From: Apostichopus japonicus | Lineage: Eukaryota > Echinodermata > Holothuroidea > Aspidochirotida > Stichopodidae | NCBI RefSeq assembly: GCF_037975245.1 | Contig: NC_092583.1 | Location: 1,700,264-1,764,263 of the forward strand | Length of the DNA: 64,000 nucleotides | Direction: 5' to 3' | In this document: in pieces, positions 1-64,000 of the stretch | How positions within the stretch are numbered: position 1 is the first letter of the stretch | How the letters are laid out: the number at the start of each line of letters is the position of its first letter | Position numbers and translations under genes: made by a program | The notes under the pieces: generated by a model | What the model saw: the letters and a program-made list of their open reading frames with translations, nothing else | Databases searched by the model: none | Told to the model about the DNA's origin: nothing

Positions 1-181
1 GAAATTAATTTATGAGAGTGCAGGATTATTAAAATGATAACTCTTATCAATAAAACATATTGACCACCTTGTTATATACATTATTTAATATTTCTGTCAA
101 TTTCTGTCAGTGATTTACTTGATTTCACGATCAACTCTACATCTTTCCTAACTATATTACTGGATATTCTCAGTGCCCACT

Positions 182-420
182 GTAGGCGCGTAGCGAGGAA
201 GTTGCCAAGGGAGGGGCGAAGCCTGTAGACAAACTATCTAAGCGTAGAATAAAATTTTGGCCGAAAGTGCCTCCCAGATGGCTGGAAATGGCACTTCCCA
301 GGCCTTGTAAGTTGCATCTAAGCATTTTCTACTTTGAAATTACTAGCGATATCATAAAAAATATGCTCAAGGGGGTGGCGGTCGCCCCTTCGCCCCCCCC
401 CCCCTTGGCTATGTGCCTGG
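182..420. mobile_element. Small dispersed repeat with imperfect inverted ends, unit 1
   Basis: The left end (TAGGCGCGTAGC, then CCAAGGGAGGGGCGAAG) reappears as the reverse complement at the right end (CGCCCCTTCGCC, a C-run, then TTGGCTATGTGCCTGG). This gives imperfect terminal inverted repeats around a roughly 160-bp AT-rich core. The C-run length differs between array units. Similar C-rich 'TTGGCTACGTGCCTGG' ends are common in marine invertebrate genomes as I recall; the family name is unknown to me. It is probably a non-autonomous, MITE-like repeat. Confidence 0.5.
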
Positions 421-1253
421 CCCGCTCGAGGTAGAATCTCATCATTCTGAGAACTGAGTTACTTTGGGTTTATTTGCTTTCGAAATATTTAAGATATTTA
501 AATCTCACAACAATATATATATTTCATCGAGATGACTATTCAAGCATCATTTCTAACAATGAAGGAAAAGTTGAAAATTTCCAAATTCTCCAGTACTTGT
601 TTTTAATATTCATTTATAATAGGTTAGAAAAAATAGGTTACTTAGTGGAAGCCATAATTACAAGCTCATTAACCATCACTTGAGGATAGAACTCTTAAAG
701 GGATGTGGTTGGTGGTTACGAAGAGCATTTTATAGTTTTATCGACTCCTATATAGAATCACGCAGAGACCAGTTAAATCAGGTTACCATGCAAAATTAGA
801 GGGCAGCATGTTTTTTATTTAAACCTTCTGCAAAGTATAAGAAATAAGTAGTACAGATCAAAACTAGAAAAATACTGAGTGATACTAGAAAGAAAAAAAA
901 CAGCTTATCTAAGACAAGTCAAGTGAAGAGATATCAATATATATGTGGAAAAGTAATAAAACAAGAAATTCATACGAAATTCACAATGAAGAACTAACGT
1001 GACAACAAGTACATGAGAACATAAGTATACACATGGGAATATACAAATACATAGGCCTATACAGAAAAGTAATTTATTCACTCAATTTATTCAATATATT
1101 AATAACGTCACAAAATATGTATATGCATGGATGTATATGTGTGTATATCAAGATCCATCATATACATTACAACTACTTGTTTAATCTGAAATGTTATCAA
1201 ACGTCCAACCGGGTCTGTCACTGACCGCTGCAGTGCTGCAATGCGCGTATAAA
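421..1253. other. AT-rich noncoding stretch
   Basis: No gene is supported. The only open frames are 60-70 codons long, of biased AT-rich composition, and show no recognisable domain. The corresponding stretch in unit 2 carries substitutions and small indels with no sign of frame preservation. One TAGGCCTA octamer lies at 1052-1059. Confidence 0.6.
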
Positions 1254-1450
1254 GGACGTGTTGACAATATGCTTATACCATATAGCTATAGGCTATACGT
1301 TAGGACGGGTTGGCAATATACTTATACTAGCTAGACTATAAGTTAGGACGGGTTGGCTATAAGCTTATACTAGCTAGGCTATAAGTTAATTAGTACGGGT
1401 TGGCTATAAGATTATACTAGGTAGGCTATAAGTTAGGACGGGTTGGGAAT
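1254..1450. repeat. Degenerate ~45-bp tandem repeat, unit 1
   Basis: About four and a half copies of a 41-49 bp unit, each built as GGACGGGTTGGC, then TATAAGCTTATACTAG, then CTAGGCTATAAGTTA. Unit starts lie near 1254, 1303, 1346, 1395 and 1436. Copies contain the short palindrome TATAAGCTTATA. No coding potential is apparent. Confidence 0.75.
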
Positions 1451-4200
1451 GGCTGTAAGCCATATCTGAGGATATCATAGCTCGACGCAACATTTAGCTG
1501 CAGCATTCCACAAGAGATGCCTTTATTCGTTCTTATCCTCCATTATAATCACCATCGTAGTAATGGGCTTGAAGCATTACGAAGATTACAACCGTAACTG
1601 CAAAGACATTTAAGCCTGACATCTCTCCATTATCTTAAACACCCTATGCTTATTCCATCACACAAAGAGCTTACGGATTATATGGAGTTCAACTCCCATG
1701 TCGAAGTGTGTGTAAACAGCTATGCAAGAAGAAGTCTAAAGAAAGTTTCACATCCAGTCTCTTTCCAAAGGCGTGGAAGAGAGTATGGCTGTGTATACAA
1801 GCGACCTACATAAATGAAATGGAAAGCCTGAGAATATTGAATGTAGGAACCTACATTGTCCATTATAACTTTAATATTTTATGTTAATTTGTTGTTGTTT
1901 TTGGAGAAGTCGATTGGTCTAGAGAAACATGGAAGAAACGTGGACTATAATTAAAAAAAGAAGTAAGTGCTACTCTCTTCTCATTTCTTCTTTTTCGAAA
2001 GCATAGAAAACACGAACAACTTTAAGATTAGAAGTTATATTGTTCTGAATAATACAAAACTTTAAATATTTAACAATACAATATACAAAATAATTAATAC
2101 AAGTAGCAGAGTCAGTTTGATCATTCTCGGCGATATATCGAATTAAAACCAAGAGCTGAAGACTTTAGAGGAGGAATTGGTGGTTTCGCTATATGATACA
2201 GTTGGACGAATGACGAACTGGCTTGCAAAGTGGGAGGAGCGACCGTACATGCCAAGACCAGTTAAGTCAACTTGACTCCTAGTAAACGTGTTGAGACCAG
2301 TTAAACACAGGTATACTCGTAGTGAACTTGTAGAAACTAGTTAAGTCAGCTTGACTCAAAAAAAATTGTTTTTTGGCAAAATCCAGTATCATCTTGGAAG
2401 CTTTTAGTCAACTTTGCCACAAAATCGCTTCACAAAAGTTGATGGATTTGTAGTTAAGTTTTTTTTTGTATTTATCGTCATCAAGCCTTGCAATATGACA
2501 GAGTCTACGTTAATCAGTTCTGTTAATTATATGAAGAGAATTGTTTCATGGTATCCAGATCAAGAAATATTTGATGAAAATTAGAACAAAGCAATTATCA
2601 ATGTTGAAAAAGGTGACTTAATTGTACCGTGTAGTTATTAATGGTATCATGTGTCAGATGAAAAAGACATTTCATTATGTTTTGTTATAATATTTCATTT
2701 TCATGGTCTGTTTTTTCTTCATCTTCTTCATTTTCTTTGATTATTCTAGCATTTGTAATTCAGTTATGTTCTCAGATATTAATACAAGGGAAGGATATAA
2801 AAACTGATTATAATGGACCGAACGTTTTGGTTACGCTTTCATTAATTTGTTGTGTGTTGTATCTATGGGCTGGACCCCTCACCACCCCCAACCCCCTCCG
2901 CCAAAGAAAATCGCCTCTTGCCCTTCCATAAAGGATCAGTCCCTAAGTAAGTCGAGCAAAGTTAGAATTTCACGTCTCTCCACCTTTGAAATTTTGCAGG
3001 TGCACGTCACTGCGCAAGTCCTGGATGCACACGCGCTTATTTTCCTTCATATTTTGCCCTATAGGAGTGGTTGTAACTTGTTACTTTCTAACTTAAAGGC
3101 ATTGAAGACTCGCTCCAAACCGCGTGCGGCCATCTGAAAAAATTAACTTTCCGTTGCATGCAAGTGAAGTTTTGTTGTAGCTGGACCTGAGATGTCCATC
3201 GCTGTATCGTTTGTACACTGTGCTGTGGGTATTGACCGCAGCTGTATGTACTGACAGTTTACTAGTGTCTAATTACCGACGGTAGCAAGCTGTGTGTGTG
3301 TATTTTCTGGGATCGATGGTGGTGTCTAATACTTTTGTTACACCTCATTCGAAACTAAGTCAGATAACCGGCATTTCTTTTTGCGCTAGTCTTCACACCC
3401 TTTAATTAGGCGAACTGCTTCCGTCGCCATTATTCCCATTTTGTATTCATTTTTTTTTTCTTATCGGTGTCCCTGTCTCTCTTGTTCTGTCATTTTGATA
3501 TTTTATTTACACAACATTTTGCTCTGAGATTGCTACCAAGAACGCAAGGCGCCATAAAATAATTAAAATGAAAAAACAAAACAATTATTAACTTATCAGG
3601 TTGATAGCTGTTGTGCGATTTGTATATCATTGGTACTTAAGTATACAACTTACATAACTGCAGATTTGTAGGCCCGGCGTCGATGTATGCATGCATGGGA
3701 TAGTGTAGGCCTACCCTTTGAACTCACATCTTGACATCCGATCCAGTCAACTTTTGAAACCGTTCTATTTACCATAAGGCTGCAGCTCAATGTATTTGTT
3801 ACCGTACCTTATGTATTAAAGACACATGGAATCGAGCAAGTGCGCCGATACAAATCACTGAAGTGCTGAATCATTCAAATGGATCCATTACATTAGCAAA
3901 ATGAGTGTTAGATAAACAAAGCAACTCCCCTCCCCCCCCCCCTCCCCCCGTTTCATGTAGGTAACGGTAAATCGTCGAAAAATATCAAGTCGAAAGGAGG
4001 ATTCAAATGTCGAGATTCAATTGTCGTAAATTTTGAGATTTTTTGCGGTGAAATAGTAAGTTGATATTTCCGGGGAAAAAATCGATATATACTTTGAGAA
4101 TAGATTGGCAAATTTGCGACAAACAAAATAGTGAAATATTAACCCAAACAATTGAAATTGCGACTAAGTAGAAATAATATCACTTTTTCGTTCGAAATTC
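1451..4200. other. Noncoding stretch, no feature recognised
   Basis: No gene supported. Open frames of 60-96 codons (for example near 2677 and 2847) are conserved in units 2 and 3 only because the whole unit is nearly identical, and they match no family I know. A C-rich run near 3926-3951 varies in length between units, as expected for slippage. One TAGGCCTA octamer lies at 3706-3713. Homologous stretches are about 24393-27164 and 47420-49379. Confidence 0.55.
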
Positions 4201-4258
4201 CTATCTATCTATCTATCTGTCTGTCTGCCTGTCGATTAATTGATAGATTGATTGATTC
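4201..4258. repeat. Short (CTAT)n/(CTGT)n microsatellite
   Basis: Four CTAT units grade into CTGT and CTGC units, followed by a (GATT)n-like stretch. The same length is seen in units 2 (near 27165) and 3 (near 49382), in contrast with the highly variable (CATA)n tract. Confidence 0.8.
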
Positions 4259-5002
4259 TTATTCCCCATTCCTATTCATATCCCTATTCTTATGTCATTG
4301 TAATTATCATTATTAATTAAGCGTTTACTTAGCTACAGCCGGACTGGAGTTGTATACCTCCTGACGTCACACGAAGCTAAATCCGATAGAATAACCTCAA
4401 TGCGGTTTGCAACGCCGGTAAGCAACTGAATACCCCGATCAGCGCAAAGCTTACAAGAAAAGCAAATACACCAAATGTTCAGAATACACTGGTACGTGGC
4501 GAAAGGTCTGTCGGAAGACATTAGATAAAGCGACCTACCACATTAGCATGAAAGGTTAGGCTCGCCAATTTATTTTCTATAATAGGCTACATGTTATCCG
4601 GTGAGTACACAGTTAAATTCTTATTATTCTAATAAGTAGCCTAACATAAAGACCATGTAACATTTCTATCTGTGTTAATGAACTATTATTCAAATATGAT
4701 GGCGACGGAAGGCTCATAAAAGGAATCCTTTAATCTCAGAATATCACCTCTCTGTTTGTTTATATATTACTTTGCTAGTTACTTTGACATCATGGTGGTG
4801 ATTCTGTTTTCTGCTTAAGAAAATTGCAAGGATGTCGGTAAGGCTCTTTTAATATTTTGTACAGTTTTACCAAAACATATTTTCAGTTTGATTTATATCC
4901 CACATAATATAAATATAAATGGTGAATAGTTAAATTACAAAAGTCAAAAGAATACAAAGGATAAGTAAGATGAAAAAGGAGAAAAGAACAAAGAACATTT
5001 AT

Positions 5003-5080
5003 ATTTCGTCTCCGAGAATCAAACCCACGAAGCTGTAGTTCTTTCGTGTTAATTTGGCTACAATCTAGTACTATAGGCCT
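5003..5080 (-). mobile_element. Possible tRNA-derived SINE head, unit 1
   Basis: On the minus strand there is a tRNA-like arrangement. A TAGCCAAATTAAC block resembles an A box, a five-base stem (ACGAA/TTCGT) closes an anticodon-like loop, and GGGTTTGATTCTC resembles a degenerate B box. It is too degenerate to be a functional tRNA. A SINE relic is the best reading, with low certainty. Copies lie at 27967-28044 and 50184-50261. Confidence 0.3.
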
Positions 5081-5939
5081 ACTGATGCTCAATGCGGTCT
5101 GAATAAGGTTACAAGTAGCCTACCTCTAAAATTAACCTCTTTGTTTTTAGTTTATCAAAATCTTAAAATTCGGTAACATTGTTACAATATTTAATAGTGT
5201 AAAATCATATATGGTATAGTTTAAATGTGTAGGGACACCATTTTTTCCCCCTTCGTATCAACACTGTCTAAGAGATGATTTTTTTAAATTTTTTATCTTC
5301 GTTTTTTTCAATTGGTGTACACCTTTCAGTTAAATTGAAAGCTGTCCAATTAATTTCTGCTATGATGTGTTAATTAATGTCACACCCAACTCAAACAGCA
5401 TACTCTGTTAAAAAGGTTGGACCAATTTGTTTACCTATAACATTGGGTACGTTTGTAAATCCAACCAACTTTGCGTAAATTGTTGCCACAAATCAAGTGT
5501 ACCGTATAACTGCAGACAATTTCGACCAACTTTCGACCACTTTTTTGGCAACTAACTTACTTAAACTGTCGTAATTTTGTTGTTTTTCATTCTTCTTCTT
5601 CTGAGTGCAACGGGGTTTTTCCTTTATAAAAATTTATACAATTTTTCGTAGCGTGTATTAGTTTGAGCTCATCGTTCTAATTATTAAAGACAAGCAACTC
5701 CGTATTATGTAGCCGGTGCGCTTTAGTTTACTGCTTTTTAGACATGTATGAAAAATGCTTCCTATACGCAATCGCTCCTATACGCAATCGCAGGTTTCCT
5801 TTAATCACTGCCTACACGGTAGCCCCCGCCTTCCATCACACCCCGAGATACCCTCTTCCCGATGTACAAGTTGTGTCCCCTTATGTTGAGGTCATACCGT
5901 TGACATCCATGCAAAGTCAAATTATGCAGCATCGGCCGA

Positions 5940-6780
5940 GTACACTGAAAACTTAAATTGGTCCACCGACTAACATAACGTTAGTCCATCTGGTGCCTCT
6001 CCCGACTAACACAGCCTTAGTCAGTTGATATACCGACTAATTTATTCCTTAGTCAGTTGGATTTCTTAGTCGGTCATCTTAGTCCGTCAGCTTAGTCGAT
6101 CAACGATAACTTAGTCGGTAAATGTATATTAGTCAGTTACATTAGTTGGTGACATTAGTCGGTCTTTACCGACTAATTTATACCAGCCACCGACTAGTTT
6201 ATAGCAGGTTTTACATTAGTCAGGATGGTGCCTCTCCCGACTAACCTTTCTTAGTCGGTATCGACTGACTAGTTGCACTGACTAGAATCACTGAAAGAAT
6301 TAAACCCGACTAGTTTCACTGACTAGAATCACTGAAAGAAAAGAGAGCAGAAGAAACACAAATAATGTGTACGTTGGCAATATTTATTTCTGATAAAACT
6401 TCTGATGTCTACAAAAGCTGACTTTCGACAGATGGAGAAAAAATCACTGTAAACAATAATTTGAAAATATCATTTTATTCCAACAAAGTTAAGACAAGTT
6501 AATGGATCAAACATGAATCGCAAAAGTATAGTGCTGCACAATAATGCAAAGTTGAATCTTGGGCAAGAGTTCCTCACGACTTTCGTTTTAAAGTGGTACC
6601 CCAAATCGACACCAGTTAAGTCTTCACGAACAAAGAGTGTTTCTCTTAACTACAAATGGCCTTCCACTTGTCTTCAGGAAGCCAAAAATCTGCACCATTA
6701 TTGACCTGTGAACAGAAAATATGATATACGTGTAAGCACAGATACAGATATAGCACATGATAGCTCACATTATCATAAAC
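5940..6780. mobile_element. Dispersed repeat A (TTAGTCGG-array element), unit 1
   Basis: An 841-bp segment repeated at 10456-11295 with about 97% identity but unrelated flanks, so it is a dispersed repeat inside the unit. The left 380 bp is packed with TTAGTCGG and its complement CCGACTAA in both orientations, plus GACTAGTT variants. The right 450 bp read on the minus strand looks like a gene's terminal exon: an acceptor-like TTTTCTGTTCACAG near 6705, a 19-codon open tail ending in TAA (contains FWLPEDKWKAIC), then AATAAA motifs. No transposase, clear TIR or target duplication is seen. Confidence 0.7.
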
Positions 6781-7002
6781 AGGGGCTCTAAGCGGAGCGC
6801 CACCATCTTGTCGATGTCTTGGCGTTTTTCTTCTGCTCCCTCCTTTTCTCCCTTTCTACTTTTCTCTCTTTTGTCTTTTTCTTTTCCCTTCCTTCCTCCT
6901 CTTTTCCCCCCTTTTTTCCCCTTTCTTCTCTTTTCTTTTTCTCTCCTCTTTTTCTTACCCGGGGGCGCACGCCCCAACGCCTCTCCCTGGATACGCGCCT
7001 GA
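6781..7002. repeat. Polypyrimidine tract with flanking dispersed-repeat ends, unit 1
   Basis: A 135-bp almost pure pyrimidine run (about 6824-6960) is flanked by GCTCTAAGCGGAGCGCCACC on the left and by a GC-rich end (GGGGGCGCACGCCCC, then CCTGGATACGCGCCTG) on the right. The GC-rich end resembles a motif common in marine invertebrate dispersed repeats. Long frames on either strand reflect base composition only. Unit 1 has one G inside the tract that is T in units 2 and 3. Confidence 0.6.
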
Positions 7003-7675
7003 GAGTGTATGTTCAGCTGGCATTCACCAGCCAGCCATGTAGATGATAAATGGGGCTAGTAGTCCCAATATTGTGATATGTTGTGGGCGGAGGTCATATA
7101 TTCGTTTGAGTTCACCAGGGGTCAAATTGTGGAAACCATTGTTTATCACAATATTTTAACAAGGACAGATGTCATATTTAGTATTTTGATGTATCACATT
7201 TAGTACAAGAAGCCAGTTTTTGAGGTCAATGGTCATTTCAGGACAGCCTGTGTCATTGTGAATTATTGTTTGTCACATCACACTGCTTTTCACTGTATTA
7301 CTAAGATCAAAATTACATCTAATGATCACCGTTTTATCTTTGTAACCATAACTTTGAAACAGTTTGAACAATGAAAGGATCTAATTGAAATGGAGTTATA
7401 TTGTGGGAATTATCGTATACACACAGTCTCTATATAAATTACAAAGCCACTATCGTTTATGCCAAAGAATCTACCATATGACGAATAGCAGCAACCAATC
7501 AAAGCATTGGCTGCATAGGATTTGCTTTCAACAAGAAGATATTCATTGTATGTGTGGCTAAATGTGTGAGACTGCATTGACTCCTTACATAAGTGCTCAT
7601 TTTGGACACTCAAAGAGTAAACTTCAGAAATAAGAGATCTGCCAAGCAAGATGATATACCAAATTGGAATTGGTC
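7003..7675. other. Noncoding stretch
   Basis: Nothing recognised. The stretch ends at the TTAA (7676-7679) that serves as target site for the unit 1-specific element. Confidence 0.5.
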
Positions 7676-7679
7676 TTAA

Positions 7680-8931
7680 AGGAATTGTCTGGTGGAAGAT
7701 TTTGATACATTGTCCTTGTAGTTATTATTTTTCTCTTTCTAACCATGTAAAAATTGTCCCCATTCGACATTTTCTTCTTGTAGAAATCTGGTTTTCAAAT
7801 TCACCAGTTTCTCACCAAAAGTACCGTTTGTTCGAACGCTTCAATATGGTGTTTGACGTAGTGCTTGCAGATAGGCAAAACAGGCGACTTGAAGTTAGCA
7901 CTCCCAATTCCGCAGCAAATTAACTCACGTGTAAGCACATTGAATTGCCTCATATATATAACGTACATACTCGCGAACGTATATACTACGATGCTCAGTT
8001 GGTGTACTTGTATAGCGTTACACATAGTACACTCACACTCAAACCACAGTTCATTAACTGTTCTTCGAACTCGCTGAAATAAAATTCACGGATCAAATTA
8101 ACAGTAAAAGGAAACTTATAAAGTATTCGTTAAACCGAAAGATGAAACTTGGCGGGATCGATGTCATCGCAGAACTGTCCGATTGTAAACGTTAGAGAGC
8201 CTATACACGCGAACATTCTTCGCGCTGGAGCTGGATACCGCGATGTATCAACAACGAAGAGCCTGCTGTTAAAACTTATCTTGTGTTACACAAAGACCAC
8301 GAAACCACCGATCTACTAAATATATTGCGGCTTAAGGAGTTTTTTAAATCATATCTAATTTATAAGAAATTTCACCGGAAATTATTGAAGAAATTGATCG
8401 AATCGTTGTCAGAGCAGAATATAGCGCTGAGAAGCTTAGGCTTCGCAGAACTGTCCGATTGTGAACGTTTGAGTATAGCCTACATGCGAACATTTTTCGC
8501 GTTGGAGCTGGATAGCGCGATGTATAGCCTGAACAACTCAGAGTCTGCTGTTAAAATTTACCTTATGTTACACAAAGACCACGGAGCCACCGCTCAAGTA
8601 CATGGTGGCTTAAGGAGTTTTTGAAAACATGTCTAATTTTTAAGAAATTTCACCGGAAATTAAGGAAGAAATTTATCTCTATACACACGCCGTTTTTGTT
8701 GTGATTACCGTATAGGTACTGTGCGGAGGGTGGGTTATGACGCAATCTGCTATGGCAGAGCTGACGTCACGTATTGTACTGTTCAAATCATATTTGAAAT
8801 GTCTATCCATAACGATTAAAAAATCGTTTCTCTGTCAAACGCAACATTAGCGTTCTCATACTTTGACAACATGTTTGGAAAATTATTTACTATTTTTTAA
8901 GGAAACTTCTTTGGGCCACCAGACAATCCTT
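7680..8931. mobile_element. Unit 1-specific TTAA-flanked transposon (T2/Kolobok-like, non-autonomous)
   Basis: This 1252-bp segment is flanked by TTAA on both sides (7676-7679 and 8932-8935). Units 2 and 3 read straight through a single TTAA at 30640-30643 and about 52857-52860, which is a clean empty site. Ends are inverted: AGGAATTGTCTGGTGG on the left and CCACCAGACAATCCTT on the right. With the TTAA, the left end fits TTAAAGGRR, described for T2-type (Kolobok-related) MITEs. piggyBac-like elements also use TTAA. The longest frame (8283-8624, 113 codons) spans a direct repeat and shows no transposase motif, so the element is probably non-autonomous. Confidence 0.85.
8165..8680. repeat. Internal ~276-bp direct repeat in the unit 1 element
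   Basis: Two diverged copies (about 8165-8400 and 8441-8676) share ordered blocks such as TCGCAGAACTGTCCGATTG, TACACAAAGACCACG and GAAATTTCACCGGAAATTA. Divergence is well above that between array units, so the duplication is older than the insertion. Only the second copy keeps a longer open frame. Confidence 0.75.
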
Positions 8932-8935
8932 TTAA

Positions 8936-10455
8936 GTCCGAGTGCAGAAAGCTGGACTCGAGTACTATAAACGTGTGGGTATTACACATTTCTTTGTGGG
9001 TATACTGTACGGGTGGGATTTACATTAAATACGTGTTTGTTGCCACATTGTTCAGTTCAGTTCAGTGGTGTTGTTATTGTTTGTTGTGTAGGGCAATCAA
9101 TCTTGTAAACCTTTATACAACAGACACATCCCTACCTGTGATTCATTGATTAACGGTAAACTGTAACCGTAGGTGCTTTTTTGTTTTTTAAATTATGTGA
9201 TGCAACTTACCAGGTAGAAACAATTAAACTCAAGAACACTGTGATACAACAAATTTGAACACATTGTTAGTAACAGATGATGAAGCCACAAATGAAAGTA
9301 TGAGTTCATGTATAAGAATTCAAAATAATAACAATTTTGGAAGCTAGGAAAGTTTTAAAGAAAATGGTTACACATCTCTAAAAGAGTAACGGCGTTCCGT
9401 TATAACAATTCCTCATTCATATAAACACTTAATAGACATGCCTTTTTACCTGCAACTTTAAACCAGGGAGTTGAAAAAAAATAATATTCATCTGTTTGCA
9501 CAAATCGTAGATATAACCCTCAGTGTCAACGTGTAAATTGTGTAAACAAGAGTACAACGACACAGGATTCGGGATTTGAGCAGGTTTCCAATAACATGTT
9601 TTCGTACTTTTTGGAATAATATCTTTCTTTCTTTCTTTTAAAATAACCGCAACTTCTCAAAAGAACCGACATTTCTTCAAATCCTTTGTATAGATGATTG
9701 AATTTGTTTCAAAACAAATAAATGATAACAATCAACCGCAAAGTAGAAGGTTAAAAACACTCCCGTTACAAAGAAGTTTCATGCTGAAAGCAGTCAATGA
9801 TGCGTTTCCAAATTTCCTGTGATTTGTTTGACTAATAGTCCTTACCATTGTCTGCAAACATTTTTGCATTTATCGTGCTCAATAAACACAACGTATTTTG
9901 TTAAAATAACTTATTTATATAGCGCATTATACCGACGGTCTCAATGCAACTAATTGTAACGTTGCTGTCCCGTGTAGAGATAGCAAAGTTTGTATAGTAT
10001 AGGCTCTCATGTGTGTGCACTCTCAAATATCACAACGTGTATGGTTGGCCACAGTGGACAAAATTCAGAAATTATGACGACATATCAGGAGGCAGGACTT
10101 TTTTATGTCTACATAAAATTGATTTGATGTGGACATAAATTCAAATTAATGCTGGCATATATTAAAATAATGCTGGCACCGTACCGTACCAGCTGCGTAC
10201 TGATAATGCAGTTGGCACCTTCCTCTTTCAATCTGTTTCAATCTGTGTGAATATTAATGTACATTTAAAGAGTTGTGTCTGTATTGCATGTATGGGCTAC
10301 CACATTATGTCAAAATATTCTTGCTTATGAGTTGCACTTCTCTTTATATAGTAAGTACACCTTGTAAAGGGTTTCAGTGCAAACACATGAATTTATTTGT
10401 AATCTAAGATAATACATATAATATTAATGTCCCCACGCTTCCATAGGCATGAGTT
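8936..10455. other. Noncoding stretch
   Basis: No gene recognised. It contains a lone CCAGGGAGTTG arm at 9473-9483 (one half of the mini-palindrome family described elsewhere) and a short (CTTT)n run near 9625. Homologous stretches are 30644-32163 and 52861-54380. Confidence 0.5.
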
Positions 10456-11295
10456 GTACACTGAAAACTTAAATTGGTTCACCGACTAACATAACGTTAG
10501 TCCATCTGGTGCCTCTCCTGACTAACACAGCCTTAATCAGTTGCTATACCGACTAATTTATTCCTTAGTCAGTTGGATTTCTTAGTCGGTCATCTTAGTC
10601 CGTCAGCTTAGTCGATCAACAATTTCTTAGTCGGTAAATGTATATTAGTCAGTTACATTAGTTGGTGACATTAGTCGGTCTTTACCGACTAATTTATACC
10701 AGCCACCGACTAGTTTATAGCAGGTTTTACATTAGTCAGGATGGTGCCTCTCCCGACTAACCTTTCTTAGTCGGTATCGACTGACTAGTTGCACTGACTA
10801 GAATCACTGAAAGAATTAAACCCGACTAGTTTCACTGACTAGCATCACTGAAAGAAAAGAGAGCAGAAGAAGCACAAATAATGTGTACGTTGGCAGTATT
10901 TATTTCTGATAAAACTTCTGATGTCTACAAAGGCTGACTTTCGACAGATAGAGAAGAAATCACTGTAAACAAAAATCTGAAAATCTGATTTTATTCCAAC
11001 AAAGTTAAGACAAGTTAATGGATCAAACATGAATCGCAAAAGTATAGCACTGCACAATAATGCAAAGTTGAATCTTGGGCAAGGGTTCCTCATGACTTTC
11101 GTTTTAAAGTGGTACCCCAAATCGACACCAGTTAAGTCTTCACGAACAAAGAGTGTTTCTCTTAACTACAAATGGCCTCCCACTTGTCTTCAGGAAGCCA
11201 AAATCTGCACCATTATTGACCTGTGAACAGAAAATATGATATACGTGTAAGCACAGATACAGATATAGCACATGATAACTCACGTTATCCTAAAC
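10456..11295. mobile_element. Dispersed repeat B (TTAGTCGG-array element), unit 1
   Basis: Second copy of the element at 5940-6780, in the same orientation. It differs by scattered substitutions. On the minus strand the terminal-exon-like tail has lost one T in a homopolymer, so the short open tail seen in copy A is frameshifted here. That argues against selection on the tail in this copy. The two copies bracket the site of the unit 1-specific TTAA insertion. Confidence 0.7.
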
Positions 11296-11631
11296 ATACA
11301 TTTACATTAAAATTTTATAACATATTGGGAGGTATACATTTAAATCTAGGTCCCTCAAATTATAAGCCAGGAATAGCAGCTTTACCAAATAATTATTAGC
11401 TTTGCACAGCATAACACCAAGTTATTTTTCAAAGCTTAATAATTATGTTAATCATGTTAATAATGATCCCAATAGACCGGGAGCCCAGAGGGTTCGGTTA
11501 GCTGGGAAGGTAACCAATTGCCTTGTACATCACAATGTTCACAGTGCATTCCTGTATATGAAACCAGACGACTGGCAAACCGGCTGTGGTGGGTGTGGCT
11601 GGGAGAGCAATTTTAAAGTCACCTGATAGCT

Positions 11632-12212
11632 AACCTAGATCAGCTTTCATGGTAACCACATCAAAGTAAGTACAATGTGTCAGATATGGCCCCAAGAGCA
11701 ACAAATGGCTATTGCCAGTAATTATTGGTGGTGGGGTACCCCTGCCAGTGATCAATAATTGACCCCTCACGGCTGACCTAGGTCAGCTCATGAGGTAACC
11801 ACTTGAAACCTACTGGAAAATGTTGGTTAGGACTTCAGATACAAGGGATGGGCATTGCCAGTAATTTTTATTGGTGGGGTACCCCTGCCAGTAGACCCCC
11901 AAAATGCCCATCCCCTCATTGACCTAGGTCAGCTCATAAGGTAACCAGTTGAAACCTACTGGAAAATGATAGGTATTACTTCAAATGTAAGTGATGGGCA
12001 TTTCCAGTAATTTATATTGGTGGGGTACCCCTGCCAGTAGACCCCCAAAATGCCCATCCCCTCATTGACCTAGGTCAGCTCATGAGGTAACCAGTTGAAA
12101 CCTACTGGAAAATGATAGGTATTACTTCAAATGTAAGTGATGGGCATTTCCAGTAATTTATATTGGTGGGGTACCCCTGCCAGTAGACCCCCAAAATGCC
12201 CATCCCCTCATT
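11632..12212. repeat. 146-bp tandem repeat with TGACCTAGGTCA palindromes, unit 1
   Basis: Four copies of a ~146-bp unit: the first is degenerate and the last two nearly identical. Unit starts lie near 11632, 11775, 11921 and 12067. Three copies begin with the perfect palindrome TGACCTAGGTCA (11774-11785, 11920-11931, 12066-12077); the first has TAACCTAGATCA. Each unit also contains AGGTAACC and GGGGTACCCC palindromes. The array lies 1.1-1.7 kb upstream of the Gal3ST first coding exon. TGACCT/AGGTCA are nuclear-receptor half-sites, here everted with zero spacing; a regulatory role is speculative. Confidence 0.85.
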
Positions 12213-13331
12213 GACTTAGCTGTGTTTGTTCTTTATGCTGGATAGACTATAACCTGAATGATGTTTACCTGCTTTTGTTGATATATTGTCTATAAAGGCT
12301 TGTTTTGTGTATACTAAGCACATTAGTCGGTTTGCCCCAAGATGTAACAGATAACTCACTTATGACAGTGTGAAAACTCCGTTGACTATATCTATGTGCC
12401 GCACAGCTTTCATCTTATTCCAATGTTCAAAGATAACGACTAGGTGCATGTTTATTTGTACGTGGGTGAGTGTGTGTATGTGTGTAGTTGCGTGGCTTTA
12501 AATGGAATTTTAAGGAATTAAATCATGGTTTACAAGCAGATTAAGCGACACATAAAAATCTTGAGGTCTCTATTTGTTTGTTCTGTATACTTCTACGTCG
12601 TTATCTAAGCCTAGAAAACATTAATTAACAGGAGAAATTCATATAGGCTGTTATTACATTACAAATTATTAATGAAGCACTGGAACTGAAAGATAATGCA
12701 TTGTTAGGTAAATTCAAAATACCAATTGTGTGAACCTTTAAAGGACAAATGAACAACTAGATTATAAAAGAAGAAGAATAAAAAAAATGTTGACAGTGCT
12801 GCATGGAGTAAAGAGGGGGCGGGGCCACCTGGTCATCTGCTATGTGCCCTTACAGCTGGACCCAAACGTAGTTCGACATTAAAAGCCTTAAGCCTTAAAA
12901 GTCTTAAAAGTTAAGTAATATATGATATTTACCGGTCGTACTACGAATATATATGAGTCGCATCGCGATTTGAATGTACCTAAGATGATTTTCATATTTA
13001 TGTGATATATTAATAGCTCTAACGGTAATTGGTATATATGTGTCGTTTACCTTATTTATTTTGTACAAAATAGATCATACTGACTCTACACATAGTAAAG
13101 GTTTTTTTTATCTATTCCTTTGATTATGGTTTATCAAGTAAAATTAATAAATCAATATTCCATAACAGAGATATACATATAAACATGTATGCGTGTGTGT
13201 GTGTGTTTTGTATGTCGCACATACCAAATTTGGTAAAGATCGTCGGTGAGGAAGCTTGACAGAATTGCTGTAAACTATTTGAAATATTCAAATATAATCG
13301 GTTCTATATATTTCGAAATGTTTCCTTCTAG
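12213..13331 (+). other. Upstream region of the Gal3ST gene, unit 1
   Basis: No other gene is seen. It presumably contains the promoter and any 5' untranslated exon, but I cannot place a transcription start. TTTCCTTCTAG at 13321-13331 reads as a splice acceptor immediately before the coding exon, so a noncoding first exon further upstream is plausible. Only weak TATA-like AT runs are present. Confidence 0.4.
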
Positions 13332-13343
13332 TATCTTGCTAAC

Positions 13344-13492
13344 ATGGTTCCGCAGACGAAGACAATATGTTTACAGTCCAAACGGATAATCGTTGTTATC
13401 TCTTTGTCCCTGTATGTAATCGTTGCGATCTTAGGGCTACTACACCAAGTCAACTTACCTCGCTTGAAGCCACTTTTCAAATCGAATGTAAG
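13344..13492 (+). CDS. Gal3ST-family sulfotransferase, exon 1 (membrane anchor), unit 1
   Basis: Coding part of the first coding exon, 149 nt (49 codons plus two bases). ATG sits in a favourable context (AACATGG). The peptide has a short tail with Lys6, Lys13 and Arg14, then a 19-residue hydrophobic segment (about residues 15-33, IIVVISLSLYVIVAILGLL). That is the type II signal-anchor layout of Golgi sulfotransferases, with the basic side cytosolic. The exon ends in a consensus donor, AG|GTAAGT. Joining it to the acceptor at 17510/17511 keeps frame and yields 405 residues, within the 400-490 range of vertebrate GAL3ST proteins. An in-frame TAG precedes the ATG, inside an acceptor-like TTTCCTTCTAG. 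Confidence 0.8.
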
Positions 13493-13914
13493 GTAAGTTA
13501 ATGGTTTTGCCTCGATTTCAAGTTTTCGGTCTGTGAAAAGTCAGCTTCTGGTAAAACTTTTAGCTTTACTACTATAAAGGCCCCCCCTCCCCCTCTCAAT
13601 CAATAAGTCTTAAAGCAGCATTTTGCGTTGGGTCGCTTTTTTCCACTTTTTTAACATGTGCATCGATTTTTTTACATGTATCAATCATAAAACAGCAATC
13701 TAAGATACCATCCAAGTTTCACCCTGCCAAGAGCGTTAATTAGCGAGTAATTAACGATTTATGTCGATAAATGAGAAGAGTGTCCTCGACAAATTTCACA
13801 GTTAAAATTAATTGCATACAATTCCGCCAAACCCACTAGTTTGAATTCAACCAATCAGAGATGCAGGTTTAGTTATGAGCCGTTGCTAAATATAGATTCA
13901 AGACTTCGCGTTGG

Positions 13915-13951
13915 TTGTACCAGGGAGTTGTTATGCAACTCCCTGGTACAA
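13915..13951. repeat. Perfect mini-palindrome inside MITE 1, unit 1
   Basis: The core CCAGGGAGTTG, TTATG, CAACTCCCTGG (13920-13946) is flanked by TTGTA on the left and TACAA on the right, giving 16-bp perfect arms around a 5-nt loop. In the sister MITE copy the same site has direct TTGTA repeats and an arm mismatch. Confidence 0.8.
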
Positions 13952-14421
13952 CTGCCATATAGACTGTACACAAATCAAGCGTGGTGTTATATTACGTATC
14001 TGTCAATGACGTTCGTAGTGTTTAAATATTCATATTATGGGCGAGGTTTATTGGGTTCCCAACGGAAAATATCTTGGAGAACAACAAAGTTGAAAGTTGC
14101 AAATTTTTCGACTTTCATGCCACCATTTGAAGTAAAATATAAATAGATTAGCTAGTTATGTATGTCATTATGGCAAAGTATAGAATCAGTGAGGTTGAGA
14201 AAAATCATAGAAAAGGACGCAAAATGCTGCTTTAAAGCAGCATTTTGCAGCGACATGAAAGTCGAAAAATTTGCAACTTTCAACTTTGTTGTTCTCCAAG
14301 ATATTTTCCGTTGGGAACCCAATAAACCTCGCCCATAATATGAATATTTAAACACTACGAACGTCATTGACAGATAAGTAATATAACACCACGCTTGATT
14401 TGTGTACAGTCTATATGGCAG

Positions 14422-14458
14422 TTGTACCAGGCAGTTGCATAACAACTCCCTGGTTGTA
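14422..14458. repeat. Mini-palindrome with 5-bp direct repeats inside MITE 2, unit 1
   Basis: A 27-bp imperfect palindrome (14427-14453, left arm CCAGGCAGTTG, right arm CAACTCCCTGG with one mismatch) is flanked by TTGTA at 14422-14426 and again at 14454-14458. The direct repeats read as a target-site duplication. Confidence 0.8.
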
Positions 14459-15120
14459 CCAACGCAAAGTCTTGAATCTATTTTTAGCAACGGCTCATAA
14501 CTAAACCTGCATCTCTGATTGGTTGAATTCAAACTAGTGGGTTTGGGAACTGAATGCGATTAATTTTGTATGTGGAATACTCGCCAATTAACGTTTTTGG
14601 CACGGAAAAACTTGGCTAATATCTTAATTTGCTGTTTTGTGATTTGATGTAAAAAGTATGTAAAAAACTCGATGGACATGTCAAAAAAGTAGAAAACGGC
14701 GACCAAACGCAAAATGCTCATGAATAAACATACTGTTCACTGATTGGTGGAATTCAAACTAGTGGATTTGGAGATATGAAAACTTTGTCGAGGACACTTT
14801 TACTCGTTATCGACATAAATCGTTAATTACTCGCTAATTAACGCTCTTGGCAGGGTGAAACTTGGATGGTATCTTAGTTTGCTGTTTTATGATTGATACA
14901 TCTAAAACAAATCGATGCACATGTTAAAAAGGTGGAAAAAGGCGACCCAACGCAAAATGCTGCTTTAAAGTTGCAAGAATTATTGATGACTTCTTCGACA
15001 CATTCGGACATGATATTATCCTTATGTTTGGAATTAAGGGTGAGAATACTATACCGCCCTAACCACAAGTCATGTTCAAAGTTTGTCCCCGTTTCAGGAA
15101 AGCTCAAACATGCCCGCATG

Positions 15121-15163
15121 TCATACAATGGAGCTATAAACTCTTTATTGCTCCATGGTCATA
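15121..15163. repeat. Second-family mini-palindrome (CCATGGAGCTATAAA type), unit 1
   Basis: Arms CAATGGAGCTATAAA and TTTATTGCTCCATGG (15126-15158) surround a CTC loop, with two mismatches between arms. TCATA flanks both sides (15121-15125, 15159-15163). The design (15-bp arms, 3-nt loop, 5-bp direct repeats) matches the CCAGGGAGTTG family although the sequence is different. Copies lie at 36835-36867 and 59053-59085. Confidence 0.65.
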
Positions 15164-15434
15164 CAGGCATACCGTATCTTCAGCGGGTGCCAGTTAACAT
15201 TGGTCAATATGCTCACGTTTCTGAAGGAAATCTTTGCAGATTTACTCAACAACTCAAAACGACCTCTTAAATTCCCGATTGCCCGTAAATGAACACATGT
15301 GAAGACATGCTTTTAGAAAATCATTACTCGAGATAGGAATACACTAGAGAGCTTCCCATAGCTTTATTTTGCACATAAGACAGCCTGCATCAATAAACAA
15401 CCTTTTTCCGAGGGGGTCACATGGACTTTTTTTT

Positions 15435-15512
15435 TGTCTTCAAAGGTTTGAACCAGGGACCTCAGGTACTGCAGACGTGTACTCTCCCGTTCTGCCACCT
15501 CACCGCTCCAAT
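15435..15512 (-). mobile_element. tRNA-derived SINE head, unit 1
   Basis: On the minus strand there is a tRNA-like 5' region with A-box-like TGGCAGAACGGG (15486-15497) and B-box-like GGTTCAAACC (15445-15454), about 32 bp apart as in pol III internal promoters. The stems do not form a proper cloverleaf and the region runs into an A-run, so a SINE head is likelier than a tRNA gene. It lies in the Gal3ST intron, antisense. Confidence 0.6.
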
Positions 15513-16049
15513 CTGACAATAAAGGAATTTACCCCTGTTCGACCTCGCAAGAGGTCCTACGGGGGAGATTATAGATACATAGACTTGTCATGTCATTTAA
15601 TGGACCTGACAGAGAATACCCAAATCTGAGGACACTGATTGGTCAATTTTTGTGTGCCACAGTGTTGAGGCACAGAAGCTATGCCTTATGTGTGCTAGTT
15701 TTTATAATTCTTTTTTTCATTTTAAAGACTTTTAGGTTCTCCCTAATAATGAAGAAAAAAGAATTAATTGCTGTCTCATCTCAAATTTATCAGGGATTCC
15801 ATGAAGGAATTCTCTATGCATCTATCCTCTGCTTGTTTTTTTTTTAGGAAAAGAGATGCATACTATAACATATAAGAATAGCCGCTTGTCTCTCTTCTTT
15901 ATTCAACTCATATCCACAGGTAATTTATATTGCCAACATTAAGATATGAGTAGAACAAAAGGTTTGTCATATCAGTATTGCAAAAATATGGGACAAAATC
16001 ATGGAAAAATTGCTGTAAATGTACCATCATGTTTCATAGTGTGACCCAT

Positions 16050-16755
16050 ATATGTTCTACTGTGGTAAAATCATGGTACAATTATGGTAAATTTACCATA
16101 GTATAATTGCACCGTATAGTTTTACCCTATTTTTACTGTGGTTAATCATGGCACAATTGTAGGAATTTCACCTATGTAGTTTATGTACCATATTAACTTA
16201 CCCTACTTTTACTACAGAAATATCATGGTAAAACTATGGTAAATTTACCATAGTAAATGTACCACACTTTTACCCTACTTTTACCGCGGTAATATAATGG
16301 TAAAACTGCGGTAAATTTACCGTAGTAAATGTACTACACTTTTACCCTACTTTTACCGCGGTAATACCATGGTAAAATTGTGGTAAATTTACCGTAGTAA
16401 ATGTACCACACTTTTACCGCGGTAGTACCATGGTAAAACTGTGGTAAATTTACCGCGGTAAATGTACCGCACTTTTACCCTACTTATACCGTGGTAATAT
16501 CATGGTAAAACTGCGGTAAATTTACCGCGGTAAATGTACCGCACTTTTACCCTACTTTTACCGCGGTAATATAATGGTAAAACTGCGGTAAATTTACCGC
16601 ACTTTTACCATACTTTTACCGCGGTAATACCATGGTAAAAATGCGGTAACTTGTTGTACCGCGGTTGATTTTACCACAATTTTACCACACATTTACCCTA
16701 TTTACCACACATTTACCATAGTTTACCGCGGTAAAATTAGGGTACATTTTTTGCT
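16050..16755. repeat. GGTAAA/TTTACC palindrome array in the intron, unit 1
   Basis: About 700 bp are built almost entirely from GGTAA, TTTACC, TACCGCGGTAA, CCATGG and CACTTTTACCCTAC in both orientations, with a loose 61-76 bp period. Nested perfect palindromes include TTTACCGCGGTAAA and GGTAAATTTACC. Coding is excluded by composition. It could be an expanded foldback element; I know no named family. Confidence 0.8.
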
Positions 16756-17510
16756 GGGATAGTTGCACACTGTATGTACTATGTATTGTGTATGTAGCGC
16801 AATTTGGTATATATAGACTTACCGTTACGCGTGGCTACCAATGTATTACAGAATACATTTGTTTGTTTGGAGGGGGGAAAATCAGTCATATTCCTCACAT
16901 TCAAACATCAAATTATATTTTACTAATGAAATAACATGTCTTGAACTCATCAAACTATCAAAAGTCCAGCAAATTTCATCAAAATAATTTCAAATCCATG
17001 GGCAAAAAAGTACATTGTTTGTATCATAACCTCATTTACATATTTGCATATCTAATTAGCTTAATTATAAAAAAATTATAAAAATTAAAACCTCATTTCA
17101 ATACCTATCTGTCAATACTTGGGTCCCTATTGACAAAATGAACAGATTTTAAATAATTACAATGTGTAAATATTTCCCCCCAGGGGGACAATTATATGAT
17201 CACAACATGGGAAAGAGGAGATAGGCCTAATTATCTTAGTAAGAAACACTTTTACCACTCAAAATCTTTGGTTGGATGGAGCGGACGTTAGACCAATCTC
17301 CAATGGTTTTCAAATGGCCGCCCAATCCTTTGTTTTGACAATTATTGGAAACCCCTTCTAATGTCGAAAGGAGATGATGAGAGGGGGTGGGGAGGGGGCT
17401 GGAACAAAAAAAAAGGTTTTTTCGTTCACTAGACTTCTTGAAAAATTAGTTTCAACGAATTAATGTGATGAAATAAATGTTGTCACCGTTTTTTCGATTT
17501 CCATTTGAAG
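16756..17510 (+). other. 3' end of the Gal3ST intron, unit 1
   Basis: No repeat recognised apart from short G- and A-runs and a TAGGCCTA at 17222-17229. It ends in a pyrimidine-rich acceptor, CACCGTTTTTTCGATTTCC then ATTTGAAG, immediately before exon 2. Confidence 0.6.
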
Positions 17511-18579
17511 GTTAACTGCAGGACTTTACCGAAGCTTTGCGCCTCTCGCTGAGTTAGAGTGGGGAGATATGAGTAATAATAATAATAATAACACATTGGT
17601 TTCCACACATGAGCCAGAATGTTCACCAAAACAGAAGATAGTGTTTATAAAGACACACAAAACAGCGAGTACAACAACTGCTTCCATCTTTGAGCGATAC
17701 GGTTATTATCGCAATTTGACGTTCGTTACGGGAAAAAGCCACGTTCTATCCTTTCCTGGCAAATTTAATCGCAAAGATGTGTTATCGTTCCCTAAGATGA
17801 AGAAGAAGACGTTTGACATTTTAGCGAATCACGCCAGATATGATCGTAAGGAGATGAGTCTATTGATACCGAATGCAGTCTACGTCACCATCCTACGAAA
17901 GCCCGAAGACCAATTGGAATCGGCTTTCGGATATTTCGAAATGTACAAAACGATTAATAAACTAGAGGGAGAAACACATTTGGAGGCTTATATGAAAGAC
18001 CCGAAGAAATATTGGAAAAAGTTTAAAATGTGGCAACTGAGTAGAAATGGACAATTATTCGATTTAGGTTTCGAGCATGAGTTCGATGAGGATGACGTCA
18101 AATTAGAGGGCGCAATTCAAGACTTGGACGAGGAATTGGACCTTGTTTTGATCAGAGAATATTACGACGAGTCTCTCATTCTATTAAGAAAATTATTGTG
18201 TTGGGATTATGAAGATATTTTATACATATCAGCTGGGGTCAGAAGTTCAAGTCATCGATTTCAGAAAAGTGACGAATTAATAGCGAAGATTAAAAAATGG
18301 AACCATGGAGATGTTTTACTATATGATCACTTCAATCGGACATTTTGGAAGAAAGTAGATGCTTACGGTAAAGATTTTCAGAGAGACTTGAAATTTTTTA
18401 GACAATTAAACCAGGAAGCTTTTGATCAATGTATCGATTCTTATAGACTTGACAGAGAAGATAGGAGAGAAGATAAATTTGTACTTAAGAATAATACAGA
18501 AAGGTGCACCAGGATTCTAAGAGCCGACATCGGATACACGAAACTTATTCGAACTTATATGAAAAAGAAATATGGATGA
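17511..18579 (+). CDS. Gal3ST-family sulfotransferase, exon 2 (catalytic domain), unit 1
   Basis: Transfers sulfate from PAPS to galactose, expected at the 3-OH of a terminal galactose on a glycolipid or glycan, in the Golgi lumen; the acceptor is not predictable here. In the joined 405-residue numbering, IKTHKTASTT (96-105) is the 5'-phosphosulfate-binding loop. The segment VYVTILRKPEDQLESAF (about 173-189), with Arg179 and Ser187, is the 3'-phosphate motif. N118-L-T is a glycosylation sequon at the family-typical position. A run of six Asn codons (from 17575) lies in the stem. The frame is open from 17509; an in-frame TGA at 17506-17508 lies in the intron. ATG 17569 could start a 336-residue form, but that lacks an anchor. 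No AATAAA lies within 360 bp downstream. Confidence 0.92.
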
Positions 18580-18946
18580 TTGCCCAAGAAATTACAATAG
18601 GTTCATTGAACTTATAATATTATTGTTGTTGTTGTTATTTTATAATCATTATTATTATTATGATTATTATTATTCGGATGAATTGTCACTTATAGGCCTA
18701 CGTATAACGTATGGTCTGTGATAACGTATAATCAATAGAAGACCAACACTGTTTTTTAAAGCGATCGTTGATAAGTGCTATTTTTTCTTCTTCTTTTATT
18801 TGCTGTAATTGTAGACCTTTGGACTTTCAGATTATATATATCGAAGGAAACCGTCGTGAGTAATTCTTGCCTATTTCAACCGTTCCACCTTAGAATGTTA
18901 GACTCGCGTATTAGTTACTGAATAGCTATGTTAGGATAGACAAGCC
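18580..18946 (+). other. 3' flank / probable 3' UTR of Gal3ST, unit 1
   Basis: AT-rich, with (GTT)n and (ATT)n runs and two TAGGCCTA octamers (18693-18700 and, just inside the microsatellite edge, 18965-18972). No AATAAA or ATTAAA is seen before the (CATA)n tract. The first AATAAA I see is near 20490, past the microsatellite, so the polyadenylation site is unresolved. Confidence 0.45.
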
Positions 18947-19917
18947 AATACATACATACATCCATAGGCCTACATGCATACTCTCATACATACATACATA
19001 CATACTCGCATACATACATACATACATACATACATACATACATACATACATACATACATACATACATACATACATACATACATACATACATACATACATA
19101 CATACATACATACATACATACATACATACATACATACATACATACATACATACATACATACATACACACATACATACATACATACATACATACATACATA
19201 CACACACACACATACACACATACACACACACACACACATACACACACACACATACATACATACATACATACATACATACATACATACATACATACATACA
19301 TACATACATACATACATACATACATACATACATACATACATACATACATACATACATACATACATACATACATACATACATACATACATACATACATACA
19401 TACATACATACATACATACATACATACATACATACATACATACATACATACATACATACATACATACATACATACATACATACATACATACATACATACA
19501 TACATACATACATACATACATACATACATACATACATACATACATACATACATACATACATACATACATACATACATACATACATACATACATACATACA
19601 TACATACATACATACATACATACATACATACATACATACATACATACATACATACATACATACATACATGCATGCATGCATGCATGCATGCATGCATGCA
19701 TGCATGCATGCATGCATGCATGCATGCATGCATGCATGCATACATACATACATACATACATACATACATACATACATACATACATACATACATACATACA
19801 TACATACATACATACATACATACATACATACATACATACATACATACATACATACATACATACATACATACATACATACATACATACATACATACATACA
19901 TACATACATACATACAT
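18947..19917. repeat. (CATA)n microsatellite, unit 1 allele (about 970 bp)
   Basis: Nearly pure (ACAT)n interrupted by a CA-rich stretch near 19198-19252 and by a (CATG)n block near 19668-19740 that is absent from units 2 and 3. Four-base periodicity without stops opens several frames at once (Met-Tyr-Val-Cys and Ile-His-Thr-Tyr repeats), none of them genes. Confidence 0.97.
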
Positions 19918-21040
19918 GGTTATTATAGCTCATTGATATCGCCTTACGTCATTTGCCCTGCTATCAGGGTTGTGCCATTTACGAAAGGAAAGAAGGTTTT
20001 AATACTCTCGTTTCCTTTTCGTCGGAGCGTGGGTGGGGCAAGGGGGCTGTGAGTTGGACTGGAGGTTGTAAAAGAGGAGAAGGGGGGAATGGACCTCCTC
20101 TCGTGGGATTTACGCGGGTCAAATTCTTCAGAATTTTCCAGATATTTATCAGCAAAGTTTGAATCTCAGGTTTTCAGGGTGCCTGAGAAAATGTTTTAGA
20201 ATGTTTCGTCTAGCCTTTTTCCTAGATCCCACGTACCTCTTCATCGATAGCATACGTCTTAAAACTGTCATAGTTAATTCTCACGTTGAAGACGTTATCA
20301 ATCTGTTTGTTTGTTTGTTTGTTTTTAAAGGGTGTCTTTAGGCAGAAAATTCATTTTGATATGTTTGTAGACCACTAGCCAATCACTGCTTCGAGTCCAG
20401 ATTGTGTGTTTCTAGACCACTTTTAGTGTTTGAGAAATTACCCTTTAAAATAGCTAAGGTACAACAATTAAAGTGGCTGAACTATACAGCCTAATAAACA
20501 CGGACTATATTATTTAGGTCATATGCGGCACAAAAACTCAATGGCAATCATAAGACTTCAAATGACATGTTAGTTCCAACGAAGTTTCAAAGAGAAATGG
20601 TATCTTGAAAGTCACCACAGGGTAACTCTATTGTTTATATACTATTTTTGGATTACCATTAACATTTAGACTTATACTGAGGATCTGACGTCGTCATCAG
20701 ACAAAGGCCTTTAAAGGAGCATTCCAGCGATTTAAAATCTCTTAAAAAATGTGAATATCTAGCAACATAGAACAGCTAAAGACACATTACTAACAAAATC
20801 TTTTTCCTTGGACTATAACATATCAAGACTAAATTCTAGCGAAAGTCAGCCTTTAAGTTCCTATCGTTCGAATGAACTCCTCATAATGTGCACTCCCCTC
20901 CCCACCCCCACCACAGAAAAAAAGTTGGGTTACAAGTACTTATTGCAATATGTTACTAACCCTATAATACAACCCTACCCCTCCGTTGGGTACCGTTACT
21001 GCTGGTCCACCACGTAAAATGTGATAACGTATAGTTAATG
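19918..21040. other. Noncoding stretch
   Basis: No gene. It holds a (TTTG)n run near 20304. A possible 116-bp TTAA-flanked element (20329-20444) has ends AGGGTG and ACCCT. A T2-like start, TTAAAGGAGCATTCC, lies near 20711 without a matching right end. Homologous stretches are 41211-42333 and 63463-64000. Confidence 0.45.
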
Positions 21041-21160
21041 CTATGATTATGATTATTATTATTATTAGTAGTAGTAGTAGTATTAGTATTAGTATTATAA
21101 TTGTTATTATTACCACCATTATTATTAGTAATTGGAGTAGTAGTATTGTTATTATTATTG
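21041..21160. repeat. (ATT)n/(TAG)n microsatellite, unit 1
   Basis: Mixed ATT, AGT and TAG trinucleotide runs. The matching unit 2 tract is at 42334-42453, with a single-base difference inside it. Asn/Thr and Ile/Ser frames here are repeat translation only. Confidence 0.85.
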
Positions 21161-21540
21161 TTCATTTATTCAGTTATTGTTTTTTTGTGTTGTTTAGTTA
21201 TTTACTTATTTGTTTCTATGCTTGCTTCCTTGCTTGTTTGCTTGCTTGTGTGTGATTTCATCATTTGTTGAAACCTTTAGCCTTTGACAAAAGAATTTTT
21301 GTATGCTAATTTTTTTTCGGTATACAAGCATGTGAACGTTGACAAGGACGGTGTTATTTGAAGGAACAATTAACATTTAAGGTGTGCAAAAAAAAACCTT
21401 TCATGTTTTTGTGACAACAGAATTGAATTCAAGTTCGGTAATTCACGGTCATTTGCGATTTTTCACTTTTTTATATTTTTGTTTACGTTTTATATCACTC
21501 AGAATAAATTTGAACCTAGCAGCCCATATTGCCACAGTTC

Positions 21541-21544
21541 TCAG

Positions 21545-21584
<40 letters not shown>

Positions 21585-22055
21585 CGACTTATAATGCGCA
21601 CACACCACTCAAAGAATGTTCATGGCGCAATTGACAATGAGAAATGATACAAATAATACAGAATAATACAAAACAATGACAGAAGAAAAACTTAATGGTA
21701 TAAGATCATATAAAAGCTTTTGTCATTAAGTGGGATTTGATGCTCTTCTTAAAGTTAGAGAGAGTAGATGCTTGTCTGATTTTTTAGGGGAGTTGGTTCC
21801 ATAAGCGAGGGGCAGAAACAATAAATGACCTACCCCCCCTCCCCCCCAAGATTGTTTGGACTTAATTTCAGATAATAAAAATTGAGAGCTGGATCTTAGA
21901 TTACGAGAGGGGACATAAATATGTAATAAGTCAGAAATATACATTGGACCATATCCTTTAGGTGATTTATAAACAATAAGGAGATTTTATACATAATACG
22001 ATATTTTACAGGTAGCCAGTGCAGGTTTTTTAAGACAGGGTGGATATGACAATGC
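21541..22055 (-). pseudogene. Decayed non-LTR retrotransposon 3' end (CR1/L2-type), unit 1
   Basis: Read on the minus strand, 22055 down to about 21716 encodes the C-terminal tail typical of CR1/L2-like reverse-transcriptase proteins. HPVLKNLHWLPVKYRI is followed by YISDLLHIYVPSRNLRSSSQ in another frame and then by APRLWNQLP, with a frameshift at a G-run and an in-frame stop. The 3' end has the characteristic stem (GCGCCATGAAC ... TGTGCGCATTATAAG) and an (ATT)n tail at about 21545-21585. Only the last ~500 bp survive, as expected of a 5'-truncated LINE insertion. No function is expected. Confidence 0.85.
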
Positions 22056-22198
22056 TTATGTGTTAGTATATGTTACCTTTTGCTTATTTTTTGCCAATTT
22101 TTGTGTCGATAGAGATTTTTTCTGCTTCTTAATATGATATTTAAGGCTGTTTGTTTATTGCTTTTTAAGTTTCACATCAGTGTACACATGTATATAAG

Positions 22199-22630
22199 TG
22201 AGTGTTCACACATCAAATGAGTGTTCACCAATATATCGAAGATTCACAGGCTAATGCATATATAATGAGTGTTCACACAAATACAAAATGTACACACACA
22301 TAGATAATGAGTGTTCACACATAAAATAAGTGTTCACACATACATCGATTATTCACAGGCTAATGCATATATAATGCATATATAATGAGTGTTCACACAG
22401 GTAATAGGTGTACACACATATAGATAATGAGTGTTCACACATAAAATGAGTGTTCACCGATATATCGATTATTCACAGGCTAATGCATATATAATGAGTG
22501 TTCTTACAAATAATAGGTGTACACACATGATAATGAGTGTTCACACATAAAATGAGTGTTCACAAACATATCGATTATTGACTTTTAAAATCATACTGTT
22601 CACCCCTACAAATGAGTGTTCACAAATCAA
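22199..22630. repeat. TGAGTGTTCACACA higher-order repeat, unit 1
   Basis: At least ten copies of (A)TGAGTGTTCACA are interleaved with TATCGATTATTCACAGG, CTAATGCATATATAATG and GGTGTACACACAT. The block containing TTCACAGGCTAATGCATATATAATG recurs about every 108-120 bp (near 22240, 22350, 22468), giving a higher-order period. GTGTTCACAC is close to self-complementary. Confidence 0.8.
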
Positions 22631-22945
22631 TCTTTAATTCATGTGCTTACGTATAGAATGGTTATGGGTCATAACTGCTGTTCATATGAAAACTATGCTT
22701 TCGCATATATAAGCTTTCAGCCAAGTTATATTTGCAAAGCCCATTCCATTAATTAACATTTTTTTAATTTACGAATTGTATAGTCAAAGCGTAATTAACG
22801 CTTTTTTTTAATATCTATTGCAATTCAATATTGAGACTAGGAAATACATTTTTGGCAATATCATGTACCTTGTTCTGATTTTCTTGTTCCATTTATATAA
22901 GATTTCTTCACAAACAAAAAAACCGTTTTCAATGCACCGAAAATA
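22631..22945. other. Noncoding end of unit 1
   Basis: AT-rich with T- and A-runs; nothing recognised. It runs without a break into unit 2. A-run and nearby substitutions distinguish it from the unit 2/3 passage at 43932-44244. Confidence 0.5.
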
Positions 22946-23126
22946 TAAATTAATTTATGAGAGTGCAGGATTATTAAAATGATAACTCTCATCAATAAAA
23001 CATATTGACCACCTTGTTATATACATTATTTAATATTTCTATCAATTTCTGTCAGTGATTTACTTGACGTCACGATCAACTCTACATATTTCCTAACTAT
23101 ATTACTGGATATTCTCAGTGCCCGCT

Positions 23127-23368
23127 GTAGGCGCGTAGCGAGGAAGTTGCCATGGGAGGGGCGAAGCCTGTAGGCAAACTATCTAAGCGTATAAAATAAA
23201 AGTTTGGCCGAAAGTGCCTCCCAGATGGCTGGAAATGGCACTTCCCAGGCCTTGTAAGTTGCATTTAAGCATTTTCTACTTTGAAATTACTAGCGATATC
23301 ATAAAAAATATGCTCAAGGGGGTGGCGGTCGCCCCTTCGCCCCCCCCCCCCCTTGGCTATGTGCCTGG
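23127..23368. mobile_element. Small dispersed repeat with imperfect inverted ends, unit 2
   Basis: Copy of the element at 182-420, with several substitutions and a C-run of different length. Confidence 0.5.
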
Positions 23369-24201
23369 CCCGCTCGAGGTAGAATCTCATCATTCTGAGA
23401 ACTGAGTTACTTTGGGTTTATTTGCTTTCGAAATATTTAAGATATTTAAATCTCACAACAATATTTATATTTCATCGAGATGACTTTTCAAGCTTCATTT
23501 CTAACAATGAAGGAAAAGTTGAAAATTTCCAAATTCTCCAGTTCTTGTTTTTAATATTCATTTATAAACGGTTAGAAAAAAAAATAGGTTACTTAGTGGA
23601 AGCCATACTTACAAGCTCATTAACCATCACTTGAGGATAGAACTCTTAAAGGGATGTGGTTGGTGGGTTAAGAAGAGCAGTTTATAGTTTTATCGACTCC
23701 TATATAGAATCACGCAGAGACCAGTTAAATCAGGTTACCATGTAAACTAGAGGGCAGCATGTTTAATTTAAACCTTCTGCAAAGTATAAGAAATAAGTAG
23801 TACAGATCAAAACTAGAAAAATACTGAGTAATACTAGAAAGAAAAAAACAGCTTATCTAAGACAAGTCAAGTGAAGAGATATCAATATATATGTGGAAAA
23901 GTAATAAAACAAGAAATTCATACGAAATTCACAATGAAGAACTAACGTGACAACAAGTACATGAGAACATAAGTATACACATGGGAATATACAAATACAT
24001 AGGCCTATACAGAAAAGTAATTTATTCACTCAATTTATTCAATATATTAATTACGTCACAAAATATGTATATGTATGGATGTATATGTATGTATATCAAG
24101 ATCCATCATATACATTACAATTACTGATTTAATCTGAAATGTTATCAAACGTCCAACCGGGTCTGTTACTGACCGCTGCAGCGCTGCAATGGGCGTATAA
24201 A

Positions 24202-24392
24202 GGATGTGTTGACAATATGCTTATACCATATAGCTAGGCTATAAGTTAGGACGGGTTGGCAATATACTTATACTAGCTTGGCTATAAGTTAGGACGGGTT
24301 GGCTATAAGCTTATACTAGCTAGGCTATAAGTTAATTAGTACGGGTTGGCTATAAGTTTATACTAGGTAGGCTATAAGTTACGACGGGTTGG
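24202..24392. repeat. Degenerate ~45-bp tandem repeat, unit 2
   Basis: Copy of the 1254-1450 array, with a few substitutions and a shorter first repeat. Confidence 0.75.
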
Positions 24393-27300
24393 GAATGGCT
24401 GTAAGCCATATCTGAGGATATCATAGCTCGACGCAACATTTAGCTGCAGCATTCCACAAGAGATGCCTTTATTCGTTCTTATCCTCCATTATAATCACCA
24501 TCGTAGTAATGGGCTTGAAGCATTACGAAGATTACAACCGTAACTGCAAAGACATTTAAGCCTGACATCTCTCCATTATCTTAAACACCCTATGCTTATT
24601 CCATCACACCATGGAGCTATAAACAGACAAAGAGCTTACGGATTATATGGAGTTCAACTCCCATGTCGAAGTGTGTGTAAACAGCTATGCATGAAGAAGT
24701 CTAAAGAAAGTTTCACATCCAGTCTCTTTCCAAAGGCGTGGAAGAGAGTATGGCTGTGTATACAAGCGACCTACATAAATGAAATGGAAAGCCTGAGAAT
24801 ATTGAATGTAGGAACCTACATTGTCCATTATAACTTTAATATTTTATGTTAATTTGTTGTTGTTTTTGGAGAAGTCGATTGGTCTAGAGAAACATGGAAG
24901 AAACGTGGACTATAATTAAAAAAAGAAGTAAGTGCTACTCTCTTCTCATTTCTTCTTTTTCGAAAGCATAGAAAACACGAACAACTTTAAGATTAGAAGT
25001 TATATTGTTCTGAATAATACAAAACTTTAAATATTTAACAATACAATATACAAAATAATTAATACAAGTAGCAGAGTCAGTTTGATCATTCTCGGCGATA
25101 TATCGAATTAAAACCAAGAGCTGAAGACTTTAGAGGAGGAATTGGTGGTTTCGCTATATGATACAGTTGGACGAATGACGAACTGGCTTGCAAAGTGGGA
25201 GGAGCGACCGTACATGCCAAGACCAGTTAAGTCAACTTGACTCCTAGTAAACGTGTTGAGACCAGTTAAACACAGGTATACTCGTAGTGAACTTGTAGAA
25301 ACTAGTTAAGTCAGCTTGACTCAAAAAAAATTGTTTTTTGGCAAAATCCAGTATCATCTTGGAAGCTTTTAGTCAACTTTGCCACAAAATCGCTTCACAA
25401 AAGTTGATGGATTTGTAGTTAAGTTTTTTTTTGTATTTATCGTCATCAAGCCTTGCAATATGACAGAGTCTACGTTAATCAGTTCTGTTAATTATATGAA
25501 GAGAATTGTTTCATGGTATCCAGATCAAGAAATATTTGATGAAAATTAGAACAAAGCAATTATCAATGTTGAAAAAGGTGACTTAATTGTACCGTGTAGT
25601 TATTAATGGTATCATGTGTCAGATGAAAAAGACATTTCATTATGTTTTGTTATAATATTTCATTTTCATGGTCTGTTTTTTCTTCATCTTCTTCATTTTC
25701 TTTGATTATTCTAGCATTTGTAATTCAGTTATGTTCTCAGATATTAATACAAGGGAAGGATATAAAAACTGATTATAATGGACCGAACGTTTTGGTTACG
25801 CTTTCATTAATTTGTTGTGTGTTGTATCTATGGGCTGGACCCCTCACCACCCCCAACCCCCTCCGCCAAAGAAAATCGCCTCTTGCCCTTCCATAAAGGA
25901 TCAGTCCCTAAGTAAGTCGAGCAAAGTTAGAATTTCACGTCTCTCCACCTTTGAAATTTTGCAGGTGCACGTCACTGCGCAAGTCCTGGATGCACACGCG
26001 CTTATTTTCCTTCATATTTTGCCCTATAGGAGTGGTTGTAACTTGTTACTTTCTAACTTAAAGGCATTGAAGACTCGCTCCAAACCGCGTGCGGCCATCT
26101 GAAAAAATTAACTTTCCGTTGCATGCAAGTGAAGTTTTGTTGTAGCTGGACCTGAGATGTCCATCGCTGTATCGTTTGTACACTGTGCTGTGGGTATTGA
26201 CCGCAGCTGTATGTACTGACAGTTTACTAGTGTCTAATTACCGACGGTAGCAAGCTGTGTGTGTGTATTTTCTGGGATCGATGGTGGTGTCTAATACTTT
26301 TGTTACACCTCATTCGAAACTAAGTCAGATAACCGGCATTTCTTTTTGCGCTAGTCTTCACACCCTTTAATTAGGCGAACTGCTTCCGTCGCCATTATTC
26401 CCATTTTGTATTCATTTTTTTTTTCTTATCGGTGTCCCTGTCTCTCTTGTTCTGTCATTTTGATATTTTATTTACACAACATTTTGCTCTGAGATTGCTA
26501 CCAAGAACGCAAGGCGCCATAAAATAATTAAAATGAAAAAACAAAACAATTATTAACTTATCAGGTTGATAGCTGTTGTGCGATTTGTATATCATTGGTA
26601 CTTAAGTATACAACTTACATAACTGCAGATTTGTAGGCCCGGCGTCGATGTATGCATGCATGGGATAGTGTAGGCCTACCCTTTGAACTCACATCTTGAC
26701 ATCCGATCCAGTCAACTTTTGAAACCGTTCTATTTACCATAAGGCTGCAGCTCAATGTATTTGTTACCGTACCTTATGTATTAAAGACACATGGAATCGA
26801 GCAAGTGCGCCGATACAAATCACTGAAGTGCTGAATCATTCAAATGGATCCATTACATTAGCAAAATGAGTGTTAGATAAACAAAGCAACTCCCCTCCCC
26901 CCCCCCTCCCCCCGTTTCATGTAGGTAACGGTAAATCGTCGAAAAATATCAAGTCGAAAGGAGGATTCAAATGTCGAGATTCAATTGTCGTAAATTTTGA
27001 GATTTTTTGCGGTGAAATAGTAAGTTGATATTTCCGGGGAAAAAATCGATATATACTTTGAGAATAGATTGGCAAATTTGCGACAAACAAAATAGTGAAA
27101 TATTAACCCAAACAATTGAAATTGCGACTAAGTAGAAATAATATCACTTTTTCGTTCGAAATTCCTATCTATCTATCTATCTGTCTGTCTGCCTGTCGAT
27201 TAATTGATAGATTGATTGATTCTTATTCCCCATTCCTATTCATATCCCTATTCTTATGTCATTGTAATTATCATTATTAATTAAGCGTTTACTTAGCTAC

Positions 27301-28903
27301 AGCCGGACTGGAGTTGTATACCTCCTGACGTCACACGAAGCTAAATCCGATAGAATAACCTCAATGCGGTTTGCAACGCCGGTAAGCAACTGAATACCCC
27401 GATCAGCGCAAAGCTTACAAGAAAAGCAAATACACCAAATGTTCAGAATACACTGGTACGTGGCGAAAGGTCTGTCGGAAGACATTGGATAAAGCGACCT
27501 ACCACATTAGCATGAAAGGTTAGGCTCGCCAATTTATTTTCTATAATAGGCTACATGTTATCCGGTGAGTACACAGTTAAATTCTTATTATTCTAATAAG
27601 TAGCCTAACATAAAGACCATGTAACATTTCTATCTGTGTTAATGAACTATTATTCAAATATGATGGCGACGGAAGGCTCATAAAAGGAATCCTTTAATCT
27701 CAGAATATCACCTCTCTGTTTGTTTATATATTACTTTGCTAGTTACTTTGACATCATGGTGGTGATTCTGTTTTCTGCTTAAGAAAATTGCAAGGATGTC
27801 GGTAAGGCTCTTTTAATATTTTGTACAGTTTTACCAAAACATATTTTCAGTTTGATTTATATCCCACATAATATAAATATAAATGGTGAATAGTTAAATT
27901 ACAAAAGTCAAAAGAATACAAAGGATAAGTAAGATGAAAAAGGAGAAAAGAACAAAGAACATTTATATTTCGTCTCCGAGAATCAAACCCACGAAGCTGT
28001 AGTTCTTTCGTGTTAATTTGGCTACAATCTAGTACTATAGGCCTACTGATGCTCAATGCGGTCTGAATAAGGTTACAAGTAGCCTACCTCTAAAATTAAC
28101 CTCTTTGTTTTTAGTTTATCAAAATCTTAAAATTCGGTAACATTGTTACAATATTTAATAGTGTAAAATCATATATGGTATAGTTTAAATGTGTAGGGAC
28201 ACCATTTTTTCCCCCTTCGTATCAACACTGTCTAAGAGATGATTTTTTTAAATTTTTTATCTTCGTTTTTTTCAATTGGTGTACACCTTTCAGTTAAATT
28301 GAAAGCTGTCCAATTAATTTCTGCTATGATGTGTTAATTAATGTCACACCCAACTCAAACAGCATACTCTGTTAAAAAGGTTGGACCAATTTGTTTACCT
28401 ATAACATTGGGTACGTTTGTAAATCCAACCAACTTTGCGTAAATTGTTGCCACAAATCAAGTGTACCGTATAACTGCAGACAATTTCGACCAACTTTCGA
28501 CCACTTTTTTGGCAACTAACTTACTTAAACTGTCGTAATTTTGTTGTTTTTCATTCTTCTTCTTCTGAGTGCAACGGGGTTTTTCCTTTATAAAAATTTA
28601 TACAATTTTTCGTAGCGTGTATTAGTTTGAGCTCATCGTTCTAATTATTAAAGACAAGCAACTCCGTATTATGTAGCCGGTGCGCTTTAGTTTACTGCTT
28701 TTTAGACATGTATGAAAAATGCTTCCTATACGCAATCGCTCCTATACGCAATCGCAGGTTTCCTTTAATCACTGCCTACACGGTAGCCCCCGCCTTCCAT
28801 CACACCCCGAGATACCCTCTTCCCGATGTACAAGTTGTGTCCCCTTATGTTGAGGTCATACCGTTGACATCCATGCAAAGTCAAATTATGCAGCATCGGC
28901 CGA
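24393..28903. other. Noncoding stretch, unit 2
   Basis: Counterpart of 1451-5939. A solo CCATGGAGCTATAAA arm lies at 24609-24623 (absent in unit 1), and the possible SINE head at 27967-28044 (minus). No gene supported. Confidence 0.5.
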
Positions 28904-29744
28904 GTACACTGAAAACTTAAATTGGTCCACCGACTAACATAACGTTAGTCCATCTGGTGCCTCTCCCGACTAACACAGCCTTAGTCAGTTGATATACCGA
29001 CTAATTTATTCCTTAGTCAGTTGGATTTCTTAGTCGGTCATCTTAGTCCGTCAGCTTAGTCGATCAACGATAACTTAGTCGGTAAATGTATATTAGTCAG
29101 TTACATTAGTTGGTGACATTAGTCGGTCTTTACCGACTAATTTATACCAGCCACCGACTAGTTTATAGCAGGTTTTACATTAGTCAGGATGGTGCCTCTC
29201 CCGACTAACCTTTCTTAGTCGGTATCGACTGACTAGTTGCACTGACTAGAATCACTGAAAGAATTAAACCCGACTAGTTTCACTGACTAGAATCACTGAA
29301 AGAAAAGAGAGCAGAAGAAACACAAATAATGTGTACGTTGGCAATATTTATTTCTGATAAAACTTCTGATGTCTACAAAAGCTGACTTTCGACAGATGGA
29401 GAAAAAATCACTGTAAACAATAATTTGAAAATATCATTTTATTCCAACAAAGTTAAGACAAGTTAATGGATCAAACATGAATCGCAAAAGTATAGTGCTG
29501 CACAATAATGCAAAGTTGAATCTTGGGCAAGAGTTCCTCACGACTTTCGTTTTAAAGTGGTACCCCAAATCGACACCAGTTAAGTCTTCACGAACAAAGA
29601 GTGTTTCTCTTAACTACAAATGGCCTTCCACTTGTCTTCAGGAAGCCAAAAATCTGCACCATTATTGACCTGTGAACAGAAAATATGATATACGTGTAAG
29701 CACAGATACAGATATAGCACATGATAGCTCACATTATCATAAAC
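28904..29744. mobile_element. Dispersed repeat A (TTAGTCGG array), unit 2
   Basis: Copy of 5940-6780, essentially identical in the parts compared. The minus-strand terminal-exon-like tail is intact. Confidence 0.7.
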
Positions 29745-29966
29745 AGGGGCTCTAAGCGGAGCGCCACCATCTTGTCGATGTCTTGGCGTTTTTCTTCTGC
29801 TCCCTCCTTTTCTCCCTTTCTACTTTTCTCTCTTTTTTCTTTTTCTTTTCCCTTCCTTCCTCCTCTTTTCCCCCCTTTTTTCCCCTTTCTTCTCTTTTCT
29901 TTTTCTCTCCTCTTTTTCTTACCCGGGGGCGCACGCCCCAACGCCTCTCCCTGGATACGCGCCTGA
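29745..29966. repeat. Polypyrimidine tract and flanks, unit 2
   Basis: Copy of 6781-7002. The single G within the tract of unit 1 is T here. Confidence 0.6.
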
Positions 29967-30639
29967 GAGTGTATGTTCAGCTGGCATTCACCAGCCAGCC
30001 ATGTAGATGATAAATGGGGCTAGTAGTCCCAATATTGTGATATGTTGTGGGCGGAGGTCATATATTCGTTTGAGTTCACCAGGGGTCAAATTGTGGAAAC
30101 CATTGTTTATCACAATATTTTAACAAGGACAGATGTCATATTTAGTATTTTGATGTATCACATTTAGTACAAGAAGCCAGTTTTTGAGGTCAATGGTCAT
30201 TTCAGGACAGCCTGTGTCATTGTGAATTATTGTTTGTCACATCACACTGCTTTTCACTGTATTACTAAGATCAAAATTACATCTAATGATCACCGTTTTA
30301 TCTTTGTAACCATAACTTTGAAACAGTTTGAACAATGAAAGGATCTAATTGAAATGGAGTTATATTGTGGGAATTATCGTATACACACAGTCTCTATATA
30401 AATTACAAAGCCACTATCGTTTATGCCAAAGAATCTACCATATGACGAATAGCAGCAACCAATCAAAGCATTGGCTGCATAGGATTTGCTTTCAACAAGA
30501 AGATATTCATTGTATGTGTGGCTAAATGTGTGAGACTGCATTGACTCCTTACATAAGTGCTCATTTTGGACACTCAAAGAGTAAACTTCAGAAATAAGAG
30601 ATCTGCCAAGCAAGATGATATACCAAATTGGAATTGGTC

Positions 30640-30643
30640 TTAA
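30640..30643. other. Empty TTAA target site, unit 2
   Basis: A single TTAA sits between sequences that flank the 1252-bp element in unit 1 (left neighbour GGAATTGGTC, right neighbour GTCCGAGTGC). This shows the exact pre-insertion or post-excision state. Confidence 0.9.
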
Positions 30644-32163
30644 GTCCGAGTGCAGAAAGCTGGACTCGAGTACTATAAACGTGTGGGTATTACACATTTC
30701 TTTGTGGGTATACTGTACGGGTGGGATTTACATTAAATACGTGTTTGTTGCCACATTGTTCAGTTCAGTTCAGTGGTGTTGTTATTGTTTGTTGTGTAGG
30801 GCAATCAATCTTGTAAACCTTTATACAACAGACACATCCCTACCTGTGATTCATTGATTAACGGTAAACTGTAACCGTAGGTGCTTTTTTGTTTTTTAAA
30901 TTATGTGATGCAACTTACCAGGTAGAAACAATTAAACTCAAGAACACTGTGATACAACAAATTTGAACACATTGTTAGTAACAGATGATGAAGCCACAAA
31001 TGAAAGTATGAGTTCATGTATAAGAATTCAAAATAATAACAATTTTGGAAGCTAGGAAAGTTTTAAAGAAAATGGTTACACATCTCTAAAAGAGTAACGG
31101 CGTTCCGTTATAACAATTCCTCATTCATATAAACACTTAATAGACATGCCTTTTTACCTGCAACTTTAAACCAGGGAGTTGAAAAAAAATAATATTCATC
31201 TGTTTGCACAAATCGTAGATATAACCCTCAGTGTCAACGTGTAAATTGTGTAAACAAGAGTACAACGACACAGGATTCGGGATTTGAGCAGGTTTCCAAT
31301 AACATGTTTTCGTACTTTTTGGAATAATATCTTTCTTTCTTTCTTTTAAAATAACCGCAACTTCTCAAAAGAACCGACATTTCTTCAAATCCTTTGTATA
31401 GATGATTGAATTTGTTTCAAAACAAATAAATGATAACAATCAACCGCAAAGTAGAAGGTTAAAAACACTCCCGTTACAAAGAAGTTTCATGCTGAAAGCA
31501 GTCAATGATGCGTTTCCAAATTTCCTGTGATTTGTTTGACTAATAGTCCTTACCATTGTCTGCAAACATTTTTGCATTTATCGTGCTCAATAAACACAAC
31601 GTATTTTGTTAAAATAACTTATTTATATAGCGCATTATACCGACGGTCTCAATGCAACTAATTGTAACGTTGCTGTCCCGTGTAGAGATAGCAAAGTTTG
31701 TATAGTATAGGCTCTCATGTGTGTGCACTCTCAAATATCACAACGTGTATGGTTGGCCACAGTGGACAAAATTCAGAAATTATGACGACATATCAGGAGG
31801 CAGGACTTTTTTATGTCTACATAAAATTGATTTGATGTGGACATAAATTCAAATTAATGCTGGCATATATTAAAATAATGCTGGCACCGTACCGTACCAG
31901 CTGCGTACTGATAATGCAGTTGGCACCTTCCTCTTTCAATCTGTTTCAATCTGTGTGAATATTAATGTACATTTAAAGAGTTGTGTCTGTATTGCATGTA
32001 TGGGCTACCACATTATGTCAAAATATTCTTGCTTATGAGTTGCACTTCTCTTTATATAGTAAGTACACCTTGTAAAGGGTTTCAGTGCAAACACATGAAT
32101 TTATTTGTAATCTAAGATAATACATATAATATTAATGTCCCCACGCTTCCATAGGCATGAGTT
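30644..32163. other. Noncoding stretch, unit 2
   Basis: Counterpart of 8936-10455, with the lone CCAGGGAGTTG arm near 31181. No gene supported. Confidence 0.5.
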
Positions 32164-33003
32164 GTACACTGAAAACTTAAATTGGTTCACCGACTAACAT
32201 AACGTTAGTCCATCTGGTGCCTCTCCTGACTAACACAGCCTTAATCAGTTGCTATACCGACTAATTTATTCCTTAGTCAGTTGGATTTCTTAGTCGGTCA
32301 TCTTAGTCCGTCAGCTTAGTCGATCAACAATTTCTTAGTCGGTAAATGTATATTAGTCAGTTACATTAGTTGGTGACATTAGTCGGTCTTTACCGACTAA
32401 TTTATACCAGCCACCGACTAGTTTATAGCAGGTTTTACATTAGTCAGGATGGTGCCTCTCCCGACTAACCTTTCTTAGTCGGTATCGACTGACTAGTTGC
32501 ACTGACTAGAATCACTGAAAGAATTAAACCCGACTAGTTTCACTGACTAGCATCACTGAAAGAAAAGAGAGCAGAAGAAGCACAAATAATGTGTACGTTG
32601 GCAGTATTTATTTCTGATAAAACTTCTGATGTCTACAAAGGCTGACTTTCGACAGATAGAGAAGAAATCACTGTAAACAAAAATCTGAAAATCTGATTTT
32701 ATTCCAACAAAGTTAAGACAAGTTAATGGATCAAACATGAATCGCAAAAGTATAGCACTGCACAATAATGCAAAGTTGAATCTTGGGCAAGGGTTCCTCA
32801 TGACTTTCGTTTTAAAGTGGTACCCCAAATCGACACCAGTTAAGTCTTCACGAACAAAGAGTGTTTCTCTTAACTACAAATGGCCTCCCACTTGTCTTCA
32901 GGAAGCCAAAATCTGCACCATTATTGACCTGTGAACAGAAAATATGATATACGTGTAAGCACAGATACAGATATAGCACATGATAACTCACGTTATCCTA
33001 AAC
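32164..33003. mobile_element. Dispersed repeat B (TTAGTCGG array), unit 2
   Basis: Copy of 10456-11295. It carries the same frameshift in the minus-strand tail. Confidence 0.7.
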
Positions 33004-33339
33004 ATACATTTACATTAAAATTTTATAACATATTGGGAGGTATACATTTAAATCTAGGTCCCTCAAATTATAAGCCAGGAATAGCAGCTTTACCAAATAA
33101 TTATTAGCTTTGCACAGCATAACACCAAGTTATTTTTCAAAGCTTAATAATTATGTTAATCATGTTAATAATGATCCCAATAGACCGGGAGCCCAGAGGG
33201 TTCGGTTAGCTGGGAAGGTAACCAATTGCCTTGTACATCACAATGTTCACAGTGCATTCCTGTATATGAAACCAGACGACTGGCAAACCGGCTGTGGTGG
33301 GTGTGGCTGGGAGAGCAATTTTAAAGTCACCTGATAGCT

Positions 33340-33920
33340 AACCTAGATCAGCTTTCATGGTAACCACATCAAAGTAAGTACAATGTGTCAGATATGGCCC
33401 CAAGAGCAACAAATGGCTATTGCCAGTAATTATTGGTGGTGGGGTACCCCTGCCAGTGATCAATAATTGACCCCTCACGGCTGACCTAGGTCAGCTCATG
33501 AGGTAACCACTTGAAACCTACTGGAAAATGTTGGTTAGGACTTCAGATACAAGGGATGGGCATTGCCAGTAATTTTTATTGGTGGGGTACCCCTGCCAGT
33601 AGACCCCCAAAATGCCCATCCCCTCATTGACCTAGGTCAGCTCATAAGGTAACCAGTTGAAACCTACTGGAAAATGATAGGTATTACTTCAAATGTAAGT
33701 GATGGGCATTTCCAGTAATTTATATTGGTGGGGTACCCCTGCCAGTAGACCCCCAAAATGCCCATCCCCTCATTGACCTAGGTCAGCTCATGAGGTAACC
33801 AGTTGAAACCTACTGGAAAATGATAGGTATTACTTCAAATGTAAGTGATGGGCATTTCCAGTAATTTATATTGGTGGGGTACCCCTGCCAGTAGACCCCC
33901 AAAATGCCCATCCCCTCATT
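33340..33920. repeat. 146-bp tandem repeat with TGACCTAGGTCA, unit 2
   Basis: Copy of 11632-12212 with the same copy number. Retention of four copies in all units fits very recent unit duplication. Confidence 0.85.
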
Positions 33921-35052
33921 GACTTAGCTGTGTTTGTTCTTTATGCTGGATAGACTATAACCTGAATGATGTTTACCTGCTTTTGTTGATATATTGTCTA
34001 TAAAGGCTTGTTTTGTGTATACTAAGCACATTAGTCGGTTTGCCCCAAGATGTAACAGATAACTCACTTATGACAGTGTGAAAACTCCGTTGACTATATC
34101 TATGTGCCGCACAGCTTTCATCTTATTCCAATGTTCAAAGATAACGACTAGGTGTATGTTTATTTGTACGTGGGTGAGTGTGCGTATGTGTGTAGTTGCG
34201 TGGCTTTAAATGGAATTTTAAGGAATTAAATCATGGTTTACAAGCAGATTAAGCGACACATAAAAATCTTGAGGTCTCTATTTGTTTGTTCTGTATACTT
34301 CTACGTCGTTATCTAAGCCTAGAAAACATTAATTAACAGGAGAAATTCATATAGGCTGTTATTACATTACAAATTATTAATGAAGCACTGGAACTGAAAG
34401 ATAATGCATTGTTAGGTAAATTCAAAATACCAATTGTGTGAACCTTTAAAGGACAAATGAACAACTAGATTATAAAAGAAGAAGAATAAAAAAAATGTTG
34501 ACAGTGCTGCATGGAGTAAAGAGGGGGCGGGGCCACCTGGTCATCTGCTATGTGCCCTTACAGCTGGACCCAAACGTAGTTCGACATTAAAAGCCTTAAG
34601 CCTTAAAAGTCTTAAAAGTTAAGTAATATATGATATTTACCGGTCGTACTACGAATATATATGAGTCGCATCGCGATTTGAATGTACCTAAGATGATTTT
34701 CATATTTATGTGATATATTAATAGCTCTAACGGTAATTGGTATATATGTGTCGTTTACCTTATTTATTTTGTACAAAATAGATCATACTGACTCTACACA
34801 TAGTAAAGGTTTTTTTTTATCTATTCCTTTGATTATGGTTTATCAAGTAAAATTAATAAATCAATATTCCATAACAGAGATATACATATAAACATGTATG
34901 CGTGTGTGTGTGTGTTTTGTATGTCGCACATACCAAATTTGGTAAAGATCGTCGGTGAGGAAGCTTGACAGAATTGCTGTAAACTATTTGAAATATTCAA
35001 ATATAATCGGTTCTATATATTTCGAAATGTTTCCTTCTAGTATCTTGCTAAC

Positions 35053-35201
35053 ATGGTTCCGCAGACGAAGACAATATGTTTACAGTCCAAACGGATAATC
35101 GTTGTTATCTCTTTGTCCCTGTATGTAATCGTTGCGATCTTAGGGCTACTACACCAAGTCAACTTACCTCGCTTGAAGCCACTTTTCAAATCGAATGTAA
35201 G
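35053..35201 (+). CDS. Gal3ST-family sulfotransferase, exon 1 (membrane anchor), unit 2
   Basis: Same 149-nt coding exon as 13344-13492, with identical ATG context, hydrophobic segment and AG|GTAAGT donor. It joins in frame to 39220-40288 across a 4018-bp intron to give a 405-residue type II protein. Confidence 0.8.
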
Positions 35202-35318
35202 GTAAGTTAATGGTTTTGCCTCGATTTCAAGTTTTCGGTCTGTGAAAAGTCAGCTTCTGGTAAAACTTTTAGCTTTACTACTATAAAGGCCCCCCCTCCC
35301 CCTCTCAATCAATAAGTC

Positions 35319-36677
35319 TTAAAGCAGCATTTTGCGTTGGGTCGCTTTTTTCCACTTTTTTAACATGTGCATCGATTTTTTTACATGTATCAATCATAAA
35401 ACAGCAATCTAAGATACCATCCAAGTTTCACCCTGCCAAGAGCGTTAATTAGCGAGTAATTAACGATTTATGTCGATAAATGAGAAGAGTGTCCTCGACA
35501 AATTTCACAGTTAAAATTAATTGCATACAATTCCGCCAAACCCACTAGTTTGAATTCAACCAATCAGAGATGCAGGTTTAGTTATGAGCCGTTGCTAAAT
35601 ATAGATTCAAGACTTCGCGTTGGTTGTACCAGGGAGTTGTTATGCAACTCCCTGGTACAACTGCCATATAGACTGTACACAAATCAAGCGTGGTGTTATA
35701 TTACGTATCTGTCAATGACGTTCGTAGTGTTTAAATATTCATATTATGGGCGAGGTTTATTGGGTTCCCAACGGAAAATATCTTGGAGAACAACAAAGTT
35801 GAAAGTTGCAAATTTTTCGACTTTCATGCCACCATTTGAAGTAAAATATAAATAGATTAGCTAGTTATGTATGTCATTATGGCAAAGTATAGAATCAGTG
35901 AGGTTGAGAAAAATCATAGAAAAGGACGCAAAATGCTGCTTTAAAGCAGCATTTTGCAGCGACATGAAAGTCGAAAAATTTGCAACTTTCAACTTTGTTG
36001 TTCTCCAAGATATTTTCCGTTGGGAACCCAATAAACCTCGCCCATAATATGAATATTTAAACACTACGAACGTCATTGACAGATAAGTAATATAACACCA
36101 CGCTTGATTTGTGTACAGTCTATATGGCAGTTGTACCAGGCAGTTGCATAACAACTCCCTGGTTGTACCAACGCAAAGTCTTGAATCTATTTTTAGCAAC
36201 GGCTCATAACTAAACCTGCATCTCTGATTGGTTGAATTCAAACTAGTGGGTTTGGGAACTGAATGCGATTAATTTTGTATGTGGAATACTCGCCAATTAA
36301 CGTTTTTGGCACGGAAAAACTTGGCTAATATCTTAATTTGCTGTTTTGTGATTTGATGTAAAAAGTATGTAAAAAACTCGATGGACATGTCAAAAAAGTA
36401 GAAAACGGCGACCAAACGCAAAATGCTCATGAATAAACATACTGTTCACTGATTGGTGGAATTCAAACTAGTGGATTTGGAGATATGAAAACTTTGTCGA
36501 GGACACTTTTACTCGTTATCGACATAAATCGTTAATTACTCGCTAATTAACGCTCTTGGCAGGGTGAAACTTGGATGGTATCTTAGTTTGCTGTTTTATG
36601 ATTGATACATCTAAAACAAATCGATGCACATGTTAAAAAGGTGGAAAAAGGCGACCCAACGCAAAATGCTGCTTTAA
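35319..36677. mobile_element. Pair of inverted TTAA MITEs, unit 2
   Basis: Copy of 13610-14968 with the same three TTAA sites, including the mini-palindromes at 35629-35655 (perfect, inverted flanks) and 36136-36162 (direct TTGTA flanks). Confidence 0.8.
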
Positions 36678-36829
36678 AGTTGCAAGAATTATTGATGACT
36701 TCTTCGACACATTCGGACATGATATTATCCTTATGTTTGGAATTAAGGGTGAGAATACTATACCGCCCTAACCACAAGTCATGTTCAAAGTTTGTCCCCG
36801 TTTCAGGAAAGCTCAAACATGCCCGCATG

Positions 36830-36872
36830 TCATACAATGGAGCTATAAACTCTTTATTGCTCCATGGTCATA
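36830..36872. repeat. Second-family mini-palindrome, unit 2
   Basis: Copy of 15121-15163, with TCATA on both sides of the 33-bp hairpin. Confidence 0.65.
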
Positions 36873-37143
36873 CAGGCATACCGTATCTTCAGCGGGTGCC
36901 AGTTAACATTGGTCAATATGCTCACGTTTCTGAAGGAAATCTTTGCAGATTTACTCAACAACTCAAAACGACCTCTTAAATTCCCGATTGCCCGTAAATG
37001 AACACATGTGAAGACATGCTTTTAGAAAATCATTACTCGAGATAGGAATACACTAGAGAGCTTCCCATAGCTTTATTTTGCACATAAGACAGCCTGCATC
37101 AATAAACAACCTTTTTCCGAGGGGGTCACATGGACTTTTTTTT

Positions 37144-37221
37144 TGTCTTCAAAGGTTTGAACCAGGGACCTCAGGTACTGCAGACGTGTACTCTCCCGTT
37201 CTGCCACCTCACCGCTCCAAT
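37144..37221 (-). mobile_element. tRNA-derived SINE head, unit 2
   Basis: Copy of 15435-15512 with A- and B-box-like motifs unchanged. Confidence 0.6.
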
Positions 37222-37758
37222 CTGACAATAAAGGAATTTACCCCTGTTCGACCTCGCAAGAGGTCCTACGGGGGAGATTATAGATACATAGACTTGTCAT
37301 GTCATTTAATGGACCTGACAGAGAATACCCAAATCTGAGGACACTGATTGGTCAATTTTTGTGTGCCACAGTGTTGAGGCACAGAAGCTATGCCTTATGT
37401 GTGCTAGTTTTTATAATTCTTTTTTTCATTTTAAAGACTTTTAGGTTCTCCCTAATAATGAAGAAAAAAGAATTAATTGCTGTCTCATCTCAAATTTATC
37501 AGGGATTCCATGAAGGAATTCTCTATGCATCTATCCTCTGCTTGTTTTTTTTTTAGGAAAAGAGATGCATACTATAACATATAAGAATAGCCGCTTGTCT
37601 CTCTTCTTTATTCAACTCATATCCACAGGTAATTTATATTGCCAACATTAAGATATGAGTAGAACAAAAGGTTTGTCATATCAGTATTGCAAAAATATGG
37701 GACAAAATCATGGAAAAATTGCTGTAAATGTACCATCATGTTTCATAGTGTGACCCAT

Positions 37759-38464
37759 ATATGTTCTACTGTGGTAAAATCATGGTACAATTATGGTAAA
37801 TTTACCATAGTATAATTGCACCGTATAGTTTTACCCTATTTTTACTGTGGTTAATCATGGCACAATTGTAGGAATTTCACCTATGTAGTTTATGTACCAT
37901 ATTAACTTACCCTACTTTTACTACAGAAATATCATGGTAAAACTATGGTAAATTTACCATAGTAAATGTACCACACTTTTACCCTACTTTTACCGCGGTA
38001 ATATAATGGTAAAACTGCGGTAAATTTACCGTAGTAAATGTACTACACTTTTACCCTACTTTTACCGCGGTAATACCATGGTAAAATTGTGGTAAATTTA
38101 CCGTAGTAAATGTACCACACTTTTACCGCGGTAGTACCATGGTAAAACTGTGGTAAATTTACCGCGGTAAATGTACCGCACTTTTACCCTACTTATACCG
38201 TGGTAATATCATGGTAAAACTGCGGTAAATTTACCGCGGTAAATGTACCGCACTTTTACCCTACTTTTACCGCGGTAATATAATGGTAAAACTGCGGTAA
38301 ATTTACCGCACTTTTACCATACTTTTACCGCGGTAATACCATGGTAAAAATGCGGTAACTTGTTGTACCGCGGTTGATTTTACCACAATTTTACCACACA
38401 TTTACCCTATTTACCACACATTTACCATAGTTTACCGCGGTAAAATTAGGGTACATTTTTTGCT
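37759..38464. repeat. GGTAAA/TTTACC palindrome array, unit 2
   Basis: Copy of 16050-16755 with the same arrangement of sub-blocks. Confidence 0.8.
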
Positions 38465-39219
38465 GGGATAGTTGCACACTGTATGTACTATGTATTGTGT
38501 ATGTAGCGCAATTTGGTATATATAGACTTACCGTTACGCGTGGCTACCAATGTATTACAGAATACATTTGTTTGTTTGGAGGGGGGAAAATCAGTCATAT
38601 TCCTCACATTCAAACATCAAATTATATTTTACTAATGAAATAACATGTCTTGAACTCATCAAACTATCAAAAGTCCAGCAAATTTCATCAAAATAATTTC
38701 AAATCCATGGGCAAAAAAGTACATTGTTTGTATCATAACCTCATTTACATATTTGCATATCTAATTAGCTTAATTATAAAAAAATTATAAAAATTAAAAC
38801 CTCATTTCAATACCTATCTGTCAATACTTGGGTCCCTATTGACAAAATGAACAGATTTTAAATAATTACAATGTGTAAATATTTCCCCCCAGGGGGACAA
38901 TTATATGATCACAACATGGGAAAGAGGAGATAGGCCTAATTATCTTAGTAAGAAACACTTTTACCACTCAAAATCTTTGGTTGGATGGAGCGGACGTTAG
39001 ACCAATCTCCAATGGTTTTCAAATGGCCGCCCAATCCTTTGTTTTGACAATTATTGGAAACCCCTTCTAATGTCGAAAGGAGATGATGAGAGGGGGTGGG
39101 GAGGGGGCTGGAACAAAAAAAAAGGTTTTTTCGTTCACTAGACTTCTTGAAAAATTAGTTTCAACGAATTAATGTGATGAAATAAATGTTGTCACCGTTT
39201 TTTCGATTTCCATTTGAAG

Positions 39220-40288
39220 GTTAACTGCAGGACTTTACCGAAGCTTTGCGCCTCTCGCTGAGTTAGAGTGGGGAGATATGAGTAATAATAATAATAATAA
39301 CACATTGGTTTCCACACATGAGCCAGAATGTTCACCAAAACAGAAGATAGTGTTTATAAAGACACACAAAACAGCGAGTACAACAACTGCTTCCATCTTT
39401 GAGCGATACGGTTATTATCGCAATTTGACGTTCGTTACGGGAAAAAGCCACGTTCTATCCTTTCCTGGCAAATTTAATCGCAAAGATGTGTTATCGTTCC
39501 CTAAGATGAAGAAGAAGACGTTTGACATTTTAGCGAATCACGCCAGATATGATCGTAAGGAGATGAGTCTATTGATACCGAATGCAGTCTACGTCACCAT
39601 CCTACGAAAGCCCGAAGACCAATTGGAATCGGCTTTCGGATATTTCGAAATGTACAAAACGATTAATAAACTAGAGGGAGAAACACATTTGGAGGCTTAT
39701 ATGAAAGACCCGAAGAAATATTGGAAAAAGTTTAAAATGTGGCAACTGAGTAGAAATGGACAATTATTCGATTTAGGTTTCGAGCATGAGTTCGATGAGG
39801 ATGACGTCAAATTAGAGGGCGCAATTCAAGACTTGGACGAGGAATTGGACCTTGTTTTGATCAGAGAATATTACGACGAGTCTCTCATTCTATTAAGAAA
39901 ATTATTGTGTTGGGATTATGAAGATATTTTATACATATCAGCTGGGGTCAGAAGTTCAAGTCATCGATTTCAGAAAAGTGACGAATTAATAGCGAAGATT
40001 AAAAAATGGAACCATGGAGATGTTTTACTATATGATCACTTCAATCGGACATTTTGGAAGAAAGTAGATGCTTACGGTAAAGATTTTCAGAGAGACTTGA
40101 AATTTTTTAGACAATTAAACCAGGAAGCTTTTGATCAATGTATCGATTCTTATAGACTTGACAGAGAAGATAGGAGAGAAGATAAATTTGTACTTAAGAA
40201 TAATACAGAAAGGTGCACCAGGATTCTAAGAGCCGACATCGGATACACGAAACTTATTCGAACTTATATGAAAAAGAAATATGGATGA
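39220..40288 (+). CDS. Gal3ST-family sulfotransferase, exon 2 (catalytic domain), unit 2
   Basis: Catalytic exon as at 17511-18579. The translation from its internal ATG (39278) is identical residue for residue to units 1 and 3, including the PAPS loop IKTHKTASTT, the ILRKPEDQLESAF motif and the six-Asn run. Intact splice sites and frame make this a potentially active gene copy. The (CATA)n tract begins 367 bp after the stop, as in unit 1. Confidence 0.92.
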
Positions 40289-40655
40289 TTGCCCAAGAAA
40301 TTACAATAGGTTCATTGAACTTATAATATTATTGTTGTTGTTGTTATTTTATAATCATTATTATTATTATGATTATTATTATTCGGATGAATTGTCACTT
40401 ATAGGCCTACGTATAACGTATGGTCTGTGATAACGTATAATCAATAGAAGACCAACACTGTTTTTTAAAGCGATCGTTGATAAGTGCTATTTTTTCTTCT
40501 TCTTTTATTTGCTGTAATTGTAGACCTTTGGACTTTCAGATTATATATATCGAAGGAAACCGTCGTGAGTAATTCTTGCCTATTTCAACCGTTCCACCTT
40601 AGAATGTTAGACTCGCGTATTAGTTACTGAATAGCTATGTTAGGATAGACAAGCC

Positions 40656-40784
40656 AATACATACATACATCCATAGGCCTACATGCATACTCACATACAT
40701 ACATACATACATACATACATACATACATACATACATACATACATACATACATACATACATACATACATACATACATACATACAT

Positions 40785-40853
<69 letters not shown>

Positions 40854-41210
40854 TACATACATACATACATACATACATACATACATACATACATACATAC
40901 ATACATACATACATACATACATACATACATACATACATACATACATACATACATACATACATACATACATACATACATACATACATACATACATACATAC
41001 ATACATACATACATACATACATACATACATACATACATACATACATACATACATACATACATACATACATACATACATACATACATACATACATACATAC
41101 ATACATACATACATACATACATACATACATACATACATACATACATACATACACCCATACATACATACATACATACATACATACATACATACATACATAC
41201 ATACATACAT
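40656..41210. repeat. (CATA)n microsatellite, unit 2 allele (about 555 bp)
   Basis: (ACAT)n with a CA-rich interruption near 40800-40850 and a single CCC-containing unit near 41152. It lacks the (CATG)n block of unit 1. Confidence 0.97.
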
Positions 41211-42333
41211 GGTTATTATAGCTCATTGATATCGCCTTACGTCATTTGCCCTGCTATCAGGGTTGTGCCATTTACGAAAGGAAAGAAGGTTTTAATACTC
41301 TCGTTTCCTTTTCGTCGGAGCGTGGGTGGGGCAAGGGGGCTGTGAGTTGGACTGGAGGTTGTAAAAGAGGAGAAGGGGGGAATGGACCTCCTCTCGTGGG
41401 ATTTACGCGCGTCAAATTCTTCAGAATTTTCCAGATATTTATCAGCAAAGTTTGAATCTCAGGTTTTCAGGGTGCCTGAGAAAATGTTTTAGAATGTTTC
41501 GTCTAGCCTTTTTCCTAGATCCCACGTACCTCTTCATCGATAGCATACGTCTTAAAACTGTCATAGTTAATTCTCACGTTGAAGACGTTATCAATCTGTT
41601 TGTTTGTTTGTTTGTTTTTAAAGGGTGTCTTTAGGCAGAAAATTCATTTTGATATGTTTGTAGACCACTAGCCAATCACTGCTTCGAGTCCAGATTGTGT
41701 GTTTCTAGACCACTTTTAGTGTTTGAGAAATTACCCTTTAAAATAGCTAAGGTACAACAATTAAAGTGGCTGAACTATACAGCCTAATAAACACGGACTA
41801 TATTATTTAGGTCATATGCGGCACAAAAACTCAATGGCAATCATAAGACTTCAAATGACATGTTAGTTCCAACGAAGTTTCAAAGAGAAATGGTATCTTG
41901 AAAGTCACCACAGGGTAACTCTATTGTTTATATACTATTTTTGGATTACCATTAACATTTAGACTTATACTGAGGATCTGACGTCGTCATCAGACAAAGG
42001 CCTTTAAAGGAGCATTCCAGCGATTTAAAATCTCTTAAAAAATGTGAATATCTAGCAACATAGAACAGCTAAAGACACATTACTAACAAAATCTTTTTCC
42101 TTGGACTATAACATATCAAGACTAAATTCTAGCGAAAGTCAGCCTTTAAGTTCCTATCGTTCGAATGAACTCCTCATAATGTGCACTCCCCTCCCCACCC
42201 CCACCACAGAAAAAAAGTTGGGTTTCAAGTACTTATTGCAATATGTTACTAACCCTATAATACAACCCTACCCCTCCGTTGGGTACCGTTACTGCTGGTC
42301 CACCACGTAAAATGTGATAACGTATAGTTAATG
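41211..42333. other. Noncoding stretch, unit 2
   Basis: Counterpart of 19918-21040. One substitution seen (GCGCGTC for GCGGGTC near 41409). No gene supported. Confidence 0.45.
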
Positions 42334-42453
42334 CTATGATTATGATTATTATTATTATTAGTAGTAGTAGTAGTATTAGTATTAGTATTATTATTGTTAT
42401 TATTACCACCATTATTATTAGTAATTGGAGTAGTAGTATTGTTATTATTATTG
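42334..42453. repeat. (ATT)n/(TAG)n microsatellite, unit 2
   Basis: Counterpart of 21041-21160. Confidence 0.85.
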
Positions 42454-42833
42454 TTCATTTATTCAGTTATTGTTTTTTTGTGTTGTTTAGTTATTTACTT
42501 ATTTGTTTCTATGCTTGCTTCCTTGCTTGTTTGCTTGCTTGTGTGTGATTTCATCATTTGTTGAAACCTTTAGCCTTTGACAAAAGAATTTTTGTATGCT
42601 AATTTTTTTTCGGTATACAAGCATGTGAACGTTGACAAGGACGGTGTTATTTGAAGGAACAATTAACATTTAAGGTGTGCAAAAAAAAACCTTTCATGTT
42701 TTTGTGACAACAGAATTGAATTCAAGTTCGGTAATTCACGGTCATTTGCGATTTTTCACTTTTTTATATTTTTGTTTACGTTTTATATCACTCAGAATAA
42801 ATTTGAACCTAGCAGCCCATATTGCCACAGTTC

Positions 42834-42837
42834 TCAG

Positions 42838-42879
<42 letters not shown>

Positions 42880-43356
42880 AATACGACTTATAATGCGCAC
42901 ACACCACTCAAAGAATGTTCATGGCGCAATTGACAATGAGAAATGATACAAATAATACAGAATAATACAAAACAATGACAGAAGAAAAACTTAATGGTAT
43001 AAGATCATATAAAAGCTTTTGTCATTAAGTGGGATTTGATGCTCTTCTTAAAGTTAGAGAGAGTAGATGCTTGTCTGATTTTTTAGGGGAGTTGGTTCCA
43101 TAAGCGAGGGGCAGAAACAATAAATGACCTACCCCCCCCCTCCCCCCCAAGAATGTTTGGACTTAATTTCAGATAATAAAAATTGAGAGCTGGATCTTAG
43201 ATTACGAGAGGGGACATAAATATGTAATAAGTCAGAAATATACATTGGACCATATCCTTTAGGTGATTTATAAACAATAAAGACATTTTATACATAATAC
43301 GATATTTTACAGGTAGCCAGTGCAGGTTTTTTAAGACAGGGTGGATATGACAATGC
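42834..43356 (-). pseudogene. Decayed non-LTR retrotransposon 3' end, unit 2
   Basis: Counterpart of 21541-22055. The (ATT)n tail is 6 bp longer, and the C/G-run at the old frameshift is 2 bp longer, near 43132. Confidence 0.85.
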
Positions 43357-43499
43357 TTATGTGTTAGTATATGTTACCTTTTGCTTATTTTTTGCCAATT
43401 TTTGTGTCGATAGAGATTTTTTCTGCTTCTTAATATGATATTTAAGGCTGTTTGTTTATTGCTTTTTAAGTTTCACATCAGTGTACACATGTATATAAG

Positions 43500-43931
43500 T
43501 GAGTGTTCACACATCAAATGAGTGTTCACCAATATATCGAAGATTCACAGGCTAATGCATATATAATGAGTGTTCACACAAATACAAAATGTACACACAC
43601 ATAGATAATGAGTGTTCACACATAAAATAAGTGTTCACACATACATCGATTATTCACAGGCTAATGCATATATAATGCATATATAATGAGTGTTCACACA
43701 GGTAATAGGTGTACACACATATAGATAATGAGTGTTCACACATAAAATGAGTGTTCACCGATATATCGATTATTCACAGGCTAATGCATATATAATGAGT
43801 GTTCTTACAAATAATAGGTGTACACACATGATAATGAGTGTTCACACATAAAATGAGTGTTCACAAACATATCGATTATTGACTTTTAAAATCATACTGT
43901 TCACCCCTACAAATGAGTGTTCATAAATCAA
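43500..43931. repeat. TGAGTGTTCACACA higher-order repeat, unit 2
   Basis: Counterpart of 22199-22630 with the same repeat order. Confidence 0.8.
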
Positions 43932-44425
43932 TCTTTAATTCATGTGCTTACGTATAGAATGGTTATGGGTCATAACTGCTGTTCATATGAAAACTATGCT
44001 TTCGCATATATAAGCTTTCAGACAAGTTATATTTGCAAAGCCCATTCCATTAATTAACATTTTTTTAATTTACGAATTGTATAGTCAAAGCGTAATTAAC
44101 GCTTTTTTTTAATATCTATTGCAATTCAATATTGAGACTAGGAAATACATTTTTGGCAATATCATGTACCTTGTTCTGATTTTCTTGTTCCATTTATCTA
44201 AGATTTCTTCACAAAAAAAAACCCGTTTCAATACACCGAAAATAGAAATTAATTTATGAGAGTGCAGGATTATTAAAATGATAACTCTTATCAATAAAAC
44301 ATATTGACCACCTTGTTATATACATTATTTAATATTTCTGTCAATTTCTGTCAGTGATTTACTTGATTTCACGATCAACTCTACATCTTTCCTAACTATA
44401 TTACTGGATATTCTCAGTGCCCACT

Positions 44426-44663
44426 GTAGGCGCGTAGCGAGGAAGTTGCCAAGGGAGGGGCGAAGCCTGTAGACAAACTATCTAAGCGTAGAATAAAATT
44501 TTGGCCGAAAGTGCCTCCCAGATGGCTGGAAATGGCACTTCCCAGGCCTTGTAAGTTGCATCTAAGCATTTTCTACTTTGAAATTACTAGCGATATCATA
44601 AAAAATATGCTCAAGGGGGTGGCGGTCGCCCCTTCGCCCCCCCCCCCTTGGCTATGTGCCTGG
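44426..44663. mobile_element. Small dispersed repeat with imperfect inverted ends, unit 3
   Basis: Copy of 182-420. It matches unit 1 more closely than unit 2 apart from a shorter C-run. Confidence 0.5.
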
Positions 44664-45496
44664 CCCGCTCGAGGTAGAATCTCATCATTCTGAGAACTGA
44701 GTTACTTTGGGTTTATTTGCTTTCGAAATATTTAAGATATTTAAATCTCACAACAATATATATATTTCATCGAGATGACTATTCAAGCATCATTTCTAAC
44801 AATGAAGGAAAAGTTGAAAATTTCCAAATTCTCCAGTACTTGTTTTTAATATTCATTTATAATAGGTTAGAAAAAATAGGTTACTTAGTGGAAGCCATAA
44901 TTACAAGCTCATTAACCATCACTTGAGGATAGAACTCTTAAAGGGATGTGGTTGGTGGTTACGAAGAGCATTTTATAGTTTTATCGACTCCTATATAGAA
45001 TCACGCAGAGACCAGTTAAATCAGGTTACCATGCAAAATTAGAGGGCAGCATGTTTTTTATTTAAACCTTCTGCAAAGTATAAGAAATAAGTAGTACAGA
45101 TCAAAACTAGAAAAATACTGAGTGATACTAGAAAGAAAAAAAACAGCTTATCTAAGACAAGTCAAGTGAAGAGATATCAATATATATGTGGAAAAGTAAT
45201 AAAACAAGAAATTCATACGAAATTCACAATGAAGAACTAACGTGACAACAAGTACATGAGAACATAAGTATACACATGGGAATATACAAATACATAGGCC
45301 TATACAGAAAAGTAATTTATTCACTCAATTTATTCAATATATTAATAACGTCACAAAATATGTATATGCATGGATGTATATGTGTGTATATCAAGATCCA
45401 TCATATACATTACAACTACTTGTTTAATCTGAAATGTTATCAAACGTCCAACCGGGTCTGTCACTGACCGCTGCAGCGCTGCAATGCGCGTATAAA

Positions 45497-45690
45497 GGAC
45501 GTGTTGACAATATGCTTATACCATATAGCTATAGGCTATACGTTAGGACGGGTTGGCAATATACTTATACTAGCTAGACTATAAGTTAGGACGGGTTGGC
45601 TATAAGCTTATACTAGCTAGGCTATAAGTTAATTAGTACGGGTTGGCTATAAGATTATACTAGGTAGGCTATAAGTCGGACGGGTTGGGA
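45497..45690. repeat. Degenerate ~45-bp tandem repeat, unit 3
   Basis: Copy of 1254-1450, nearly identical to unit 1. Confidence 0.75.
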
Positions 45691-45973
45691 ATGGCTGTAA
45701 GCCATATCTGAGGATATCATAGTTCGACGCAACATTTAGCTGCAGCATTCCACAAGAGATGCCTTTATTCGTTCTTATCCTCCATTATAATCACCATCGT
45801 AATAATGGGCTTGAAGCATTACGAAGATTACAACCGTAACTGCAAAGACCTTGAAGCCTGACATCTCTCCATCATCTTAATCACCCTATGCTTATTCCAT
45901 CACACCATGGAGCTATAAACAGACAAAGAGCTTACGGATTATATGGAGTACAACTCCCATGTCTAAGTGTTTG

Positions 45974-46796
45974 TGTAAGAAAGGGTCAGACGACACAGAA
46001 ATAAGTACAGTAGGACAGCAGCAGCTATAAAGTTCGTATGAATCTATTCTCTGGTAGGCTCATTCGAATCTATGGTAAAACATGAAACAATAAAATATAA
46101 TAAGTAACTGGTAAGATAATTATACGTAATACTCAAGTGTCAGTCTATATGTCATGTAATCGTTTATTCGAAGCGTTCTCAGAATGTTGGAGACACTTAC
46201 CACTTTGCCGGCGACTGCTGTCCCCATTTACAGGTTAGCCAGGTTAGCCAGGTAAGCAGTCAGTACGAATCATTCATGAAGCACTGGATGTTGGATATAA
46301 AGAATACAGGCAATCTAACCAGCATAAGCAAACAATCTCTCACTTGGGCTGCAGCATTATTTACATGGATCTGGAATTACAATTTACACTGATCTAAACA
46401 ACTCTTGATTCGTCGAATACCTTAACATACGTTCTTGGCGCAAAATTAACACTGCAAACTACATGGACCAATTACGCGACACTCTAGGCCTGACAAGTAA
46501 ACACATGATATAACAAAATGACGACTTGCACAAAATAACCAGGCACACGTAATCAAACTAATTTCAATAATACTCGACACTTATACAACATCTTACTACA
46601 ACAAAAGGTCCAAAATGATCTATAAACTTAAGTTCATCAGATGTTTCAGTTAAAATACAGGTTAGCAGAACAGAGCGAAATTATGACAGTTTTTCGCTTT
46701 ACTTGGGCAAACGAACAGCAAGTTTTTGTTAAATCAGAGTTGCCAAGTGAAGTGGTGGCGCACTTCGCAAATAAAGAAGATGGCTCTAATCTTACA
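45974..46796. mobile_element. Probable solo LTR, unit 3 only
   Basis: An 823-bp insertion absent from units 1 and 2. It begins TGTAAGA and ends TCTTACA (7-bp inverted ends with TG...CA termini). GTTTG flanks it at 45969-45973 and 46797-46801. Units 1 and 2 have a single GTGTG-like site there (near 1708 in unit 1). TG...CA ends plus a 5-bp target duplication are the hallmarks of LTR retrotransposons, and a lone LTR implies internal recombination. No internal genes, primer-binding site or polypurine tract are present. Orientation is uncertain. The 63-codon frame at 46641-46832 runs off its right end and has no recognised domain. Confidence 0.65.
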
Positions 46797-46842
46797 GTTT
46801 GTGTGTATACAGCTATGCACGAAGAAGTCTAAAGATGATCCG

Positions 46843-46875
46843 TTTAACCAGGGAGTTAACAACTCCCTGGTTTAA
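46843..46875. repeat. Mini-palindrome insertion 1, unit 3 only
   Basis: A 23-bp hairpin (46848-46870; arms CCAGGGAGTT and AACTCCCTGG, loop AAC) lies between two TTTAA copies (46843-46847, 46871-46875). Units 1 and 2 read TTTCA followed by CATCCAG at this site, with no hairpin. Confidence 0.8.
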
Positions 46876-46928
46876 CATCCAGTCTTTTTCCAAACGCGTG
46901 GAAGAGAGTATGGCTGTGTATACACGCG

Positions 46929-46973
46929 ACCTACCAGGGAGTTGTTATGGAACATAACAACTCCCTGGACCTA
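46929..46973. repeat. Mini-palindrome insertion 2, unit 3 only
   Basis: A 35-bp perfect hairpin (46934-46968; arms CCAGGGAGTTGTTATG and its complement, loop GAA) lies between two ACCTA copies (46929-46933, 46969-46973). Units 1 and 2 have GCGACCTACATAAATG with a single ACCTA, which is a clean empty site. Confidence 0.88.
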
Positions 46974-49900
46974 CACAAGTGAATTGGAAAGCCTGAGAAT
47001 ATTGAATATATAGGAACCTACATTGTCTATTATAACTTTAATATTTTATGTTAATTTGTTGTTGTTTTTGGAGAAGTCGATTGGTCTAGAGAAACAAAGA
47101 AGAAACGTGGACTACGATTAAAAAAAGAAGTAAGTGCTACTCTCTTCTCATCATTTTTTTTTTCATTTTTTCGAAAGCAAAGAAAACACGAACAACTTTA
47201 AGATTTGACGTTACAATTTACAATGTTCTGAATAATACAAAGTTAAATATTTAAGAATACAATATACAAAATAATACAAGTAGCAGAGTCAGTTTGATAA
47301 TTCTGGGAGAGATATCGAATTAAAACCAAGAACTGAAGACTTTAGAGGCGGATTTGGTGGTTTCGCTATATGATACAATTGGACGAATAACGAACTGGCT
47401 TGCAAAGTGGGAGGAGCGACCGTACATGCCAAGACCAGTTAAGTCAACTTGACTCCTAGTAAACGTGTTGAGACCAGTTAAACACAAGTATACTCGTAGT
47501 GAACTTGTAGAAACTAGTTAAGTCAGCTTGACTCAAAAAAAAATTGTTTTTTGGCAAAATCCAGTATCATCTTGGAAGCTTTTAGTCAACTTTGCCACAA
47601 AATCGCTTCACAAAAGTTGATGGATTTGTAGTTAAGTTTTTTTTTTGTATTTATCGTCATCAAGCCTTGCAATATGACAGAGTCTACGTTAATCAGTTCT
47701 GTTAATTATATGAAGAGAATTGTTTCATGGTATCCAGATCAAGAAATATTTGATGAAAATTAGAACAAAGCAATTATCAATGTTGAAAAAGGTGACTTAA
47801 TTGTACCGTGTAGTTATTAATGGTATCATGTGTCAGATGAAAAAGACATTTCATTATGTTTTGTTATAATATTTCATTTTCATGGTCTGTTTTTTCTTCA
47901 TCTTCTTCATTTTCTTTGATTATTCTAGCATTTGTAATTCAGTTATGTTCTCAGATATTAATACAAGGGAAGGATATAAAAACTGATTATAATGGACCGA
48001 ACGTTTTGGTTACGCTTTCATTAATTTGTTGTGTGTTGTATCTATGGGCTGGACCCCTCACCACCCCCAACCCCCTCCGCCAAAGAAAATCGCCTCTTGC
48101 CCTTCCATAAAGGATCAGTCCCTAAGTAAGTCGAGCAAAGTTAGAATTTCACGTCTCTCCACCTTTGAAATTTTGCAGGTGCACGTCACTGCGCAAGTCC
48201 TGGATGCACACGCGCTTATTTTCCTTCATATTTTGCCCTATAGGAGTGGTTGTAACTTGTTACTTTCTAACTTAAAGGCATTGAAGACTCGCTCCAAACC
48301 GCGTGCGGCCATCTGAAAAAATTAACTTTCCGTTGCATGCAAGTGAAGTTTTGTTGTAGCTGGACCTGAGATGTCCATCGCTGTATCGTTTGTACACTGT
48401 GCTGTGGGTATTGACCGCAGCTGTATGTACTGACAGTTTACTAGTGTCTAATTACCGACGGTAGCAAGCTGTGTGTGTGTATTTTCTGGGATCGATGGTG
48501 GTGTCTAATACTTTTGTTACACCTCATTCGAAACTAAGTCAGATAACCGGCATTTCTTTTTGCGCTAGTCTTCACACCCTTTAATTAGGCGAACTGCTTC
48601 CGTCGCCATTATTCCCATTTTGTATTCATTTTTTTTTTTCTTATCGGTGTCCCTGTCTCTCTTGTTCTGTCATTTTGATATTTTATTTACACAACATTTT
48701 GCTCTGAGATTGCTACCAAGAACGCAAGGCGCCATAAAATAATTAAAATGAAAAAACAAAACAATTATTAACTTATCAGGTTGATAGCTGTTGTGCGATT
48801 TGTATATCATTGGTACTTAAGTATACAACTTACATAACTGCAGATTTGTAGGCCCGGCGTCGATGTATGCATGCATGGGATAGTGTAGGCCTACCCTTTG
48901 AACTCACATCTTGACATCCGATCCAGTCAACTTTTGAAACCGTTCTATTTACCATAAGGCTGCAGCTCAATGTATTTGTTACCGTACCTTATGTATTAAA
49001 GACACATGGAATCGAGCAAGTGCGCCGATACAAATCACTGAAGTGCTGAATCATTCAAATGGATCCATTACATTAGCAAAATGAGTGTTAGATAAACAAA
49101 GCAACTCCCCTCCCCCCCCCCCCTCCCCCCGTTTCATGTAGGTAACGGTAAATCGTCGAAAAATATCAAGTCGAAAGGAGGATTCAAATGTCGAGATTCA
49201 ATTGTCGTAAATTTTGAGATTTTTTGCGGTGAAATAGTAAGTTGATATTTCCGGGGAAAAAATCGATATATACTTTGAGAATAGATTGGCAAATTTGCGA
49301 CAAACAAAATAGTGAAATATTAACCCAAACAATTGAAATTGCGACTAAGTAGAAATAATATCACTTTTTCGTTCGAAATTCCTATCTATCTATCTATCTG
49401 TCTGTCTGCCTGTCGATTAATTGATAGATTGATTGATTCTTATTCCCCATTCCTATTCATATCCCTATTCTTATGTCATTGTAATTATCATTATTAATTA
49501 AGCGTTTACTTAGCTACAGCCGGACTGGAGTTGTATACCTCCTGACGTCACACGAAGCTAAATCCGATAGAATAACCTCAATGCGGTTTGCAACGCCGGT
49601 AAGCAACTGAATACCCCGATCAGCGCAAAGCTTACAAGAAAAGCAAATACACCAAATGTTCAGAATACACTGGTACGTGGCGAAAGGTCTGTCGGAAGAC
49701 ATTAGATAAAGCGACCTACCACATTAGCATGAAAGGTTAGGCTCGCCAATTTATTTTCTATAATAGGCTACATGTTATCCGGTGAGTACACAGTTAAATT
49801 CTTATTATTCTAATAAGTAGCCTAACATAAAGACCATGTAACATTTCTATCTGTGTTAATGAACTATTATTCAAATATGATGGCGACGGAAGGCTCATAA

Positions 49901-51120
49901 AAGGAATCCTTTAATCTCAGAATATCACCTCTCTGTTTGTTTATATATTACTTTGCTAGTTACTTTGACATCATGGTGGTGATTCTGTTTTCTGCTTAAG
50001 AAAATTGCAAGGATGTCGGTAAGGCTCTTTTAATATTTTGTACAGTTTTACCAAAACATATTTTCAGTTTGATTTATATCCCACATAATATAAATATAAA
50101 TGGTGAATAGTTAAATTACAAAAGTCAAAAGAATACAAAGGATAAGTAAGATGAAAAAGGAGAAAAGAACAAAGAACATTTATATTTCGTCTCCGAGAAT
50201 CAAACCCACGAAGCTGTAGTTCTTTCGTGTTAATTTGGCTACAATCTAGTACTATAGGCCTACTGATGCTCAATGCGGTCTGAATAAGGTTACAAGTAGC
50301 CTACCTCTAAAATTAACCTCTTTGTTTTTAGTTTATCAAAATCTTAAAATTCGGTAACATTGTTACAATATTTAATAGTGTAAAATCATATATGGTATAG
50401 TTTAAATGTGTAGGGACACCATTTTTTCCCCCTTCGTATCAACACTGTCTAAGAGATGATTTTTTTAAATTTTTTATCTTCGTTTTTTTCAATTGGTGTA
50501 CACCTTTCAGTTAAATTGAAAGCTGTCCAATTAATTTCTGCTATGATGTGTTAATTAATGTCACACCCAACTCAAACAGCATACTCTGTTAAAAAGGTTG
50601 GACCAATTTGTTTACCTATAACATTGGGTACGTTTGTAAATCCAACCAACTTTGCGTAAATTGTTGCCACAAATCAAGTGTACCGTATAACTGCAGACAA
50701 TTTCGACCAACTTTCGACCACTTTTTTGGCAACTAACTTACTTAAACTGTCGTAATTTTGTTGTTTTTCATTCTTCTTCTTCTGAGTGCAACGGGGTTTT
50801 TCCTTTATAAAAATTTATACAATTTTTCGTAGCGTGTATTAGTTTGAGCTCATCGTTCTAATTATTAAAGACAAGCAACTCCGTATTATGTAGCCGGTGC
50901 GCTTTAGTTTACTGCTTTTTAGACATGTATGAAAAATGCTTCCTATACGCAATCGCTCCTATACGCAATCGCAGGTTTCCTTTAATCACTGCCTACACGG
51001 TAGCCCCCGCCTTCCATCACACCCCGAGATACCCTCTTCCCGATGTACAAGTTGTGTCCCCTTATGTTGAGGTCATACCGTTGACATCCATGCAAAGTCA
51101 AATTATGCAGCATCGGCCGA
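46974..51120. other. Noncoding stretch, unit 3
   Basis: Counterpart of about 1826-5939. It is clearly more divergent from units 1 and 2 up to about 47420, then nearly identical. The possible SINE head is at 50184-50261 (minus). No gene supported. Confidence 0.5.
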
Positions 51121-51961
51121 GTACACTGAAAACTTAAATTGGTCCACCGACTAACATAACGTTAGTCCATCTGGTGCCTCTCCCGACTAACACAGCCTTA
51201 GTCAGTTGATATACCGACTAATTTATTCCTTAGTCAGTTGGATTTCTTAGTCGGTCATCTTAGTCCGTCAGCTTAGTCGATCAACGATAACTTAGTCGGT
51301 AAATGTATATTAGTCAGTTACATTAGTTGGTGACATTAGTCGGTCTTTACCGACTAATTTATACCAGCCACCGACTAGTTTATAGCAGGTTTTACATTAG
51401 TCAGGATGGTGCCTCTCCCGACTAACCTTTCTTAGTCGGTATCGACTGACTAGTTGCACTGACTAGAATCACTGAAAGAATTAAACCCGACTAGTTTCAC
51501 TGACTAGAATCACTGAAAGAAAAGAGAGCAGAAGAAACACAAATAATGTGTACGTTGGCAATATTTATTTCTGATAAAACTTCTGATGTCTACAAAAGCT
51601 GACTTTCGACAGATGGAGAAAAAATCACTGTAAACAATAATTTGAAAATATCATTTTATTCCAACAAAGTTAAGACAAGTTAATGGATCAAACATGAATC
51701 GCAAAAGTATAGTGCTGCACAATAATGCAAAGTTGAATCTTGGGCAAGAGTTCCTCACGACTTTCGTTTTAAAGTGGTACCCCAAATCGACACCAGTTAA
51801 GTCTTCACGAACAAAGAGTGTTTCTCTTAACTACAAATGGCCTTCCACTTGTCTTCAGGAAGCCAAAAATCTGCACCATTATTGACCTGTGAACAGAAAA
51901 TATGATATACGTGTAAGCACAGATACAGATATAGCACATGATAGCTCACATTATCATAAAC
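51121..51961. mobile_element. Dispersed repeat A (TTAGTCGG array), unit 3
   Basis: Copy of 5940-6780. Confidence 0.7.
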
Positions 51962-52183
51962 AGGGGCTCTAAGCGGAGCGCCACCATCTTGTCGATGTCT
52001 TGGCGTTTTTCTTCTGCTCCCTCCTTTTCTCCCTTTCTACTTTTCTCTCTTTTTTCTTTTTCTTTTCCCTTCCTTCCTCCTCTTTTCCCCCCTTTTTTCC
52101 CCTTTCTTCTCTTTTCTTTTTCTCTCCTCTTTTTCTTACCCGGGGGCGCACGCCCCAACGCCTCTCCCTGGATACGCGCCTGA
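51962..52183. repeat. Polypyrimidine tract and flanks, unit 3
   Basis: Copy of 6781-7002, identical to unit 2 at the position that differs in unit 1. Confidence 0.6.
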
Positions 52184-52856
52184 GAGTGTATGTTCAGCTG
52201 GCATTCACCAGCCAGCCATGTAGATGATAAATGGGGCTAGTAGTCCCAATATTGTGATATGTTGTGGGCGGAGGTCATATATTCGTTTGAGTTCACCAGG
52301 GGTCAAATTGTGGAAACCATTGTTTATCACAATATTTTAACAAGGACAGATGTCATATTTAGTATTTTGATGTATCACATTTAGTACAAGAAGCCAGTTT
52401 TTGAGGTCAATGGTCATTTCAGGACAGCCTGTGTCATTGTGAATTATTGTTTGTCACATCACACTGCTTTTCACTGTATTACTAAGATCAAAATTACATC
52501 TAATGATCACCGTTTTATCTTTGTAACCATAACTTTGAAACAGTTTGAACAATGAAAGGATCTAATTGAAATGGAGTTATATTGTGGGAATTATCGTATA
52601 CACACAGTCTCTATATAAATTACAAAGCCACTATCGTTTATGCCAAAGAATCTACCATATGACGAATAGCAGCAACCAATCAAAGCATTGGCTGCATAGG
52701 ATTTGCTTTCAACAAGAAGATATTCATTGTATGTGTGGCTAAATGTGTGAGACTGCATTGACTCCTTACATAAGTGCTCATTTTGGACACTCAAAGAGTA
52801 AACTTCAGAAATAAGAGATCTGCCAAGCAAGATGATATACCAAATTGGAATTGGTC

Positions 52857-52860
52857 TTAA
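52857..52860. other. Empty TTAA target site, unit 3
   Basis: A single TTAA between GGAATTGGTC and GTCCGAGTGC, as in unit 2. Confidence 0.9.
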
Positions 52861-54380
52861 GTCCGAGTGCAGAAAGCTGGACTCGAGTACTATAAACGTG
52901 TGGGTATTACACATTTCTTTGTGGGTATACTGTACGGGTGGGATTTACATTAAATACGTGTTTGTTGCCACATTGTTCAGTTCAGTTCAGTGGTGTTGTT
53001 ATTGTTTGTTGTGTAGGGCAATCAATCTTGTAAACCTTTATACAACAGACACATCCCTACCTGTGATTCATTGATTAACGGTAAACTGTAACCGTAGGTG
53101 CTTTTTTGTTTTTTAAATTATGTGATGCAACTTACCAGGTAGAAACAATTAAACTCAAGAACACTGTGATACAACAAATTTGAACACATTGTTAGTAACA
53201 GATGATGAAGCCACAAATGAAAGTATGAGTTCATGTATAAGAATTCAAAATAATAACAATTTTGGAAGCTAGGAAAGTTTTAAAGAAAATGGTTACACAT
53301 CTCTAAAAGAGTAACGGCGTTCCGTTATAACAATTCCTCATTCATATAAACACTTAATAGACATGCCTTTTTACCTGCAACTTTAAACCAGGGAGTTGAA
53401 AAAAAATAATATTCATCTGTTTGCACAAATCGTAGATATAACCCTCAGTGTCAACGTGTAAATTGTGTAAACAAGAGTACAACGACACAGGATTCGGGAT
53501 TTGAGCAGGTTTCCAATAACATGTTTTCGTACTTTTTGGAATAATATCTTTCTTTCTTTCTTTTAAAATAACCGCAACTTCTCAAAAGAACCGACATTTC
53601 TTCAAATCCTTTGTATAGATGATTGAATTTGTTTCAAAACAAATAAATGATAACAATCAACCGCAAAGTAGAAGGTTAAAAACACTCCCGTTACAAAGAA
53701 GTTTCATGCTGAAAGCAGTCAATGATGCGTTTCCAAATTTCCTGTGATTTGTTTGACTAATAGTCCTTACCATTGTCTGCAAACATTTTTGCATTTATCG
53801 TGCTCAATAAACACAACGTATTTTGTTAAAATAACTTATTTATATAGCGCATTATACCGACGGTCTCAATGCAACTAATTGTAACGTTGCTGTCCCGTGT
53901 AGAGATAGCAAAGTTTGTATAGTATAGGCTCTCATGTGTGTGCACTCTCAAATATCACAACGTGTATGGTTGGCCACAGTGGACAAAATTCAGAAATTAT
54001 GACGACATATCAGGAGGCAGGACTTTTTTATGTCTACATAAAATTGATTTGATGTGGACATAAATTCAAATTAATGCTGGCATATATTAAAATAATGCTG
54101 GCACCGTACCGTACCAGCTGCGTACTGATAATGCAGTTGGCACCTTCCTCTTTCAATCTGTTTCAATCTGTGTGAATATTAATGTACATTTAAAGAGTTG
54201 TGTCTGTATTGCATGTATGGGCTACCACATTATGTCAAAATATTCTTGCTTATGAGTTGCACTTCTCTTTATATAGTAAGTACACCTTGTAAAGGGTTTC
54301 AGTGCAAACACATGAATTTATTTGTAATCTAAGATAATACATATAATATTAATGTCCCCACGCTTCCATAGGCATGAGTT
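52861..54380. other. Noncoding stretch, unit 3
   Basis: Counterpart of 8936-10455. No gene supported. Confidence 0.5.
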
Positions 54381-55220
54381 GTACACTGAAAACTTAAATT
54401 GGTTCACCGACTAACATAACGTTAGTCCATCTGGTGCCTCTCCTGACTAACACAGCCTTAATCAGTTGCTATACCGACTAATTTATTCCTTAGTCAGTTG
54501 GATTTCTTAGTCGGTCATCTTAGTCCGTCAGCTTAGTCGATCAACAATTTCTTAGTCGGTAAATGTATATTAGTCAGTTACATTAGTTGGTGACATTAGT
54601 CGGTCTTTACCGACTAATTTATACCAGCCACCGACTAGTTTATAGCAGGTTTTACATTAGTCAGGATGGTGCCTCTCCCGACTAACCTTTCTTAGTCGGT
54701 ATCGACTGACTAGTTGCACTGACTAGAATCACTGAAAGAATTAAACCCGACTAGTTTCACTGACTAGCATCACTGAAAGAAAAGAGAGCAGAAGAAGCAC
54801 AAATAATGTGTACGTTGGCAGTATTTATTTCTGATAAAACTTCTGATGTCTACAAAGGCTGACTTTCGACAGATAGAGAAGAAATCACTGTAAACAAAAA
54901 TCTGAAAATCTGATTTTATTCCAACAAAGTTAAGACAAGTTAATGGATCAAACATGAATCGCAAAAGTATAGCACTGCACAATAATGCAAAGTTGAATCT
55001 TGGGCAAGGGTTCCTCATGACTTTCGTTTTAAAGTGGTACCCCAAATCGACACCAGTTAAGTCTTCACGAACAAAGAGTGTTTCTCTTAACTACAAATGG
55101 CCTCCCACTTGTCTTCAGGAAGCCAAAATCTGCACCATTATTGACCTGTGAACAGAAAATATGATATACGTGTAAGCACAGATACAGATATAGCACATGA
55201 TAACTCACGTTATCCTAAAC
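54381..55220. mobile_element. Dispersed repeat B (TTAGTCGG array), unit 3
   Basis: Copy of 10456-11295. Confidence 0.7.
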
Positions 55221-55556
55221 ATACATTTACATTAAAATTTTATAACATATTGGGAGGTATACATTTAAATCTAGGTCCCTCAAATTATAAGCCAGGAATA
55301 GCAGCTTTACCAAATAATTATTAGCTTTGCACAGCATAACACCAAGTTATTTTTCAAAGCTTAATAATTATGTTAATCATGTTAATAATGATCCCAATAG
55401 ACCGGGAGCCCAGAGGGTTCGGTTAGCTGGGAAGGTAACCAATTGCCTTGTACATCACAATGTTCACAGTGCATTCCTGTATATGAAACCAGACGACTGG
55501 CAAACCGGCTGTGGTGGGTGTGGCTGGGAGAGCAATTTTAAAGTCACCTGATAGCT

Positions 55557-56137
55557 AACCTAGATCAGCTTTCATGGTAACCACATCAAAGTAAGTACAA
55601 TGTGTCAGATATGGCCCCAAGAGCAACAAATGGCTATTGCCAGTAATTATTGGTGGTGGGGTACCCCTGCCAGTGATCAATAATTGACCCCTCACGGCTG
55701 ACCTAGGTCAGCTCATGAGGTAACCACTTGAAACCTACTGGAAAATGTTGGTTAGGACTTCAGATACAAGGGATGGGCATTGCCAGTAATTTTTATTGGT
55801 GGGGTACCCCTGCCAGTAGACCCCCAAAATGCCCATCCCCTCATTGACCTAGGTCAGCTCATAAGGTAACCAGTTGAAACCTACTGGAAAATGATAGGTA
55901 TTACTTCAAATGTAAGTGATGGGCATTTCCAGTAATTTATATTGGTGGGGTACCCCTGCCAGTAGACCCCCAAAATGCCCATCCCCTCATTGACCTAGGT
56001 CAGCTCATGAGGTAACCAGTTGAAACCTACTGGAAAATGATAGGTATTACTTCAAATGTAAGTGATGGGCATTTCCAGTAATTTATATTGGTGGGGTACC
56101 CCTGCCAGTAGACCCCCAAAATGCCCATCCCCTCATT
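55557..56137. repeat. 146-bp tandem repeat with TGACCTAGGTCA, unit 3
   Basis: Copy of 11632-12212 with the same copy number. Confidence 0.85.
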
Positions 56138-57269
56138 GACTTAGCTGTGTTTGTTCTTTATGCTGGATAGACTATAACCTGAATGATGTTTACCTGCTTT
56201 TGTTGATATATTGTCTATAAAGGCTTGTTTTGTGTATACTAAGCACATTAGTCGGTTTGCCCCAAGATGTAACAGATAACTCACTTATGACAGTGTGAAA
56301 ACTCCGTTGACTATATCTATGTGCCGCACAGCTTTCATCTTATTCCAATGTTCAAAGATAACGACTAGGTGTATGTTTATTTGTACGTGGGTGAGTGTGC
56401 GTATGTGTGTAGTTGCGTGGCTTTAAATGGAATTTTAAGGAATTAAATCATGGTTTACAAGCAGATTAAGCGACACATAAAAATCTTGAGGTCTCTATTT
56501 GTTTGTTCTGTATACTTCTACGTCGTTATCTAAGCCTAGAAAACATTAATTAACAGGAGAAATTCATATAGGCTGTTATTACATTACAAATTATTAATGA
56601 AGCACTGGAACTGAAAGATAATGCATTGTTAGGTAAATTCAAAATACCAATTGTGTGAACCTTTAAAGGACAAATGAACAACTAGATTATAAAAGAAGAA
56701 GAATAAAAAAAATGTTGACAGTGCTGCATGGAGTAAAGAGGGGGCGGGGCCACCTGGTCATCTGCTATGTGCCCTTACAGCTGGACCCAAACGTAGTTCG
56801 ACATTAAAAGCCTTAAGCCTTAAAAGTCTTAAAAGTTAAGTAATATATGATATTTACCGGTCGTACTACGAATATATATGAGTCGCATCGCGATTTGAAT
56901 GTACCTAAGATGATTTTCATATTTATGTGATATATTAATAGCTCTAACGGTAATTGGTATATATGTGTCGTTTACCTTATTTATTTTGTACAAAATAGAT
57001 CATACTGACTCTACACATAGTAAAGGTTTTTTTTTATCTATTCCTTTGATTATGGTTTATCAAGTAAAATTAATAAATCAATATTCCATAACAGAGATAT
57101 ACATATAAACATGTATGCGTGTGTGTGTGTGTTTTGTATGTCGCACATACCAAATTTGGTAAAGATCGTCGGTGAGGAAGCTTGACAGAATTGCTGTAAA
57201 CTATTTGAAATATTCAAATATAATCGGTTCTATATATTTCGAAATGTTTCCTTCTAGTATCTTGCTAAC

Positions 57270-57418
57270 ATGGTTCCGCAGACGAAGACAATATGTTTAC
57301 AGTCCAAACGGATAATCGTTGTTATCTCTTTGTCCCTGTATGTAATCGTTGCGATCTTAGGGCTACTACACCAAGTCAACTTACCTCGCTTGAAGCCACT
57401 TTTCAAATCGAATGTAAG
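57270..57418 (+). CDS. Gal3ST-family sulfotransferase, exon 1 (membrane anchor), unit 3
   Basis: Same 149-nt coding exon as 13344-13492, with intact ATG, hydrophobic segment and AG|GTAAGT donor. It joins in frame to 61438-62506. The intron is one base longer than in units 1 and 2, owing to an extra G near 59023. Confidence 0.8.
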
Positions 57419-57535
57419 GTAAGTTAATGGTTTTGCCTCGATTTCAAGTTTTCGGTCTGTGAAAAGTCAGCTTCTGGTAAAACTTTTAGCTTTACTACTA
57501 TAAAGGCCCCCCCTCCCCCTCTCAATCAATAAGTC

Positions 57536-58894
57536 TTAAAGCAGCATTTTGCGTTGGGTCGCTTTTTTCCACTTTTTTAACATGTGCATCGATTTTTTTA
57601 CATGTATCAATCATAAAACAGCAATCTAAGATACCATCCAAGTTTCACCCTGCCAAGAGCGTTAATTAGCGAGTAATTAACGATTTATGTCGATAAATGA
57701 GAAGAGTGTCCTCGACAAATTTCACAGTTAAAATTAATTGCATACAATTCCGCCAAACCCACTAGTTTGAATTCAACCAATCAGAGATGCAGGTTTAGTT
57801 ATGAGCCGTTGCTAAATATAGATTCAAGACTTCGCGTTGGTTGTACCAGGGAGTTGTTATGCAACTCCCTGGTACAACTGCCATATAGACTGTACACAAA
57901 TCAAGCGTGGTGTTATATTACGTATCTGTCAATGACGTTCGTAGTGTTTAAATATTCATATTATGGGCGAGGTTTATTGGGTTCCCAACGGAAAATATCT
58001 TGGAGAACAACAAAGTTGAAAGTTGCAAATTTTTCGACTTTCATGCCACCATTTGAAGTAAAATATAAATAGATTAGCTAGTTATGTATGTCATTATGGC
58101 AAAGTATAGAATCAGTGAGGTTGAGAAAAATCATAGAAAAGGACGCAAAATGCTGCTTTAAAGCAGCATTTTGCAGCGACATGAAAGTCGAAAAATTTGC
58201 AACTTTCAACTTTGTTGTTCTCCAAGATATTTTCCGTTGGGAACCCAATAAACCTCGCCCATAATATGAATATTTAAACACTACGAACGTCATTGACAGA
58301 TAAGTAATATAACACCACGCTTGATTTGTGTACAGTCTATATGGCAGTTGTACCAGGCAGTTGCATAACAACTCCCTGGTTGTACCAACGCAAAGTCTTG
58401 AATCTATTTTTAGCAACGGCTCATAACTAAACCTGCATCTCTGATTGGTTGAATTCAAACTAGTGGGTTTGGGAACTGAATGCGATTAATTTTGTATGTG
58501 GAATACTCGCCAATTAACGTTTTTGGCACGGAAAAACTTGGCTAATATCTTAATTTGCTGTTTTGTGATTTGATGTAAAAAGTATGTAAAAAACTCGATG
58601 GACATGTCAAAAAAGTAGAAAACGGCGACCAAACGCAAAATGCTCATGAATAAACATACTGTTCACTGATTGGTGGAATTCAAACTAGTGGATTTGGAGA
58701 TATGAAAACTTTGTCGAGGACACTTTTACTCGTTATCGACATAAATCGTTAATTACTCGCTAATTAACGCTCTTGGCAGGGTGAAACTTGGATGGTATCT
58801 TAGTTTGCTGTTTTATGATTGATACATCTAAAACAAATCGATGCACATGTTAAAAAGGTGGAAAAAGGCGACCCAACGCAAAATGCTGCTTTAA
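57536..58894. mobile_element. Pair of inverted TTAA MITEs, unit 3
   Basis: Copy of 13610-14968, with mini-palindromes at 57846-57872 and 58353-58379. Confidence 0.8.
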
Positions 58895-59047
58895 AGTTGC
58901 AAGAATTATTGATGACTTCTTCGACACATTCGGACATGATATTATCCTTATGTTTGGAATTAAGGGTGAGAATACTATACCGCCCTAACCACAAGTCATG
59001 TTCAAAGTTTGTCCCCGTTTCAGGGAAAGCTCAAACATGCCCGCATG

Positions 59048-59090
59048 TCATACAATGGAGCTATAAACTCTTTATTGCTCCATGGTCATA
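59048..59090. repeat. Second-family mini-palindrome, unit 3
   Basis: Copy of 15121-15163. Confidence 0.65.
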
Positions 59091-59361
59091 CAGGCATACC
59101 GTATCTTCAGCGGGTGCCAGTTAACATTGGTCAATATGCTCACGTTTCTGAAGGAAATCTTTGCAGATTTACTCAACAACTCAAAACGACCTCTTAAATT
59201 CCCGATTGCCCGTAAATGAACACATGTGAAGACATGCTTTTAGAAAATCATTACTCGAGATAGGAATACACTAGAGAGCTTCCCATAGCTTTATTTTGCA
59301 CATAAGACAGCCTGCATCAATAAACAACCTTTTTCCGAGGGGGTCACATGGACTTTTTTTT

Positions 59362-59439
59362 TGTCTTCAAAGGTTTGAACCAGGGACCTCAGGTACTGCA
59401 GACGTGTACTCTCCCGTTCTGCCACCTCACCGCTCCAAT
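59362..59439 (-). mobile_element. tRNA-derived SINE head, unit 3
   Basis: Copy of 15435-15512. Confidence 0.6.
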
Positions 59440-59976
59440 CTGACAATAAAGGAATTTACCCCTGTTCGACCTCGCAAGAGGTCCTACGGGGGAGATTATA
59501 GATACATAGACTTGTCATGTCATTTAATGGACCTGACAGAGAATACCCAAATCTGAGGACACTGATTGGTCAATTTTTGTGTGCCACAGTGTTGAGGCAC
59601 AGAAGCTATGCCTTATGTGTGCTAGTTTTTATAATTCTTTTTTTCATTTTAAAGACTTTTAGGTTCTCCCTAATAATGAAGAAAAAAGAATTAATTGCTG
59701 TCTCATCTCAAATTTATCAGGGATTCCATGAAGGAATTCTCTATGCATCTATCCTCTGCTTGTTTTTTTTTTAGGAAAAGAGATGCATACTATAACATAT
59801 AAGAATAGCCGCTTGTCTCTCTTCTTTATTCAACTCATATCCACAGGTAATTTATATTGCCAACATTAAGATATGAGTAGAACAAAAGGTTTGTCATATC
59901 AGTATTGCAAAAATATGGGACAAAATCATGGAAAAATTGCTGTAAATGTACCATCATGTTTCATAGTGTGACCCAT

Positions 59977-60682
59977 ATATGTTCTACTGTGGTAAAATCA
60001 TGGTACAATTATGGTAAATTTACCATAGTATAATTGCACCGTATAGTTTTACCCTATTTTTACTGTGGTTAATCATGGCACAATTGTAGGAATTTCACCT
60101 ATGTAGTTTATGTACCATATTAACTTACCCTACTTTTACTACAGAAATATCATGGTAAAACTATGGTAAATTTACCATAGTAAATGTACCACACTTTTAC
60201 CCTACTTTTACCGCGGTAATATAATGGTAAAACTGCGGTAAATTTACCGTAGTAAATGTACTACACTTTTACCCTACTTTTACCGCGGTAATACCATGGT
60301 AAAATTGTGGTAAGTTTACCGTAGTAAATGTACCACACTTTTACCGCGGTAGTACCATGGTAAAACTGTGGTAAATTTACCGCGGTAAATGTACCGCACT
60401 TTTACCCTACTTATACCGTGGTAATATCATGGTAAAACTGCGGTAAATTTACCGCGGTAAATGTACCGCACTTTTACCCTACTTTTACCGCGGTAATATA
60501 ATGGTAAAACTGCGGTAAATTTACCGCACTTTTACCATACTTTTACCGCGGTAATACCATGGTAAAAATGCGGTAACTTGTTGTACCGCGGTTGATTTTA
60601 CCACAATTTTACCACACATTTACCCTATTTACCACACATTTACCATAGTTTACCGCGGTAAAATTAGGGTACATTTTTTGCT
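59977..60682. repeat. GGTAAA/TTTACC palindrome array, unit 3
   Basis: Copy of 16050-16755. One A-to-G difference is seen near 60314 (GGTAAGTTTACC), which breaks one palindrome. Confidence 0.8.
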
Positions 60683-61437
60683 GGGATAGTTGCACACTGT
60701 ATGTACTATGTATTGTGTATGTAGCGCAATTTGGTATATATAGACTTACCGTTACGCGTGGCTACCAATGTATTACAGAATACATTTGTTTGTTTGGAGG
60801 GGGGAAAATCAGTCATATTCCTCACATTCAAACATCAAATTATATTTTACTAATGAAATAACATGTCTTGAACTCATCAAACTATCAAAAGTCCAGCAAA
60901 TTTCATCAAAATAATTTCAAATCCATGGGCAAAAAAGTACATTGTTTGTATCATAACCTCATTTACATATTTGCATATCTAATTAGCTTAATTATAAAAA
61001 AATTATAAAAATTAAAACCTCATTTCAATACCTATCTGTCAATACTTGGGTCCCTATTGACAAAATGAACAGATTTTAAATAATTACAATGTGTAAATAT
61101 TTCCCCCCAGGGGGACAATTATATGATCACAACATGGGAAAGAGGAGATAGGCCTAATTATCTTAGTAAGAAACACTTTTACCACTCAAAATCTTTGATT
61201 GGATGGAGCGGACGTTAGACCAATCTCCAATGGTTTTCAAATGGCCGCCCAATCCTTTGTTTTGACAATTATTGGAAACCCCTTCTAATGTCGAAAGGAG
61301 ATGATGAGAGGGGGTGGGGAGGGGGCTGGAACAAAAAAAAAGGTTTTTTCGTTCACTAGACTTCTTGAAAAATTAGTTTCAACGAATTAATGTGATGAAA
61401 TAAATGTTGTCACCGTTTTTTCGATTTCCATTTGAAG

Positions 61438-62506
61438 GTTAACTGCAGGACTTTACCGAAGCTTTGCGCCTCTCGCTGAGTTAGAGTGGGGAGATATGAG
61501 TAATAATAATAATAATAACACATTGGTTTCCACACATGAGCCAGAATGTTCACCAAAACAGAAGATAGTGTTTATAAAGACACACAAAACAGCGAGTACA
61601 ACAACTGCTTCCATCTTTGAGCGATACGGTTATTATCGCAATTTGACGTTCGTTACGGGAAAAAGCCACGTTCTATCCTTTCCTGGCAAATTTAATCGCA
61701 AAGATGTGTTATCGTTCCCTAAGATGAAGAAGAAGACGTTTGACATTTTAGCGAATCACGCCAGATATGATCGTAAGGAGATGAGTCTATTGATACCGAA
61801 TGCAGTCTACGTCACCATCCTACGAAAGCCCGAAGACCAATTGGAATCGGCTTTCGGATATTTCGAAATGTACAAAACGATTAATAAACTAGAGGGAGAA
61901 ACACATTTGGAGGCTTATATGAAAGACCCGAAGAAATATTGGAAAAAGTTTAAAATGTGGCAACTGAGTAGAAATGGACAATTATTCGATTTAGGTTTCG
62001 AGCATGAGTTCGATGAGGATGACGTCAAATTAGAGGGCGCAATTCAAGACTTGGACGAGGAATTGGACCTTGTTTTGATCAGAGAATATTACGACGAGTC
62101 TCTCATTCTATTAAGAAAATTATTGTGTTGGGATTATGAAGATATTTTATACATATCAGCTGGGGTCAGAAGTTCAAGTCATCGATTTCAGAAAAGTGAC
62201 GAATTAATAGCGAAGATTAAAAAATGGAACCATGGAGATGTTTTACTATATGATCACTTCAATCGGACATTTTGGAAGAAAGTAGATGCTTACGGTAAAG
62301 ATTTTCAGAGAGACTTGAAATTTTTTAGACAATTAAACCAGGAAGCTTTTGATCAATGTATCGATTCTTATAGACTTGACAGAGAAGATAGGAGAGAAGA
62401 TAAATTTGTACTTAAGAATAATACAGAAAGGTGCACCAGGATTCTAAGAGCCGACATCGGATACACGAAACTTATTCGAACTTATATGAAAAAGAAATAT
62501 GGATGA
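61438..62506 (+). CDS. Gal3ST-family sulfotransferase, exon 2 (catalytic domain), unit 3
   Basis: Catalytic exon as at 17511-18579. The translation from ATG 61496 is identical to units 1 and 2. The acceptor ATTTGAAG|G and the reading frame back to the splice site are intact, so the 405-residue product is predicted here too. Confidence 0.92.
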
Positions 62507-62873
62507 TTGCCCAAGAAATTACAATAGGTTCATTGAACTTATAATATTATTGTTGTTGTTGTTATTTTATAATCATTATTATTATTATGATTATTATTAT
62601 TCGGATGAATTGTCACTTATAGGCCTACGTATAACGTATGGTCTGTGATAACGTATAATCAATAGAAGACCAACACTGTTTTTTAAAGCGATCGTTGATA
62701 AGTGCTATTTTTTCTTCTTCTTTTATTTGCTGTAATTGTAGACCTTTGGACTTTCAGATTATATATATCGAAGGAAACCGTCGTGAGTAATTCTTGCCTA
62801 TTTCAACCGTTCCACCTTAGAATGTTAGACTCGCGTATTAGTTACTGAATAGCTATGTTAGGATAGACAAGCC

Positions 62874-63462
62874 AATACATACATACATCCATAGGCCTAC
62901 ATACATACATACATACATACATACATACATACATACATACATACATACATACATACATACACACATACATACATACATACATACATACATACATACATAC
63001 ATACATACATACATACATACATACATACATACATACATACATACATACATACATACATACATACATACATACATACATACATACATACATACATACATAC
63101 ATACATACATACATACATACATACATACATACATACATACATACATACATACATACATACATACATACATACATACATACATACATACATACATACATAC
63201 ATACATACATACATACATACATACATACATACATACATACATACATACATACATACATACATACATACATACATACATACATACATACATACATACATAC
63301 ATACATACATACATACATACATACATACATACATACATACATACATACATACATACATACATACATACATACATACATACATACATACATACATACATAC
63401 ATACATACATACATACATACATACATACATACATACATACATACATACATACATACATACAT
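62874..63462. repeat. (CATA)n microsatellite, unit 3 allele (about 590 bp)
   Basis: The purest allele: uninterrupted (ACAT)n except for one ACAC unit near 62959. It has neither the long CA-rich stretch of units 1 and 2 nor the (CATG)n block of unit 1. Confidence 0.97.
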
Positions 63463-64000
63463 GGTTATTATAGCTCATTGATATCGCCTTACGTCATTTG
63501 CCCTGCTATCAGGGTTGTGCCATTTACGAAAGGAAAGAAGGTTTTAATACTCTCGTTTCCTTTTCGTCGGAGCGTGGGTGGGGCAAGGGGGCTGTGAGTT
63601 GGACTGGAGGTTGTAAAAGAGGAGAAGGGGGGAATGGACCTCCTCTCGTGGGATTTACGCGGGTCAAATTCTTCAGAATTTTCCAGATATTTATCAGCAA
63701 AGTTTGAATCTCAGGTTTTCAGGGTGCCTGAGAAAATGTTTTAGAATGTTTCGTCTAGCCTTTTTCCTAGATCCCACGTACCTCTTCATCGATAGCATAC
63801 GTCTTAAAACTGTCATAGTTAATTCTCACGTTGAAGACGTTATCAATCTGTTTGTTTGTTTGTTTGTTTTTAAAGGGTGTCTTTAGGCAGAAAATTCATT
63901 TTGATATGTTTGTAGACCACTAGCCAATCACTGCTTCGAGTCCAGATTGTGTGTTTCTAGACCACTTTTAGTGTTTGAGAAATTACCCTTTAAAATAGCT
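63463..64000. other. Noncoding end of window, unit 3
   Basis: Counterpart of 19918-20455; still inside the array where the window stops. Confidence 0.5.

Follow-up and report, generated by a model that had tools for sequence, protein, structure and literature searches.

Two short palindromes in a tandem array of the sea cucumber Apostichopus japonicus raise the question of whether so small a hairpin can be an insertion unit in its own right or is the trace of something larger. The window, a stretch of 64,000 nucleotides of contig NC_092583.1, holds three tandem units with identical 356-aa frames; the frame of the one unit tested is a galactose-3-O-sulfotransferase (PF06990). Both palindromes were found in unit 3, at 46848-46870 and 46934-46968, and both were absent from units 1 and 2, which carry the unoccupied sites, as the original prediction had stated. 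That prediction took the palindromes for tiny insertion units with 5-bp target duplications, and named as possible origins a residue of transposon ends, a footprint or a hairpin insertion mechanism. Our analysis favors the first two of these together. Each tiny palindrome very probably marks a place from which a DNA transposon of the P superfamily was excised and the break repaired, and is thus a footprint built of transposon ends.

Read as CAGGG...CCCTG, the hairpins measured 21 and 33 nt, and each lay between exact 7-bp repeats. At site A, two forward-strand copies of GTTTAAC (46842..46848 and 46870..46876) enclosed the 21-nt scar CAGGGAGTTAACAACTCCCTG (46849..46869, forward strand), made of 9 nt of one transposon end and 12-13 nt of the other; the same 21-mer was also present at G000:C1:12887912. 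At site B, GACCTAC (46928..46934 and 46968..46974, forward strand) enclosed the 33-nt scar CAGGGAGTTGTTATGGAACATAACAACTCCCTG (46935..46967, forward strand), to which the two ends contribute 18 and 15 nt, a length class that recurs among the genome-wide hairpins. The target duplication is 7 bp long and not 5 bp, as first read, and the CC...GG ends of the palindromes contain one target base per side. The outer C...G belongs to the target, since loci exist whose target lacks the initial G or the final C (ATCACAC at L005, CTTATAT at L050 and CTGTGAG at L043). The proposed empty site was exact for site B, where units 1 and 2 hold a single copy of GACCTAC (1803..1809, forward strand, and 24768-24774, respectively). 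At site A, the corresponding GTTTCAC (1745..1751, forward strand, in unit 1; 24710-24716 in unit 2) was one base off GTTTAAC, with another small difference just upstream.

The sequence CCAGGGAGTT occurred 19 times in the window at up to one mismatch, against a mean of 2.06 and a maximum of 7 in shuffles. A lone 11-nt arm, CCAGGGAGTTG, was located at 9463, 31171 and 53388, before an A run and without a partner arm; these matches are either scar remnants or chance. At 45969-46801, unit 3 also carried an insert that was missing from units 1 and 2. The insert, TGTAAGA...TCTTACA, spans ~823 bp (45974-46796), is flanked by 5-bp GTTTG repeats, and looks like a solo LTR.

The hairpins belong to a family that extends over the genome, for which all counts refer to one assembly of 671.6 Mb. 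The pattern CAGGGAGTT(N0-30)AACTCCCTG matched at 1981 places (reversed control, 1), and the 16-mer CCAGGGAGTTGTTATG occurred 632 + 667 times (reversed control, 0), both as exact matches that miss decayed copies. The exact 18-mer was found in none of the viral contigs. Among the first 50 of the 1299 16-mer places, which were taken in contig order and not at random, 16 lay in a MITE family and 34 outside it, the latter including a few nested or paralogous places (L007/L008/L070, L023/L024 and L073/L074). The copies are therefore not all internal parts of one larger repeat family, a possibility that had been raised against their independence. Part of the hairpin count is nevertheless carriage by one repeat, and independent scars number below 1981; very roughly, ~1300 hairpins would be non-MITE if the 16/50 share of the 16-mer holds.

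The first 80 loci and the window together yielded 61 hairpins, with one mismatch per arm allowed, and their flanking repeats were compared. Exclusion of 8 MITE-borne hairpins and 2 near-duplicates left 51 sites, which still include a MITE-like hairpin at L015 (25 nt) and members of a related family at L012 (35 nt) and L015 (37 nt). The flanking repeat was exact over 7 bp at 29 of these sites and over 8 bp at one (L019), and at no site was the longest exact repeat 4, 5, 6, 9 or 10 bp. With up to one mismatch over 7 bp, the number rose to 39 of 51, whereas left and right flanks of different sites matched over 7 bp in 5 of 2550 control pairings. The repeats at the de-duplicated sites are thus far above the chance frequency that the original prediction had considered. 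The 12 sites with at least two mismatches to a 7-bp repeat comprised the 8-bp L019, some MITE-like or nested cases, and a rest that is unexplained. In 19 duplications unselected for the final C, T2 was present in 17, A6 in 15, and G1 and C7 in 11 each, a trend toward the target GTNNNAC. When the fetched DNA was scanned for hairpins with exact 7-bp flanks, 38 were obtained, of which 29 started with CAGGGAG and three with CATGGAG; with the flanks shifted by 3 or 5, the same scan gave 51 and 38 matches, nearly all low-complexity repeats.

The genome was found to contain a full-length transposon that shares both the ends and the 7-bp duplication of the hairpins; a search for a transposon with these ends had been suggested at the outset. 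This parent element has 33-bp inverted ends (CAGGGAGTTGTTATGGAA and then TGGAGTTCTGTCTTC), is flanked by duplications of 7 bp, and encloses P-type transposase domains. Its existence argues against the tiny palindromes being insertion units, as the ends and the duplication are shared. The 33-bp end CAGGGAGTTGTTATGGAATGGAGTTCTGTCTTC bounds four elements, with one mismatch in two of the eight ends, and starts with CA, as expected of P superfamily repeats (~31 bp). A search with 30 nt of the end and up to three mismatches gave 22 genome matches (control, 0), which include four inverted pairs representing complete elements. These are C3:19626415-19638456 (12,042 bp, duplication GTCTGAC), C17:23626432-23639549 (13,118 bp, CTGAAAC), C2:29714454-29719013 (4,560 bp, GTTTAAC) and C12:11435185-11439664 (4,480 bp, GGTAATG), and the 7-bp duplication is exact in all four, in keeping with the P superfamily, whose target duplications measure 7 or 8 bp and favor palindromes. 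The terminal 18-mer followed by T occurred at 180 places, and the matches listed include the inverted pair C3:19626415/19638456, which encloses an independently found P-transposase match. Followed by G, it occurred at 23 places; in the 20 that were fetched and compared by eye beyond nt 19, only L093/L094, a duplicated locus, shared sequence past that position.

The P RNase H domain PF21787 gave 45 matches in the genome and none in the 14 control genomes. The C3 and C17 elements enclose such matches; the C2 and C12 elements hold none of the 45 and are probably non-autonomous. A 628-aa frame of the C3 element matched PF21787 and PF12017 (P HTH) above the cut-off, as well as the Drosophila P transposase of known structure (6p5a/6pe2, E 1.4e-9). 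The GTP-binding domain PF21788 appeared in two pieces, in order, with E 0.0099 (below the cut-off) and 2.4e-5 (just above it), as expected for an intron-containing gene. No THAP domain matched in the ten frames scanned at L081, and elsewhere in the element ~450 bp were fetched per end. The parent transposase frame (L081:1276-3159) also showed a sub-threshold match to PF12560, RAG1 importin binding (18.3 bits, cut-off 23.3). A 5-kb inner stretch was 99.1% identical between the C3 and C17 elements, which occupy different targets, suggesting that the family moved recently. Judged by its transposase domains, ends, duplication and target motif, the parent would be a member of the P superfamily. hAT, Transib and other superfamilies, weighed by their duplication lengths and end motifs, were dropped once the parent with P-type domains had been found.

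Four further P-transposase loci were rejected as parents (C17:17643182, C22:17556693, C19:10287233 and C21:1210892), as none had an inverted CAGGGAG pair with a 7-bp repeat within the 4.7-5.4 kb searched at each. The C22 locus contained one lone CAGGGAGTTGTC. Intact P-type genes without matching ends nearby do exist in the genome. Open P-transposase frames of 779, 789 and 764 aa were observed at L085 (G000:C19:10287233), L086 (C21:1210892) and L083, and the DNA retrieved at these loci showed no terminal repeats that match; the frames are possibly domesticated THAP9-like genes. The C3, C2 and C12 elements (L108, L112 and L113) also contain CAGGGA(G/T)TTGTT(A/G)TGGAA, a second, subterminal copy of a repeat-like end that lies ~225 bp from one of their termini.

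Comparison of the hairpins with the parent locates the break point. At the 34 non-MITE places, which had not been selected for it, identity to the 33-nt end extended over 15 nt (8 places), 16 nt (3), 17 nt (3), 18 nt (18) or 19 nt (2). None of the 34 runs past nt 19 into internal element sequence, which again disagrees with the insertion-unit reading; in the two nt-19 cases (L009 and L020), the next base is T by chance. We propose that a P-like transposon would insert with a 7-bp target duplication and would later be excised by its transposase through a long stagger within the 33-bp repeat at each terminus, so that both flanks retain a 3' tail of ~18 nt of element sequence. These identical tails would then be sealed by alternative end joining, with the terminal AA placed on an internal TT, with 0-1 nt of pairing, or with filler. 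The product would be a pair of duplications that enclose, in succession, at most 18 nt from each of the two ends, and it reads as a palindrome because the element ends are inverted repeats. The scar tails end at ~nt 18, as they would if this transposase made an 18-nt stagger. Repair was presumably of the polymerase-theta type, and the events are most readily understood as germline excisions of established copies.

The junctions agree with such a course. In the first 50 listed of the 1981 hairpins, the lengths ranged from 21 to 34 nt under a pattern that allowed 48, and with tails of up to 18 nt, a model with one full tail fitted best in 36. Exact joins of two such tails accounted for 34 of the 50, and the other 16 are read as later mutation or filler. 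The exact joins had microhomology of 2 nt in 17 cases, 1 nt in 11 and none in 6 (the counts include MITE-borne rows, in which one event is counted repeatedly), whereas the 82 possible joins comprise 6, 14 and 62, respectively. The commonest classes, 25 and 28 nt, correspond to the tail-model joins 9/18 and 12/18, in which the last two bases of one tail, AA at nt 17-18, pair with TT at nt 8-9 or 11-12 of the other. The 36-nt product of two 18-nt tails without overlap was seen within L115, and L076 contained the filler ATGGAA, as in the tail. The hairpins therefore carry the duplications, the short remnants of both ends and the end-joining signatures of P-type excision scars.

The hairpins could also be regarded as mobile themselves, as minimal elements of two inverted ends that P transposase moves in trans. 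Many copies, exact target duplications, empty sites and few full-length elements would all be compatible with such mobility. However, ten length classes and many junction types among 50 hairpins do not describe one amplifying unit, 34 of the 50 can be composed exactly from two tails that do not exceed 18 nt, and a unit of 21-28 bp is shorter than two staggers of 17-18 nt. Moreover, the one-sided remnants L011, L030 and L098 kept 15-18 nt from one end but at most 5 nt, and down to none, from the opposite end, so no inverted pair is left to move. A single defined, amplified unit with both ends intact was not found among the junction classes, which are many and unequal. We therefore regard mobile hairpins as highly improbable, and a self-moving hairpin, the third origin originally offered, as unnecessary.

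Five of the 34 non-MITE places (L001, L011, L023, L030 and L069) had no right end within 30 nt. L011, L023 and L030 are read as one-sided or nested scars, and L001 and L069 are two of the 34 places without an explanation as scars. L001 was also rejected as a parent end, as its 25-mer had one exact match and it departs from the parent at nt 19. At L023/L024 and L007/L008, scars were nested or side by side with one shared duplication; in this group, GTTTGAC occurred three times around two remnants, as if the same site had been struck twice.

Excision with repaired tails is familiar from the fly. In the available part of the report on Drosophila P{wa} (PMC2895639), excision of a 14-kb construct left 8-bp duplications, usually both kept, and 17-nt tails. 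Table 1 there gives, for flies without Rad51, 27 short-microhomology isolates, mostly of 2-3 nt, 18 isolates with insertions, some of them templated, and one blunt join. It also gives 20 long-microhomology isolates with most of the tails lost, products of a type that would escape the hairpin patterns used here. Wild-type flies showed partial gap repair followed by end joining (PMC2895639), and in Drosophila P the 31-bp repeat is cut 17 bp from its outer end, according to the portion of PMC7776569 consulted. To the extent covered by these sources, the fly junctions resemble the scars in the kept duplications, remnants no longer than the 3' tails, microhomology or filler, and aborted gap repair. 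They differ in having 8 bp and 17 nt instead of 7 bp and 18 nt, and in being laboratory-made and not natural and genome-wide.

Aborted gap repair was represented here by L097, L115 and L117, in which 65, 60 and 58 nt, respectively, of one element end precede an end join. The 7-bp duplications are exact at L097 and L117, and agree over 5 bp only at L115. These long remnants are gap repairs that stopped early, and they bear on a different account of the scars, abortive integration, in which the element is joined to the target, host repair fills the gaps as far as the recessed 5' ends at nt 18, and release by the transposase precedes ligation, making each scar a failed insertion and not the loss of an established element. 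The product would be the same, and scars strongly outnumbering elements would be accounted for. On the other hand, the three partial copies need an element-bearing template, most simply a sister copy, which suggests that some of the scars, at least, derive from established insertions, and the literature examined, as far as its accessible parts go, describes no such step for P elements. We consider abortive integration unlikely.

Scars outnumber elements (1981 hairpins against 22 end matches and four complete elements) by more than would be predicted from simple cut-and-paste transposition. Near-complete removal, and not the late phase of an ordinary invasion, might underlie this excess and leave the genome mainly with scars, either because insertion is usually aborted after strand transfer or because germline excision is routine as a defense, in which case the cutter would be the host or a domesticated P transposase; with all its versions taken jointly, we find this proposal doubtful. 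The excess may have an ordinary cause, poor restoration of a long element by gap repair. An element of 12-13 kb would be hard to restore in this way, so its excision would tend to end as a scar. Either way, the excess poses a testable question, namely what removes a 12-13 kb transposon so efficiently.

MITEs and other TIR-only deletion derivatives have two inverted ends, a target duplication and no coding sequence, and MITEs are mobile units that have internal and subterminal sequence. The scars are like them in the inverted ends, the target duplication and the absence of coding sequence, and unlike mobile MITEs in being dead junctions. For repeat annotation, this is a warning that what looks like an element, when it is a short palindrome between duplications, may instead be a wound. 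The two kinds of sequence meet in the foldback MITE of the window, which carries hairpin copies at 13920-13946 and 14427-14453, with matching places in units 2 and 3. In its right arm, on the reverse strand, 25 nt lie between direct GTTGTAC repeats (14421..14459 in unit 1; 36130-36168 and 58347-58385 in the other copies). In its left arm, on the forward strand, 25 nt lie between GTTGTAC and its inverse GTACAAC (13914..13952; 35623-35661 and 57840-57878). The MITE members were thus correctly predicted, with direct flanks in the right arm only. The arms were 82.6% alike over 511 columns, with the scar copies at mirrored places, and at the scar flank they differed by three adjacent bases, suggesting that the inverted left flank arose by a single later quasi-palindrome correction. 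The MITE inherited a scar, and other repeats can carry scars onward in the same manner. The inverted 7-bp flank of the left arm could also be taken to indicate that all the hairpins are palindromes of secondary origin, which arose through template switching or slippage during replication and have no connection with transposition. The recurrence of one sequence at 1981 places, the duplications of 7 bp and a parent that shares the ends speak against this idea; the parent element refutes it, and we give it practically no weight.

Excision scars are thus the preferred reading, and P excision junctions as such are already known from fly experiments. What is new is that natural scars are preserved in such numbers, that they represent a variant with 18 nt and 7 bp, and that they far outnumber the elements. 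Natural scars allow cut position, duplication length, target choice and end-joining pathway to be read statistically in an animal genome. We found no natural genome-wide record of P scars in the accessible part of the literature, with subscription journals mostly outside the search.

Among relatives of the parent, Galileo, of the P superfamily in Drosophila, has the 7-bp target GTANTAC in the part of PMC4168063 available, which fits the GTNNNAC of the element here. As far as covered in PMC4168063 and PMC3276498, Galileo/1360 share the 7-bp duplication and a P-type transposase with our element, and Galileo differs in its very long foldback-like repeats and many non-autonomous copies; the same portions describe no scar record for Galileo/1360. 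Zebrafish Pdre2/THAP9, in the section of PMC10983969 consulted, is likewise a P-type element of a non-insect animal with ends that begin with CA, and differs in its 13-bp repeats (CATACCTGTCAAC) and 8-bp duplication. Excision by zebrafish THAP9 in fly cells was accompanied there by larger flanking deletions (PMC10983969).

Hairpins of other sequence showed a comparable architecture. A related family, CAGGGAGCTGCTACTC..., with 7-bp flanks at one mismatch (the 35-nt hairpin of L012 and the 37-nt hairpin of L015), probably represents scars of a second P-like family. A second candidate family of scar hairpins had the sequence CATGGAGGT. At L053:2066, L053:2512 and L076:1195, the hairpins CATGGAGGTAAAAACAG... 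and CATGGAGC... lay between exact direct repeats of 7 bp and are candidate scars of further families. At L092, CAGGGAGTTGTTATGGAA was followed by GTTTTACCTCCATG, the end of another family, between the flanks ATTAGGG and ATTAAAG, and this locus looks like a mixed junction of two families.
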